Positions 1-43,960 of a stretch of DNA of 43,960 nucleotides are shown piece by piece; within the stretch, counting starts at the first letter, position 1; each line of letters starts with the position of its first letter. Source of the DNA: Candidatus Gugararchaeum adminiculabundum. Lineage in GTDB: Archaea; Micrarchaeota; Micrarchaeia; Burarchaeales; Gugararchaeaceae. The DNA is taken from assembly GCA_902384795.1 (NCBI GenBank), contig CABMDC010000003.1:1-43960 (forward strand), read 5' to 3'. The notes under the pieces are model-generated. The model was not told where the DNA came from, did not search any database, and was given only the letters and a program-made list of their open reading frames with translations. The translations under genes were made by a program, and so were the position numbers.

Positions 1-939
1 ACCGAGCAATTGACCGTTTCTTTGGAGCACAATAAGGCGTCTGTAAAATTGAGCGACTACGGGCACGGAGAAGTAACCGGCACGTTCATCTCCCCCAACA
101 TACTAAGCGTGCCTGGCAGGACCGTGCAGGACGGCCCGACCGGATCTTCGGTCCTTTCCGCCACTGACTTATTTTTCACCACCGACTGCTCCACGTTCAC
201 CGGAAGATACACCTGGGATTACAGCGACCCGTACGGTTCATGCAGCGGCTCCACCACTTTGAACGGCAGAAACACCAAGGCAGGATGCCCGGCATCCACT
301 GTGCCGGTAGTGATCCCTCCGGTCAACCCGCCATCGGGCGCAAGCGTGGCAGCGGAAATTTCTGCTGTCCGCCCTGATTTGAACACAGTTCTGGAAGCGC
401 GCAGGCTCAGGGACAAGCAACAGGCCTATGCATTGGAACTGGAATTTGACAAGTCCGGAGTTGACAACAGCGCGATGATCAAGCTGGAAAACAAATGGAT
501 AGCAGACGAGACAAAGAAAATTGACGCGGCCGAGCCCGCGCTCGAAGCAAAATATAAAGCAATACTTGAAAAGGACCCGGCCAATTTCTGGGCAAACTGG
601 GACATGGCAGAGCTGAAGAAAACCCAGGGAAATTACAATGACTATATCACTTACTTTGACTCCGCGGCAAGCAACAAAAACGTGATCTCGGATGCAGGGC
701 CAGTGCTCAAGCAGAAAGTTGCGGAAGATCTGGGACTGTCCCATTTTCCGACTCCTGAATCAAGCCCCATGATGCAAAGGGTACGCGATGAGGCAAAGAC
801 CCGCCAAAACGGCCAAATATACAATGTTGACGTTCCAAGCAAGGCAAAGGCGGATGATGAAGTCTGGAAAATAGAGTTCTCCACAGCGCTCTCTTCCAAG
901 CTCTTCAATCATATAAACGAAGTCGCAACGCCCAAATGA
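1..939 (+). CDS. Partial protein with TPR-like C-terminal part, unknown function
   Basis: The frame is open to the left edge, so the 5' end lies outside the window; the TTG at position 10 is probably an internal codon. About 312 residues are visible. The first ~95 look beta-rich with two nearby cysteines (motif DCSTFTGRYTW, then SCSG). A Pro/Val-rich linker (about residues 98-112) follows, then a charged helical part with a TPR-like stretch (AILEKDPANFWANWDMAELKK). No family is recognised with confidence. An extracellular beta domain joined to a helical repeat is an inference. Its stop overlaps or nearly abuts the lipoprotein gene downstream, so the two are probably co-transcribed and both concerned with the cell surface. 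Confidence 0.6.
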   Translation, partial: TEQLTVSLEHNKASVKLSDYGHGEVTGTFISPNILSVPGRTVQDGPTGSSVLSATDLFFTTDCSTFTGRYTWDYSDPYGSCSGSTTLNGRNTKAGCPASTVPVVIPPVNPPSGASVAAEISAVRPDLNTVLEARRLRDKQQAYALELEFDKSGVDNSAMIKLENKWIADETKKIDAAEPALEAKYKAILEKDPANFWANWDMAELKKTQGNYNDYITYFDSAASNKNVISDAGPVLKQKVAEDLGLSHFPTPESSPMMQRVRDEAKTRQNGQIYNVDVPSKAKADDEVWKIEFSTALSSKLFNHINEVATPK

Positions 940-947
940 GGTTAACC

Positions 948-1430
948 ATGGCAACCGGCAACACAAATATCACTGGAAAAAATGCAAAGAACGCAACCAC
1001 TGCGATACTTCTCGCGCTCACAGTTTCACTTCTCATCCTTCTCGCAGGCTGCTCCTCACCTTCGCAGCCATCCTCGGTGAAGAATTCAACTCCTTCAATT
1101 CAGCCCAACACAACAACCGGCGAGTGCACCAGCGAAACAGAATGCTTCATTTCAGCGGCAAACAATTGCGACAATGCGAACCTAACTCTCACCGATAATG
1201 TGGGCACTTTCCAGTACTCGGCTTCAGGCTGCGTTCTCACAAAAACTCTGGTAATTTTGAATGCAAATGAAACTCCGGAAATGAAAAATGCGCTTGAGGG
1301 AAAGAACATGACCTGCATCTATGAAACAGGAAAATTCAACTCAGAATTAGTCACATCCCTGCTCTCAGGAATAGAGTATTGCAACGGGGATCTGAAAGAA
1401 GCCCTGGGCGAACTGGTGCTGTTTAGTTAG
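948..1430 (+). CDS. Small lipoprotein-like exported protein
   Basis: Hypothetical protein of about 160 residues with a clear export signal: a polar, Lys/Asn-rich N-terminus, a hydrophobic core (LLALTVSLLILLAG) and a lipobox-like LLAGC followed by Ser/Pro-rich sequence. The mature part has five further cysteines (motifs CTSETEC, NNCDN, SGCVL, TCIYE, EYCNG), which would suit disulfides outside the cell. The ATG at 948 is chosen because GAGGT sits five bases before it; an ATG at 936 overlaps the previous stop (ATGA) and is the alternative. Family not recognised. It follows the partial upstream gene in one operon and is followed by a T-rich tract. Confidence 0.7.
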   Translation: MATGNTNITGKNAKNATTAILLALTVSLLILLAGCSSPSQPSSVKNSTPSIQPNTTTGECTSETECFISAANNCDNANLTLTDNVGTFQYSASGCVLTKTLVILNANETPEMKNALEGKNMTCIYETGKFNSELVTSLLSGIEYCNGDLKEALGELVLFS

Positions 1431-1447
1431 TTTTCATTTTTCATCCA
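1431..1447 (+). terminator. T-rich probable terminator
   Basis: Two T-runs (TTTTC and ATTTTTC) follow directly on the lipoprotein stop codon. Archaeal RNA polymerase commonly terminates at such tracts without a hairpin. The gene beyond is convergent, so termination here makes sense. Confidence 0.35.
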
Positions 1448-1506
1448 GAAAGAGGCCAAAAGAGGAGGGGTTATTTGTGTGTGGTCCTGCCCCTCCCCCC
1501 TTGGTT

Positions 1507-2010
1507 TCATTTGCTGGTGGTCTTTTGATAAACTAGCGTAAATCTGTCCCTGCCTGCAGGCGGCGCGCTCCTGTGCCTAAAACCAGGCTCACTCCACCTT
1601 TCGCTCCCGAATGCCGGCTCTCCGATTCCCGGCCCGCCCATGCCCATCTGCGTCATGAGCTCGTTGGTCATCACATATATCTGCGCATATTTCGCAAATG
1701 TGGTTTCATTCAATTTTCCGAACATCCCGCCTCCCACCCCATAGGTTTCATGCAGCTGCATCGCAGCCTGGTAGTCCCCGTTTATCACCGCAAGTTTGAA
1801 CTGCTCAATAATATCGCTTGCATTGACGCGCTCAACCTCGGTTTCATTCTGCTCCGCGCCAATCTGCCCGCTACTGGCCACATCAATCGCCGCATCCTCC
1901 GCCTCATGCTCCCTTTCCATTCCCCTGCCGAAACTCGGCATTGCAAGCGCCGTGCCCACAAAAAGGGTCAGCACCATTGCAAACGCCACTGCCACTATTT
2001 TGTTGTTCAT
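1507..2010 (-). CDS. Small exported protein, last gene of an ABC-export operon
   Basis: 167-residue hypothetical protein. It begins with a typical signal peptide (MNNKIVAVAFAMVLTLFVG, then TALAM), followed by an acidic helix (about 30-60) and a helical part with Met/Gly-rich stretches (MTQMGMGGPGIGEP) and a basic C-terminus. GGGGTG lies a few bases before the ATG. It is 37 bases downstream of the permease gene and on the same strand, so it likely belongs to the same transcript as the MacB-like transporter. It might be a cargo or accessory factor; that is inference from position only. Confidence 0.65.
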   Translation of the reverse strand: MNNKIVAVAFAMVLTLFVGTALAMPSFGRGMEREHEAEDAAIDVASSGQIGAEQNETEVERVNASDIIEQFKLAVINGDYQAAMQLHETYGVGGGMFGKLNETTFAKYAQIYVMTNELMTQMGMGGPGIGEPAFGSERWSEPGFRHRSAPPAGRDRFTLVYQKTTSK

Positions 2011-2047
2011 ATCCGCACCCCCGTTTTTTACGCTCTCATCTTAATTC

Positions 2048-3322
2048 CTACTCATACCTAAGTGCATCAATCGGCTCCAGCGCAGCCGCATTCCGGGCAG
2101 GCACAATTCCAGAAACCAAGCCTACTATGATGGAGAACCCCAGCCCTGCGCCCACCAGTTCCAGGGTGAGCATTGAAGGAATTCCCACATCCGCCAGAAG
2201 GGATGAAACCAAAACGCTCAGCAGCACGCCGAGCAATCCGCCGATCAGGCCGATAATCCCTGCTTCAAACATGAACAATTTCAGAATGTCCCTGTTCTTG
2301 GTTCCCAGCGCCTTCAGGATTCCGATATATTTAGTCTGCTCCAGCACGCTCATGAACATGGTATTGGCAACCCCGATCCCGCCCACTATCAATGAGATGG
2401 ATGCGATTCCCCAGAGGAAAATGGAAAGCATGTTGGTAACACTGCTTAGAGTGGCCTGAATGGTCGCCGCGGTCTGTATGGTGAAATCCTCCGTGGTCGG
2501 CGTAACCCCGTGCAGCAATACCAATTCATTCTCAATGTCTGCCGCAACCGCACTCGTGTCATGGTCTGCCGCAGCGATCACCACTATCTGGCTGACCGTT
2601 GTTTTGTTGAACATGGTCTTGGCGACATTTTGGGAGATATAAATCGAGTTGTCCGACCCGCCAAATCCGGTTCCCGATGCATTGATTATCCCGACCACGC
2701 GGAATGCCACGCCATTTATTTTTATCTGCTTGTTCAGTATGTCAAAATCATTGAACGTCCTGTTCACAACCGAATAGCCCAGCACCGCTGAATACCTGTC
2801 GCTGGTGCTCAGCGCCCGTCCATAGAGCATGACATTGCTGCCCAGGACCGTCTGCGCAAACGCCTGCGGTTCGCTCCCAATCACTGTGATTGACGCATTC
2901 TGTTCCTTGTACTGGATGCCGGCCCTGTTCGAAACTTGCGCATCAAGGTATCGCACGCCCGGAATCGTCCTCAGGTCATCGGCTTCGCTGAAGGTTATCT
3001 CATTGGTCGAGGAGCCCCCGCCAAAACCAGGCGGCCTGCCGCCCGCATCTCCCCCTCTTCCCAACGCAAACCCTCCGCCGCCGCCCCCCAGCGCGCCAAC
3101 TCCCACTCTATTCGCGGTTTGCCCTCCAGGGCTTATGTCTATGGTATTCGCGTTCAGCGTGTTCAGCCTGCTGTTTATCTGGTTGCTCAGTCCCATGCTG
3201 ATGGAAATAAGGCTCACAATGGCCGCCACTCCGATAATTATTCCGAGAATGGCGAGCCAGCTGCGCAAATGCCTGTGCTGCAGGGAATTCAGCGCGAGCG
3301 TTACGGTGTCCAATACCTTCAT
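2048..3322 (-). CDS. MacB-like ABC transporter permease (FtsX fold)
   Basis: 424 residues, normal for a MacB/LolC-type permease. It begins with a short cytoplasmic helix and a first membrane segment (LAILGIIIGVAAIVSLISI), then a large extracellular MacB periplasmic core domain (about 50-290). Three membrane segments come near the C-terminus, in the FtsX pattern: after about 295, around 350-375, and about 390-410, where SGIVPARNAAALEPIDALR is the classic permease ending. A Gly-rich insertion sits at about 78-106 of the extracellular domain. Such proteins do not form a pore; they couple ATP use to mechanical work outside the membrane. The gene overlaps the preceding surface-protein gene by 4 bp. 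Confidence 0.9.
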   Translation of the reverse strand: MKVLDTVTLALNSLQHRHLRSWLAILGIIIGVAAIVSLISISMGLSNQINSRLNTLNANTIDISPGGQTANRVGVGALGGGGGGFALGRGGDAGGRPPGFGGGSSTNEITFSEADDLRTIPGVRYLDAQVSNRAGIQYKEQNASITVIGSEPQAFAQTVLGSNVMLYGRALSTSDRYSAVLGYSVVNRTFNDFDILNKQIKINGVAFRVVGIINASGTGFGGSDNSIYISQNVAKTMFNKTTVSQIVVIAAADHDTSAVAADIENELVLLHGVTPTTEDFTIQTAATIQATLSSVTNMLSIFLWGIASISLIVGGIGVANTMFMSVLEQTKYIGILKALGTKNRDILKLFMFEAGIIGLIGGLLGVLLSVLVSSLLADVGIPSMLTLELVGAGLGFSIIVGLVSGIVPARNAAALEPIDALRYE

Positions 3323-5013
3323 GCCATCAGCCCTTTCTTCCTCTCAGCTTTCCTTTTGTTCAGGAGGTGCCTGCGCACAAAGTAGCCTGCAACTCCCAAT
3401 CCGATAACAATCCCTCCGATCTGTACCCAGCCCAGCCCAAAGATGACCCCCTGGTTCCTGCTCCTGCCGCCAAACCCGCCTGTCGAATTCGTAACATCCT
3501 GGCCGGCTGCGGCCGCAGTGGCCGAATCATAGACCTGTATGTCCACGGATTTGTTCACCACATGGGGCACATTGTTAGTGTCCTTGAAGCTGATGGTCAC
3601 TTGAATCGAGTGCGTGCCTGCGGCCAAGTTCCGCGGGACGTTCACATCCAGCTGGAACGTGGAGAAGTCATCCACATTCAGCGTGCCCACGAATTTATCC
3701 GTGGAACTGGTGACCTGCAAATCGCCCCTGTTCGCAGTCACATAAACGCTCCTGATCGCCGCGTTCCCTATGTTCGAAATCTGCACCAACACTTTTCCCC
3801 CAGAGCTTCCTGGGGTAAGGTATGCCGGGGTGGTGGTTGCGCTGACCACGAGCTCAGGAGTCGCCGTGACCGGTATTCCGATATATTGGGTCGCGGATTT
3901 TCCCGAGCCCAGCGTGATGGTCAATGGCAGCGTGTAATAGCCCGCTGTAATCGAGTTTGAAATTCCCAGGGTCACATTTTTGGAAGCGCTCTCTCCTGCC
4001 TCCAGCGTGTCAAAATAAATCCTCGTCACCCCGAGCGGAGTGAACGCGCCGGTCGAGTTGACATCCACGATCGCGTTAAGCTGGTTGGTTCCGGTATTCT
4101 CGATTTTCAGATCGAACACCGCCTGACCTCCAACTTCCGTGGGGGTGCCAGGTTCCATGCTCATTCTATATTGGGTTGAGGGCTCGAGTATGCTCACCGG
4201 CCCCACGTAAAGCGTCTGCGTGCTGCTGGCCCCAAGCGCATCCTGGTAAGTGAAAACCAATGGAATGGTGTATTTTCCCACCGTTGCACTGGACGAGGAA
4301 GTAAGCCTGAGCGTCACATTGGCGGTTGAATCCGTCGGGACGTTTCCCAGCGATTTTTCAGTGGTCCCCTCCAAAGTGAAAGACGAATTTTCCGGGACCG
4401 AAACCACCAGGTTGTTCACCACTCCGCCCTTGTTCTTCACTGCGATGTCAAGCTGGAGCGTTTCCCCTGGCGCAACAACCTTGTTCCCTTCCCCGGTTGT
4501 CACTTCCAGGGTTCCATACTGCGAAGCTATGATCGGAATCGAGGCGGTTGCCAGTTTCGAAACTCCGCTTATGGACGCGCTGGTGTAGTAAATGTCCACC
4601 TTGATTGTGTAAATCCCGCCCGCGACCTCGTTCGGCATCTTGAACGGAATGGTTATCTGCGAGGTCGAGCCCGCGCTTATGTCCCCCCCGGGCATCGACT
4701 GCTGCAAAAAGCTCTGCGAATCGCTATAGTATACGGTCATGCCCGTCGCCGTTTCCTGCCCGGTATTCTGCAGCGTGAGTTTGGCATAGCCCGAAGTTCC
4801 CGGGTAAACGGTTGCAGGAACTGTAGACGTATCGGCCACCTGCAATACTGCGGCGCTGGTGCTCGTGCTGGTGGCTGCAGTGGCTCCGAATCCCGCGCCC
4901 GCCACGCACATCATCAGGAGCACAGCCATTGCCAATATTTTTTCCGTTCCAATCCTGTCCATCATTCCATCACCTTTTTCAATCATCAATTTCCATTTTT
5001 CTTTTCTCTTCAT
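3319..5013 (-). CDS. Surface protein with tandem Ig-like (COG1361-type) domains and C-terminal anchor
   Basis: Up to 564 residues. After the signal segment (TEKILAMAVLLMMCVAGAG) come repeated beta-sandwich domains of the NEW3/CARDB kind, each with turns such as NTGQETATG, NKGGVVNN, NTGTNQLNA and NIGNAAIRS. A C-terminal membrane segment (IGGIVIGLGVAGYFVRR) and a basic tail follow. Start choice: the first ATG is at 5013; ATGs at 4965 and 4962 follow a strong GGTGA site and place the signal peptide at the very N-terminus, so translation may really begin there. The gene lies between the ABC ATPase (one base upstream) and the permease (4-bp overlap). It probably acts as the extracytoplasmic adaptor of this transporter, by position. 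Confidence 0.8.
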   Translation of the reverse strand: MKRKEKWKLMIEKGDGMMDRIGTEKILAMAVLLMMCVAGAGFGATAATSTSTSAAVLQVADTSTVPATVYPGTSGYAKLTLQNTGQETATGMTVYYSDSQSFLQQSMPGGDISAGSTSQITIPFKMPNEVAGGIYTIKVDIYYTSASISGVSKLATASIPIIASQYGTLEVTTGEGNKVVAPGETLQLDIAVKNKGGVVNNLVVSVPENSSFTLEGTTEKSLGNVPTDSTANVTLRLTSSSSATVGKYTIPLVFTYQDALGASSTQTLYVGPVSILEPSTQYRMSMEPGTPTEVGGQAVFDLKIENTGTNQLNAIVDVNSTGAFTPLGVTRIYFDTLEAGESASKNVTLGISNSITAGYYTLPLTITLGSGKSATQYIGIPVTATPELVVSATTTPAYLTPGSSGGKVLVQISNIGNAAIRSVYVTANRGDLQVTSSTDKFVGTLNVDDFSTFQLDVNVPRNLAAGTHSIQVTISFKDTNNVPHVVNKSVDIQVYDSATAAAAGQDVTNSTGGFGGRSRNQGVIFGLGWVQIGGIVIGLGVAGYFVRRHLLNKRKAERKKGLMA

Positions 5014-5014
5014 T

Positions 5015-5749
5015 TCAAAATCCCTTAAGCTTCAATTCCTTTTCCTCGCTCTTTTTCGGCTTCTGAAGCACATCACTTTCAATGCGCCCGTCCTTCAGCG
5101 AAATCACCCTGCCCGCATAGGCCGCAACCTGCGGCTCATGGGTTATGAGAATTATGGTAATCCCCTGCCCCCACAATCTTGAGAACAGCTCCATCACGTC
5201 CTTTCCGGATTTCGAATCAAGGTTTCCGGTCGGCTCATCCGCCAATATGATGCTTGGATTATTCGTCAGCGCCCGCGCAACCGCGACCCTCTGCCTTTCC
5301 CCCCCGCTCAGTTCGTTTGGCATGTTGTGCGCCTTTTCCGCAATCCCCACCAGCGCAAGAAGGTTCTCCACGGCCACCGCCCTTTCGTCCGCATCCCTTC
5401 CGCTTATGATGAGTGGCAGCTCCACGTTCTTGGAAGCGTCCAGGGTCGACGCAAGGTTGAATGCCTGGAAAACAAACCCGATTTTTTCCCTTCTGATCTC
5501 CGCAAGGGAATCGCTGCCCATCTCGGACACCGGCTCGCCGTCGATGTAAATCTCCCCCCTGGTCGGCTTGTCCAGGCATCCCAGAAGATGCAGCAGGGTG
5601 CTCTTGCCGCTTCCCGAAGGGCCGACAATCGCAACGAACTCGCCTTTTTTCACTTCAAAGCTGGCATCCTTCAGCGCCTGGAACTTCCCCTCGTTCTTAT
5701 ACTCCTTGGTAACTCCGGCCATTTTCAGGATTGTTTTTGCCACTGCCAT
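5015..5749 (-). CDS. MacB/LolD-type ABC transporter ATP-binding protein
   Basis: 244 residues, standard for this family. Walker A GPSGSGKST (about 43-51), Q-loop FQAFNL (about 95), signature LSGGERQ (147-153), Walker B with ADEPTGNLDS (about 170-179) and H-loop ITHEP are all intact, so it should hydrolyse ATP. The GNLDS sequence after Walker B is typical of the MacB/LolD/FtsE group. The start at 5749 gives the usual N-terminus; the frame stays open to 5908, but that would run into the divergent gene's promoter. It is the first gene of a four-gene operon (ATPase, surface protein, permease, small exported protein) and powers the FtsX-type permease. Confidence 0.93.
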   Translation of the reverse strand: MAVAKTILKMAGVTKEYKNEGKFQALKDASFEVKKGEFVAIVGPSGSGKSTLLHLLGCLDKPTRGEIYIDGEPVSEMGSDSLAEIRREKIGFVFQAFNLASTLDASKNVELPLIISGRDADERAVAVENLLALVGIAEKAHNMPNELSGGERQRVAVARALTNNPSIILADEPTGNLDSKSGKDVMELFSRLWGQGITIILITHEPQVAAYAGRVISLKDGRIESDVLQKPKKSEEKELKLKGF

Positions 5750-5793
5750 AATTCCATCCCGCACATTTTTTTCAATGCTTATTTTCCCTCTAT

Positions 5794-5823
5794 ACTGTAA
5801 TCCTAATGTAACCTTACTGTAAT
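5794..5823. promoter_or_regulatory. Direct repeats in a divergent promoter, candidate operator
   Basis: ACTGTAAT occurs at 5794-5801 and again at 5816-5823, 22 bp apart (about two helix turns), with a related AATGTAAC between them. They lie between the starts of the leftward ABC operon and the rightward membrane protein/winged-helix pair. The winged-helix protein at 6287 is a natural candidate to bind here, by position only. Confidence 0.4.
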
Positions 5824-5867
5824 AAAGCTTATTAACCTTGCGAACGGAATTTTTAGCAGGTGGTTTG

Positions 5868-6218
5868 ATGGATTTTGATACGCCAACGATGTTTCTTCTG
5901 ATGCGCACCGCAGCGGCCCTGGGTGTCCTTGCAGCGGTATTTTTTTCCTATAGGCTCTACCGCGAAACCGACAAGGGCTGGTACTGGGGCACATTGGTGC
6001 TCTCCGCGTTATTCTTCGCGCTTTCCCAGTGGGTCTTTGTCCTGTTTCCAATCGCCAGGGTGCACGGCCCAGGCCCTGGCGGCCCAGGCCCGGGCCCGAT
6101 GTGGGGGGATTTGGCGCTTTTGCGCGACGTCTGCGAAATTCTCGCGCCTGCGCTGTTCGCAATTTCCTGCTACGGAATTTACAAGACAATGCACGCAATC
6201 CGGAAGCGAGTGGAGTAG
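5868..6218 (+). CDS. Small three-segment membrane protein
   Basis: 116 residues, not recognised. Three likely membrane segments: LLMRTAAALGVLAAVFFSY (about 10-28), LVLSALFFALSQWVFVLF (about 40-60) and EILAPALFAISCYGIY (about 90-106). The loop between segments 2 and 3 is a Pro/Gly repeat (GPGPGGPGPGP). The ATG at 5868 follows AGGTGG with a good spacing; a TTG at 5838 would give a longer but unlikely form. It is divergent from the ABC operon and followed 68 bases later by a winged-helix gene. A membrane sensor paired with a regulator is possible but unproven. Confidence 0.7.
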   Translation: MDFDTPTMFLLMRTAAALGVLAAVFFSYRLYRETDKGWYWGTLVLSALFFALSQWVFVLFPIARVHGPGPGGPGPGPMWGDLALLRDVCEILAPALFAISCYGIYKTMHAIRKRVE

Positions 6219-6286
6219 AAGCAGAAGCGTGAAAGCAGGAAAATGAGGGCAGGAAAAATAAATGCAGCATGAGGTCAGCATAAACA

Positions 6287-6556
6287 ATGAAAACAATCCT
6301 TTTCTACTGGAGCAAGGGCGCGGATGTCCGCCGCAAAATCATTAAAGCCATTGCTGAATGTGAAAAGAAGGAGAACCCCTGCTACCTTAATCTGCTTGCC
6401 GAGAAATTCGAGCTCAGCCACGTGGCTGTCAAAAAGCACCTCGACCTCCTGCTGGAGGAGGGCTATGTGAAAATCCTAAACCCCGACGGAAAACCGGTCT
6501 ATCTGGCGCTCACAAAAAAAGGAACCGACATGCTGCAGGAATTTTCAGGGCGCTAA
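6287..6556 (+). CDS. Winged-helix DNA-binding protein (ArsR/MarR-like)
   Basis: 89 residues, the size of a single winged-helix domain. An N-terminal helix (DVRRKIIKAIAECEKK) leads to the helix-turn-helix (YLNLLAEKFELSHVAVKKHL, about 34-53), a wing (LLEEGYVKILNPDGKPVYLAL) and a last helix (KKGTDMLQEF). No ligand- or metal-binding cysteines are present, so a metal-sensing ArsR role is unlikely. It probably regulates transcription of its own operon or of the divergent ABC exporter through the repeats near 5800; that link is inferred from position. Confidence 0.8.
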   Translation: MKTILFYWSKGADVRRKIIKAIAECEKKENPCYLNLLAEKFELSHVAVKKHLDLLLEEGYVKILNPDGKPVYLALTKKGTDMLQEFSGR

Positions 6557-6585
6557 TTTTAGTTTTTCTTCCATCTGCTCAATCT

Positions 6586-7263
6586 CTAATTTCTTCTTCT
6601 TGCAAAAACAGCCGCCCCTAAAACCAGTGCAAAAATCGCAATCGGTAATTTGCAGGGAGACGATGAAGCTGAAGGCGCAGTGTTTTCTCCTGTCCCATTC
6701 GCCTGCCCATTATTGGAATCATTTTTTTTGTCAGCAGGGACCACCGGGACAGGCTTCTTTTTCAGTGCGAAAGTGTGCTGGGCAACATAGCTCGTAACTT
6801 CTGTTTCATCAGTTGGCGGAACCTCCCCCTGGTCCCCTGCAATGACAGTTACTTCGGCCCCCCAGTTTACAGTATAATCCGTTTTCTTGTTTCCGACTTT
6901 TCCCCAGTACTCCTGGGAAGTTATTGTCACTTCATCATTGTTCGTTTCATAGCCCTCTGCGCTCACTTTTATCTTCGCAGTCGCCACTTCGCCCTCTGGC
7001 GGCATTGTCAAAGTCACTTCCTGGTTCGCTTCCATTAGCGCAATCACATAATTCTCATTCGCCTTGCCAGCCTGTGAATATCCAATGGCAATAGTAAGAT
7101 TCGCAGGAACAAACGCCCCTGTATCCGCATCCACCACATTTATTTTCATGAGCGAGCCCTTTAGCGGAGGCATGCTCCCGCTCCACTGGCCGAACGAAAG
7201 CGCGCAGAAGAGCGCAACCAATGCCAGTGCAACCATGCCCGCATTATTCATCTTCATAATCAT
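6586..7263 (-). CDS. Exported protein with C-terminal membrane anchor
   Basis: 225 residues. A signal peptide (NNAGMVALALVALFCALSFG) is followed by a beta-rich domain resembling a carboxypeptidase-regulatory/PEGA-like fold (DADTGAFVPANLTIAI; AKIKVSAEGYE). Then come a Lys/Pro and Asn/Gly/Ser-rich linker (about 170-205) and a membrane segment ending in ARRRN (CKLPIAIFALVLGAAVFA). This layout fits a protein displayed on the cell surface. Its ATG overlaps the stop of the metalloprotease gene (ATGA), with GAGGT just before, so both come from one transcript and may act together. Confidence 0.75.
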   Translation of the reverse strand: MIMKMNNAGMVALALVALFCALSFGQWSGSMPPLKGSLMKINVVDADTGAFVPANLTIAIGYSQAGKANENYVIALMEANQEVTLTMPPEGEVATAKIKVSAEGYETNNDEVTITSQEYWGKVGNKKTDYTVNWGAEVTVIAGDQGEVPPTDETEVTSYVAQHTFALKKKPVPVVPADKKNDSNNGQANGTGENTAPSASSSPCKLPIAIFALVLGAAVFARRRN

Positions 7264-9401
7264 GACCTCACATTCCCCGCGGCATCAATCAGCGCGCCAT
7301 AGACATCTTTTCCTGTCGCCGGGTCGTTATACCAATAGTCGTGCGCTACGAAAATCTCATCCAAATCGCTGATGCCATTTCCATTCGTATCCCGCTGCCC
7401 CACTCCGTCCTGCTTGAGCGCGTCATACAAATCCTTCACATACCATATATTGCGCGGAGTCACATCAGTGGCATAGCGCTTGGGGAAGTTCCTTTTCTTA
7501 TCCAAGGTTTTCCACAGCTCATCGTAGCTAACTGAAACATAATCGTCATCCCCGTTCCCGTCATTGTTGATCGCCGCATTATCATAAACATCCCAAAGGA
7601 TTCCCGCAACCGCCGCATCCTCAAATCCTCTTGCAGTGTAATTATCCTCGAAATTTATTCCTCCTCCGCCAACCCCGACGCAGTAGAAATAGGGCGCAGT
7701 TGTTCCGCACCTTTTCGCCACCCCCGTAGTTCTCTCAATTATCAGCCCATTGAACGCCGCGAACCCCTCGGCCCAGGCATCGCTCGAGCAGTGGTTCGCT
7801 ATTCCGAAATGATTCTGGTCAGCAGCGCTCCCGTTCGCGAGCCGGTGCCTTGGGGGCAACCCGCCCATGAGCTCGTCCATTATGTGGTGGCTGTACTCGT
7901 GGTACTCGCGGTTGGACGGGGATTCCATGGAAGTGTAAACTGCCTTGTTGGTCCCGATGTAAATCCTTCCATTCGGGCCGTACCAGTGGGAAGACTGGTT
8001 CTCGCCTCCATGTGAATTGTCAAAAGCGTTGAGGTACTCCTTCTTTATGGACAGGGCGGGCACAAGCCCGGTTCCTGTTCCGGTATCGGTCATCAGCTTT
8101 GCAACAAAATTATACGCCTCGTTCAGGTGCACGAACAGTTTCGCATCATCAATCTCATGCACTGCGCCTCCGGTTGTGAGCGGATAAATATCCTGGCTCT
8201 CCTTCTGCTTCACGCGCGCCATGTCCACGTTCCTGCTGAGGGTTATGCTATTCCCGTTCTCAATGATCTCGGCTTTGTCATACATGCCATCAAGCTGCAA
8301 AGACAATCTGACGTTCTTCACTCCTGTCGCGTAAAGCTCCTTCACATCATCAAACGAAAATGCCCCGCTTTCACTAATCTCAACCGGCTCTTTTGTGTGG
8401 CTTGCTCCAAGCGCGTCATCCCAGGTAAGCGTGATTTTTGCGCCCTTGATCGCCCTCACTCCGTCCGCGTCAACGAACTGCGCAATCCCCTTTACCGGCG
8501 GGAACTGGCACACATCCAGATTCTTGCACGCCAAATCCTCGCAGTCAGCCAGCGTGTTCAAATCATTGTCAATTCCATCGGTGCAGTTTTCCACGCAGTC
8601 ATTGCAGTTTCCGTAATTCTCCGCTGGAGGCTCGCAGATGTGATTCCCGCACACTGGAGTTGTACAATCCTCGGGGCACGAGTATTGCTCGTTTCCCTCG
8701 CAAATTCCATTTCCGCAAACAGGCTTGGTTGGGCAGTCCTGAGCACAAGTGTATTTTTCCCCCTCTCCTTCGCAAATATGATTTCCGCAAAACGGCTCGC
8801 AGTCCCCTGGGCAGTCGTTCCAGCTTTCATTCTTGTCATTTTCGCAAATCCCGTCCCCGCAAATCGCACCGTTGTTCGGGAATCCGCCTATTCCGCCATG
8901 GGTGTTTCCTCCGTCCGTTCCCCCGGTATCCGTCCCATCTCCTGTCCCAGTGTTTCCATCCCCGGTCCCGGTATTCCCTCCTGGGACAATTCCCCCATGG
9001 GTCATGATGCAATTCATCGCCGCCTGCTGGGCAGTTCCTGAATCATCACCAAACGCTTTCCAGAGCCTCGCGCAATCAGCCGGCCAGCCCACCTTTATCA
9101 GGCAGTCCTGGTTGCACGTATCGGTGGCATCATTGTTCTTTTTGCCGCACTCGTCCATTTGGGTATCACACCATTCCCTGCAAACTTCATAAAAATCGCC
9201 TTCGCACGGGGTCGCACAGTCGCTCCACTGCTGCATGCAAACATTGTTGACTATGAGCCATGTGTCGTCGCATAGCTGTGCGCAGTTCGCATTTGCATCA
9301 CCGCTATCCTGGGCAAATGCAAATGAAGCGGCAATCAGAGCGAATACAATAATAATAGCAAAAGCGAAAACAGAAATTCGCCCGAAAACCACGCACCGCA
9401 T
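7260..9401 (-). CDS. Secreted cysteine-rich zinc metalloprotease with EF-hand loop
   Basis: 713 residues. A signal peptide (about 8-31) leads to a Cys-rich helical region (40-131) and a Gly/Thr linker (138-175). Four tandem Cys repeats follow (CGDGICE, CGNHICE, CGNGICE, CGNHICE, each closing with a xDC; 181-270), then a CTDGIDND motif (273) and a beta-domain (about 303-395). The catalytic part has the zinc motif HEYSH (501-505) and a downstream glutamate in AWAEGFA (E545), as in gluzincins. Near the end is a perfect 12-position EF-hand loop (DTNGNGISDLDE, 671-682), suggesting calcium binding. Mature protein outside the cell; substrate unknown. It is expressed with the anchored partner downstream. 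It could be a predatory, nutritional or surface-processing protease. Confidence 0.8.
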   Translation of the reverse strand: MRCVVFGRISVFAFAIIIVFALIAASFAFAQDSGDANANCAQLCDDTWLIVNNVCMQQWSDCATPCEGDFYEVCREWCDTQMDECGKKNNDATDTCNQDCLIKVGWPADCARLWKAFGDDSGTAQQAAMNCIMTHGGIVPGGNTGTGDGNTGTGDGTDTGGTDGGNTHGGIGGFPNNGAICGDGICENDKNESWNDCPGDCEPFCGNHICEGEGEKYTCAQDCPTKPVCGNGICEGNEQYSCPEDCTTPVCGNHICEPPAENYGNCNDCVENCTDGIDNDLNTLADCEDLACKNLDVCQFPPVKGIAQFVDADGVRAIKGAKITLTWDDALGASHTKEPVEISESGAFSFDDVKELYATGVKNVRLSLQLDGMYDKAEIIENGNSITLSRNVDMARVKQKESQDIYPLTTGGAVHEIDDAKLFVHLNEAYNFVAKLMTDTGTGTGLVPALSIKKEYLNAFDNSHGGENQSSHWYGPNGRIYIGTNKAVYTSMESPSNREYHEYSHHIMDELMGGLPPRHRLANGSAADQNHFGIANHCSSDAWAEGFAAFNGLIIERTTGVAKRCGTTAPYFYCVGVGGGGINFEDNYTARGFEDAAVAGILWDVYDNAAINNDGNGDDDYVSVSYDELWKTLDKKRNFPKRYATDVTPRNIWYVKDLYDALKQDGVGQRDTNGNGISDLDEIFVAHDYWYNDPATGKDVYGALIDAAGNVRS

Positions 9402-9423
9402 GCCTTCATTTCAGCCGAACCAC

Positions 9424-9431
9424 TTTAAAAA
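9424..9431 (-). promoter_or_regulatory. TATA box of the metalloprotease operon
   Basis: TTTTTAAA (reverse strand) is centred 26.5 bp before the A of the ATG at 9401, the distance at which archaeal transcription starts. The mRNA would therefore be leaderless, which fits the lack of a good Shine-Dalgarno site. Confidence 0.6.
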
Positions 9432-9484
9432 CATTCACTCCCTAAATAATAGCAATTCTATTCCTATTTATCCGCCAAGATGTG

Positions 9485-9555
9485 GGGTTCGTTACCCGAA
9501 TAGCGCGCGATTCGAGCAAAGCTCGAATGCGCCCATTTTCGCCTCGGGCGAAAAT
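9485..9555 (+). promoter_or_regulatory. Three tandem hairpins in the leader region of L15e
   Basis: Three stem-loops in series: GGGT/ACCC with loop TCGTT (9485-9497); ATTCGAGC/GCTCGAAT with loop AAA (9510-9528); and ATTTTCGCC/GGCGAAAAT with loop TCG (9535-9555). They lie between divergent genes, so they are not terminators, and they end 38 bases before the L15e ATG. A structured leader controlling ribosomal protein synthesis is a reasonable guess. No known riboswitch or leader family is recognised. Confidence 0.5.
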
Positions 9556-9593
9556 TGGGGATTAGGGGAGAGAAAATACAACGAGGTGTAAAC

Positions 9594-10112
9594 ATGGGAG
9601 CATACAAGCACATTCAGGAGACTTTCCAGCAGGAATACAAGGAGCGCGCGCAGATTTTCAAGGCCCGCGTCCAGAAATGGAAAAAAGAAGGCTCGATCGA
9701 GCGCGTTGAACGGCCCACTAATTTAGCCAGGGCAAGGACTCTTGGCTACAAGGCAAAGCCCGGATTCGTAATCGTGCGCGTCCGCATCGGCAAGGGAAGA
9801 AGGAAGAGGAAAAAACCCCTGGGTGGACGAGAGCCGAAGCACAATGGAAGATTCTTTTCGCCCCACAAATCCCACCAGCGGATGGCAGAGGAGCGGGCTT
9901 GCGCCAAATTCGCCAATCTCGAAGTTCTCAATTCCTACTGGGTAGGCGAGGACGGGATGCAGAAATACTACGAAGTAATATTAGTTGACGGCACCAATCC
10001 AGCAACAGGAATGCAATGGGTGCAAAGAGGCAGGGCGGAGCGCGGACTCACAAGCGCGGGAATGCGGTCACGCTCGCTGCGCAACCGGGCAGTATGGCAA
10101 CCCCACAGCTAA
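9594..10112 (+). CDS. rpl15e: Large-subunit ribosomal protein eL15 (L15e)
   Basis: 172 residues, slightly shorter than the usual 190-200. It has the eL15 landmarks: GAYKHIQETFQQE at the N-terminus, the very basic RIGKGRRKRKKP region, and GREPKHNGRFFSPHKSH. The protein binds 23S rRNA in the large ribosomal subunit; its presence marks the sequence as archaeal. GAGGTG precedes the ATG at 9594. It heads an operon with two RNase P proteins, an arrangement known in other archaea. A stem-loop lies across its stop codon, and three more precede the gene. Confidence 0.95.
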   Translation: MGAYKHIQETFQQEYKERAQIFKARVQKWKKEGSIERVERPTNLARARTLGYKAKPGFVIVRVRIGKGRRKRKKPLGGREPKHNGRFFSPHKSHQRMAEERACAKFANLEVLNSYWVGEDGMQKYYEVILVDGTNPATGMQWVQRGRAERGLTSAGMRSRSLRNRAVWQPHS

Positions 10113-10120
10113 ACTGTGGG
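10102..10120 (+). promoter_or_regulatory. Stem-loop across the L15e stop codon
   Basis: CCCACAG (10102-10108), loop CTAAA, CTGTGGG (10114-10120): a perfect 7-bp stem whose loop contains the TAA stop. It separates L15e from the RNase P genes and could mark an RNA processing or 3'-end stabilising point that lets L15e be expressed above the genes that follow. Confidence 0.5.
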
Positions 10121-10144
10121 TGTATGCCCTAGGGTGAACAACTG

Positions 10145-10696
10145 ATGTATGCTGATCTAGTCTGCTGCGATGTTCCGAAGAAACTGCAGAATGACTCAGA
10201 GTTCGCCAGCTATTTCGACTGCCGCAAGCTTCGCTTCTGCAAATCCAGGCGCATCAAGGACTTTAATGAGTGCGACGTCCTTTCGACCGATTCGCTCGAG
10301 GTGATCCGCGCCGGCGCCAAGCGCACAAAACTAATTTTTCTTTCCAATTTCAAGGCCGATGCCGGCATAGTGCGCACAGTGGCAATCGCCAAAAGATGTT
10401 TTCTCATCCCGCTCGCACCTCTTTTGAAGAGCGATGAAATCGAGAAAGGAAGAATGATCGGCAGGATGAAATTGTTCGTTTCTTTGTGTGTGAAATACAA
10501 GGCAGAATACGCGCTCGTGACCATGGCTCAGGATGAATACCAGCTGCGCAGCGTGAAGGAGATTTGCGCCATTGGCCAGCTTCTCGGTCTCACGCGCGAG
10601 CAGTCGCTTTATTCTCTCACGCATCTCAAGCATTTGCTAAAGGAAAAGGAAGAAAAAAGCGGAGATGAAGCAAGCTCCAAATGCCCAACTGTGTGA
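10145..10696 (+). CDS. rnp3: RNase P protein component 3 (Rpp30/Rnp3)
   Basis: 183 residues. Assigned by the TIM-barrel-like pattern of alternating strands and helices (for example KLIFLSNF, CFLIPLAP, AEYALVTMA) and by its place between L15e and the next RNase P protein, a conserved archaeal order. In RNase P it pairs with Rnp2 to support the RNA's catalytic domain in tRNA 5'-end maturation. It is shorter and more divergent than the usual ~210-residue protein, so sequence similarity alone would be modest. GGTGA stands six bases before the ATG. Confidence 0.75.
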   Translation: MYADLVCCDVPKKLQNDSEFASYFDCRKLRFCKSRRIKDFNECDVLSTDSLEVIRAGAKRTKLIFLSNFKADAGIVRTVAIAKRCFLIPLAPLLKSDEIEKGRMIGRMKLFVSLCVKYKAEYALVTMAQDEYQLRSVKEICAIGQLLGLTREQSLYSLTHLKHLLKEKEEKSGDEASSKCPTV

Positions 10697-10700
10697 TTCC

Positions 10701-11075
10701 ATGCCCCTGAAACCAACATTGCGCGAAAAGAAAAGATACATCTGCTTCAGGATTGATTCCACCAAGCAGCTGCACCAGCCCGAGGCAGCACTTTTGATTG
10801 AGCGCGCAGTCATCCATTTGTTCGGGGAGCAGGGCTATTCCGAAATCAACCCGCGCGTGATTGAATTCGACCATGATTCGCAGACAGGGATTGCCAAGTG
10901 CGCGCGCAACAGTTTGGAGCAGTTCAAGGCTTCCATGGCCCTGGTTTCAAACATTTTCGGCACGCCCGGCGCAGTCAGGCTCACAGGTGTTTGCGCCACA
11001 ATCTTGAGATTGAAGAAGAAGAGCGGAAAAAGCCTGAAAAGAAAATTCGATTCAAACGGCACCAACAGTGAGTGA
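10701..11075 (+). CDS. rnp2: RNase P protein component 2 (Pop5/Rnp2)
   Basis: 124 residues with the typical Pop5 opening KPTLREKKRYICF and the later RVIEFD and GIAKCARNSLEQFKASMAL motifs. In the holoenzyme it forms a heterotetramer with Rpp30 and activates the catalytic domain of RNase P RNA. The ATG at 10701 gives the usual family N-terminus and lies four bases after the rnp3 stop. An ATG at 10665 inside rnp3 would add 12 residues not expected in the family. Translation is likely coupled to rnp3. Confidence 0.88.
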   Translation: MPLKPTLREKKRYICFRIDSTKQLHQPEAALLIERAVIHLFGEQGYSEINPRVIEFDHDSQTGIAKCARNSLEQFKASMALVSNIFGTPGAVRLTGVCATILRLKKKSGKSLKRKFDSNGTNSE

Positions 11076-11080
11076 CCCAC

Positions 11081-11449
11081 ATGCCTTCCAATTCCAAAAC
11101 AAAACTGCTTTTCTTTTCCACCCTTCTCTGCGTTCCGGCATTTCTCCTAATCGCCTACCTTCTTCCTTCAACCTACGAGCCAACTTCGCTAGGATTTCCA
11201 GTCAAATATATCGCCGCAGCCCTCGCGTTCATAGTTCTTCTAGAATTCCTTTACATCTACCCGTTTTTCGAAAATCACACTCTTCTTTCACAGGAAGGAA
11301 AAGTTTCCATGTTCGCCACCTTGGGCACAAGCGCAAGCCTGTTCGGTTTCATCCTTTTCCTGCTTTCAAAGAGCTGGATTCTTCTGCTGGCTTTCATAGG
11401 AGCGCATGCAATCTACTCTGCTTTCATCTATTGGCGGCATTTGCGCTGA
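11081..11449 (+). CDS. Four-segment membrane protein, unknown
   Basis: 122 residues with four predicted membrane helices (about 10-27, 45-62, 80-97 and 100-116) and a basic tail (YWRHLR). No family recognised. It begins within a few bases of the rnp2 stop; a GTG at 11072 overlapping that stop is an alternative start. Co-transcription with the ribosomal/RNase P genes is likely, but nothing in the sequence shows a link to RNA metabolism. Confidence 0.65.
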   Translation: MPSNSKTKLLFFSTLLCVPAFLLIAYLLPSTYEPTSLGFPVKYIAAALAFIVLLEFLYIYPFFENHTLLSQEGKVSMFATLGTSASLFGFILFLLSKSWILLLAFIGAHAIYSAFIYWRHLR

Positions 11450-11479
11450 TTCCGCATCTCCGCCCCATTCCACCAACTC

Positions 11480-11487
11480 TTTTAATA
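11480..11487 (+). promoter_or_regulatory. TATA box of argH
   Basis: TTTTAATA is centred 26.5 bp before the argH ATG at 11510, so the transcript would be leaderless; there is no Shine-Dalgarno site in between. Confidence 0.6.
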
Positions 11488-11509
11488 CCCAGCATTTCTA
11501 ACATTAGCC

Positions 11510-12928
11510 ATGCTTTGGGGAGGACGATTTTCAGATGAGCCTGATAAGCTTTTACTGGAGTTTATGAGTAGTGAAAACCTTGCCTATGACGCGCGCCTCA
11601 TCCCCTATGATTTGATGGGCAACAAGGCGCATTCCACAATGCTGTGCGAGCAGGGAATTCTCAAACCTGCGGAAGCGGCTGAAATTCTCAAGGCTCTGGC
11701 AAAATTAGAGGAAGAATTCAAGAAAGGCAAATTGCAGCTCAAATTGGAAAACGAAGACGTTCACCTAAATATTGAATCACTCGCAACCAAGCTCACCGAG
11801 CACGCGAAAAAAATGCACACGGCGCGCTCGCGCAATGACCAGGTTGCAGTTGACACGCGGATGTATTTGCGCGATGCCACCCTCGCTTCAATTAGCGCAA
11901 TTCTCTCACTCGCAAAAACTTTCCAGAAAATTTCCCAATCAAACTTAGGCACAATAATGCCGGCCTACACTCACACGCGCGTAGCCCAGCCAATCACAGT
12001 CGCTTTCTATTTCGATGCGCAAACAAAGCAATTGCTCCGCACAGTACAGCGCCTGGAGCAGGCATTTTCACGCCTGAATCAGAATCCACTCGGCTCCTGC
12101 GCAGGCACAGGCACCAGCTGGGATATTTCACGCACACGCACAGCAGAACTTTTGGGATTTGAAGGAGTTCAGGAAAATGCTTTGGACGCAGTTTCTTCCA
12201 GAGGCGAGCTTGAAGCAGAGCTCACTTTCGCATTATCTCAGCTTATGGTTCAGCTTTCCCGCATCAGCGAGGATTTCATTTTCTATTCTGAAAAAGGTTT
12301 TGTTTCATTGAGCGACAAATACACCACCGGCTCATCCATAATGCCACAAAAGAAAAATCCGGATGCACTGGAAATAATCCGCTCGCGCGCAGCCCGTGTG
12401 CAGTCTTCGCTCTTCCTGATTCTCACAGCAATAAAGAACACGCCCACCGGGCATAATGCCGATTCCCAGGAGACAAAATTTGCAGCAATGAATGCCTTTG
12501 ACACTGCCATCCCAAGCGCAAAAATCCTCGAAGCTGTTCTTTCCACTGCAAAATTCGACGAGAAGAAAATGATCCATGAGCTTGATGCAAAGTTCGCCAA
12601 TGCCACAGATTTAGCGGATTTGCTGGTTCAGGAAGGAACACCCTTCCGCGAAGCCCATGCCAAGGTCGGAGAACTGGTGAAAGAGTGCGAAATCGCAAAC
12701 TGCACCCTTTCTTCGCTGAAAGGAAAATCCGTTCATCAAGTCGTAGACATAAAGGAAAGCGTCGAGATAAAGAAGAACGGCGCCAACCAGTCCAATGTTT
12801 CGCGCCTGCTCAAGCAGAACGATTCGCTGATTTTCAAGCACTCGGAATTCGTCAAGGAAAAGCAGGCGAAATTGGAAGCGGCTGAAAAATTGCTTGAAAC
12901 GGCTGTGAAAAAGATTACGAAAGCGTAA
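11510..12928 (+). CDS. argH: Argininosuccinate lyase
   Basis: 472 residues, the usual length. It cleaves argininosuccinate to arginine and fumarate, the last step of arginine synthesis, as a cytoplasmic homotetramer. The N-terminus LWGGRFSDEPDKLLLEF is characteristic. Further hallmarks are HTARSRNDQVAVDTRMY, the substrate loop TYTHTRVAQPITVAF, and the fumarase/aspartase superfamily signature GSSIMPQKKNPD (about residues 274-285). All expected catalytic motifs look intact. It stands alone with its own promoter; no other arginine gene is in the window. Confidence 0.97.
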   Translation: MLWGGRFSDEPDKLLLEFMSSENLAYDARLIPYDLMGNKAHSTMLCEQGILKPAEAAEILKALAKLEEEFKKGKLQLKLENEDVHLNIESLATKLTEHAKKMHTARSRNDQVAVDTRMYLRDATLASISAILSLAKTFQKISQSNLGTIMPAYTHTRVAQPITVAFYFDAQTKQLLRTVQRLEQAFSRLNQNPLGSCAGTGTSWDISRTRTAELLGFEGVQENALDAVSSRGELEAELTFALSQLMVQLSRISEDFIFYSEKGFVSLSDKYTTGSSIMPQKKNPDALEIIRSRAARVQSSLFLILTAIKNTPTGHNADSQETKFAAMNAFDTAIPSAKILEAVLSTAKFDEKKMIHELDAKFANATDLADLLVQEGTPFREAHAKVGELVKECEIANCTLSSLKGKSVHQVVDIKESVEIKKNGANQSNVSRLLKQNDSLIFKHSEFVKEKQAKLEAAEKLLETAVKKITKA

Positions 12929-12945
12929 TTCCGACACGAAGTCAA

Positions 12946-12953
12946 TTTAAATA
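12946..12953 (+). promoter_or_regulatory. TATA box of the split J-domain gene
   Basis: TTTAAATA is centred about 25 bp before the GTG at 12974, supporting a leaderless GTG start and a promoter of its own for this gene. Confidence 0.5.
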
Positions 12954-12973
12954 CCACATCCCATATTTTACTA

Positions 12974-13510
12974 GTGAATCAGCGTTTCTCAAACAAGCAG
13001 CCGCCCAGAGATACTAATTCCAAGATGGATAGAAATCCATCTTCAGCTTTCTCCAAAGGAAAAGACGCGCTGCCTCAAACCAATATTCAAAAAATGGGTT
13101 TTTTCGTCTGCTGGAGCACTTACAAAACCTTGAAGACAGCGGTAAAAATGCAGAATACCGATCTCGCCCTAGGCGAATACCTCCAGCTTCCCGACAGTTT
13201 TTTCCTCAAAGAGAAAGCATGGAAAAAGCTCGAACCACTTCTAAATGGCAGGCTCACCCTGAAAGCCACTGAATCCAGGGAGACAATTCTCAAGGCAGGC
13301 GAGGATGCGCAGCTCATTCTCAGCATTATGCCAAAAAACCTGGGCAAGGACCGCCTCCACCATTTCATAGCAGCAAGGTTTGAAGAAAAGGCGCTAGACC
13401 AGCTCCTAGTAAAGCATCCCGGCCGCCTGGCAGAGCAGCGCGTCGACTATCTGGAAAATGCGGCGCTATGCGTTCTTTTTGCAAAAAAATATGGGGCTCC
13501 TGGTCCATAA
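12974..13510 (+). CDS. N-terminal part of a frameshift-split J-domain protein
   Basis: 178 residues in this frame, helix-rich and not recognised. The GTG start sits at leaderless distance from a TATA box. The frame ends 21 bases after an A7 run (13483-13489). It overlaps the next frame by 43 bases, and that next frame has no ribosome binding site of its own. Read with a -1 shift on the A7 run, this part (172 residues) joins the following 262 to give one protein of about 434 residues with a C-terminal J-domain. Either the frame change is programmed, or one A is missing from the sequence or the gene. Confidence 0.6.
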   Translation: MNQRFSNKQPPRDTNSKMDRNPSSAFSKGKDALPQTNIQKMGFFVCWSTYKTLKTAVKMQNTDLALGEYLQLPDSFFLKEKAWKKLEPLLNGRLTLKATESRETILKAGEDAQLILSIMPKNLGKDRLHHFIAARFEEKALDQLLVKHPGRLAEQRVDYLENAALCVLFAKKYGAPGP

Positions 13511-14277
13511 GCAATCAAAGGCCGCAGCTGGAGAAAAAAATCGTAGATGCTTTTGTTGACGCTTTCACTGCAATCCCGAGCACGGGGTCATCGCGGGGCT
13601 ATTCGGGCTATAACTCGTTGAAGGAACTACTTGATTTCTTCATGAAATATTCCAAGGGAGACGACATGATCTCCTATTTCAAGCAAAAAGACGTGGCTCC
13701 AAAAATCTCGCGCAAGGTAATCGAGCTTGCGGTTGAGACCATGTCCCGCGCGTGCGCAAGCCATCAGTTTGACATGGAGCGGCTCATGCTCCTGAACAGC
13801 CTGATTGATGCGCAGGACTCCCCGCTTCTGAGGGTCATGGGCGTTGACCTCGAGGAAAAATTCTGGGAAGTGCTGAAAAAAGCAATCCAGCGGGACATGC
13901 CGCAGATGACCCAGTTCACCACGGCAACCTACATGAAGCAGCAAATCGATTTGTATAAATTCTACATGAAACTTGTCGACAATTTCGCCCCTGACCATTC
14001 CACAGACGCAACCCGTATGTTCGGCAACTATACCGGTAGTGGGGCTGGCAGCACTGGCGGAGGCCGCAGCTATGATCGCCCGGGAGCAATGAGCGCCACC
14101 GAAGCTCTCAAAATTCTCGGGCTCAGCCCTGGAGCAACTCTGCCTCAGATAAAAAAAGCGCACAGGCGATTAGCGCGTGAATTGCACCCCGATCTCAACC
14201 CTAATATTGACCAAGCAGGAAAAGAAAAATTCTACAGAGTAACAGATGCCTACAAATCTCTCACGGCAACAAAATAG
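13468..14277 (+). CDS. C-terminal part of the split protein, with J-domain
   Basis: Up to 269 residues in this frame. A helical region (about 20-180) and a Gly/Ser linker (about 187-203) are followed by a J-domain (about 209-269): TEALKILGLSPGATLPQIKK, then LARELHPDLNPN with an intact HPD (240-242). J-domains stimulate the ATPase of DnaK, so this would be a second, specialised co-chaperone beside the DnaJ encoded at 21.8 kb. The ATG at 13468 lies inside the upstream frame without a ribosome site, so the true N-terminus is probably supplied by the frame before it. Confidence 0.7.
   Translation: MRSFCKKIWGSWSISNQRPQLEKKIVDAFVDAFTAIPSTGSSRGYSGYNSLKELLDFFMKYSKGDDMISYFKQKDVAPKISRKVIELAVETMSRACASHQFDMERLMLLNSLIDAQDSPLLRVMGVDLEEKFWEVLKKAIQRDMPQMTQFTTATYMKQQIDLYKFYMKLVDNFAPDHSTDATRMFGNYTGSGAGSTGGGRSYDRPGAMSATEALKILGLSPGATLPQIKKAHRRLARELHPDLNPNIDQAGKEKFYRVTDAYKSLTATK
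13483..13489 (+). other. A7 slippery heptamer at the frame junction
   Basis: In the upstream frame the run reads as A AAA AAA, exactly the layout of a -1 slippery heptamer. A slip here puts the ribosome directly into the J-domain frame (next codons ATA TGG GGC). An eighth A would also fuse the frames, so a sequencing or assembly error in the homopolymer is the main rival explanation. Confidence 0.55.
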
Positions 14278-14283
14278 TCTGCT

Positions 14284-15690
14284 CTAGCTTCTCGCCAGCT
14301 TGTACGCTTTTCCCAATTTCTCAATCAGATCGCTGGCATTGTACGCAGTATCCATCTCCCTAAAGCACAAGTCCCCAGCAGCTCCATTCAAATAGGCAGC
14401 AGCGCACGCGGCAAGCACAGGCGGATTTTTGCATGCCAGCGCACCGCACAATCCCGCAAGCACATCCCCTGTCCCGCCCTTGGTCATCCCCTGATTCCCA
14501 GTCAAATTCTTGCGCAAAACTTCGCCATCGCTAATCAAATCAGCTTTCGCTCCCTTCAGCAGAATTGTGCAGCCTCCAAATTTCTTCGCCTGTGCCAAAA
14601 CTTCCTTTTCATCCCCTTTCTTTCCAAACAGCAGCACAAATTCCCCGCCATGAGGAGTAAGCACGCAGTTCTCATCCAGCAATTTCAAATCCACTAATTT
14701 GAGCGCATCAGCATCCAGCACAAATTTCTTTCCATTCTTCCCGCCAAACTTCTTGAGCAATCCATTCGTCAATTTCTTCGCATCTTCAGCCACTCCAATT
14801 CCCGGCCCGATCAAAATAGCATCGCATTTCTCCGCAAACTCGTCAACTTTCTTCCGGTCAACAACGATCACTTCAGCAAGCCCGAATTTCATCTTCTTCA
14901 CAATTTCATTATTCTCGCTCGTGCTGGCAAAATAGATCAAGTCGCAGAATTTGCTCGCAGCCTTGGCAGCAAGCACGGCGCTCCCATGGTATTCATCGCT
15001 CCCGGCTACAATCAGCAGTTTGCCGTTCTCTCCCTTGTGCGAATTCTCCGGAGGGGAATACAGCGCCTTTACATTTCCCGGGCCAATCGCTTCTTCCATT
15101 TCATCACTCACTCCTATACTCACAACACTCGCGCCTTTAATCTTTGCGAATCCGGCGGAAACAATCAAATCCGCCCTAAAGTCCGGAGTCGGCACATCAA
15201 CAGAAATTTTTGCCCCTTTGCCCGCATTCAGCACCTTGACACAGCTTTTGATCGGCTCGCGCAACTCTCCTGAAACCCCTACCCCAAGCAAACAATCAAG
15301 AATAATGTCAAACTTTCCAAACTCGCTTTGCTTTTCCATCACTTCGCGTGCATCCTTAATCGCAATCCTTTCAACTTCTTTCTTACTCGCGAGCCTTTCC
15401 CAGTTTTTCTTTGCCTCGGCAGTGCGAATGCCTGAAGGCTCGCCGAGCAGGTAAACAGTCACCTTATTTTTCACGCACAAATACCTGGCTGCAACGCTTC
15501 CATCCCCCCCATTATTCCCCAGTCCGCAGAAAATCGCAATTCGTTTTCCTTTTCCGAATTTCTTTTCAACCTCGCCAGCAACTCCTTTCCCGACATTTTC
15601 CATCGCCTGTTCCACTGACAACCCATAGCTCCCCAAATTCCAGTCCATTATTTTTGTGCGCAAAACAGGCTCAAGCAGAACACTTGCCAT
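14284..15690 (-). CDS. nnr: Bifunctional NAD(P)HX epimerase/dehydratase
   Basis: 468 residues, standard for the fused enzyme. The N-terminal YjeF/NnrE half carries GLGNNGGDG (about 56-64), and epimerises R-NAD(P)HX. The C-terminal ribokinase-like NnrD half carries the TPHGGEF loop and the nucleotide motif KGGTGDVLAG (about 404-413), and dehydrates S-NAD(P)HX back to NAD(P)H using ADP or ATP. Together they repair damaged nicotinamide cofactors. The ATG at 15690 is chosen because it is 26.5 bp from the centre of the TATA box; the frame stays open to 15729, but that would read through the promoter. It is divergent from a nitroreductase. Confidence 0.93.
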   Translation of the reverse strand: MASVLLEPVLRTKIMDWNLGSYGLSVEQAMENVGKGVAGEVEKKFGKGKRIAIFCGLGNNGGDGSVAARYLCVKNKVTVYLLGEPSGIRTAEAKKNWERLASKKEVERIAIKDAREVMEKQSEFGKFDIILDCLLGVGVSGELREPIKSCVKVLNAGKGAKISVDVPTPDFRADLIVSAGFAKIKGASVVSIGVSDEMEEAIGPGNVKALYSPPENSHKGENGKLLIVAGSDEYHGSAVLAAKAASKFCDLIYFASTSENNEIVKKMKFGLAEVIVVDRKKVDEFAEKCDAILIGPGIGVAEDAKKLTNGLLKKFGGKNGKKFVLDADALKLVDLKLLDENCVLTPHGGEFVLLFGKKGDEKEVLAQAKKFGGCTILLKGAKADLISDGEVLRKNLTGNQGMTKGGTGDVLAGLCGALACKNPPVLAACAAAYLNGAAGDLCFREMDTAYNASDLIEKLGKAYKLARS

Positions 15691-15711
15691 AGGCTTCTTA
15701 TTCCGCGCTTC

Positions 15712-15721
15712 TTTTATAAAA
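15712..15721. promoter_or_regulatory. Perfectly palindromic TATA box shared by two divergent genes
   Basis: TTTTATAAAA is its own reverse complement and its centre (15716.5) is exactly 26.5 bp from the A of both start codons, nnr at 15690 and the nitroreductase at 15743. Both mRNAs would be leaderless and would compete for one TBP site. Confidence 0.65.
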
Positions 15722-15742
15722 CATTTCAATCAATCTCTATTC

Positions 15743-16378
15743 ATGGAACTCAAGGAAGCAATCAGGAAAAGAAGAAGCATCCGTCTCTTCGACAAAACAA
15801 AAAAAGTCACCGACGCCCAGCTGCGCGAACTGTTCGAGCTCACTTCACTCTCCCCGTCCGCCTACAATCTGCAGCCCTGGAAATTCATAGTTGTAAGGGA
15901 TGAAAAGCGCAAGGGAGTTCTGCGCGCCTGTGGCAACAATCAAGCGCAGGTTGAAGACGCCTCAGCCGTAATCATAGTCCTTGCAAAACTGAACCCAAGC
16001 GAAGATGTTGATGAAATAATTTCAGACCGCGATAAGAAAGGCTACTTCCCCTCTTCGGAAATAAAGCAGAATTACATCAAAATAATGAAGGAAATCGACA
16101 CCAACGAGGAAATCAAGGCCTGGGCAATAAAGAACGCCTATCTAGCTTCTGCAACTTTAATGCTCGCTGCAACAGACATGGGTTTGGCAACCTGCCCAAT
16201 AGAAGGCTTCAACCCTGACTGCGTAATCAAGAATTTCAGAATTCCTTCAAATTATTTCCCCACGCTATTAATCACGCTCGGCTATCAATTGCCGGACGCA
16301 AAAATCCCAGAAAGATTGGCAAGAAAAACTTTTGAAAAAACAGTCGATTTCGAGCAGTTCAGGAAAAAGCAAGCCTAA
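15743..16378 (+). CDS. Nitroreductase-family flavoprotein
   Basis: 211 residues. Assigned by the FMN-binding N-terminus (AIRKRRSIRLFDK), SPSAYNLQPWKFIVV, the stretch AYLASATLMLAATDMGLATC with EGF shortly after, and LLITLGYQ near the end. Such homodimeric FMN enzymes use NAD(P)H to reduce nitro compounds, quinones or flavins; the true substrate cannot be read from sequence. It shares a single palindromic TATA with the NAD(P)HX repair gene. A common theme of nicotinamide cofactor or redox upkeep is plausible. Its stop overlaps that of the convergent phosphoesterase gene. Confidence 0.9.
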   Translation: MELKEAIRKRRSIRLFDKTKKVTDAQLRELFELTSLSPSAYNLQPWKFIVVRDEKRKGVLRACGNNQAQVEDASAVIIVLAKLNPSEDVDEIISDRDKKGYFPSSEIKQNYIKIMKEIDTNEEIKAWAIKNAYLASATLMLAATDMGLATCPIEGFNPDCVIKNFRIPSNYFPTLLITLGYQLPDAKIPERLARKTFEKTVDFEQFRKKQA

Positions 16379-17214
16379 TATTTCATTGCGCCAGCGTGCC
16401 CCGCGTTTCTTTCAGCTCCCTGCGCCGCGCAAACCATTCCGCCAGCATTTCGGCTCTGTCTCTGCGTTCCGTAAATTACCCTGCAAATAGCGTCACTTTG
16501 CCAGCGTTCAGTCACCCACACAACCGTCAGCTGGTTCATTCTTGCGTCATAAATGGCGTAGCCCGGCCAGCCGTCCACGCTCCTAAGCCCTCCGACCGAA
16601 GGAATCCGGACAAATTTTTTCTCCCCGTGCTCATACAGCTCGTGCGGGTGCCTGTGGCCTGCAACAACCCATTCCTGCTCCACTTCGAGTATCCTGTCCA
16701 GATGTATCGCTTCCATAAGCCCTGCTTCCCGGGCATGCCTTGGCATCTGATGCGTCGCATAAAACAGCCGGGTTTCCAAATCCTCGACAAAGTTTCCGTC
16801 CGGAGCCATCATTTTCTGCGCAAGCCACTCCAAATTTTCAGGGGCAAGCGTTTTCTTTATCTTTCCGTTCTCAATGCGCCAGACATCGCCGTTCAGCAAT
16901 TTGCGGTTCAAATCCATTTCAACAACAAGCACCTGCTTGTCATGGTTGCCCGCAACCACCCCGAATTCTCCCCCCTTCCCAACGATCTCCGCTTCAAATT
17001 CGCGCATTAGCAAAATCACATCATTGGGGTTGCTGGTCCTGCCGGACCTGGCAAGCACCGCCTTCATTCCGTCGACCAAATCCCCCAATATAATCACATG
17101 GTCAAACCCGCCCCGTTGCCTGGCATCCTCCAGGACCAATCTGGTGGCCAGTGTGTTCTCGTGATTGTCCGCAAGCAGCAGCGTTCTCCCCTGTTCAAAG
17201 TTCTCCAAGCCCAT
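16375..17214 (-). CDS. Calcineurin-like metallophosphoesterase
   Basis: 279 residues. Metal-binding motifs in order: ADNHEN (D16, H18; the family usually has DxH), GDLVDG (44-49), GNHD (89-92), an ATHQMP histidine, and GHRHPH late in the domain. This fits a two-metal phosphohydrolase, possibly of the UDP-2,3-diacylglucosamine hydrolase/YfcE-like superfamily; the substrate is unknown. The ATG at 17214 follows GGGGAG; a GTG at 17229 is an alternative. The last ~45 residues are Ala/Gly/Arg-rich and look added to the core. It is convergent with the nitroreductase, stop codons overlapping. Confidence 0.82.
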   Translation of the reverse strand: MGLENFEQGRTLLLADNHENTLATRLVLEDARQRGGFDHVIILGDLVDGMKAVLARSGRTSNPNDVILLMREFEAEIVGKGGEFGVVAGNHDKQVLVVEMDLNRKLLNGDVWRIENGKIKKTLAPENLEWLAQKMMAPDGNFVEDLETRLFYATHQMPRHAREAGLMEAIHLDRILEVEQEWVVAGHRHPHELYEHGEKKFVRIPSVGGLRSVDGWPGYAIYDARMNQLTVVWVTERWQSDAICRVIYGTQRQSRNAGGMVCAAQGAERNAGHAGAMKY

Positions 17215-17268
17215 CCTTTTTCTCCCCACATTATTTTCTGATTATTCCAAATCAACCAGTTTAAGAAA

Positions 17269-18240
17269 CTATTTTTTCCCCGCCCCGGCGGCAAGCTTCA
17301 TCGCCATATTTCCCGCCAGGATGGTCTGATAGTTCGCCAGTGTCTCCGCGGCGCGCTTCATCTCCGCAGCCTTTTCGGTTCCATATATTTTCTCGTACAA
17401 GCTCAGAAGCCTCATCCCTTCCTCGAATAACTGCGCCCTTTCCCCGGCCATTCCCGCGATATCCGCGATCACTACGCTCTCGGTGAGAAAGAGCAGCGAT
17501 TTTACCAGCGAGCCGTGCGTCATCTCGTCAAGTTCCGCGTCTCCCTTGAAAAGCTTCGGAACGTTCTGCTCTATGGATCGCCTGTTTTCCAAAAGCTCCC
17601 GGATATCGTTCTGCAGGCGCTGTTTTTCAAATTCCACAAACTCCTCCTTATCCGTCGCCCTCAGGCTTTTTATGTAACTCAACAGGGTGGCCCTCAAATC
17701 AGCGAACACCACCGCTTCAAGCATCGCCGTGTTCATGGGCGTTTCACATTCTTTCCCGCCTGCCCGAATTTTCGCAATTCTTTTTTCATACAATTCCTTG
17801 TAGGCAACAACCCATCGCATCACATCTTTTGGCATATTCCCGTCCCCTTCGGCGTCATCAAGCATCCGCTTCAGGCCTGCCAGCTGCATCGCCAGCTGCA
17901 CGGTTTTTTCATCCGACATGTCAAGCGTTTTCTGCGCGCCCGCAAGCAGTTTCACCTGCTCCTCGACATCCGGGGAATTGGGATCGAGCACTTCCAGGAG
18001 CTGGGCATTCTGGATATGCGACAACAGCAGCTCGGCTTTCTGGGCAGCAAACTTTTTCAGGCCCGTTCCTTCTGTCCCGAGATCCAGGGTCAGTTCGTAG
18101 GTCGCCCCATACGTGCCGGCTTTGATTTCAATCGTCCTTTCCAAGGCCATGCCAATTCTGGTTTCCTCGTCGCCCGACACCTTTCCGACCAAAATGCCGG
18201 CGTCGAATCCGGCCCCCTGGATATACGTTATAATCCGCAT
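17269..18240 (-). CDS. Helical protein, unknown function
   Basis: 323 residues, not recognised. The first ~60 may form strands (AGFDAGILVGKV, TIEIKAGTYGATYELTLDLG). The rest is almost all helix with heptad-like patterns (AAQKAELLLSHIQNAQLLEV; LRATDKEEFVEFEKQRLQND; AEMKRAAETLANYQTILAG). There is no signal peptide or membrane segment, so it is probably cytoplasmic. The ATG at 18240 has only a weak GCAGG before it, and the same frame stays open 17 codons further upstream without a normal start codon. It follows the small exported-protein gene and may be in its operon. Confidence 0.65.
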   Translation of the reverse strand: MRIITYIQGAGFDAGILVGKVSGDEETRIGMALERTIEIKAGTYGATYELTLDLGTEGTGLKKFAAQKAELLLSHIQNAQLLEVLDPNSPDVEEQVKLLAGAQKTLDMSDEKTVQLAMQLAGLKRMLDDAEGDGNMPKDVMRWVVAYKELYEKRIAKIRAGGKECETPMNTAMLEAVVFADLRATLLSYIKSLRATDKEEFVEFEKQRLQNDIRELLENRRSIEQNVPKLFKGDAELDEMTHGSLVKSLLFLTESVVIADIAGMAGERAQLFEEGMRLLSLYEKIYGTEKAAEMKRAAETLANYQTILAGNMAMKLAAGAGKK

Positions 18241-18303
18241 CGCCTGCTTCGCAATCGTCTTGATTTCAGTTTCACTATAGCCAAGTTTAGCAATTCTCCT
18301 TGC

Positions 18304-18603
18304 TTACCTGCCCGTTGCTTTCAGCCCCAGCGCATCCAGCACCCCCAGCACTTCATCACCATTGAGCGGCTTTTCCACGAGCAGAGGCTCCGGCCCCCCG
18401 AATCCCAATTTTCCGTTTAGGCCCGGCCCGGGCTGATGCAGACTTGGTTTATGAACATTGGATGGCTGCGCGGCAGAAATTCCCGGCGGGCTTCTTACCT
18501 GCTCCTTCAGGTCTGGCATTGCGTTCGCCCTAGGTGTGAAAAAAGCGGCAACCGCTCCTGCCATCAGCGGAAGAATAATCAGCTTCGGATTCCTCACTTG
18601 CAT
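18304..18603 (-). CDS. Small exported protein, unknown
   Basis: 99 residues with a signal peptide or single anchor (KLIILPLMAGAVAAFF, then TPRANAM). A Pro/Gly-rich mature part follows (PPGISAAQPS; LHQPGPGLNGKLGFGGPEP), ending in a short helix (GDEVLGVLDALGLKATG). No family recognised. A GTTAATAG box centred about 27.5 bp before the ATG suggests a leaderless transcript. It is divergent from the heat-shock operon, and its promoter lies close to that operon's operator, so it may feel the same regulator. Confidence 0.55.
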   Translation of the reverse strand: MQVRNPKLIILPLMAGAVAAFFTPRANAMPDLKEQVRSPPGISAAQPSNVHKPSLHQPGPGLNGKLGFGGPEPLLVEKPLNGDEVLGVLDALGLKATGR

Positions 18604-18640
18604 GCGTTATATTTAGTGTCGAATTGCTATTAACGTCTGC

Positions 18641-18693
18641 TGTCAACACCATATTGACAAATTTTATAAACCTTTGTCAACATAATATGAACA
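18641..18693. promoter_or_regulatory. Heat-shock operon promoter: TATA box between two 19-bp operators
   Basis: Site 1 (18641-18659) is the perfect inverted repeat TGTCAA-N7-TTGACA. Site 2 (18675-18693) is TGTCAA-N7-TGAACA; the two copies agree at 15 of 19 positions including the spacer. The TATA box TTTTATAAA (18662-18670) lies between them, centred 26.5 bp before the ATG at 18693, so site 2 covers the expected transcription start. Binding by the first gene product would block the promoter. The sequence differs from the CIRCE, Phr and HSR1 operators as I know them. Confidence 0.65.
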
Positions 18694-19163
18694 TGCCCTT
18701 CCTATTCGGCGTAAGCGTAAAGCGCATTTCCATCAGGATAGTCGAGACAAAAAACGGCGATTCGGTGGAGCGCTTTTGCGAAAGCATCGGAGTGGTGAGC
18801 GGCAGGGACACGGACAAGACGGCCGCGGAAGTTTTCCGCGCGCTGGTGCAATTCGGCAAAGGAAAGCCCATTGGCGGCAGCGAAATCGCAAGAGTTTCAG
18901 GCATCAACCGCATCACATGTTTACACCACCTCAAGAGGTTTGAGGAAGCGGGGCTGGTGAAAAATCTCAATGGCGAATATCTGCTCTCCGGCCCGTCCAT
19001 TGAGGACATAGTCGAGCAGTTCCGGCGCGATGCCCAGGAGATGTTCGGGTTCATCGAAGGCATGGCGCGCCAGCTGGATTCGGAATTCAGGATTCCAATC
19101 AGCGGGCAGGAAATGGGAAAGCGGCGCATTGCGGCAGCAAAAGGAAGAAAGACAGGTGATTGA
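18693..19163 (+). CDS. Winged-helix regulator heading the grpE-dnaK-dnaJ operon
   Basis: 156 residues. The centre is a winged-helix domain: AEVFRALVQFGKGKPIGGSE, then the recognition helix region SGINRITCLHHLKRFEEAG and a wing (LVKNLNGEYLL). A C-terminal helix (IEDIVEQFRRDAQEMFGFI) may serve in dimerisation. The ATG at 18693 is preferred because it lies 26.5 bp from the TATA centre; an ATG at 18687 is two codons upstream. Its position before the chaperone genes and the two operators on the promoter make it the likely autoregulating heat-shock repressor. It is not recognisably HrcA or Phr. Confidence 0.78.
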   Translation: MPFLFGVSVKRISIRIVETKNGDSVERFCESIGVVSGRDTDKTAAEVFRALVQFGKGKPIGGSEIARVSGINRITCLHHLKRFEEAGLVKNLNGEYLLSGPSIEDIVEQFRRDAQEMFGFIEGMARQLDSEFRIPISGQEMGKRRIAAAKGRKTGD

Positions 19164-19164
19164 T

Positions 19165-19806
19165 TTGGCAGAAGACAATTCGGAAAAGGAAAACGAGAGA
19201 AATGAAAAAATCGATTCGGATGACGTTTCAAAAGTCCTTGACCAGGTAGAGCCCGAGGTCCAGGCAGAGGAAAAGGAAATCGTGCGCAAGGCGGTTTTCG
19301 AGAAGAAAAAGGTTCCGGAAGCAGAAAAGGACAAGCAAATTGACGAGCTCACCGAGCATTTGCAAAGGCTTCAGGCCGAGTTTGAGAATTACAAAAAGCG
19401 CTCAGCAAAAGATTTGGAGCACGCGGAAGAGCGCGCAACCAGGGAATTTTTCCTGCGCCTTTTGGAATTCGTCGATGAGTTCGAGATGGCAATGGATGAG
19501 ATTGAAAAAAGCAAGGACAAGAGCGTGGCGCGCGGAGTCGAACTTTTGTACAACAACCTCGTCACCATGCTGGAGAAGAACGGGGTCGTTCCGTTTGAAA
19601 CAGAGATCTGGGGCGAGATCGACCCGGGCAAGCATGATGTGATGTACGCAGAGGAAAGCGAAAAGCCAGCGGGCAGGATAGTCCGCGTGCTCAAGAAGGG
19701 TTACACCTACAAGGGAAAGATTCTCAGGCATGCGCACGTTTCAGTTAGCAAGCACCCTGAGAAAAAGGAAAAAACAGAGCACGAGCACGGGAAAGATAAG
19801 AAGTAG
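19165..19806 (+). CDS. grpE: GrpE nucleotide exchange factor
   Basis: 213 residues. A long acidic N-terminal region (about 1-60) leads into the coiled coil ([20 protein letters not shown]). The four-helix part with [14 protein letters not shown] follows, then the beta domain with the GrpE hallmarks [13 protein letters not shown] and [21 protein letters not shown]. GrpE is a dimer that releases ADP from DnaK. The start is a TTG at 19165, decided by a full GGTGAT site four bases before it; it lies one base after the regulator's stop. An acidic and His-rich tail (EHEHGKDKK) ends the protein. Confidence 0.92.
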
Positions 19807-19825
19807 ACAATGGGAGGTAAGGAAT

Positions 19826-21751
19826 ATGGCAGGAAAAGAAAAAATAATCGGAATAGATTTGGGAACTTCGAATTCAGCGGCTTCGGTGCTGGAGGCAGGA
19901 AGGCCTGTGATCATCCCCAGCGGAGAGGGAATCACCCAATACGGGAAAGCATTCCCTTCCTACGTTGCATTTTTGCCGGACGGAAGCAGGCTGGTGGGCG
20001 AACCGGCGCGAAGGCAGGCGGTTTCAAACCCAGAAGGCACTTTCACCGCGTTCAAGCGCAAAATGGGAACCAATTTCAAATACGAAGCAATGGGAAAACA
20101 ATTCTCACCGCAGGAGCTTTCAGCAATCCTGCTCCAGAAAATAAAGGCAGATGCCGAAGCATTCCTGGGCGAGCCGGTGAACAAGGCGGTAATCACGGTT
20201 CCGGCATACTTTGATGACAACCAGAGGCAGGCAACCAAGGACGCAGGCGAAATCGCTGGCCTGGAAGTTGTGCGCATCATCAACGAGCCGACAGCCGCAT
20301 GCCTATCCTACGGATTGGACAGAGCTGGAAAAGAGGAAAAAATTCTAGTATTCGATTTGGGGGGCGGCACATTAGACGTCACAATAATGGAATTCGGGGG
20401 CGGAGTGTTTGAAGTGAAATCCACAAGCGGTGACACGCAATTGGGCGGAACCGACATGGACAACACCATTGTTGAATTTTTGGCAAACGAATTCAAGAAA
20501 CAATCGAACGGAATGATAGACATTTTCACTGACCACACTGCAATGCAAAGATTGCGCGAAGCTGGTGAACGGGCAAAGATAGAACTTTCCACCACCATCT
20601 CCTCGGAAATCAATCTTCCATTTTTGTCAGCTGGCCCAAGCGGTCCTATCCATTTCCAGTACAAGCTAACCCGCGCCAAATTGGAGGAGCTCGTGCGCCC
20701 GATAATCGAAAGATGCAGGCACCCGGTTGAGCAGGCGCTCAAGGATGCCAAGCTGACTCCCCACGGGATTTCAAAAGTAATCCTGGTTGGCGGGCCAACG
20801 CGCATGCCCATGGTGCAAAAGTTCGTTGAGCAGGTTGTTGGCAAGCATGCCGAGCACGGGGTGGACCCAATGGAATGCGTTGCCACAGGCGCGGCAATTC
20901 AGGCAGGAGTTCTTGCAGGCGAAGTAAAAGACATTCTTCTGCTGGACGTTACGCCACTCTCATTGGGAATCGAAACCATGGGAAGGATTTTCACCAAGCT
21001 GATCGACAGGAACACAACAATTCCAACTAAGAAGAGCCAGATTTTCTCAACAGCCGCGGACATGCAGACATCTGTTGAGATTCATGTGCTCCAGGGTGAG
21101 CGTTCCATGGCTGATGGAAATGTTTCGCTTGGGAAATTCCAGCTTATCGGAGTTCCCCCCTCGCCGCGCGGAGTTCCGCAAATCGAAGTCACCTTTGACA
21201 TTGATGCGAACGGAATTCTCCATGTTTCAGCAAAGGATTTGGGAACAGGCAAGGAGCAGAAGATGAGAATCACCGCGCCAAATAAAATGGACAAATCCGA
21301 TATTGAAAGCAAAATCAAGGATGCTGAAAAATACGCGGAAGAGGACAAGAAGAGGCGCGAAGAGGCGGAACTGCGCAATGATTCAGAATCCCTGATTTAC
21401 GCGACTGAAAAAACCATGTCCGATTTGGGGGACAAGGTCCACAAGGAGCAAAAGGAAAAAGTGCACGCAGCGATCAAGGAATTAAAGGAAGCGCTCGCAG
21501 GCAAAGATTCCCCACAGCTGAAAGCAAAATACGAGCACCTGAAAAAAGTCGTGCAGGAGGTCGGCTCCAAAATTTACGAAGGCGTGAACAAGGAGCAGGA
21601 GCACCAGCACGAGCACGATGAAATGGGCGGCAAGGGTACCGGAGGAGCCGGAGGCCCTGGAAGCGCTGGCGCAAATGGAAATTCAAAAAAGAGCGGAAAT
21701 GGCGGAGACACGGTTGATGCCAATTTCAAAGTGGAAGATGACGAGAATTAG
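19826..21751 (+). CDS. dnaK: Hsp70 chaperone DnaK
   Basis: 641 residues, normal for DnaK. Nucleotide-binding domain motifs: GIDLGTSNS at the N-terminus, [44 protein letters not shown] and [14 protein letters not shown]. The substrate-binding domain starts after [16 protein letters not shown], and a helical lid is followed by a Gly/Ala-rich tail. It binds unfolded segments in an ATP-driven cycle with DnaJ and GrpE. GGGAGGT seven bases before the ATG is the best ribosome site in the operon. DnaK is patchy in Archaea and generally thought to have come from Bacteria. Confidence 0.98.
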
Positions 21752-21765
21752 GTGAGCTGCTTCCC

Positions 21766-22935
21766 ATGGCAACAAAGCGCGACTATTACGAAATTTTGGG
21801 AGTAGGCAAGAGCGCGAGCAGAGACGAGATTAAGAAAAAATACCGCGAACTCGCACTCCAGTTCCACCCGGACCGCAACAAGGATGCTGGGGCAGAGGAA
21901 AAATTCAAGGAAATTTCCGAAGCCTACGCGGTCCTGAGCGATGATGAGAAGCGCACAACCTATGACCAGTACGGACACGCGGGATTCGACCAGCGCTATT
22001 CCCAGGAGGACATTTTCCGCGGAGCCAATTTCGAGGACATTTTCCGCGAATTCGGGTTCAATTTCGGAGGAAGCGGATTTGGCGGGGGCGGGGATTTCGA
22101 TTCAATCCTCGGCTCATTTTTCGGCCAGCAAATGCGCGGCAGGCGCGGGCGCGGCGGAAGAAGCCGCGCGGAAATCGGCAATGACCTGCGCTATGATATG
22201 GAAATTCCCCTGGAAGAAGCCGCATCAGGAGTTTCCAAGAAAATTGAAATCGCGCACCAAATTTCCTGCGATGAATGCAAAGGAAAAGGCGCGGCACCAG
22301 GCTCAAAAGTTCTCACCTGCAGCGCATGCGGAGGAAGCGGCCAGCAGCAGGTTGTGAAGCGCATGGGCCCAATGCAATTTGCCACCATTACCACCTGCAG
22401 CAGATGCAATGGAAACGGAATCCAGTTTGAAAAAGTCTGCAGCTCATGCAGGGGAAGCGGAAAGAAAAGGGGAACAAGCAAAATCTCGGTTGACATTCCT
22501 TCTGGAGTTCACGATGGCTCCAGCCTGAGGCTTTCGGGCCAAGGCGATTCGGGCCGCGATGGCGCAGGAGATTTGTATGTGGTGATTCACGTTTCAGAAG
22601 ATGAAAGGTTCGAAAGGAACGGCGATGACCTTTACCTTGAAGTTCCAATCACCTTCACCCAGGCATCCCTGGGGGATGAAATAGACGTTCCCACAATCAG
22701 CGGCGCGCATGCAAAACTTTCAATCCCGCCTGGCACGCAGTCGCACACTGTTTTCAAAATGCGCGGCCAGGGAATGCCGCGGCTGAACAATTATGGAAAA
22801 GGGGACCAGCTGGTGCGCGTGATTATCGAAACTCCGAAAAGTTTGAGCGACGAGCAAAAGGAAGCGCTCAGGAAACATTTCGGCGCGCCTGCAAAAGAGC
22901 AGTCACGAAAAGAGAAAAAGTTCGGATTTTTCTAA
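21766..22935 (+). CDS. dnaJ: Hsp40 co-chaperone DnaJ
   Basis: 389 residues. J-domain 1-70 ([25 protein letters not shown] with intact HPD), a Gly/Phe-rich linker (about 85-130), and four zinc-binding CxxCxGxG-type repeats: [32 protein letters not shown]. The C-terminal substrate-binding domains follow, with [17 protein letters not shown] and [16 protein letters not shown]. All features of a type I DnaJ are present. It delivers substrates to DnaK and triggers ATP hydrolysis. GGTGA lies just before the ATG, 14 bases after the dnaK stop. Confidence 0.97.
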
Positions 22936-22968
22936 TTTTTCCGATTTTTTCAATTCTCATTTCTCCCT
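22936..22968 (+). terminator. T-rich terminator after dnaJ
   Basis: Runs TTTTT and TTTTTT within a pyrimidine-rich stretch directly after the dnaJ stop fit an archaeal intrinsic terminator for the heat-shock operon. Confidence 0.45.
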
Positions 22969-23005
22969 AGCATATTCGCTTATTGTCTAACCCCCTCTCC
23001 AAACA

Positions 23006-23023
23006 TTTATATACTAATTAGTA
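23006..23023 (+). promoter_or_regulatory. Strong TATA box with an adjoining 12-bp palindrome
   Basis: TTTATATA (23006-23013) matches the archaeal consensus. It runs into TACTAATTAGTA (23012-23023), a perfect palindrome lying where TBP/TFB and the polymerase load, so a likely repressor site. Transcription is expected to start near 23036. Confidence 0.6.
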
Positions 23024-23037
23024 AAAACTACGTTAAT

Positions 23038-23059
23038 TGACAGGTTCGACCGCCTGTCA
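23038..23059 (+). promoter_or_regulatory. 5'-end hairpin of the small membrane protein mRNA
   Basis: TGACAGG (23038-23044) pairs with CCTGTCA (23053-23059). The expected transcription start is about 23036, so the mRNA would begin almost at the base of this hairpin. The GAGGTGG ribosome site follows 11 bases after it. A role in mRNA stability is plausible. Confidence 0.45.
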
Positions 23060-23082
23060 GAAAAAATTTGAGGTGGTATGAG

Positions 23083-23283
23083 ATGAAGGGATTAACGCAG
23101 ACAGTAATGAACCTGATCGGAGGGCTTACGGTTGTTGCCGGATTGCTCGGGTTGGTAGGCTGGATAGCATCATACATCGATGATGCCAAGACCAAGGCTT
23201 TGATAACCGCGATTTTCACAATCGTAATCGGAGTCGCAACGGTGATTGCGGCAAAGACCATCAGCCAGATGGCCGAGGAGTAA
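23083..23283 (+). CDS. Small two-segment membrane protein, probably highly expressed
   Basis: 66 residues, not recognised. Two hydrophobic helices, LIGGLTVVAGLLGLVGWIAS (about 11-30) and ALITAIFTIVIGVATVIAA (about 38-57), are joined by a short charged turn (YIDDAKTK). Size and layout recall small pilin-like or holin-like proteins, but no family can be named. GAGGTGG six bases before the ATG, a consensus TATA box and a capped 5' end point to strong expression. It is followed, after a hairpin across its stop, by a second membrane protein in the same operon. Confidence 0.7.
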   Translation: MKGLTQTVMNLIGGLTVVAGLLGLVGWIASYIDDAKTKALITAIFTIVIGVATVIAAKTISQMAEE

Positions 23284-23297
23284 GTGCAAAGCACTTA
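23281..23297 (+). promoter_or_regulatory. Stem-loop starting at a stop codon
   Basis: TAAGTGC, loop AAA, GCACTTA: a perfect 7-bp stem whose first three bases are the stop codon of the small membrane protein. The AAGGTGA site of the next gene lies six bases beyond. It may protect the upstream message or tune translation of the next gene. Confidence 0.5.
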
Positions 23298-23313
23298 GCT
23301 TTAAGGTGATTTG

Positions 23314-23739
23314 ATGCGTTTGTCAAAAATCGCAGTCCCGCTGCTTTCGCTCTCGGCAATGGCATTTGCCCAGATGGGCGGAATAGGCGGCGCAGGCCCC
23401 CTGGGGGGAGCTGGCGGAGTAATGGCAGCCCCTGCGGCATACCTGCTATTGGCAGGAGTGGTCGCATGGATCATTGCACCGTTGATTATCGCTTGGAAGA
23501 ATTCCCGCGATGCCGGCTGGATGCTAATCGCAACCCTGTCAGCGACCATTAACCTGGTGATCGGGATTTACCTGGTCGGAGGGTCGGCAATGCTCGCAGC
23601 GCAATGGGGGATCAGCGCCAGCGTGCTCGAAATTCTGGGGGTCGTGGCAATAGCATCCTGGGCAATCGTGCCTTTGATGATACTCGGAAACCAGATGAAC
23701 GAGGATGCGCCAAGCATAAGCACACAAAAGAGAAGGTAA
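23314..23739 (+). CDS. Exported or membrane protein with Gly-rich N-terminus and three membrane helices
   Basis: 141 residues. A signal-like segment (LSKIAVPLLSLSAMAFAQ) leads to a Gly-rich stretch (MGGIGGAGPLGGAGG), then helices at about 37-57, 68-87 and 101-124, and a polar basic tail (STQKRR). AAGGTGAT precedes the ATG at 23314. The gene follows the small two-helix protein by 30 bases and must be co-transcribed with it. Function unknown; a pair of small membrane proteins from a strong promoter suggests an abundant envelope component. Confidence 0.7.
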   Translation: MRLSKIAVPLLSLSAMAFAQMGGIGGAGPLGGAGGVMAAPAAYLLLAGVVAWIIAPLIIAWKNSRDAGWMLIATLSATINLVIGIYLVGGSAMLAAQWGISASVLEILGVVAIASWAIVPLMILGNQMNEDAPSISTQKRR

Positions 23740-23815
23740 CTTCTCTTTCCTTTCTTTTTTGTTTTCTTTTTCTTTTTTCGTTTTCTTCTTTTTCGTTTTG
23801 ATTCAGTTTCTTTTT
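23740..23815 (+). terminator. Long T-rich terminator tract
   Basis: About 75 bases of almost pure pyrimidine with many T4-T6 runs follow the second membrane protein gene. This is a strong archaeal U-tract terminator and suits a highly transcribed operon. Confidence 0.65.
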
Positions 23816-23872
23816 GTCCCGTTTTCCTTTTCCCGTTTTGTTTCCCTATCTCCGCCCACAATTCCGCTATCC

Positions 23873-23880
23873 TTTTATAG
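23873..23880 (+). promoter_or_regulatory. TATA box of proB
   Basis: TTTTATAG is centred about 27 bp before the proB ATG at 23904. There is no Shine-Dalgarno site, so the mRNA is probably leaderless. Confidence 0.5.
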
Positions 23881-23903
23881 TCCGCAAAATCTAACCTACC
23901 CCT

Positions 23904-24986
23904 ATGAGAATAGTCCTGAAGCTGGGCACGGCCCTGCTCGCAAAGAATGACGGCACTCTGGACGAGGCGCGCATCAAAAAATTAGCGGAGCAGGTTTCTT
24001 CGCTTTCCAAGGGCAATGATTTCATAATCATTTCCAGCGGCGCAATCGGCGCAGGCTTCAGGCAGCTCGGGTTCAAGAAAAAGCCCCGCGACATCGTGCT
24101 TTTGCAGGCATGCGCAGCAGCAGGCCAGCCGCTTCTCATGGGCACCTATTCCAAGATTTTCAAAAAGCAGAAAGTCGCGCAGGTTCTTCTGACAGCCGAT
24201 GATTTCAGCGATAGGAAGCGCTACCTGAATCTGCGCAACACCATCATGGCGCTGCTTGAGCAGAAAATAATCCCGATCATCAATGAGAACGATGTGGTGA
24301 GCGTGCGCGAAATAGAGGGCGCGTTCGGAGACAATGACGAGCTCGCGGCTTTGGTGGCCAGCGCCATGCAGGCGGACAAGCTGCTGATTCTCACGACCGT
24401 TGACGGGCTATTCACCGGAAATCCGGAAATTGAAAAAGAGGCGGAGTTCATTCCCCGCGTGGAGAAAATCGACAACAAAATTCTTGCCATGGCCCAGGGA
24501 AAGAACACCAGCGGCCGCGGAGGGATGGCGACAAAAATAAACGCAGCTAAGATTGCCACCACCGCAGGGGTTGAAACCATCATTGCCAATGGAAAGAAGG
24601 ACGGAACAATAGCAAAAGCGCTCGCAGGAAAATGCGGGACCCTTTTCGCAATCTCCAGCTCGGGAACAGTGACTGGCAAGAAAAACTGGATCGCATTTTC
24701 CGGAACTCCGAAAGGCACGATCAAGGTGAACCAGGGCGCGGCCGATGCAGTCGCCTCGGGCAAAAGCTTGCTGCCCGTTGGCATAACCAGCGCTTCAGGC
24801 GGATTCAAGCGCGGTGATGTAATTTCCATTGAAAACGAGGCAGGCAAAAAAATCGCCAAGGCGATTGCCAATTATTCCAATTCCGAGATTGAAAAAATCA
24901 AGGGCATGCACTCGGCCGAGATAAAAAAGAAGTTCGGCTTTGAATACGATGAGGCGGCTTTCAGCGCCAATATCGCGGTTGTTTGA
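23904..24986 (+). CDS. proB: Glutamate 5-kinase
   Basis: 360 residues. It phosphorylates L-glutamate to gamma-glutamyl phosphate, the first step of proline synthesis. The amino-acid kinase domain (about 1-255) has VLKLGTALLAK at the N-terminus, FIIISSGAIGAG, IIPIINENDVVS with FGDNDELAALVA, and GRGGMATKINAAKIAT. A PUA domain (about 270-350; KGTIKVNQGAADAV, LLPVGITSASGGFKRGDVIS) completes the usual two-domain form. The partner enzyme ProA is encoded on the same strand 1 kb further on, separated by an unrelated gene on the opposite strand. Confidence 0.95.
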   Translation: MRIVLKLGTALLAKNDGTLDEARIKKLAEQVSSLSKGNDFIIISSGAIGAGFRQLGFKKKPRDIVLLQACAAAGQPLLMGTYSKIFKKQKVAQVLLTADDFSDRKRYLNLRNTIMALLEQKIIPIINENDVVSVREIEGAFGDNDELAALVASAMQADKLLILTTVDGLFTGNPEIEKEAEFIPRVEKIDNKILAMAQGKNTSGRGGMATKINAAKIATTAGVETIIANGKKDGTIAKALAGKCGTLFAISSSGTVTGKKNWIAFSGTPKGTIKVNQGAADAVASGKSLLPVGITSASGGFKRGDVISIENEAGKKIAKAIANYSNSEIEKIKGMHSAEIKKKFGFEYDEAAFSANIAVV

Positions 24987-24991
24987 GTTAC

Positions 24992-25939
24992 CTACTGCAC
25001 TCCGCACGCCCGATACACGTTCATCGTCCCGCCTGCACGGTAGAACCATTCCACCGTATTCTTGAGCGGCACGTTTTTTCCGGAACGATGAATCACGCAC
25101 AGCGTCCCCTTCTTCTTGCTTTCCTTGTCCTCTGCCACAATCCCCCAGTGGTTATGGCCCGTGAGGTTCGGGGATTTTTCCGCAAAAAGCACGTCCCCCA
25201 CTTTGAGCCCGCTCCAGGGGATTTTGCCAGTGCCGGCGTGCACGAACGAATAACCGAACTCATAAATCCTGCACTCGCTGTCCCAGCCCTGGTTTGACAA
25301 TGTTTCTATGAAATTTTTTTCCTTTTCATTTCCTACGATGTCCTTGTTCGCTGCATAGGTGCATTCGGTCACAAAGCTGTAGCAGTCCTGCTGCCCTATT
25401 TTATATCCCGGAAGCGCCATCCCCGCGGCATACATGTTATAGGCAGTCTCCGCGGTCTTGGTGGCGAATTCATCCGGTCTGTTCACATAAAGCGGAACCA
25501 GGTTCGAGCCATTGGCGGCCTTGGCGAATTCGTCCTTTTTCAGCACCACCGCGCCCTTGTCCTTCCATGCCGCGGTTTTTTCCTTGAGCGCCGCCACGCT
25601 CATTTTCCATTTGGGCTCGCCTTTTTTCACCCGGCTGTTCAGCAGGTGCACCTGGGCCGCAATTCCATCCCCAATCCCATAAGTTTTTTCAGCAGGATAA
25701 TTCGAGCCCAGAATCCCGCTAAGTATCCTGTTCGCCTGCTTGTCGGTGATTTTGTATTTCTTTTTTGCCACATCCACCTGGTAAAGCAGCTCATTGGCGA
25801 CCGTATATTTCACGTTGATCTCGTTGCGGAGCACAAGGAGCATCTGGTTCGGTTTGCCCTGATTATCCGAAAGAGGCTTTTCCGCGGACAATGCGCTCTG
25901 CGAATCCTGCGCTTTCGTTGCAATTGCACTTCCAACCAT
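24992..25939 (-). CDS. NlpC/P60-like cysteine hydrolase candidate
   Basis: 315 residues. The C-terminal ~135 residues resemble NlpC/P60 and CHAP-type cysteine hydrolases: QDCYSFVTECTY with the candidate nucleophile C186, KVGDVLFAEK (about 246-255), then HNHWGIV with the candidate histidine H264, and VIHRSG. The N-terminal ~180 residues are helical and unassigned. There is no convincing signal peptide; it starts MVGSAIATKAQDSQ. Family members cut peptide bonds in bacterial cell walls or act on other amides; an archaeon without peptidoglycan would need another substrate or prey. The TATA-like TTTAAATA lies about 27 bp upstream. It lies between proB and proA, convergent with proB (5 bases) and divergent from proA. 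Confidence 0.7.
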   Translation of the reverse strand: MVGSAIATKAQDSQSALSAEKPLSDNQGKPNQMLLVLRNEINVKYTVANELLYQVDVAKKKYKITDKQANRILSGILGSNYPAEKTYGIGDGIAAQVHLLNSRVKKGEPKWKMSVAALKEKTAAWKDKGAVVLKKDEFAKAANGSNLVPLYVNRPDEFATKTAETAYNMYAAGMALPGYKIGQQDCYSFVTECTYAANKDIVGNEKEKNFIETLSNQGWDSECRIYEFGYSFVHAGTGKIPWSGLKVGDVLFAEKSPNLTGHNHWGIVAEDKESKKKGTLCVIHRSGKNVPLKNTVEWFYRAGGTMNVYRACGVQ

Positions 25940-25962
25940 GCTTTACAATTCAGCGTCAGGCT

Positions 25963-25971
25963 TATTTAAAT
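25963..25971. promoter_or_regulatory. Shared AT box between the NlpC/P60-like gene and proA
   Basis: TATTTAAAT contains the palindrome ATTTAAAT. It is about 27 bp from the leftward ATG (25939) and about 35 bp from the proA ATG (26002), so one box could serve both: leaderless to the left, with a very short leader to the right. Confidence 0.4.
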
Positions 25972-26001
25972 TCTGCGCCCAATGCTACCTGGGCAATCCC
26001 T

Positions 26002-27231
26002 ATGGCAGACGAACTTGAAACTTTGGGGCAGAATGCGAAAAAAGCGGCAACCGAGCTAGCCAGGCTTTCTTCCAAAGAAAAAAATGAAATTCTCGCGCGC
26101 ATGGCAGATTCGCTGGAAAAAAATTCCAAAAAAATAGTGGAGGCAAACAAAAAAGACCTGAAGGCAAGCGACTTGCGCACAGCGCTCCGCGACCGATTGA
26201 TGCTGGACGAGGCGCGCATAAAATCAATCGCATCCGATGTCCGTGAGATAATTAATTTAGCAGATCCAGTGGGCGAGGAAATAGGCAAGGACACTCGGCC
26301 CAATGGCATTCACATTTCAAAAGTTCGCGTTCCCATCGGAGTAATCGGCATCATCTATGAAAGCAGGCCCAATGTGACAGTTGACGCAAGCGTGCTCTGC
26401 TTCAAGGCAGGAAACGCGGTCATCCTTCGGGGAGGAAGCGAGGCAATCAATTCCAACATCGCGCTGGTTGAGGTAATGCAAGTTGCCGGTCTGCCAAAAG
26501 GAGCAATCCAATTGCTGCGCGACACTTCGCGCGAGACAGCCACCAAACTAATGCGCCTCAACAAATATTTAGACTGTCTGATTCCGCGCGGCGGGGCAGG
26601 TCTGATTCAGGCAGTAATTCAGAATGCGAGCGTTCCGGCGATTGAAACAGGAATCGGCAACTGCCACCTTTACATTGACTCGGAAGCAGATTTGCAAATG
26701 GCAGAGGAAATCGCCATCAATGCAAAATGCCAGAGGCCTGGAGTCTGCAATGCAATTGAGAAAATAGTGGTGCATGAAAAAGTTGCCAAGGATTTCATTC
26801 CGCGCGCAGTCAAGGCGCTGGGAGAGCGCGGCGTTGAAATCAAGGGTGATGAAAAAGCTCGCGCAATTGCGAAATCAATCACGCCTGCAACCGAAGAGGA
26901 CTGGTACACCGAATACCTTGATCTCATAATTGCAATCAAAGTCGTCTCATCTTTAGATGAAGCAATCTCCCACATCAACAAATACGGTTCGCACCACAGC
27001 GATGCCATCATTACTAAGAACAAAGCCAGCGCAGACAGGTTCCTAAAGGAAGTCGATTCAGCGGCAGTCTACCACAATGCCTCCACCCGCTTCACAGACG
27101 GAAACCAGTTCGGCCTGGGCGCGGAAATTGGCATAAGCACGCAAAAGCTCCATGCGCGGGGCCCCATGGGCTTGAGGGAGCTCACCAGCTATAAGTACGT
27201 GGTGAACGGGACAGGGCAAATCCGCAAATAA
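26002..27231 (+). CDS. proA: Gamma-glutamyl phosphate reductase
   Basis: 409 residues, normal length. It reduces gamma-glutamyl phosphate with NADPH to glutamate semialdehyde, the second step of proline synthesis. Family landmarks: VPIGVIGIIYESRPNVT, FKAGNAVILRGGSEA, IPRGGAGLI, IETGIGNCHLYID, the catalytic cysteine region AKCQRPGVCNA, and NASTRFTDGNQFGLGAEIGI. The ATG at 26002 gives the usual start; the frame is open further upstream but lacks a reason to begin there. It works with ProB; no proC is in the window. Confidence 0.96.
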   Translation: MADELETLGQNAKKAATELARLSSKEKNEILARMADSLEKNSKKIVEANKKDLKASDLRTALRDRLMLDEARIKSIASDVREIINLADPVGEEIGKDTRPNGIHISKVRVPIGVIGIIYESRPNVTVDASVLCFKAGNAVILRGGSEAINSNIALVEVMQVAGLPKGAIQLLRDTSRETATKLMRLNKYLDCLIPRGGAGLIQAVIQNASVPAIETGIGNCHLYIDSEADLQMAEEIAINAKCQRPGVCNAIEKIVVHEKVAKDFIPRAVKALGERGVEIKGDEKARAIAKSITPATEEDWYTEYLDLIIAIKVVSSLDEAISHINKYGSHHSDAIITKNKASADRFLKEVDSAAVYHNASTRFTDGNQFGLGAEIGISTQKLHARGPMGLRELTSYKYVVNGTGQIRK

Positions 27232-27341
27232 GCGTAAGCGGGCCCATACCTTTCTGCATCCTCTTCTCCCTGTACTTCGCCACCAAGCGAACAATTTCTT
27301 TTTTAATGCATTCTGCCATATTATATAACGGGTGGGGTTAG

Positions 27342-30300
27342 GTGGATAATAGCATAAAAGAGCCAGTTCTTACGCGAAGCCAAATCCGGGAAATGCGCAA
27401 GCAGAAAGCCCGGGAGTTCTTTTCCCTAAGGAACCCCTTTACCCAGCGCCTTTTGGCAGGTATCCTTCTCTTTACCGAGTCCATAGCCACACTCGCCAGC
27501 GCGGCTCCGCCTGCTTTTGCCCGAAAAATTCCCCAGTCCGAACCCCCTATTTACGGCGAGCCGCCCGAAGGCTATTTAAACCGGGAAATTCACAATAATA
27601 TAATGGCTAAAGCCGGAGGTAGGGATATGTCTGAATCTGCAGTAAAGGGACCCCAAGAGTTCCAGTCACCGTTCAGCGCGACACAGTACCCTCCGCAAGT
27701 GGACCATGCCTCCAAGACAGTTCCCAAGCCAATCCGCGGCTTCATCCCCTCAGACCAGCAGGTTTTCGACGCAGCTACGACTGAAACGAACAATGCCTAT
27801 TACCGCTCAATGCTTTTCGGCTCTATTAACAGCATCCTGAATTCAATCAATAAGAACGGCGGCAGTTTTATCCCCGCCTCGGACGCCGCCCTCCAGAAAA
27901 TTCTCGAAAAAGCGGACAAGCCCGAAAACTTCACAGTAATCCAAGCCAATTTCGTTGATAATTCACGTAAGCTTAGGATAAGAACCATAGTGGCCGTTGA
28001 TATGCCAGCTACCGATACCCAGCCGGCTAGTCAGGTTTTCTATGCTTTTGACGACCAAAACAAGGGAGTAACCAATTTTTCCAAGGGCGACGGCATCTAC
28101 AATGAATACTTTGAGAACGCGCTTTTCACGGTTTCTGATAAGTGCACGGCTTCCTATGGCGGCAAAGGCGCCAAGCTCACGCCAACGAACGAGCCAATCT
28201 TTTCCAACAACAGCGGGCTTGACGCGGATGGCAAGACAATACTATATCCTGGTTTCAAAACGTATATCGGAGACAGTAATCCGCTATTGCACCCTGAGTT
28301 GTACACTGATCCTAAATTCGTGCCCTCCCCTTCAGTATTTTCTCTTGCCGAACTCGGATTTCTGAGCATATTTTTAGACAGCAAGTCCCCCCAGGACAGC
28401 AATCTCGTCGCGCACTGGATAGTAGGGAAAGAGAAAGACGGATTGTTCGAACTTTTCGGTTCTCGTCTCCGCGATGCAATGAAGCCGCTTGAAACAGGAA
28501 AAACAAAACAGGATGCAACCATAGCCAATGTTTATTCTTTGAATGACAAAGGCGGTTTGGATTTCAAGATATTGGTCGAAATCAAGGGCAAAGGCGTGTT
28601 TGAATATGACGACATCGAAGGCAAATTACATCAATTGAGCGCCAAGAGCTTCCAAGACACATTGAAAGACAAAAACGACAATCCCATCAAACGATTGGTT
28701 TCCGGTGAATCATTTTCAGTAATCCAGCACACCGGAGAAAGCCCGGTTATCGCAAGGGCGGCCGCATATTTCAGCGAAAAACGGAGCAAAGCAGTCATCA
28801 CAAATGAAACCTACTCTAATCCCGATTCATCCTGGCAGATGATTCCCAATCACATCCAGGCAGTTCTTGATCCCAGCCAGCCAATTATTAACCGCCCCCA
28901 GGCAGTTCTTGACCTGACCAGTTCTCTCCAATCGCTTCTTCTTACCTTCAATCCCCAGTACAACAAATACTACAATGATGCGGTTAATTCCAACAAGGAC
29001 TCGGCAATCCTAAGAAAAAACAGGCAATGGATCGCCTATGTTGTAAGCGCAAGCGGGGGGCTGCAGTTTGACAAAATCGACAAGATGCTGTCCAACAGGT
29101 CGGTTTTTCCATTCCTTTCTGACAAGGATTTCGCCGAGCTGAAAGTAGCAATGGACAATTTCAAAAAGTTGTTCAACAAGGTCCCTCCGGTCATGGCGCC
29201 AGAAATACTCGCCATGTCCGATAAGATAAATTACGGGCTTTACCTGCTCGGGCTTTTCAGCAAAGACAACGTGACCAAGGCCCTGGATTTCAAGAATTAC
29301 CCAGAATCCAACAAGGAAATCACCCAATTAAGATACACCATGGCAATGCAAGTCGGCTTTACTAAAATCGGCAATCTGACCGAAGGCGCGCAAAGGAACG
29401 GTCCGATTGACGAGGCAATAGATTTGCTCAAGCAAATTTTCACCAGCGGCACCCAGTTCAACCCGGAGTTTTCAAAATACATGAAGGATGCGATTCCAGA
29501 GCTCGAGCAAAATCTTGAATCAGTGAAGAAAGTTCCCATAATCAAAGGAACCAAGAAAGCCTATGCAGGCAACAACAAATATGCGGAGATGAAAGCAGAA
29601 AACCCGGTCCGCTATTACCAAGTGAAGCTTATCATGACAAGCGCATCCAAATTCCAGGAGCTGTTTGGCAGCAGGGGAAAGGAACTACTCGATCATGCTC
29701 TTGACATGACCGAAACACAGCCCGAAGTGCTGCAGCTAAGGCACGCATACCTCGCCTTGCTTTCAGGCAATCCGGATATACGGGTAAAACAAACCAGGCA
29801 ATCGGACGGCTCAATCAAATACACCGTCAGCTTTGATGGAAGGGGCAAGGACAGGAGCCTTGCAAACGCTTTGGACGGCCTTGGCATAGCTGGAGATGTA
29901 AAAAACAATTTGGAAAGGTTTCTGGACAGCTGGCTTGGCGCGACTCTTTCAATCGACGGGCACGGGATGCTCCATGGCACTGACCTGCGCTATGGGGAAG
30001 GAGGGAAAGTAGGATCAGAAAATCGCGACCGTTTTATTTATGTGACCGAAAAAGGCAAAGACGGCAAAGAAGTAGTCCACCAAAAACAATTCAGCAATTT
30101 CAAGGAATTGAACAATTACCTCATAACCCATGACAAGCGGTTTACTAGAGAGGCAAAAAATCGTCCGCCTCAAAAATACCCCCTAAGCTCGCTGGTAAGG
30201 AACTTCAATTATGAGGATACGGGGAATCAAACCGGAGCCATGGCAATGCTAGGCTTCTTTGGGCAGTTCTTTGAGGACTTGCCTCCTTCCTTAGCTACCA

Positions 30301-33300
30301 GTATTGCAATCCCTGTAAAAGCAGCAGGAAATTATCTTTTCGACAGGTTGTTTACCACGGAAGGCTGGAAGAAAAACTGGGCAGGGATAGTGGCCACGCG
30401 CAAGGGAAGAGAGGGAACCCTTGGAAATGCGCAAACCTGGAAGAATGCCGGAGTTTCTCTCGAGAAGTTCCCCATGGAGTTCCTAAAAAGCCTTTCACTA
30501 GTTCCGGAATTCAAGGATTTCCTCGGAGCCTATGCGGAATACAACGCAGTGCCAAATGTTCCAAACAGGCAAAAAGCAGTGGATGCCCTGGACCGTTTGT
30601 CCCTAGCAGTAATCGGCGACACATTCATAGTTAAAGGCGTAGTCGGCGGAGCCGGAAAAGCCGTGGTTGCCGGAAGAACTGCCGGGAAAGCGGTTGCAAA
30701 GGGAGCTGCAGAAAACGTAGTATACCGCGTAGGGCTCGAAGGAGGCTCGAGGCTGGCGCCAATACAGATAGCTGGCATATGGGCCAAGGGAGCAGCCGGC
30801 ACTGTGCTCGAGAGCTTCCAATCCGCCTTTAGTTTTGAAACTTTCAGGAGCATGACCATCGGCGCATTGCTTGAAGGCCCGCAGGCAATGGCAGAGGGAA
30901 CAGCGAATGGCTACAAGTTTTTGCGCACGATAGGCATAGGCGCGAGAGGGATTGGCAGCGATGTCTGGTCCAGCGCAAGCGAATGGTTTGCAGACAGCGC
31001 GCTTTACAAGCGGGCGATTGTTCCGGCTGGCCGCGGCATCTCGAAGGCTGGTGTCACCGCGTGGGGAGTAGTCGACGGGCCAATTCTAGGCAGTTACAGG
31101 ATCGCAGCTTCCGGATTCAATTTTGTCCGAGGGAAAAGCCTTTATGCCGGTGAATCTCTTGCAAGCGATGTCGCAGTGGGCCGAGCTGCCGCAACTTCAA
31201 GGATAACAAGAGTCATTGAATCCCGAGACCTAGCCCGAGATTTCGGGCAGCTGGAAACTTATCTGAAATACCCACACTCTGAAATAAACGAGGCAGGTTT
31301 CACATTAAAAACTGTTCCGCACGACGTGCTCCAAAAGATAGCGGACAAAATGCCCACTTCCCGCGAAGGGGTCGCAGCAAAGATTTTGCTAGGCGATTGG
31401 AGTCCATTGATCAAACATGGGGAATCCGTCCAGCAGGCTTCGAGCCTGTGGCTAAAACCAAGCTGGCAGATATTAACCGAAACGCCGGAATTCCAATTAA
31501 TCCGCGCTCCAATCCCATCCGTTGCCGATGCCCGCAATTTCGATTACTACCTGGTTCCCCAGGGCGGGATTGTAGACGGGGAGATGAGTTTCCGAATTTT
31601 GGCAATAGACAGCAAAACCATGGCCAGAAATTGGGTCGGCACCATGTCAATGGATCCAACCAGATTGGCTGAACTTGGCGTCGGAGATAGCGGGCTAATA
31701 ACAGGAGTGACTTTCTCCACAAAGCCTTTCACGCTTCCGCGCAGAATTCGCGGGGCGCTTGGAAAAGGCGAGCGCTCTATTGCAAAAGGCGAACAAGAAG
31801 GGGGATTTGTTCCAAAGGAAAGGCAATTAACGGGAGGGTTCCGTAAGATGGCGCCAACCCCTGCAGGCCTGCAAGTAGGTTTTGCAAAAAAAACTTTTAA
31901 CAAAACAATCGACTATTTCGGCAAGCAGTATGCTGATTTCGGATACGTTATAGACGGGCTGGTGAACGGCACTCTGCAAGGGCTCGAAGGCTTCAAGCTT
32001 CCTATAAAGATTAAGTGGAACGGAGCAGATGCAGTGGTCAGCGGTTCTAAAGACGGCAAATTCATACTGGCCCTTGCCAATGGCGAGACAGAAGATGTTG
32101 CGCGTGAACTGTTTTTGAAAAATCCAATAGTGGTCGATTCCCTTTTGCAGTTTGACAAGCAGGTCCTAAAGCCCCTGTCAAACTCGCACGCGATACTGGC
32201 AGATTTCATCAATAAGAACATGGCCCGAGGCGTCATTGTTGATGACAGCGTTCCTGTAATCGGGGGTCAGAGGTTTAATCTGGCCAGCCTGCAAATTCGT
32301 TACGAAGTAGACTCGACCGTGTTCAAGCAATTAGGGATGGAAGGAGCTACAGGTCTCCGCACCCCCTGCCTTAAGCTCGTTGGCCCAGAGGGGAAGGAAT
32401 ACCTCGTTCCTTTCAGCAAACTTGTTCCTGCAGAACAGAAAACAGGCCGTTTGGTCGCTTTCCTGGGGACTTTCTGGAGCTCCCCAGACGACGCATTTGA
32501 AAGTTTAGAGGGCAAGATAAAAGGGTCCCCTGGCAAAGTCATTAATCTCGTGGCAGATTCACCCAAGGCATTTGCCTGGATTGGAAGGAAAGCAGCAGCT
32601 ACGGGCAAAGCAATCAGCAATTCCCGGGTTGCGGATGTTGGGAGAGAATGGTTTAATGCCGCAAACAGCATCAGCAAACTAACAAACGACGAGTTCCGGA
32701 ATTTGCTCGACCTTGCTTCAACTGCCGAAAAGCCCCAGGTACTTACCCGGGAAGTTGCAAGGCGCGCGCCGGAAAAAATCCCAATTCCAATTGGCGAAAA
32801 ATTGATAGACAGCCCCAACGGAAGGGAACTTATTGGAAACAAGGTGAACAAATGGGCAAAGCAGGGAAGGATTTTCGTAGGCAAGTGGCTTAACCCGGCG
32901 ACAGGAGATTATGACCGGGCGTACTTCAGCGTGATGGGTTACGATATCCGGAATAACCGGCTCATAGGCGCGAGGCTGATAGCCGGAAGGGGCCCGCTCG
33001 GAGGGTTCTTCCAGCAAGTGGAGGAAAAAACATTCACTGTTGGCGATGTGCCCTGGGTTTCAAAGACCGGCATGCTATTCACTGACCCTAGCGGAGTGGG
33101 GACCATAAGAAAGGTTCTACCAGCAACCCTGGTCAACCTTACCGCAGTCGAGAAACTGGAAGTCCCGCCCTATGCATTAGTCCCGATTCAGTTTTCAATT
33201 GGTATCATCTCCTCTTCCAAGACCTCGGTAGACATGCTTCCAAGGCCGCCCGGAGCACAGCCGGCAAACGCGCCAAAAACGAAGGATGGAATACCGGCAG

Positions 33301-34055
33301 GAAAGAGGTCCTTGGCCCAGTTGTTAATCCCGGTCGCCGGTTTCAACATTCCGGCAATTATCCCCCTAAGAGTCGTGCCGGCCGAGTCTGGTGAAGATGT
33401 GGGCAAGCCCCTGGGTGGTGTTGACACGACAAAAACAGACCCTCACCGCGGACAAGGCGTTGGCAATTCCAAAGCCAAGGCCGGCACCGGTGATACTAGT
33501 GGTGCCAGCGGGCAAGCCCAGCAAAATGCAAATGGTGTCAGAGAACAAGCCAAGGCAAACCTCCTAGGAGCCGGGCTCAAATCCGGTTCCGATCTGCTCG
33601 TTCTATTGCGCGCAACAACAAACGGGGGGCAGGCGCAGGCGGATGCGCTGGAGTCTTACCTATCGCGCCCGGAAGACTCAACAACCCTAGGCGCAATTCC
33701 CAGTACATCCTCATTCGGCAAAGATGCGGTCCAGAGAATGGCCCCCTCCTACGGAATAGCCCTGCTCTATGAAAATGCAGCAAAAATAGATGCATTGACC
33801 GACAAGTTCGACTTTACCGCAGCACTTGACGCACTGCTTGCAAAGAAGAACATAACTCCCGCGGGAATAGCGAGCGATCCAAAAGGCGCCTATGAAAAGA
33901 TAATGCTAGGCACGCTCCTAATACAAATGCCAGGAAGTGACAAACCAGGCATAAGCCCCAAACGTTTGCTTCTGCTTACGCAAACTCCGGAAGATTTTGT
34001 GGCAAACACCTTGAAAGAGCCGCTTCCCGCGCCTAAAAACAAGAAATCGAAGTAA
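27342..34055 (+). CDS. Giant surface or secreted protein, 2237 residues, unknown
   Basis: An uninterrupted frame of 6.7 kb starting with GTG. A basic N-terminus (REMRKQKAREFFSLR) precedes a signal or anchor segment (about 37-60, LLAGILLFTESIATLAS) ending AFA. Residues ~75-960 are mixed helix/strand. At about 965-1300 there are long Ala/Gly-rich amphipathic stretches (GGAGKAVVAGRTAGKAVAKG). Around 1400-1990 several beta-rich parts recur with similar themes (strand, VDG or SGSKDG turn, then GATGL or VGDSGL). A low-complexity linker (about 2010-2075) leads to a helical C-terminal domain with a Lys-rich end (APKNKKSK). I find only two cysteines. No enzyme motif or family recognised. The TATA candidates are TTTTTAA (27300) and TTATATAA (27321). 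Confidence 0.8.
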   Translation: MDNSIKEPVLTRSQIREMRKQKAREFFSLRNPFTQRLLAGILLFTESIATLASAAPPAFARKIPQSEPPIYGEPPEGYLNREIHNNIMAKAGGRDMSESAVKGPQEFQSPFSATQYPPQVDHASKTVPKPIRGFIPSDQQVFDAATTETNNAYYRSMLFGSINSILNSINKNGGSFIPASDAALQKILEKADKPENFTVIQANFVDNSRKLRIRTIVAVDMPATDTQPASQVFYAFDDQNKGVTNFSKGDGIYNEYFENALFTVSDKCTASYGGKGAKLTPTNEPIFSNNSGLDADGKTILYPGFKTYIGDSNPLLHPELYTDPKFVPSPSVFSLAELGFLSIFLDSKSPQDSNLVAHWIVGKEKDGLFELFGSRLRDAMKPLETGKTKQDATIANVYSLNDKGGLDFKILVEIKGKGVFEYDDIEGKLHQLSAKSFQDTLKDKNDNPIKRLVSGESFSVIQHTGESPVIARAAAYFSEKRSKAVITNETYSNPDSSWQMIPNHIQAVLDPSQPIINRPQAVLDLTSSLQSLLLTFNPQYNKYYNDAVNSNKDSAILRKNRQWIAYVVSASGGLQFDKIDKMLSNRSVFPFLSDKDFAELKVAMDNFKKLFNKVPPVMAPEILAMSDKINYGLYLLGLFSKDNVTKALDFKNYPESNKEITQLRYTMAMQVGFTKIGNLTEGAQRNGPIDEAIDLLKQIFTSGTQFNPEFSKYMKDAIPELEQNLESVKKVPIIKGTKKAYAGNNKYAEMKAENPVRYYQVKLIMTSASKFQELFGSRGKELLDHALDMTETQPEVLQLRHAYLALLSGNPDIRVKQTRQSDGSIKYTVSFDGRGKDRSLANALDGLGIAGDVKNNLERFLDSWLGATLSIDGHGMLHGTDLRYGEGGKVGSENRDRFIYVTEKGKDGKEVVHQKQFSNFKELNNYLITHDKRFTREAKNRPPQKYPLSSLVRNFNYEDTGNQTGAMAMLGFFGQFFEDLPPSLATSIAIPVKAAGNYLFDRLFTTEGWKKNWAGIVATRKGREGTLGNAQTWKNAGVSLEKFPMEFLKSLSLVPEFKDFLGAYAEYNAVPNVPNRQKAVDALDRLSLAVIGDTFIVKGVVGGAGKAVVAGRTAGKAVAKGAAENVVYRVGLEGGSRLAPIQIAGIWAKGAAGTVLESFQSAFSFETFRSMTIGALLEGPQAMAEGTANGYKFLRTIGIGARGIGSDVWSSASEWFADSALYKRAIVPAGRGISKAGVTAWGVVDGPILGSYRIAASGFNFVRGKSLYAGESLASDVAVGRAAATSRITRVIESRDLARDFGQLETYLKYPHSEINEAGFTLKTVPHDVLQKIADKMPTSREGVAAKILLGDWSPLIKHGESVQQASSLWLKPSWQILTETPEFQLIRAPIPSVADARNFDYYLVPQGGIVDGEMSFRILAIDSKTMARNWVGTMSMDPTRLAELGVGDSGLITGVTFSTKPFTLPRRIRGALGKGERSIAKGEQEGGFVPKERQLTGGFRKMAPTPAGLQVGFAKKTFNKTIDYFGKQYADFGYVIDGLVNGTLQGLEGFKLPIKIKWNGADAVVSGSKDGKFILALANGETEDVARELFLKNPIVVDSLLQFDKQVLKPLSNSHAILADFINKNMARGVIVDDSVPVIGGQRFNLASLQIRYEVDSTVFKQLGMEGATGLRTPCLKLVGPEGKEYLVPFSKLVPAEQKTGRLVAFLGTFWSSPDDAFESLEGKIKGSPGKVINLVADSPKAFAWIGRKAAATGKAISNSRVADVGREWFNAANSISKLTNDEFRNLLDLASTAEKPQVLTREVARRAPEKIPIPIGEKLIDSPNGRELIGNKVNKWAKQGRIFVGKWLNPATGDYDRAYFSVMGYDIRNNRLIGARLIAGRGPLGGFFQQVEEKTFTVGDVPWVSKTGMLFTDPSGVGTIRKVLPATLVNLTAVEKLEVPPYALVPIQFSIGIISSSKTSVDMLPRPPGAQPANAPKTKDGIPAGKRSLAQLLIPVAGFNIPAIIPLRVVPAESGEDVGKPLGGVDTTKTDPHRGQGVGNSKAKAGTGDTSGASGQAQQNANGVREQAKANLLGAGLKSGSDLLVLLRATTNGGQAQADALESYLSRPEDSTTLGAIPSTSSFGKDAVQRMAPSYGIALLYENAAKIDALTDKFDFTAALDALLAKKNITPAGIASDPKGAYEKIMLGTLLIQMPGSDKPGISPKRLLLLTQTPEDFVANTLKEPLPAPKNKKSK

Positions 34056-34118
34056 TTTCCAAACAGGGCAAGCCTTTAAGTTTTCTTCAGCTTCAACTAC
34101 ATCCATCAGGATGACCAT

Positions 34119-35189
34119 ATGGCAAACCTATTCCGCTCTTTGGAGAACGAAGGCTCAATTTTCAAGGACGAGCGCGCGCTTCTCCCTGAATTTTTGCCAG
34201 ATGTCCTTCCTCATCGTGAAAAGGAAACAAAAGAAATCGCTTTGTGCGTAAAGCCGGCCGCTTCCGGCAAAAAACCGGAGAACATAGTGATCACCGGCCC
34301 GCCTGGCACTGGCAAAACCACCTGCGCCAAATTCGTGCGCAACGAACTTTCCGGCTATTCCAAGCACGCGCTTCCGGTTTACATAAACTGCTGGGAATTC
34401 AATTCGCGCCATTCCATTCTTTCCAAGCTCGCGGAAAAGCTGGGGCATTTTCTCCCCCGCCGCGGCATCTCGGTTGATGAAATTTTAGAGAGAATAGTTG
34501 AAGCCTGCACCAAGGAAAAAATCATCCCGATTTTGGTTTTGGATGAAGTTGATTCGCTCACAGCAACCGTGCGCAACGAGGAAAACGTTCTCTATGATTT
34601 GGTGCGCGCAAACGAAGTCTTCTCCATCAACATCGGCGTCATCGCTCTCACCAACTCGCGCGAGTTCTCCTCGAAATTGGATTCACGCGTCCGCAGTTCA
34701 TTATGCCAGCGCTCACTAGAATTCAATCCCTACACTCCGCAGCAGCTGAAGGACATCCTGCGCGAAAGGGCGAAACTCGCTTTCATCCTTTCTGCAATTG
34801 ATGAGGATGCAATTGCTTTGTGCGCAGCCATTGGCGCCAAGCGCGGAGGAGATGCAAGAATCGCAATTTCAGTTTTGTGGCGCGCCGGGAAAGAAGCGGA
34901 TAAAAAAGGCGCAAAAAAACTTTCGGTTGAGCATGTGAAATCCGTCTCCGCAGGGCTAAAGACGAAGAATTACGAACGCCTCGGGGAAATCGAGGAGAAA
35001 ATAGTCGACTTTTTACGCACCAAAAAAGACGGAAGCGCGATGAGCGGCGAAATCTACGAAGCACTAAATGGTTCGGAAAGAAGCCTCCGCAATTATCTTA
35101 ACAAACTGGAAGAAACCGGCTATCTTAGTGGCGAGGATGTGAACCTGCCAACCAGGGGAAAAAGCAGGAAGTTTTCGCTCGTTGAATAA
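34119..35189 (+). CDS. cdc6: Orc1/Cdc6 replication initiator
   Basis: 356 residues. It recognises the replication origin and helps load the MCM helicase. AAA+ motifs: GPPGTGKTT (60-68), Walker B ILVLDEVDSL (138-147), sensor 1 region GVIALTNS, the RVRSSLCQR arginine-finger/initiator region and RGGDARIAISVL (sensor 2). A C-terminal winged helix (about 285-356) ends in RGKSRKFSLVE. It is somewhat shorter than most Orc1/Cdc6 proteins (~400). A second, decayed copy of its last codons lies 0.55 kb downstream, beyond a toxin-antitoxin pair. No ORB-type repeats were recognised in the flanking DNA. Confidence 0.93.
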   Translation: MANLFRSLENEGSIFKDERALLPEFLPDVLPHREKETKEIALCVKPAASGKKPENIVITGPPGTGKTTCAKFVRNELSGYSKHALPVYINCWEFNSRHSILSKLAEKLGHFLPRRGISVDEILERIVEACTKEKIIPILVLDEVDSLTATVRNEENVLYDLVRANEVFSINIGVIALTNSREFSSKLDSRVRSSLCQRSLEFNPYTPQQLKDILRERAKLAFILSAIDEDAIALCAAIGAKRGGDARIAISVLWRAGKEADKKGAKKLSVEHVKSVSAGLKTKNYERLGEIEEKIVDFLRTKKDGSAMSGEIYEALNGSERSLRNYLNKLEETGYLSGEDVNLPTRGKSRKFSLVE

Positions 35190-35195
35190 AAATCG

Positions 35196-35444
35196 CTATT
35201 CATAAACATGGCTTCTGTGCGCTATTCTCGCAATCACCACGTCTTCCTTCTGGACAAAATATACAACCCGGTATTTGCCGACATGCAGGCTTTTTTTGTT
35301 TTTCAAAAGATTGGTCAATTGCTTGCCAATTTCAGGGTTTTCTTTCAGATGCGCAATCTTCTTCAGTACCTGCAGCTGCATGCTTTTGCTCAGTGCCTTC
35401 AGCTCTTCAGCTGCGTCGCTCGAAAAGCTTACCCTAAAGCTCAT
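35196..35444 (-). CDS. RelE/ParE-type toxin
   Basis: 82 residues, the size of a RelE-family toxin. FRVSFSSDAAEELKALSKSM forms the strand-helix start, LKENPEIGKQLTNLLKNK the middle, and SLHVGKYRVVYFVQKEDVVI with ARIAHRSHVYE the classic beta-sheet end (GKYRVVY and the H-x-x-x-VY ending). Such toxins cleave mRNA on the ribosome or target other cell parts; RelE is the closer match. The ATG at 35444 overlaps the antitoxin's last codons by 11 bases. It is convergent with cdc6, with only six bases between stops. Confidence 0.88.
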   Translation of the reverse strand: MSFRVSFSSDAAEELKALSKSMQLQVLKKIAHLKENPEIGKQLTNLLKNKKSLHVGKYRVVYFVQKEDVVIARIAHRSHVYE

Positions 35445-35664
35445 TTTCAAGACCCAGGCGTTTGGCAAGCGCTTCATAGGAAATGGTTTTGCCCTTCCTG
35501 TGCTCTGTTTCAGCTTTTTTTATGGCCTTCAAATCCCGCAGGAGTTCGGCTTCCTCAATCTTTTCAGAGATTGCCTGCCGGGCAACCTCGCTCCACCGGT
35601 ATTCCTGGTGCTTTGCCATTTTTTTATACAGCTCATCCGAGACACTCAGCGTAATATTGACCAT
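35434..35664 (-). CDS. Ribbon-helix-helix antitoxin (RelB/VapB-like)
   Basis: 76 residues. The N-terminus VNITLSVSDELYKKM is the DNA-binding strand plus first helix; RWSEVARQAISEKIEE is the second helix, a pattern common in archaeal antitoxins. The C-terminal part (KTISYEALAKRLGLENEL) should wrap and silence the toxin. The ATG at 35664 follows AGGTGG; a GTG three codons earlier is less likely. A palindrome just upstream is the probable operator for autorepression by the toxin-antitoxin complex. Confidence 0.88.
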   Translation of the reverse strand: MVNITLSVSDELYKKMAKHQEYRWSEVARQAISEKIEEAELLRDLKAIKKAETEHRKGKTISYEALAKRLGLENEL

Positions 35665-35682
35665 TGGAACCACCTAAGTGAG

Positions 35683-35700
35683 ATATGTGCAATCACATAT
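35683..35700. promoter_or_regulatory. Palindromic operator of the toxin-antitoxin operon
   Basis: ATATGTG-CAAT-CACATAT: a perfect 7-bp inverted repeat centred about 27 bp before the antitoxin ATG, right over its promoter. Ribbon-helix-helix antitoxins bind such sites as dimers. Confidence 0.6.
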
Positions 35701-35720
35701 TAATAGTTTTCGCTTCTCTC

Positions 35721-35765
35721 GTGAATGCGAGAGGAAAAAGCAGGAAATTCTCTCTCGTAGAATAG
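35721..35765 (+). pseudogene. Relic of a second cdc6 3' end
   Basis: This stretch encodes VN-A-RGKSRKFSLVE followed by TAG, nearly the same ending as the intact cdc6 (VNLPTRGKSRKFSLVE, TAA). In the aligned codons all differences are synonymous (AAC/AAT, AGG/AGA, AAG/AAA, TTT/TTC, TCG/TCT, GTT/GTA, TAA/TAG), apart from the LPT/A indel. An identical 14-base core occurs at 35157-35170 and 35733-35746. No further similarity extends upstream, and no gene remains, so it is a leftover of a diverged cdc6 allele next to the toxin-antitoxin cassette. Confidence 0.75.
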
Positions 35766-35794
35766 CCGGCCAATACCATACGAAAACAGTAGCA

Positions 35795-35801
35795 TTAAAT
35801 A
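35795..35801 (+). promoter_or_regulatory. TATA box of cdc48
   Basis: TTAAATA within CATTAAATAGTGTTTT, flanked by the inverted repeat AAAACA (35783-35788) and TGTTTT (35803-35808). Transcription should begin near 35824, just before the AGGTGG ribosome site. Confidence 0.5.
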
Positions 35802-35834
35802 GTGTTTTAGGCTAAGCTAAAGTCAGGTGGCACT

Positions 35835-37991
35835 TTGGGAAAAGATGTTGAGCTAAAGGTTGCAGAGGCTTTGCAGAACGACGTAGGGCGCGGGCTTATC
35901 CGCATTGACAGCGCGGCAAGAAAGCTGCTGGATGTTTCCACGGGCGACATAGTGGAACTCAAGGGAAAGCGCTCGACCGCGGCACTCGTGTGGCAGGCCC
36001 ACCCGCAGGACGAGGGGCTCAACATCATCCGCATGGACGGCTATTTGAGAACAAATGCGGGCGTTGCGCTCGGAGACAAAATCATAGCAAGAAAAGCGCA
36101 ATTAAAGGAAGGGAAGAAAGTGATTCTTTCCCCGACCCAGCCAATGAAATACTCGCCTGGCTTTGACCAGTTTGTTAAAAAGAAACTCATTGGAAGAGCT
36201 ATAACCAGAGGCGACACTCTATTCGTCGGAGTTTTCGGCACATCATTCCCGCTCATAGCTGCAGTGGTCCAGCCACAAGGCATAGTGCTGGTAAATGAAG
36301 CAACCGAAGTTCAATTGAAAGAAGAGCCGGTCAAAGACGTTGGTTCGGCCCCTTCCATCTCCTACGAGGACATCGGCGGATTAAAGGACACGGTTTTGAA
36401 ATTGCGCGAAATGGTCGAGTTGCCCATGCGGCACCCGGAACTTTTCGAAAGGCTGGGAATCGAAGCACCGCGCGGAGTTCTTATTTACGGCCCTCCGGGC
36501 ACGGGAAAAACCCTGCTCGCAAAGGCGGTTGCCAGCGAATCAGGCGCTAATTTCATCCACATAGGCGGGCCTGAGTTGGTGAGCAAATTCGTGGGCGAAT
36601 CAGAAGAGCGCCTGAGGCAAGTTTTCAAGGACGCGGAAGAGAACGCTCCAACAATTGTTTTCATGGATGAATTGGATGCCATCGCACCCAAGCGCGAGGA
36701 AGTGACAGGCGAAGTCGAGCGTAGGATGGTGAGCCAGCTTCTCACGCTAATGGACGGCATGAAAGGAAGGGGCCAGGTAATAGTAATGGGCGCAACCAAC
36801 CGCCCGAATGCCATTGACCCCGCTTTGCGAAGGCCGGGAAGATTCGACCGGGAAATCGAAATCGGGGTGCCTGACAGGAACGGAAGAAAGGAAGTCCTGC
36901 AGATTCACACAAGAAACATGCCGCTTGCAAAAGAAGTCGATTTGAACGAGCTTGCAAACATCACGCACGGCTACACCGGAGCAGATTTGGCCTCGCTCAC
37001 AAAGGAAGCGGCCATGAAAACTTTGAGGAGAATTCTCCCGAACATCAATCTGGAGGAAAGTTTCATCCCGCCAAAAATACTCGAAGAATTGAGGGTCACG
37101 CGTGATGATTTCTTCCACGCGCTAAGGGAAATCCAGCCCAGCGCTTTGCGCGAAGTTTTCATTGAAATCCCCAATGTCCACTGGACGGATGTGGGCGGAA
37201 TGGAAGATGTTAAGCGCGAGCTGCAGGAAGCGGTCGAGCTCCCATTAAAGAAGCCTGAAGTGTTCTCCAGAATCGGCATCCGCCCGGTGCGCGGAATTCT
37301 TCTCGTAGGATTGCCTGGCACAGGAAAAACCCTGCTCGCAAAGGCAGTGGCAACCGAATGCGAGGCGAATTTCATTTCAATCAAAGGCCCCGAAGTCCTG
37401 AGCAAATGGGTGGGCGAAAGCGAAAAAGCGGTAAGGGAAATTTTCCGAAAGGCAAGAATGGCCGCCCCGTGCGTGGTTTTCATAGATGAAATCGATGCCA
37501 TCGCAACAAGAAGAGGAGGCGAGGAAGGCGGCTCCAGAGTCACTGAGCGAGTAGTCAACTCACTCTTGACTGAAATGGACGGCCTGCAGAACATGAAGAA
37601 CGTAGTAGTGCTCGCTGCAACAAACCAGCCCGATTTAATCGACCCCGCGCTCACGCGCCAGGGAAGATTCGACCGCGTGATTGAAGTTCCAATTCCTGAA
37701 ACAGAAATGAGGCACAAGATTTTCGAAGTGCACACCAAGGGCATGCCGCTTGGAAAAGATGTTGACCTGGATGAGCTTGCGGACAAAACCGAGGGCTACA
37801 CCGGCGCTGACATTGAGGGGGTCTGCAGGGAGGCGGGAATGAACGCTCTCCGTGAAAACATAGCTGCCAAGGAAATCAAGGCCAAGCACTTTGAAGCGGC
37901 CCTGCTCACCATCAAGCCTACGGTAACTAAGGAATATGTCGACCGGATAAAGAAATTCAAGGAAGGCAAAGTGGACACCATGTTCGCGTAA
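35835..37991 (+). CDS. cdc48: CDC48/VCP/p97-type AAA+ ATPase
   Basis: 718 residues. An N-domain with double-psi barrel (about 1-170: [20 protein letters not shown]) is followed by two AAA+ domains. D1: GPPGTGKT (219-226), Walker [10 protein letters not shown] (about 274-282), arginine fingers in [10 protein letters not shown]2: GLPGTGKT (492-499, Leu where Pro is common), Walker [10 protein letters not shown] (about 547-555), TRQGRFDRV. It is a hexameric unfoldase feeding proteins to the archaeal proteasome. The start is a TTG at 35835, supported by AGGTGG four bases before it and by the usual N-terminal length. A stem-loop follows its stop. Confidence 0.97.
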
Positions 37992-38020
37992 GAGCGGACA
38001 TTGTTCGAACAGAACCGCTC
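37992..38020 (+). promoter_or_regulatory. Stem-loop directly after the cdc48 stop
   Basis: GAGCGG (37992-37997) pairs with CCGCTC (38015-38020); the loop contains the palindrome TGTTCGAACA. It begins at the base after the TAA. No T-run follows, so it is more likely an mRNA 3'-end stabiliser than a classic terminator. Confidence 0.45.
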
Positions 38021-38060
38021 CTATGACTTTCAATATCCAGAGCGAAACTAGAATTACTAC

Positions 38061-38100
38061 GGATGAGAGGCTCGCAGAACAAGTCTGCTCGCTCTCATCC
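38061..38100 (+). other. Long interrupted hairpin in the cdc48-protease gap
   Basis: GGATGAGAG (38061-38069) pairs with CTCTCATCC (38092-38100). Inside, after an internal loop, GCAGA (38074-38078) pairs with TCTGC (38084-38088) around loop ACAAG. It might be a small structured RNA or part of the cdc48 3' end. It does not show C/D or H/ACA box signatures that I can recognise. Confidence 0.4.
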
Positions 38101-38165
38101 TAACTCTGTGCGGAGATCCAATCGGTTCCGCATTCCTTTTATTATTCTGTTTGCAAATGATAATT

Positions 38166-38810
38166 ATGGCATTTGATTTCGACACACTGGAACTGCAGGA
38201 GCTTTTCGTCTCCTTCATAGCCATTTCCGTTGCCTATGTTTTCTACCAGCCAGGCTTCAATTTCCTGACAGGCTTCCGTTTTACTCCCTACGATTTCCTG
38301 GTAATGTTCCTAATCACGCTTTTCACTTTGGGCACAGGATTTTTCCTGCACGAGATTGCGCACAAGCTAATGGCGCAGAAATTGGGCGCAAGGGCATACT
38401 ACCGCGCCTGGCCCCTTGGGCTCGGCTTCCTTCTAATCATGTCCGTTTTCCTAAGGTTCTTTTTCGCTTTCACTGGCGCGGTCTACTGGTCAACCACGCG
38501 CCAGCTCACAGCAAAACAGCACGCGCTCATCTCGGCAATCGGCCCGATCACCAACATGGTTCTTGCGCTCCTTTTCCTGCTCGCCTACTTCCTGACAAGC
38601 TGGTATGCTCCGGAAACGGCAATCGCTCGCGTTCCCCTTGCGCTTATTTTCTTCCACGGGTTTTCAATCAATGTTTTCTTTGCCTGGTTCAACCTTCTCC
38701 CGCTCTCACCGCTGGATGGCGCCAAGGTGTTTTCCTGGAATCCGAACTCCTGGCTTTCCCTGTTTCTCCCCGTAACCCTGGCCTATTTTTTCATGCCAAG
38801 GCCGTTCTAA
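38166..38810 (+). CDS. Site-2-protease-like (M50) membrane metalloprotease
   Basis: 214 residues, mostly membrane segments. The zinc motif HEIAH (62-66) lies in a hydrophobic helix (GTGFFLHEIAHKLMAQ), and the second family motif NLLPLSPLDG (176-185, D184 as third ligand) is intact. S2P-like proteases cut membrane-spanning substrates within the bilayer, for example anchored regulators; the substrate here is unknown. The ATG at 38166 is chosen because TTTTATTA (38137-38144) is centred about 26 bp before it, suggesting a leaderless mRNA; an ATG at 38157 is the alternative. Confidence 0.9.
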   Translation: MAFDFDTLELQELFVSFIAISVAYVFYQPGFNFLTGFRFTPYDFLVMFLITLFTLGTGFFLHEIAHKLMAQKLGARAYYRAWPLGLGFLLIMSVFLRFFFAFTGAVYWSTTRQLTAKQHALISAIGPITNMVLALLFLLAYFLTSWYAPETAIARVPLALIFFHGFSINVFFAWFNLLPLSPLDGAKVFSWNPNSWLSLFLPVTLAYFFMPRPF

Positions 38811-38848
38811 ATTCGAATTATAAAAAGCGCGAAACCATGCAAAATGTA

Positions 38849-38873
38849 TTTAAATAGTGTGTTCAATAAACAC
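38849..38873 (+). promoter_or_regulatory. Promoter of the acidic mini-protein, with inverted repeat
   Basis: TTTAAATA (38849-38856) matches the TATA consensus; the expected transcription start is near 38879. Between them GTGTT/AACAC (38859-38873, loop CAATA) forms an inverted repeat that could be an operator. The 11-mer TTAAATAGTGT also occurs at the cdc48 promoter. Confidence 0.55.
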
Positions 38874-38903
38874 CCCTTACTTTGATATTGATAAGGTGAA
38901 CAC

Positions 38904-38993
38904 ATGTTTGAAGAAGACGAAGATTGGGAAGAAGAAGATTTTGACGAAGAGGAAGACTGGGAAGAAGACGAGGAAGAAGAGGAAGACGAGTAA
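38904..38993 (+). CDS. 29-residue extremely acidic mini-protein
   Basis: A complete short gene: consensus TATA box, about 25-base leader, AAGGTGA four bases before the ATG, 29 codons, TAA, then T-rich DNA. The product is 24 Asp/Glu plus Met, two Phe and two Trp, in a loose repeat (FEEDEDWEEED, then FDEEEDWEEDE). It cannot fold by a hydrophobic core; it may mimic nucleic acid, bind a basic partner such as a histone-like or ribosomal protein, bind cations, or be the tail-like ligand of a AAA+ machine. No family is known to me. The good expression signals argue against a chance frame. Confidence 0.7.
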   Translation: MFEEDEDWEEEDFDEEEDWEEDEEEEEDE

Positions 38994-39002
38994 GTTCAGC
39001 TA

Positions 39003-39062
39003 GCTGGCTTCCAGTTTCTTTCTTTTTTAATTTCTTTTCTGTTTCTTTTTTTATCATTTTTC
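39003..39062. terminator. T-rich tract between convergent genes
   Basis: Repeated TTTCTTT and T6-T7 runs follow the mini-protein gene on the + strand and would end its transcript. The convergent leftward gene terminates at 39054 and reads this DNA as A-rich, so the signal serves mainly the + strand. Confidence 0.5.
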
Positions 39063-39716
39063 TTTTATTTTATCCTCAAAGCTGAGCTCCTCCTTGAAAA
39101 AACGGACTATGAGCCTTTTCACCCCGAGCAAGAGCCTTAGAAAGACTTCAATGGCAATCATGAAAAGCAGGAATGGCGCCGCCTTTCCAATCAATGTGCC
39201 GGCTTCGGCCGATTTCTGCACAAGAATCTCCTTTGAAAATACCGCCGGGTCTATGAGCATCACCGCAAGCAGGGTCAACGGGAGTGTTTTTGCAACGTCC
39301 ACCGCTATCTCCTCGTCATAATACGCGGTAATCCTTGTTGCAGTAATCATCGCAATTGAAACGATCATCATCTGCTCCATGTCCTGTTTCTCGGTCAGGA
39401 AAATCATTGACACCGCGATGAACAGGAACCAGACGAAGGTTATAAGCGGAAAAACTATCGCATACTTGAGAAAAAAGAAAACAACCTGTGCTGTTTTCTT
39501 CAATGTCCCGGTCCATCCCCGTGTTTCACTGTCTATCTTTAGCCTAAACAGCTCCTTTTTGGAAAGCCATTTGTAGAATGTTCCGACAATCACTGCATAC
39601 AGCGCGGTTCCAAGCGCAAGAAGCACGAACCTGGCCGCAGCGGATCCAATCAGGTGTTCGAATCCAGCATACTCAAATGCGAATCCGTTTATCAGTGATG
39701 CGGTTTCCAATCCCAT
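39054..39716 (-). CDS. Multi-span membrane protein, unknown
   Basis: 220 residues with about six hydrophobic segments (for example RFVLLALGTALYAVIVGTF, AIVFPLITFVWFLFIAVSM, LPLTLLAVMLI, APFLLFMIAIEVFLRLLLG) and charged loops (YDEEIAVDVAKT; the C-terminus FEDKIKEK). No family recognised. It starts 10 bases after the HhH-AAA+ ATPase gene and must share its transcript. A membrane partner of that ATPase is the simplest reading, by position only. Confidence 0.7.
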   Translation of the reverse strand: MGLETASLINGFAFEYAGFEHLIGSAAARFVLLALGTALYAVIVGTFYKWLSKKELFRLKIDSETRGWTGTLKKTAQVVFFFLKYAIVFPLITFVWFLFIAVSMIFLTEKQDMEQMMIVSIAMITATRITAYYDEEIAVDVAKTLPLTLLAVMLIDPAVFSKEILVQKSAEAGTLIGKAAPFLLFMIAIEVFLRLLLGVKRLIVRFFKEELSFEDKIKEK

Positions 39717-39726
39717 TTAACTCATC

Positions 39727-41367
39727 TCATTTTTCCTTTATTTTTTCAAGAAGCTTTTTTGGGTCTATTTTTTCCTGCGAGCGCACGCACACTTCCTCGG
39801 CAAAGAAAGCGAGCGCCAGATTCAGCGCCTCCTCATCCTGCTTCAGGGTTTTCTCGCTCTCACTGGTTTGGAAGTATTTCAGCAAACTGAGCGAACAGCA
39901 CATCTGGATGGTTCTCTTAATCAGCCTGGGTGAAAACGAAATCTGGTCAGCATTCACCATGCCAATGAATTTCTTCGCAGCATCGGTCACTGCGCTCACT
40001 GTCCTGGTTTCCAGCTCCACTGGCTTTGCCTCAAACATGTTCTTCACCAGCGGATTCTCGGTCTGAATCGCATACACCAATGTTAAGTGATCCCGGATTC
40101 TCTGCGCATTATACTCTGTTTCCCCGAGCAGGTGCGATTCCAGCGAGTCAATGATGTTCAGGAACCTTTCCTTGCTCATCCGGTGCAGGCGGCACAGCAT
40201 CCTGTCCTCAACCGCATTGAAATTCGGATCCGCAATCGTTACCTCATACCCTCGGTCAAACACTTCGGTATTGTAATTGACTGAAAAGAACGAGTCGAAT
40301 TTGTACGGCCCAATGGTCTCATTCACTGTCTCATACTTGAGCCATTTCCTTTCCAGTGCCTGCTTCAAATTTTCCACCATGCCGGGATATTTGAACCAGT
40401 CATTGAACTCGGTCACAACAAAATTGAATTTCTTCCCCTGGTACGCCTGCGCAATCCTAACAAACTGCGCCACGGTCATTCCTCCGCAATACCTATTCAT
40501 CCCGGGTAATCCATGGGCAGGAATCGCATCATTCTCATTTCCCACAATCAAATCAACGGTTGCAAAAGTTTTCCCGGTTCCGGGTGCGCCCAGCAAAGCA
40601 AGGTTGAAGCCAGTGCTCATTTTTCTCTGCCCATTGCTTTCAATGGGAGCATCGCACAGCGCATATTGTTGCACCAGAGAAAGCAGGCTGTCAAAATACA
40701 TGGTGCCCGAGACCTGCTTCAAATAGTCAGTCAATTTCTGGATGCTGATTTCTTCCCCGTAATTCACAGTCTCGTGCAACCGGTGCTCAAGCAAATCCTT
40801 CAGGTAAACATCGAACTGCTTTTGCATGAAAGAAATATTCTGGATTTCATAGGCTCCCTGGTCAGAATCAATTGCAAGCGGGTTTATTTTTCCAGCCCCT
40901 CCGCTTCCGCTCCCAGCCGAGAGCCTGCGCAATTTTTCCGGCACTCTTTCCAGTGCCTTTTCAAAAACCATTTTGTAATACTCGCTTCCATGCTGTCCTG
41001 CACCGGCAACTCCGCGAGGCTTAATCACCATTCTATCTGTGTATTTGTCAATCACAACCGCATTTTCCGAAAGCTCAAGCACATTGGTTGTGAAAATTCT
41101 CGCACCCAATTCACTCGCCCCATTGAGCGAAATAAAATCATTCTCAACCCCGACCATGCTCGGTTCCACATACTTGGGCAAAAGAAACGCCCTTGCCTGC
41201 AATACCAATCTCTTCCACTCATCCTTTCTCCCGAAAAACGCCCATCCCTCATAGTCGTTTTCCATGGGGCGCGAGGCTAGGTCTTCCAGTGAGGAAACGT
41301 TCATTTCAGCCAGTTTCTGGATGGCTTTTGGCCCGATTCCCTTCAGCCGCCTCAAATCCTTTTCCAT
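39727..41367 (-). CDS. HhH-AAA+ ATPase of unknown role
   Basis: 546 residues. The N-terminus is a helix-hairpin-helix (LRRLKGIGPKAIQKLAEMNV, about 5-24), usually a DNA or protein contact. Residues ~25-250 are unassigned, with a Gly/Ser-rich break at 150-160. The AAA+ core has Walker A GAPGTGKT (260-267), a Walker-B-like strand FNFVVTEF with E320 but no preceding Asp, and a sensor-like SVNYNTEV (about 362-369). AVEDRMLCRLHRM may hold an arginine finger. It resembles MoxR/MCM-like AAA+ proteins most. The ATG at 41367 is set by the TATA box 26-27 bp upstream. It is divergent from a coiled-coil gene and co-transcribed with a membrane protein. Confidence 0.75.
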   Translation of the reverse strand: MEKDLRRLKGIGPKAIQKLAEMNVSSLEDLASRPMENDYEGWAFFGRKDEWKRLVLQARAFLLPKYVEPSMVGVENDFISLNGASELGARIFTTNVLELSENAVVIDKYTDRMVIKPRGVAGAGQHGSEYYKMVFEKALERVPEKLRRLSAGSGSGGAGKINPLAIDSDQGAYEIQNISFMQKQFDVYLKDLLEHRLHETVNYGEEISIQKLTDYLKQVSGTMYFDSLLSLVQQYALCDAPIESNGQRKMSTGFNLALLGAPGTGKTFATVDLIVGNENDAIPAHGLPGMNRYCGGMTVAQFVRIAQAYQGKKFNFVVTEFNDWFKYPGMVENLKQALERKWLKYETVNETIGPYKFDSFFSVNYNTEVFDRGYEVTIADPNFNAVEDRMLCRLHRMSKERFLNIIDSLESHLLGETEYNAQRIRDHLTLVYAIQTENPLVKNMFEAKPVELETRTVSAVTDAAKKFIGMVNADQISFSPRLIKRTIQMCCSLSLLKYFQTSESEKTLKQDEEALNLALAFFAEEVCVRSQEKIDPKKLLEKIKEK

Positions 41368-41388
41368 GGGGACAAATAGGCCGTTCGT

Positions 41389-41400
41389 TATATTTAAAAA
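41389..41400. promoter_or_regulatory. Bidirectional leaderless promoter
   Basis: TATATTTAAAAA lies midway between the ATGs at 41367 (leftward) and 41420 (rightward); the midpoint, 41393.5, is 26.5 bp from each. It reads as TTTAAATA on the reverse strand and TATATTTA on the forward strand, so both genes can be leaderless from one box. Confidence 0.5.
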
Positions 41401-41419
41401 CAATGGGTCATAAAAGTGA

Positions 41420-42013
41420 ATGCAGTCACAAGTGCGAGGCGGCCCAATGGATGAAACAGTAGGACCTAAGATAAACGAGCTTGAAGCCAAGAAGCAGGAG
41501 CTAATCGTAAAAGTGGTTGAAATCAACAAGCAGCTCCGCTACAAGGAGCACAAGCTTGAAGCCATCAAAGGCCTTGTCAGCGGCGAAAAAGCCAAAAACC
41601 CGTTCCAGCTCAAGCGCGAGCTGAAAAAACTCGAATTTGAAATCTCACAAAGCATGAATGCAAAAAGGGAGCGCGAGCTCATCAAGGAAGTGCGCATCAA
41701 GGAAGAGGAGTTTGAAAAGGCGCGCGAGCTCGATCACATGCGCAGGAAAGTTTCCCTGGTCGAGGGCGACATCGAGCTTCTGAAAAAAGAGCAGCTGGAA
41801 ATCGACAAGCAAATTCAGGAAGTGCGCGCAGGGTTGAAAACCCAGTATGATTCGGCCAAGCTGAACAGGAAGGAAGTCAGGAGAAAATCCCAGGACTACG
41901 ACCAGAGGGAAAAGAACAGGGAAGAGGCGCGCAAGGAAATGGAGCCGTTCCTGGGCGAAATCGACCACAATGTTTCGCTTGAGGACATCTGCATCATCAA
42001 GAAGAAAAACTAA
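41420..42013 (+). CDS. Coiled-coil protein, unknown
   Basis: Up to 197 residues, almost entirely Glu/Lys-rich helix with heptads (INELEAKKQELIVKVVEINK; KRERELIKEVRIKEEEFEKA; VSLVEGDIELLKKEQLEIDK). It ends with a short segment (HNVSLEDICIIKKKN). No transmembrane part. Similar archaeal coiled-coil proteins exist (phosphoserine phosphatase-like or Smc-like in annotation), but a function cannot be named. The ATG at 41420 is at leaderless distance from the TATA box; an ATG at 41447 after GAGGCGG is the alternative. It shares its promoter region with the HhH-AAA+ gene. Confidence 0.7.
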   Translation: MQSQVRGGPMDETVGPKINELEAKKQELIVKVVEINKQLRYKEHKLEAIKGLVSGEKAKNPFQLKRELKKLEFEISQSMNAKRERELIKEVRIKEEEFEKARELDHMRRKVSLVEGDIELLKKEQLEIDKQIQEVRAGLKTQYDSAKLNRKEVRRKSQDYDQREKNREEARKEMEPFLGEIDHNVSLEDICIIKKKN

Positions 42014-42021
42014 TTTTGAAT

Positions 42022-42057
42022 AGGGAAAAAAAGAAATTAAAAAAGAAGAAAGCGAAA
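42022..42057 (-). terminator. T-rich terminator of the permease gene (reverse strand)
   Basis: Read on the reverse strand, this gap is TTTCTTC, TTTTTT and TTTTTTT runs directly after the permease stop, a typical archaeal terminator. Confidence 0.5.
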
Positions 42058-42063
42058 TTAATT

Positions 42064-43014
42064 TTAGGCAATAACTAAATTCAGCAAATAACCAGTCAGC
42101 ACAAACGAGGCAAACATAATCGCCACAAAAATAGCCAGCAGCTTCGGCTTCAGCACCCTTCTCAAAATTACGATTTCAGGCAGCGAAAGCCCGATCACGC
42201 TCATCATGAACGCAAGCGCAGTCCCGACCGCCACCCCCTTGGAAATCAGCACGCCCACAATGGGCACCATGCCCGCGGCATTCGAATACAGCGGAATTCC
42301 AATCAGCACGGCAATGGGCACTGCAAGCGGGTTGTTCCTGCCTGCAACATCCGCCAGCACATTATCCCCGACATAGCCGTGCACGAGCGCGCCAATCGCA
42401 ATCCCGATCAAAAGAAACGGCAACACCTTCAGGGTGATTCTTCTGGATTCCTGCAGCCCGAATTTCACTCTATCCTTCCACCCTTTAATCTCATCCTCGG
42501 CTTCGCCCTTTCTCCTGTTCACAAACTCCTCAATCTCCCCTTCCAAACCCATTCTTCCAATTACAATCCCCGCAACAACCGCAATCACAAACCCGGTTCC
42601 AATATACAGTGCGGCAATCTGCCAGCCAAACATCGCGAAAAGCAAAGTTGCCGCAATCTCATTAATCAGGGGCGAGGAAATCAAAAATGAAAAAGTAATC
42701 CCCAGCGGAACACCCGCCTCAACAAATCCAATGAAAAGCGGAACAGCCGAGCAGGAGCAGAATGGAGTGGGAATTCCCAGGAGCGCGGCAAAAATATTCC
42801 CGACTCCCTCCCTTCTTCCGCCAAGCCATTGCTTTACTTTTTGCGGAGTCACAAACGTGCGCACAACCCCCACCAGGAAAACGACAATTGCAAGAAGAAC
42901 AGCGACTTTTATGGAATCATAGACGAAGAAATTGGCCGCGTTCCCAAGCTGGCTTCCCTTAGCCAGCCCAAGAATGGAGTAAGTCACCCAGTCCGCAAAT
43001 TCTTCCAGTATCAT
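42064..43014 (-). CDS. COG0701 (ArsP/UPF0718-like) membrane permease
   Basis: 316 residues with about eight membrane segments in two halves. The family hallmark PFCSCSAVPLFIGF (C86, C88) and the following GVPLGITFSFLISSPL are intact; the second half has IPLYSNAAGMVPIV. A charged cytoplasmic loop separates the halves (about 155-190). Members export organoarsenicals (ArsP) or have unknown substrates. The cysteine pair could bind a thiophilic compound, but no ars gene is nearby. It has its own strong terminator and is single in its transcript. Confidence 0.85.
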   Translation of the reverse strand: MILEEFADWVTYSILGLAKGSQLGNAANFFVYDSIKVAVLLAIVVFLVGVVRTFVTPQKVKQWLGGRREGVGNIFAALLGIPTPFCSCSAVPLFIGFVEAGVPLGITFSFLISSPLINEIAATLLFAMFGWQIAALYIGTGFVIAVVAGIVIGRMGLEGEIEEFVNRRKGEAEDEIKGWKDRVKFGLQESRRITLKVLPFLLIGIAIGALVHGYVGDNVLADVAGRNNPLAVPIAVLIGIPLYSNAAGMVPIVGVLISKGVAVGTALAFMMSVIGLSLPEIVILRRVLKPKLLAIFVAIMFASFVLTGYLLNLVIA

Positions 43015-43073
43015 TAGCAGTTGCCTCGCGCTTTTACGCTCATTCCCCTACGCTTTATTTCCCCGCACCTAAT

Positions 43074-43649
43074 TCAATAGTTTTCAGCAAGCAATTCAAA
43101 GTACGCTTTTTCATGCATGCATGCCGGGCACTTGTCAGGCGCATTCGGCCCCTCGTGCACATAGCCGCAGTTCCGGCACTTCCATTTCACCGGCTTGTCG
43201 CGCTTGAAAACCGTGCCTGCTTCCACATTCTTTGCCAGCGCCAAATATCTTTTCTCATGGAACGCCTCTGCCCTGATAATCGCCTTGTAAGTATTGGCAA
43301 TCTCCGGAAATCCTTCCTGCTCGGCCATGCGCGCGAATTCAGGGTACAATTTATTCACTTCCTCGTGCTCGCCCGCAGCAGCAGCCTTCAAATTAGCCTT
43401 CGTGTCACCAATAACCCCCGCAGGATAGGATGCCATAATCTGCACATCCCCGCCTTCCATAAATTTGAAAAATCTTTTTGCGTGTTCCCTTTCATTGTCC
43501 GCAGTATCCAGAAAAATGGCGGAGATCTGTTCAAACCCCTCTTTTTTTGCTGCCGACGCGAAGTAAGTGTACCTGTTCCTTGCCTGCGATTCTCCAGCGA
43601 ATGCAGCGAGCAAATTCTTCTCGGTCTGTGTTCCTTTCACGCTTTTCAT
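43074..43649 (-). CDS. rbr: Rubrerythrin
   Basis: 191 residues, normal for rubrerythrin. The diiron four-helix domain has E20, the E53-x-x-H56 pair (NEREH), E94/E97 (AGEHEEV) and E128-x-x-H131 (AEAFHEK). The C-terminal rubredoxin-like domain has CxxC pairs C158/C161 and C174/C177. It reduces hydrogen peroxide in the cytoplasm of anaerobes with electrons from rubredoxin or NADH systems. GGGAGG precedes the ATG. Its presence suggests an anaerobic or microaerobic lifestyle. Confidence 0.97.
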   Translation of the reverse strand: MKSVKGTQTEKNLLAAFAGESQARNRYTYFASAAKKEGFEQISAIFLDTADNEREHAKRFFKFMEGGDVQIMASYPAGVIGDTKANLKAAAAGEHEEVNKLYPEFARMAEQEGFPEIANTYKAIIRAEAFHEKRYLALAKNVEAGTVFKRDKPVKWKCRNCGYVHEGPNAPDKCPACMHEKAYFELLAENY

Positions 43650-43700
43650 AATCCCAGCCTCCCAATTCCATTCTTCCTGTCCCTATTATCCCGCGAAAAC

Positions 43701-43714
43701 CTTTAAATATAAAG
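43701..43714. promoter_or_regulatory. Near-palindromic TATA region between rubrerythrin and the last gene
   Basis: CTTTAAATATAAAG reads as a TATA box in both directions (TTTAAATA forward; TTTATATTTAAAG reverse). Expected starts are about 43732 rightward and about 43680 leftward, both just before Shine-Dalgarno sites (GGTGG and GGGAGG). Confidence 0.5.
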
Positions 43715-43740
43715 GCGGGTTAACGGTTCTTGGTGGTGCA

Positions 43741-43960
43741 ATGGCATTTGTCCGGTCTATTCTATTAGTATGTATAGTATCTCTCGTCCTGCTCGCATTT
43801 TGCGGAATCGCATTCGCAGAATCCACCGAATGCAAGGAAGTCTGCAGAATAAATGACAACGGGGATAACACCTGCGAAAAGGTCTGTGGCAATAGCGCTT
43901 CATCCGACACCGGTGCGAGTTCAGGTGCAAGCAATGTGAGCCCTGCTTCCACCTCGAGCG
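43741..43960 (+). CDS. Exported Cys-rich protein, cut by the window end
   Basis: A frame beginning with ATG at 43741 stays open to the last base, so only the first 73 residues are seen. A signal peptide (VRSILLVCIVSLVLLAFCG, then IAFAES) is followed by paired cysteines (ECKEVCRIND and NTCEKVCGN) and a Ser/Thr/Gly-rich linker. The layout (signal, Cys-rich, low-complexity linker) is like the N-terminus of the metalloprotease at 7.3-9.4 kb, suggesting another secreted multidomain protein. GGTGG lies before the ATG, and a TATA box about 36 bp upstream. Confidence 0.7.
   Translation, partial: MAFVRSILLVCIVSLVLLAFCGIAFAESTECKEVCRINDNGDNTCEKVCGNSASSDTGASSGASNVSPASTSS

What the first reader, a model, noticed from the sequence alone, without database searches (positions are those of the whole stretch)
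18641..18693. Undescribed paired operator controlling an archaeal grpE-dnaK-dnaJ operon
Two 19-bp sites of form TGTCAA-N7-TTGACA (second copy imperfect, 15/19 identical) sit on each side of the TATA box. The second runs through the predicted transcription start and the A of the regulator's ATG. The first gene of the operon is a winged-helix protein. Known operators for HrcA (CIRCE), Phr and HSR1 have different sequences. This looks like a separate heat-shock repressor-operator system.
Basis: partly seen in the sequence, partly recalled or inferred. Interest (0 to 1): 0.65.

Follow-up and report, generated by a model that had tools for sequence, protein, structure and literature searches.

The report
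New chaperone-gene switch in Micrarchaeota
A small DNA-binding protein encoded just ahead of the heat-shock chaperone genes of a tiny archaeon, and the paired mirror-image DNA sites at its promoter, form a chaperone-control system that is conserved across the phylum Micrarchaeota and, as far as I could find, has not been described.

Summary
TGTCAA-N7-TTGACA lies at 18641-18659 and an imperfect copy (15/19) at 18675-18693, on either side of TATA box 18663-18670. They are the only two sites with at most one mismatch to TGTYAA-N7-TTRACA in the whole 1.47-Mb genome. The decisive test, conservation, is passed. The winged-helix regulator (REG) sits beside grpE-dnaK in 79 of 83 distinct loci from the phylum. 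In 82 independent upstream regions (window excluded), 50 carry the dyad at 11/12 or better, against 0.39 in shuffles. Paired sites are spaced by about 2, 3 or 5 helical turns. In relatives the same dyad sits at promoters of dnaJ, hsp20 and thermosome genes. Of 20 relatives lacking REG, 19 also lack GrpE, and one carries the dyad. REG matches only generic winged-helix families. Published archaeal heat-shock regulators (Phr, HSR1) have other operators and do not cover the thermosome. Most likely REG is an autogenous chaperone repressor. Binding, heat response and sign (repressor or activator) are inferred, not shown. Extra lead: where hsp20 is the neighbour, REG often ends in an Hsp20-like IxI tail; this is not significant after phylogenetic correction and is absent in the window's own REG.

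The parts
18641..18659 (.). Operator site 1, perfect dyad TGTCAA-N7-TTGACA abutting the upstream side (BRE region) of the TATA box
   Evidence: conserved position (0-3 nt before TATA) in relatives
18675..18693 (.). Operator site 2, imperfect dyad over the predicted transcription start and start codon(s); 34 bp from site 1
   Evidence: second copies 31-34 bp downstream in relatives
18617..18635 (.). Possible weak third dyad (10/12 match), 24 bp upstream of site 1; triple arrays occur in relatives
   Evidence: weak on its own
18663..18670 (+). TATA box TTTATAAA of the operon promoter
   Evidence: sequence
18693..19163 (+). REG, winged-helix regulator (156 aa; 158 aa if ATG 18687 is used), first gene of the operon
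19165..19806 (+). grpE (TTG start likely)
   Evidence: Pfam GrpE E=1.7e-35
19826..21751 (+). dnaK
   Evidence: 65-80% identity to DnaK frames next to grpE in relatives
21766..22935 (+). dnaJ
   Evidence: translation with J domain, G/F region and zinc repeats

Best explanation
The dyads are operators of the protein encoded by the first gene, REG, a winged-helix regulator specific, as far as tested, to Micrarchaeota. A REG dimer binds each TGTYAA-N7-TTRACA dyad through its two recognition helices. Dimers on sites placed in helical phase on both sides of the TATA box would block TBP/TFB access and the start site, keeping REG-grpE-dnaK-dnaJ (and, in relatives, separate dnaJ, hsp20 and thermosome genes) low and autoregulated. 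When damaged protein accumulates, REG releases the DNA and the chaperones are made. Shown: the sites, their conservation, phasing, the chaperone target set, and co-occurrence with REG. Inferred: binding by REG, repression, heat as signal. The sensing step is speculative: either REG is itself heat-labile, or a chaperone product feeds back on it (Hsp20 through an IxI-like tail of REG in many relatives; the window's REG has no such tail and its genome has no detected Hsp20).
For: Only two sites with at most one mismatch in 1.47 Mb, both at this promoter. Across 82 other loci, 33 perfect and 50 at 11/12 or better against 0.005 and 0.39 in dinucleotide shuffles, and 0% and 0.2% in 914 windows elsewhere in the same loci. 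Flanking DNA outside dyad and TATA is not conserved (information about 0.1-0.3 bit per column upstream). REG is adjacent to grpE/dnaK in 79 of 83 distinct loci. Sixteen REG-bearing genomes hold 35 exact sites (14 of 16 genomes) against 3 control; 20 REG-lacking genomes have a site in one genome only, and 19 of the 20 lack GrpE; the one REG-lacking genome with GrpE-DnaK (G025) has no REG and no strong dyad there. Extra exact sites sit at promoters of dnaJ (L093, L097, L100), hsp20 (L094, L096, L098, L099) and thermosome (L095), Pfam-confirmed except L100; L015 has two dyads before hsp20 of an hsp20-REG-grpE-dnaK operon. Pair spacings 20-21 (10x), 31-32 (9x), 34 (2x), 51-53 (4x) are near whole helical turns. 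Operator type changes with the recognition helix: N-R-[ILV]-T with TGTYAA..TTRACA next to TATA, A-R-[ST]-T with TGTCAA..TTGACA, most P-R-[ST]-T with TTTCAA..TTGAAA, S-Q-A-A with TTAACAAATTGTTTAAT. Structure model: winged helix plus long C-terminal helix (pLDDT 87).
Against: No binding or expression data. In the A-R-[ST]-T clade the dyad lies mostly 27-34 nt upstream of the REG TATA box, even where no divergent gene needs it, a place more typical of activators. Some REG loci have no recognisable dyad (L019, L074, L150, L161, L162). The own-genome thermosome has no site, so here the regulon may be one operon only. The model was not tested as a dimer.
Confidence: 0.75

Rival explanations
1. REG is an activator, or acts both ways: bound just upstream of BRE/TATA it recruits TBP/TFB to chaperone promoters, as Ptr2-type archaeal activators do, and only the start-site copy represses.
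For: Site 1 abuts the TATA box on its upstream side with a 0-3 nt gap in many promoters, and single-site dnaJ promoters have only that copy. In two clades the dyad is only upstream, 10-13 or 27-34 nt before TATA, at roughly phased distances.
Against: Copies on the start-site side of TATA are common in the window's own clade (L005, L008, L049, L053, L059, L062, L070, L121, L125) and are sometimes the only strong copy (L011, L018, L144), where an activator would block initiation.
Confidence: 0.17
2. The dyads are chaperone operators but are bound by another transcription factor; REG merely travels with grpE-dnaK.
For: Linkage of REG and operator to the same operon alone cannot tell which protein binds.
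Against: Dyads also occur at unlinked chaperone genes, and nearly only in REG-bearing genomes, and operator type changes with REG's recognition helix. REG is the recurrent DNA-binding protein of these loci.
Confidence: 0.06
3. The regulator responds mainly to something other than heat or unfolded protein (metal, redox, host contact); chaperones are downstream of that signal.
For: Weak generic matches to ArsR/SmtB-type folds.
Against: The target set (DnaK system, DnaJ, Hsp20, thermosome) is a protein-folding set. I saw no metal-site pattern: in the 21-row alignment the only invariant or near-invariant residues are M1, C31, R75, H81, L82, G89, Y98 and A127, a single Cys.
Confidence: 0.15
4. Chance inverted repeats in an A+T-rich promoter.
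For: With 3 mismatches allowed, the window count equals expectation.
Against: Strict counts and conservation exclude it.
Confidence: 0.01

Closest known systems
Phr of Pyrococcus / Thermococcus (archaeal heat-shock repressor)
   Same: Small archaeal winged-helix regulator, autoregulated, sites at the start region of chaperone genes including hsp20 (PMC9133787).
   Different: Published Phr site is TTTA / TGGTAA / AAAA over the start (PMC9133787); Phr and HSR1 regulons lack the thermosome (PMC10653856). REG resembles Phr (2p4w) only at E=0.069 over 36 HTH residues.
HSR1 of Archaeoglobus fulgidus
   Same: Autoregulated archaeal regulator encoded with hsp20, palindromic operator, presumed promoter occlusion (PMC9133787).
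   Different: Operator CTAAC-N5-GTTAG: half-sites in the opposite order and another spacing (PMC9133787); operon with hsp20, not described for a DnaK system.
HrcA-CIRCE of bacteria
   Same: Regulator gene placed first in an hrcA-grpE-dnaK-dnaJ operon and controlling it; its N-terminal winged helix has the same general fold (1stz, Z 8.4 over 65 residues).
   Different: REG is 156 aa with no HrcA match in Pfam; CIRCE (TTAGCACTC-N9-GAGTGCTAA, from general knowledge) is another sequence and spacing.
HspR-HAIR / DnaK feedback in actinobacteria
   Same: Repressor of the dnaK operon encoded with dnaK; a chaperone product takes part in sensing (general knowledge).
   Different: HspR is MerR-type; HAIR is CTTGAGT-N7-ACTCAAG (general knowledge). 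The shared 7-bp spacer is coincidental as far as known.

Membership tests
HrcA-CIRCE | HrcA protein family match | tested here: not met
   No HrcA model among Pfam hits to E=1; no HrcA structure in the profile search to E=1
HrcA-CIRCE | CIRCE operator TTAGCACTC-N9-GAGTGCTAA | tested here: not met
   Sites are TGTCAA-N7-TTGACA
HrcA-CIRCE | Regulator is first gene of grpE-dnaK-dnaJ operon | tested here: met
Phr | Sequence homology to Phr over the full protein | tested here: inconclusive
   2p4w E=0.069 over 36 residues of the HTH only
Phr | Operator with TTTA, TGGTAA, AAAA elements at -10, start, +10 | tested here: not met
   Operator sequence read; Phr site as given in PMC9133787
HSR1 | Operator CTAAC-N5-GTTAG | tested here: not met
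HSR1 | Protein homology to HSR1 of A. fulgidus | not tested
   No HSR1 sequence was at hand in the tools used
Autogenous chaperone repressors (as a kind) | Operators at chaperone promoters, including the regulator's own | tested here: met
Autogenous chaperone repressors (as a kind) | Release from DNA on heat shock | not testable with these tools
   needs expression or binding data

The most novel reading that the evidence does not exclude
REG defines a third archaeal chaperone-control system, covering Hsp70, Hsp20 and, in at least one genome, the group II chaperonin, and in many lineages it senses proteostasis by mimicking the C-terminal IxI tail of small heat-shock proteins: the regulator's V-K-I-E tail docks in the groove of Hsp20, so that free Hsp20 sets regulator activity. 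Sixteen of 32 REGs beside hsp20 carry such a tail against 3 of 101 others, and the neighbouring Hsp20s end in near-identical tails.
Probability: 0.3. Interest if true: 0.8.

Novelty: new variant of a known kind. Interest (0 to 1): 0.62.

Why it matters
A 2022 review counted only two archaeal heat-shock transcription regulators, Phr and HSR1 (PMC9133787), and a 2023 study noted that neither regulon includes the thermosome (PMC10653856). Here is a third, found in 243 of 295 sampled genomes of the phylum at E 1e-6 or better (which includes some weak matches), controlling a bacterial-type DnaK system that archaea acquired by horizontal transfer (PMC8204110) with another winged-helix regulator in the place where many bacteria put hrcA. 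It gives an operator sequence that can be tested directly and lets chaperone regulons be read from Micrarchaeota genomes, which are mostly uncultured. The Hsp20-tail likeness, if functional, would be a new way to couple small heat-shock proteins to transcription.

Tried and rejected
Chance: rejected. RNA element: rejected because site 1 lies upstream of the TATA box and would not be transcribed. HrcA: no match. Fold searches gave only generic winged-helix neighbours (SmtB, Fur N-domain, TrmBL2, TFE-alpha); the absence of a family from those lists proves nothing. NCBIfam gave no model above its cut-off. Literature searches for the operator words or for Micrarchaeota heat-shock regulators found no earlier description, but the library holds open-licence papers only. 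Sites L101 and L103-L107 fall inside genes or away from promoters and were set aside as chance. The IxI-tail association was tested on a tree: 9 changes of the tail; of 6 supported independent pairs about 2.6 go with hsp20 adjacency and 0.1 against, too few for significance. REG outside Micrarchaeota could not be searched.

Full report
What is there. The two sites are at the stated coordinates: TGTCAACACCATATTGACA (18641-18659) and TGTCAACATAATATGAACA (18675-18693), 15 of 19 letters alike, on either side of TTTATAAA (18663-18670). The second ends on the A of ATG 18693 and covers an earlier in-frame ATG at 18687. A third, weak dyad lies at 18617-18635. Downstream on the same strand follow REG (winged helix), grpE, dnaK and dnaJ with short gaps. 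With three mismatches allowed the window holds as many hits as chance gives, but in the whole 1.47-Mb genome only these two places come within one mismatch of TGTYAA-N7-TTRACA, while the reversed control pattern has 14.

Conservation. REG homologues were found in 49 of 98 genomes closest to the window's by single-sequence search and in 243 of 295 genomes of the phylum by profile (E 1e-6 or better; the weakest of these may be other winged-helix proteins). Named records among the closest homologues are mostly Candidatus Micrarchaeota. In 79 of 83 distinct loci grpE and/or dnaK lies next to REG. The 250-bp regions around 82 REG starts (window excluded) contain a perfect dyad in 33 cases and 11/12 or better in 50; dinucleotide shuffles give 0.005 and 0.39; 914 windows elsewhere in the same loci give 0% and 0.2%. 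Aligned on the dyad, the flanks are not conserved apart from TATA-like A+T, so this is not plain sequence relatedness.

Anatomy. Where several dyads occur, start-to-start distances are 20-21 bp (10 times), 31-32 (9), 34 (2), 51 or 53 (4), that is about two, three or five turns, as expected of dimers cooperating on one face. In the window's own clade one copy abuts the TATA box (0-3 nt) and/or another starts 2-17 nt after it. In a second clade the dyad is mostly 27-34 nt before the TATA of REG and often lies in the shared promoter with a divergent hsp20 gene. In a third clade the variant is TTTCAA-N7-TTGAAA, 10-13 nt before TATA in most. A fourth clade, whose recognition helix reads S-Q-A-A instead of R-[ST]-T or R-[ILV]-T, has a conserved TTAACAAATTGTTTAAT at the equivalent place. 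Operator and recognition helix thus change together across these clades, although L055 and L058 (P-R-S-T helix with TGTCAA) show that no single residue explains it.

Regulon. In 16 REG-bearing genomes there are 35 exact sites against 3 for the control. Apart from REG promoters they lie at promoters of dnaJ (L093, L097, L100), hsp20 (L094 pair, L096 pair, L098, L099) and a thermosome gene (L095); Pfam confirms these targets except L100, which was named from its sequence. In L015 two dyads precede hsp20 in an hsp20-REG-grpE-dnaK operon. The own genome has no detected Hsp20 and its thermosome gene has no dyad, so here the operon may be the whole regulon. Of 20 genomes of the same phylum without REG, one has the dyad and 19 lack GrpE; the only one with GrpE (G025) has GrpE-DnaK without REG and without a strong dyad. 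REG, operator and the DnaK system are therefore largely present or absent together.

The protein. The AlphaFold2 model (mean pLDDT 87) is a winged helix (residues 45-100) with a long C-terminal helix 105-134 and a second, less certain one 139-156. Sequence and fold neighbours are generic winged helices. H81 and G89 are invariant in 21 homologues, and R75 is nearly so.

Mechanism. Most likely REG dimers occupy the dyads, hinder TBP/TFB and the start site, and so hold down their own operon and other chaperone genes until protein damage. Shown: sites, conservation, phasing, targets, co-occurrence. Inferred: binding, sign, signal. Activation from the upstream copies is the main rival because in two clades the dyad is only upstream of the TATA box.

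A lead on sensing. REGs next to hsp20 often end in a tail such as ...KEVKIE...REIKIE...KKVKIN...NIPVE. [quoted passage not shown] Counts: 16 of 32 with hsp20 adjacent against 3 of 101 without (Fisher p = 2e-9, rows not independent; about 1.2 and 1.8 expected by shuffling tails). On a tree the tail changes 9 times, and independent pairs mostly agree in direction but are too few for significance. Docking of the tail by free Hsp20 would give a feedback loop like HspR-DnaK or HrcA-GroE. The window's REG has no such tail.

Comparison with the known. A 2022 review counts two archaeal heat-shock regulators: Phr (elements TTTA / TGGTAA / AAAA) and HSR1 (CTAAC-N5-GTTAG) (PMC9133787); their regulons lack the thermosome (PMC10653856). 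HrcA-CIRCE has the same operon position but another protein and operator. DnaK-DnaJ-GrpE in DPANN was described as bacterial-derived without a named regulator in the passages read (PMC8204110). I therefore file this as a new variant of a known kind: a chaperone regulator-operator pair with its own protein family and operator.

Noticed in passing
L055, L056, L057, L058, L026, L042, L033, L063, L064, L120, L166, L170, L187, L021, L022, L015 (REG C-termini): Regulators whose neighbour is hsp20 often end in a V/I-K-V/I-E/D tail nearly identical to the C-terminus of the adjacent Hsp20 (IxI-anchor mimicry).
   Followed up: partly
L020, L023, L027, L152-L155, L157-L159, upstream of REG: A clade with recognition helix SQAA or TQAA has a different conserved promoter element, TTAACAAATTGTTTAAT, and in L020 and L023 REG is divergent from grpE-dnaK.
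   Followed up: partly
window 18304-18603 (-): A divergent 99-aa ORF with a signal-like N-terminus starts 14 nt from the weak third dyad and could share this control region.
   Followed up: no
L102 1981-2022 (genome G001): Two dyads, TGTCAATATAATATTAACA and TGTCAGCATCATGCTGACA, lie upstream of a bacterial-PH-domain membrane protein gene, a possible non-chaperone target.
   Followed up: partly
L109 about 1023-1062 (genome G063): A genome without detected REG or GrpE has two tandem dyads, TGTTAAATTTAAGTTAACA and CGTTAATTTAAAGTTAACG; neighbouring genes not identified.
   Followed up: no
window 13468-14277 (+): A 269-aa ORF ends in a J-domain-like sequence with an HPD motif (by reading the translation), a second J protein close to the chaperone operon.
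   Followed up: no
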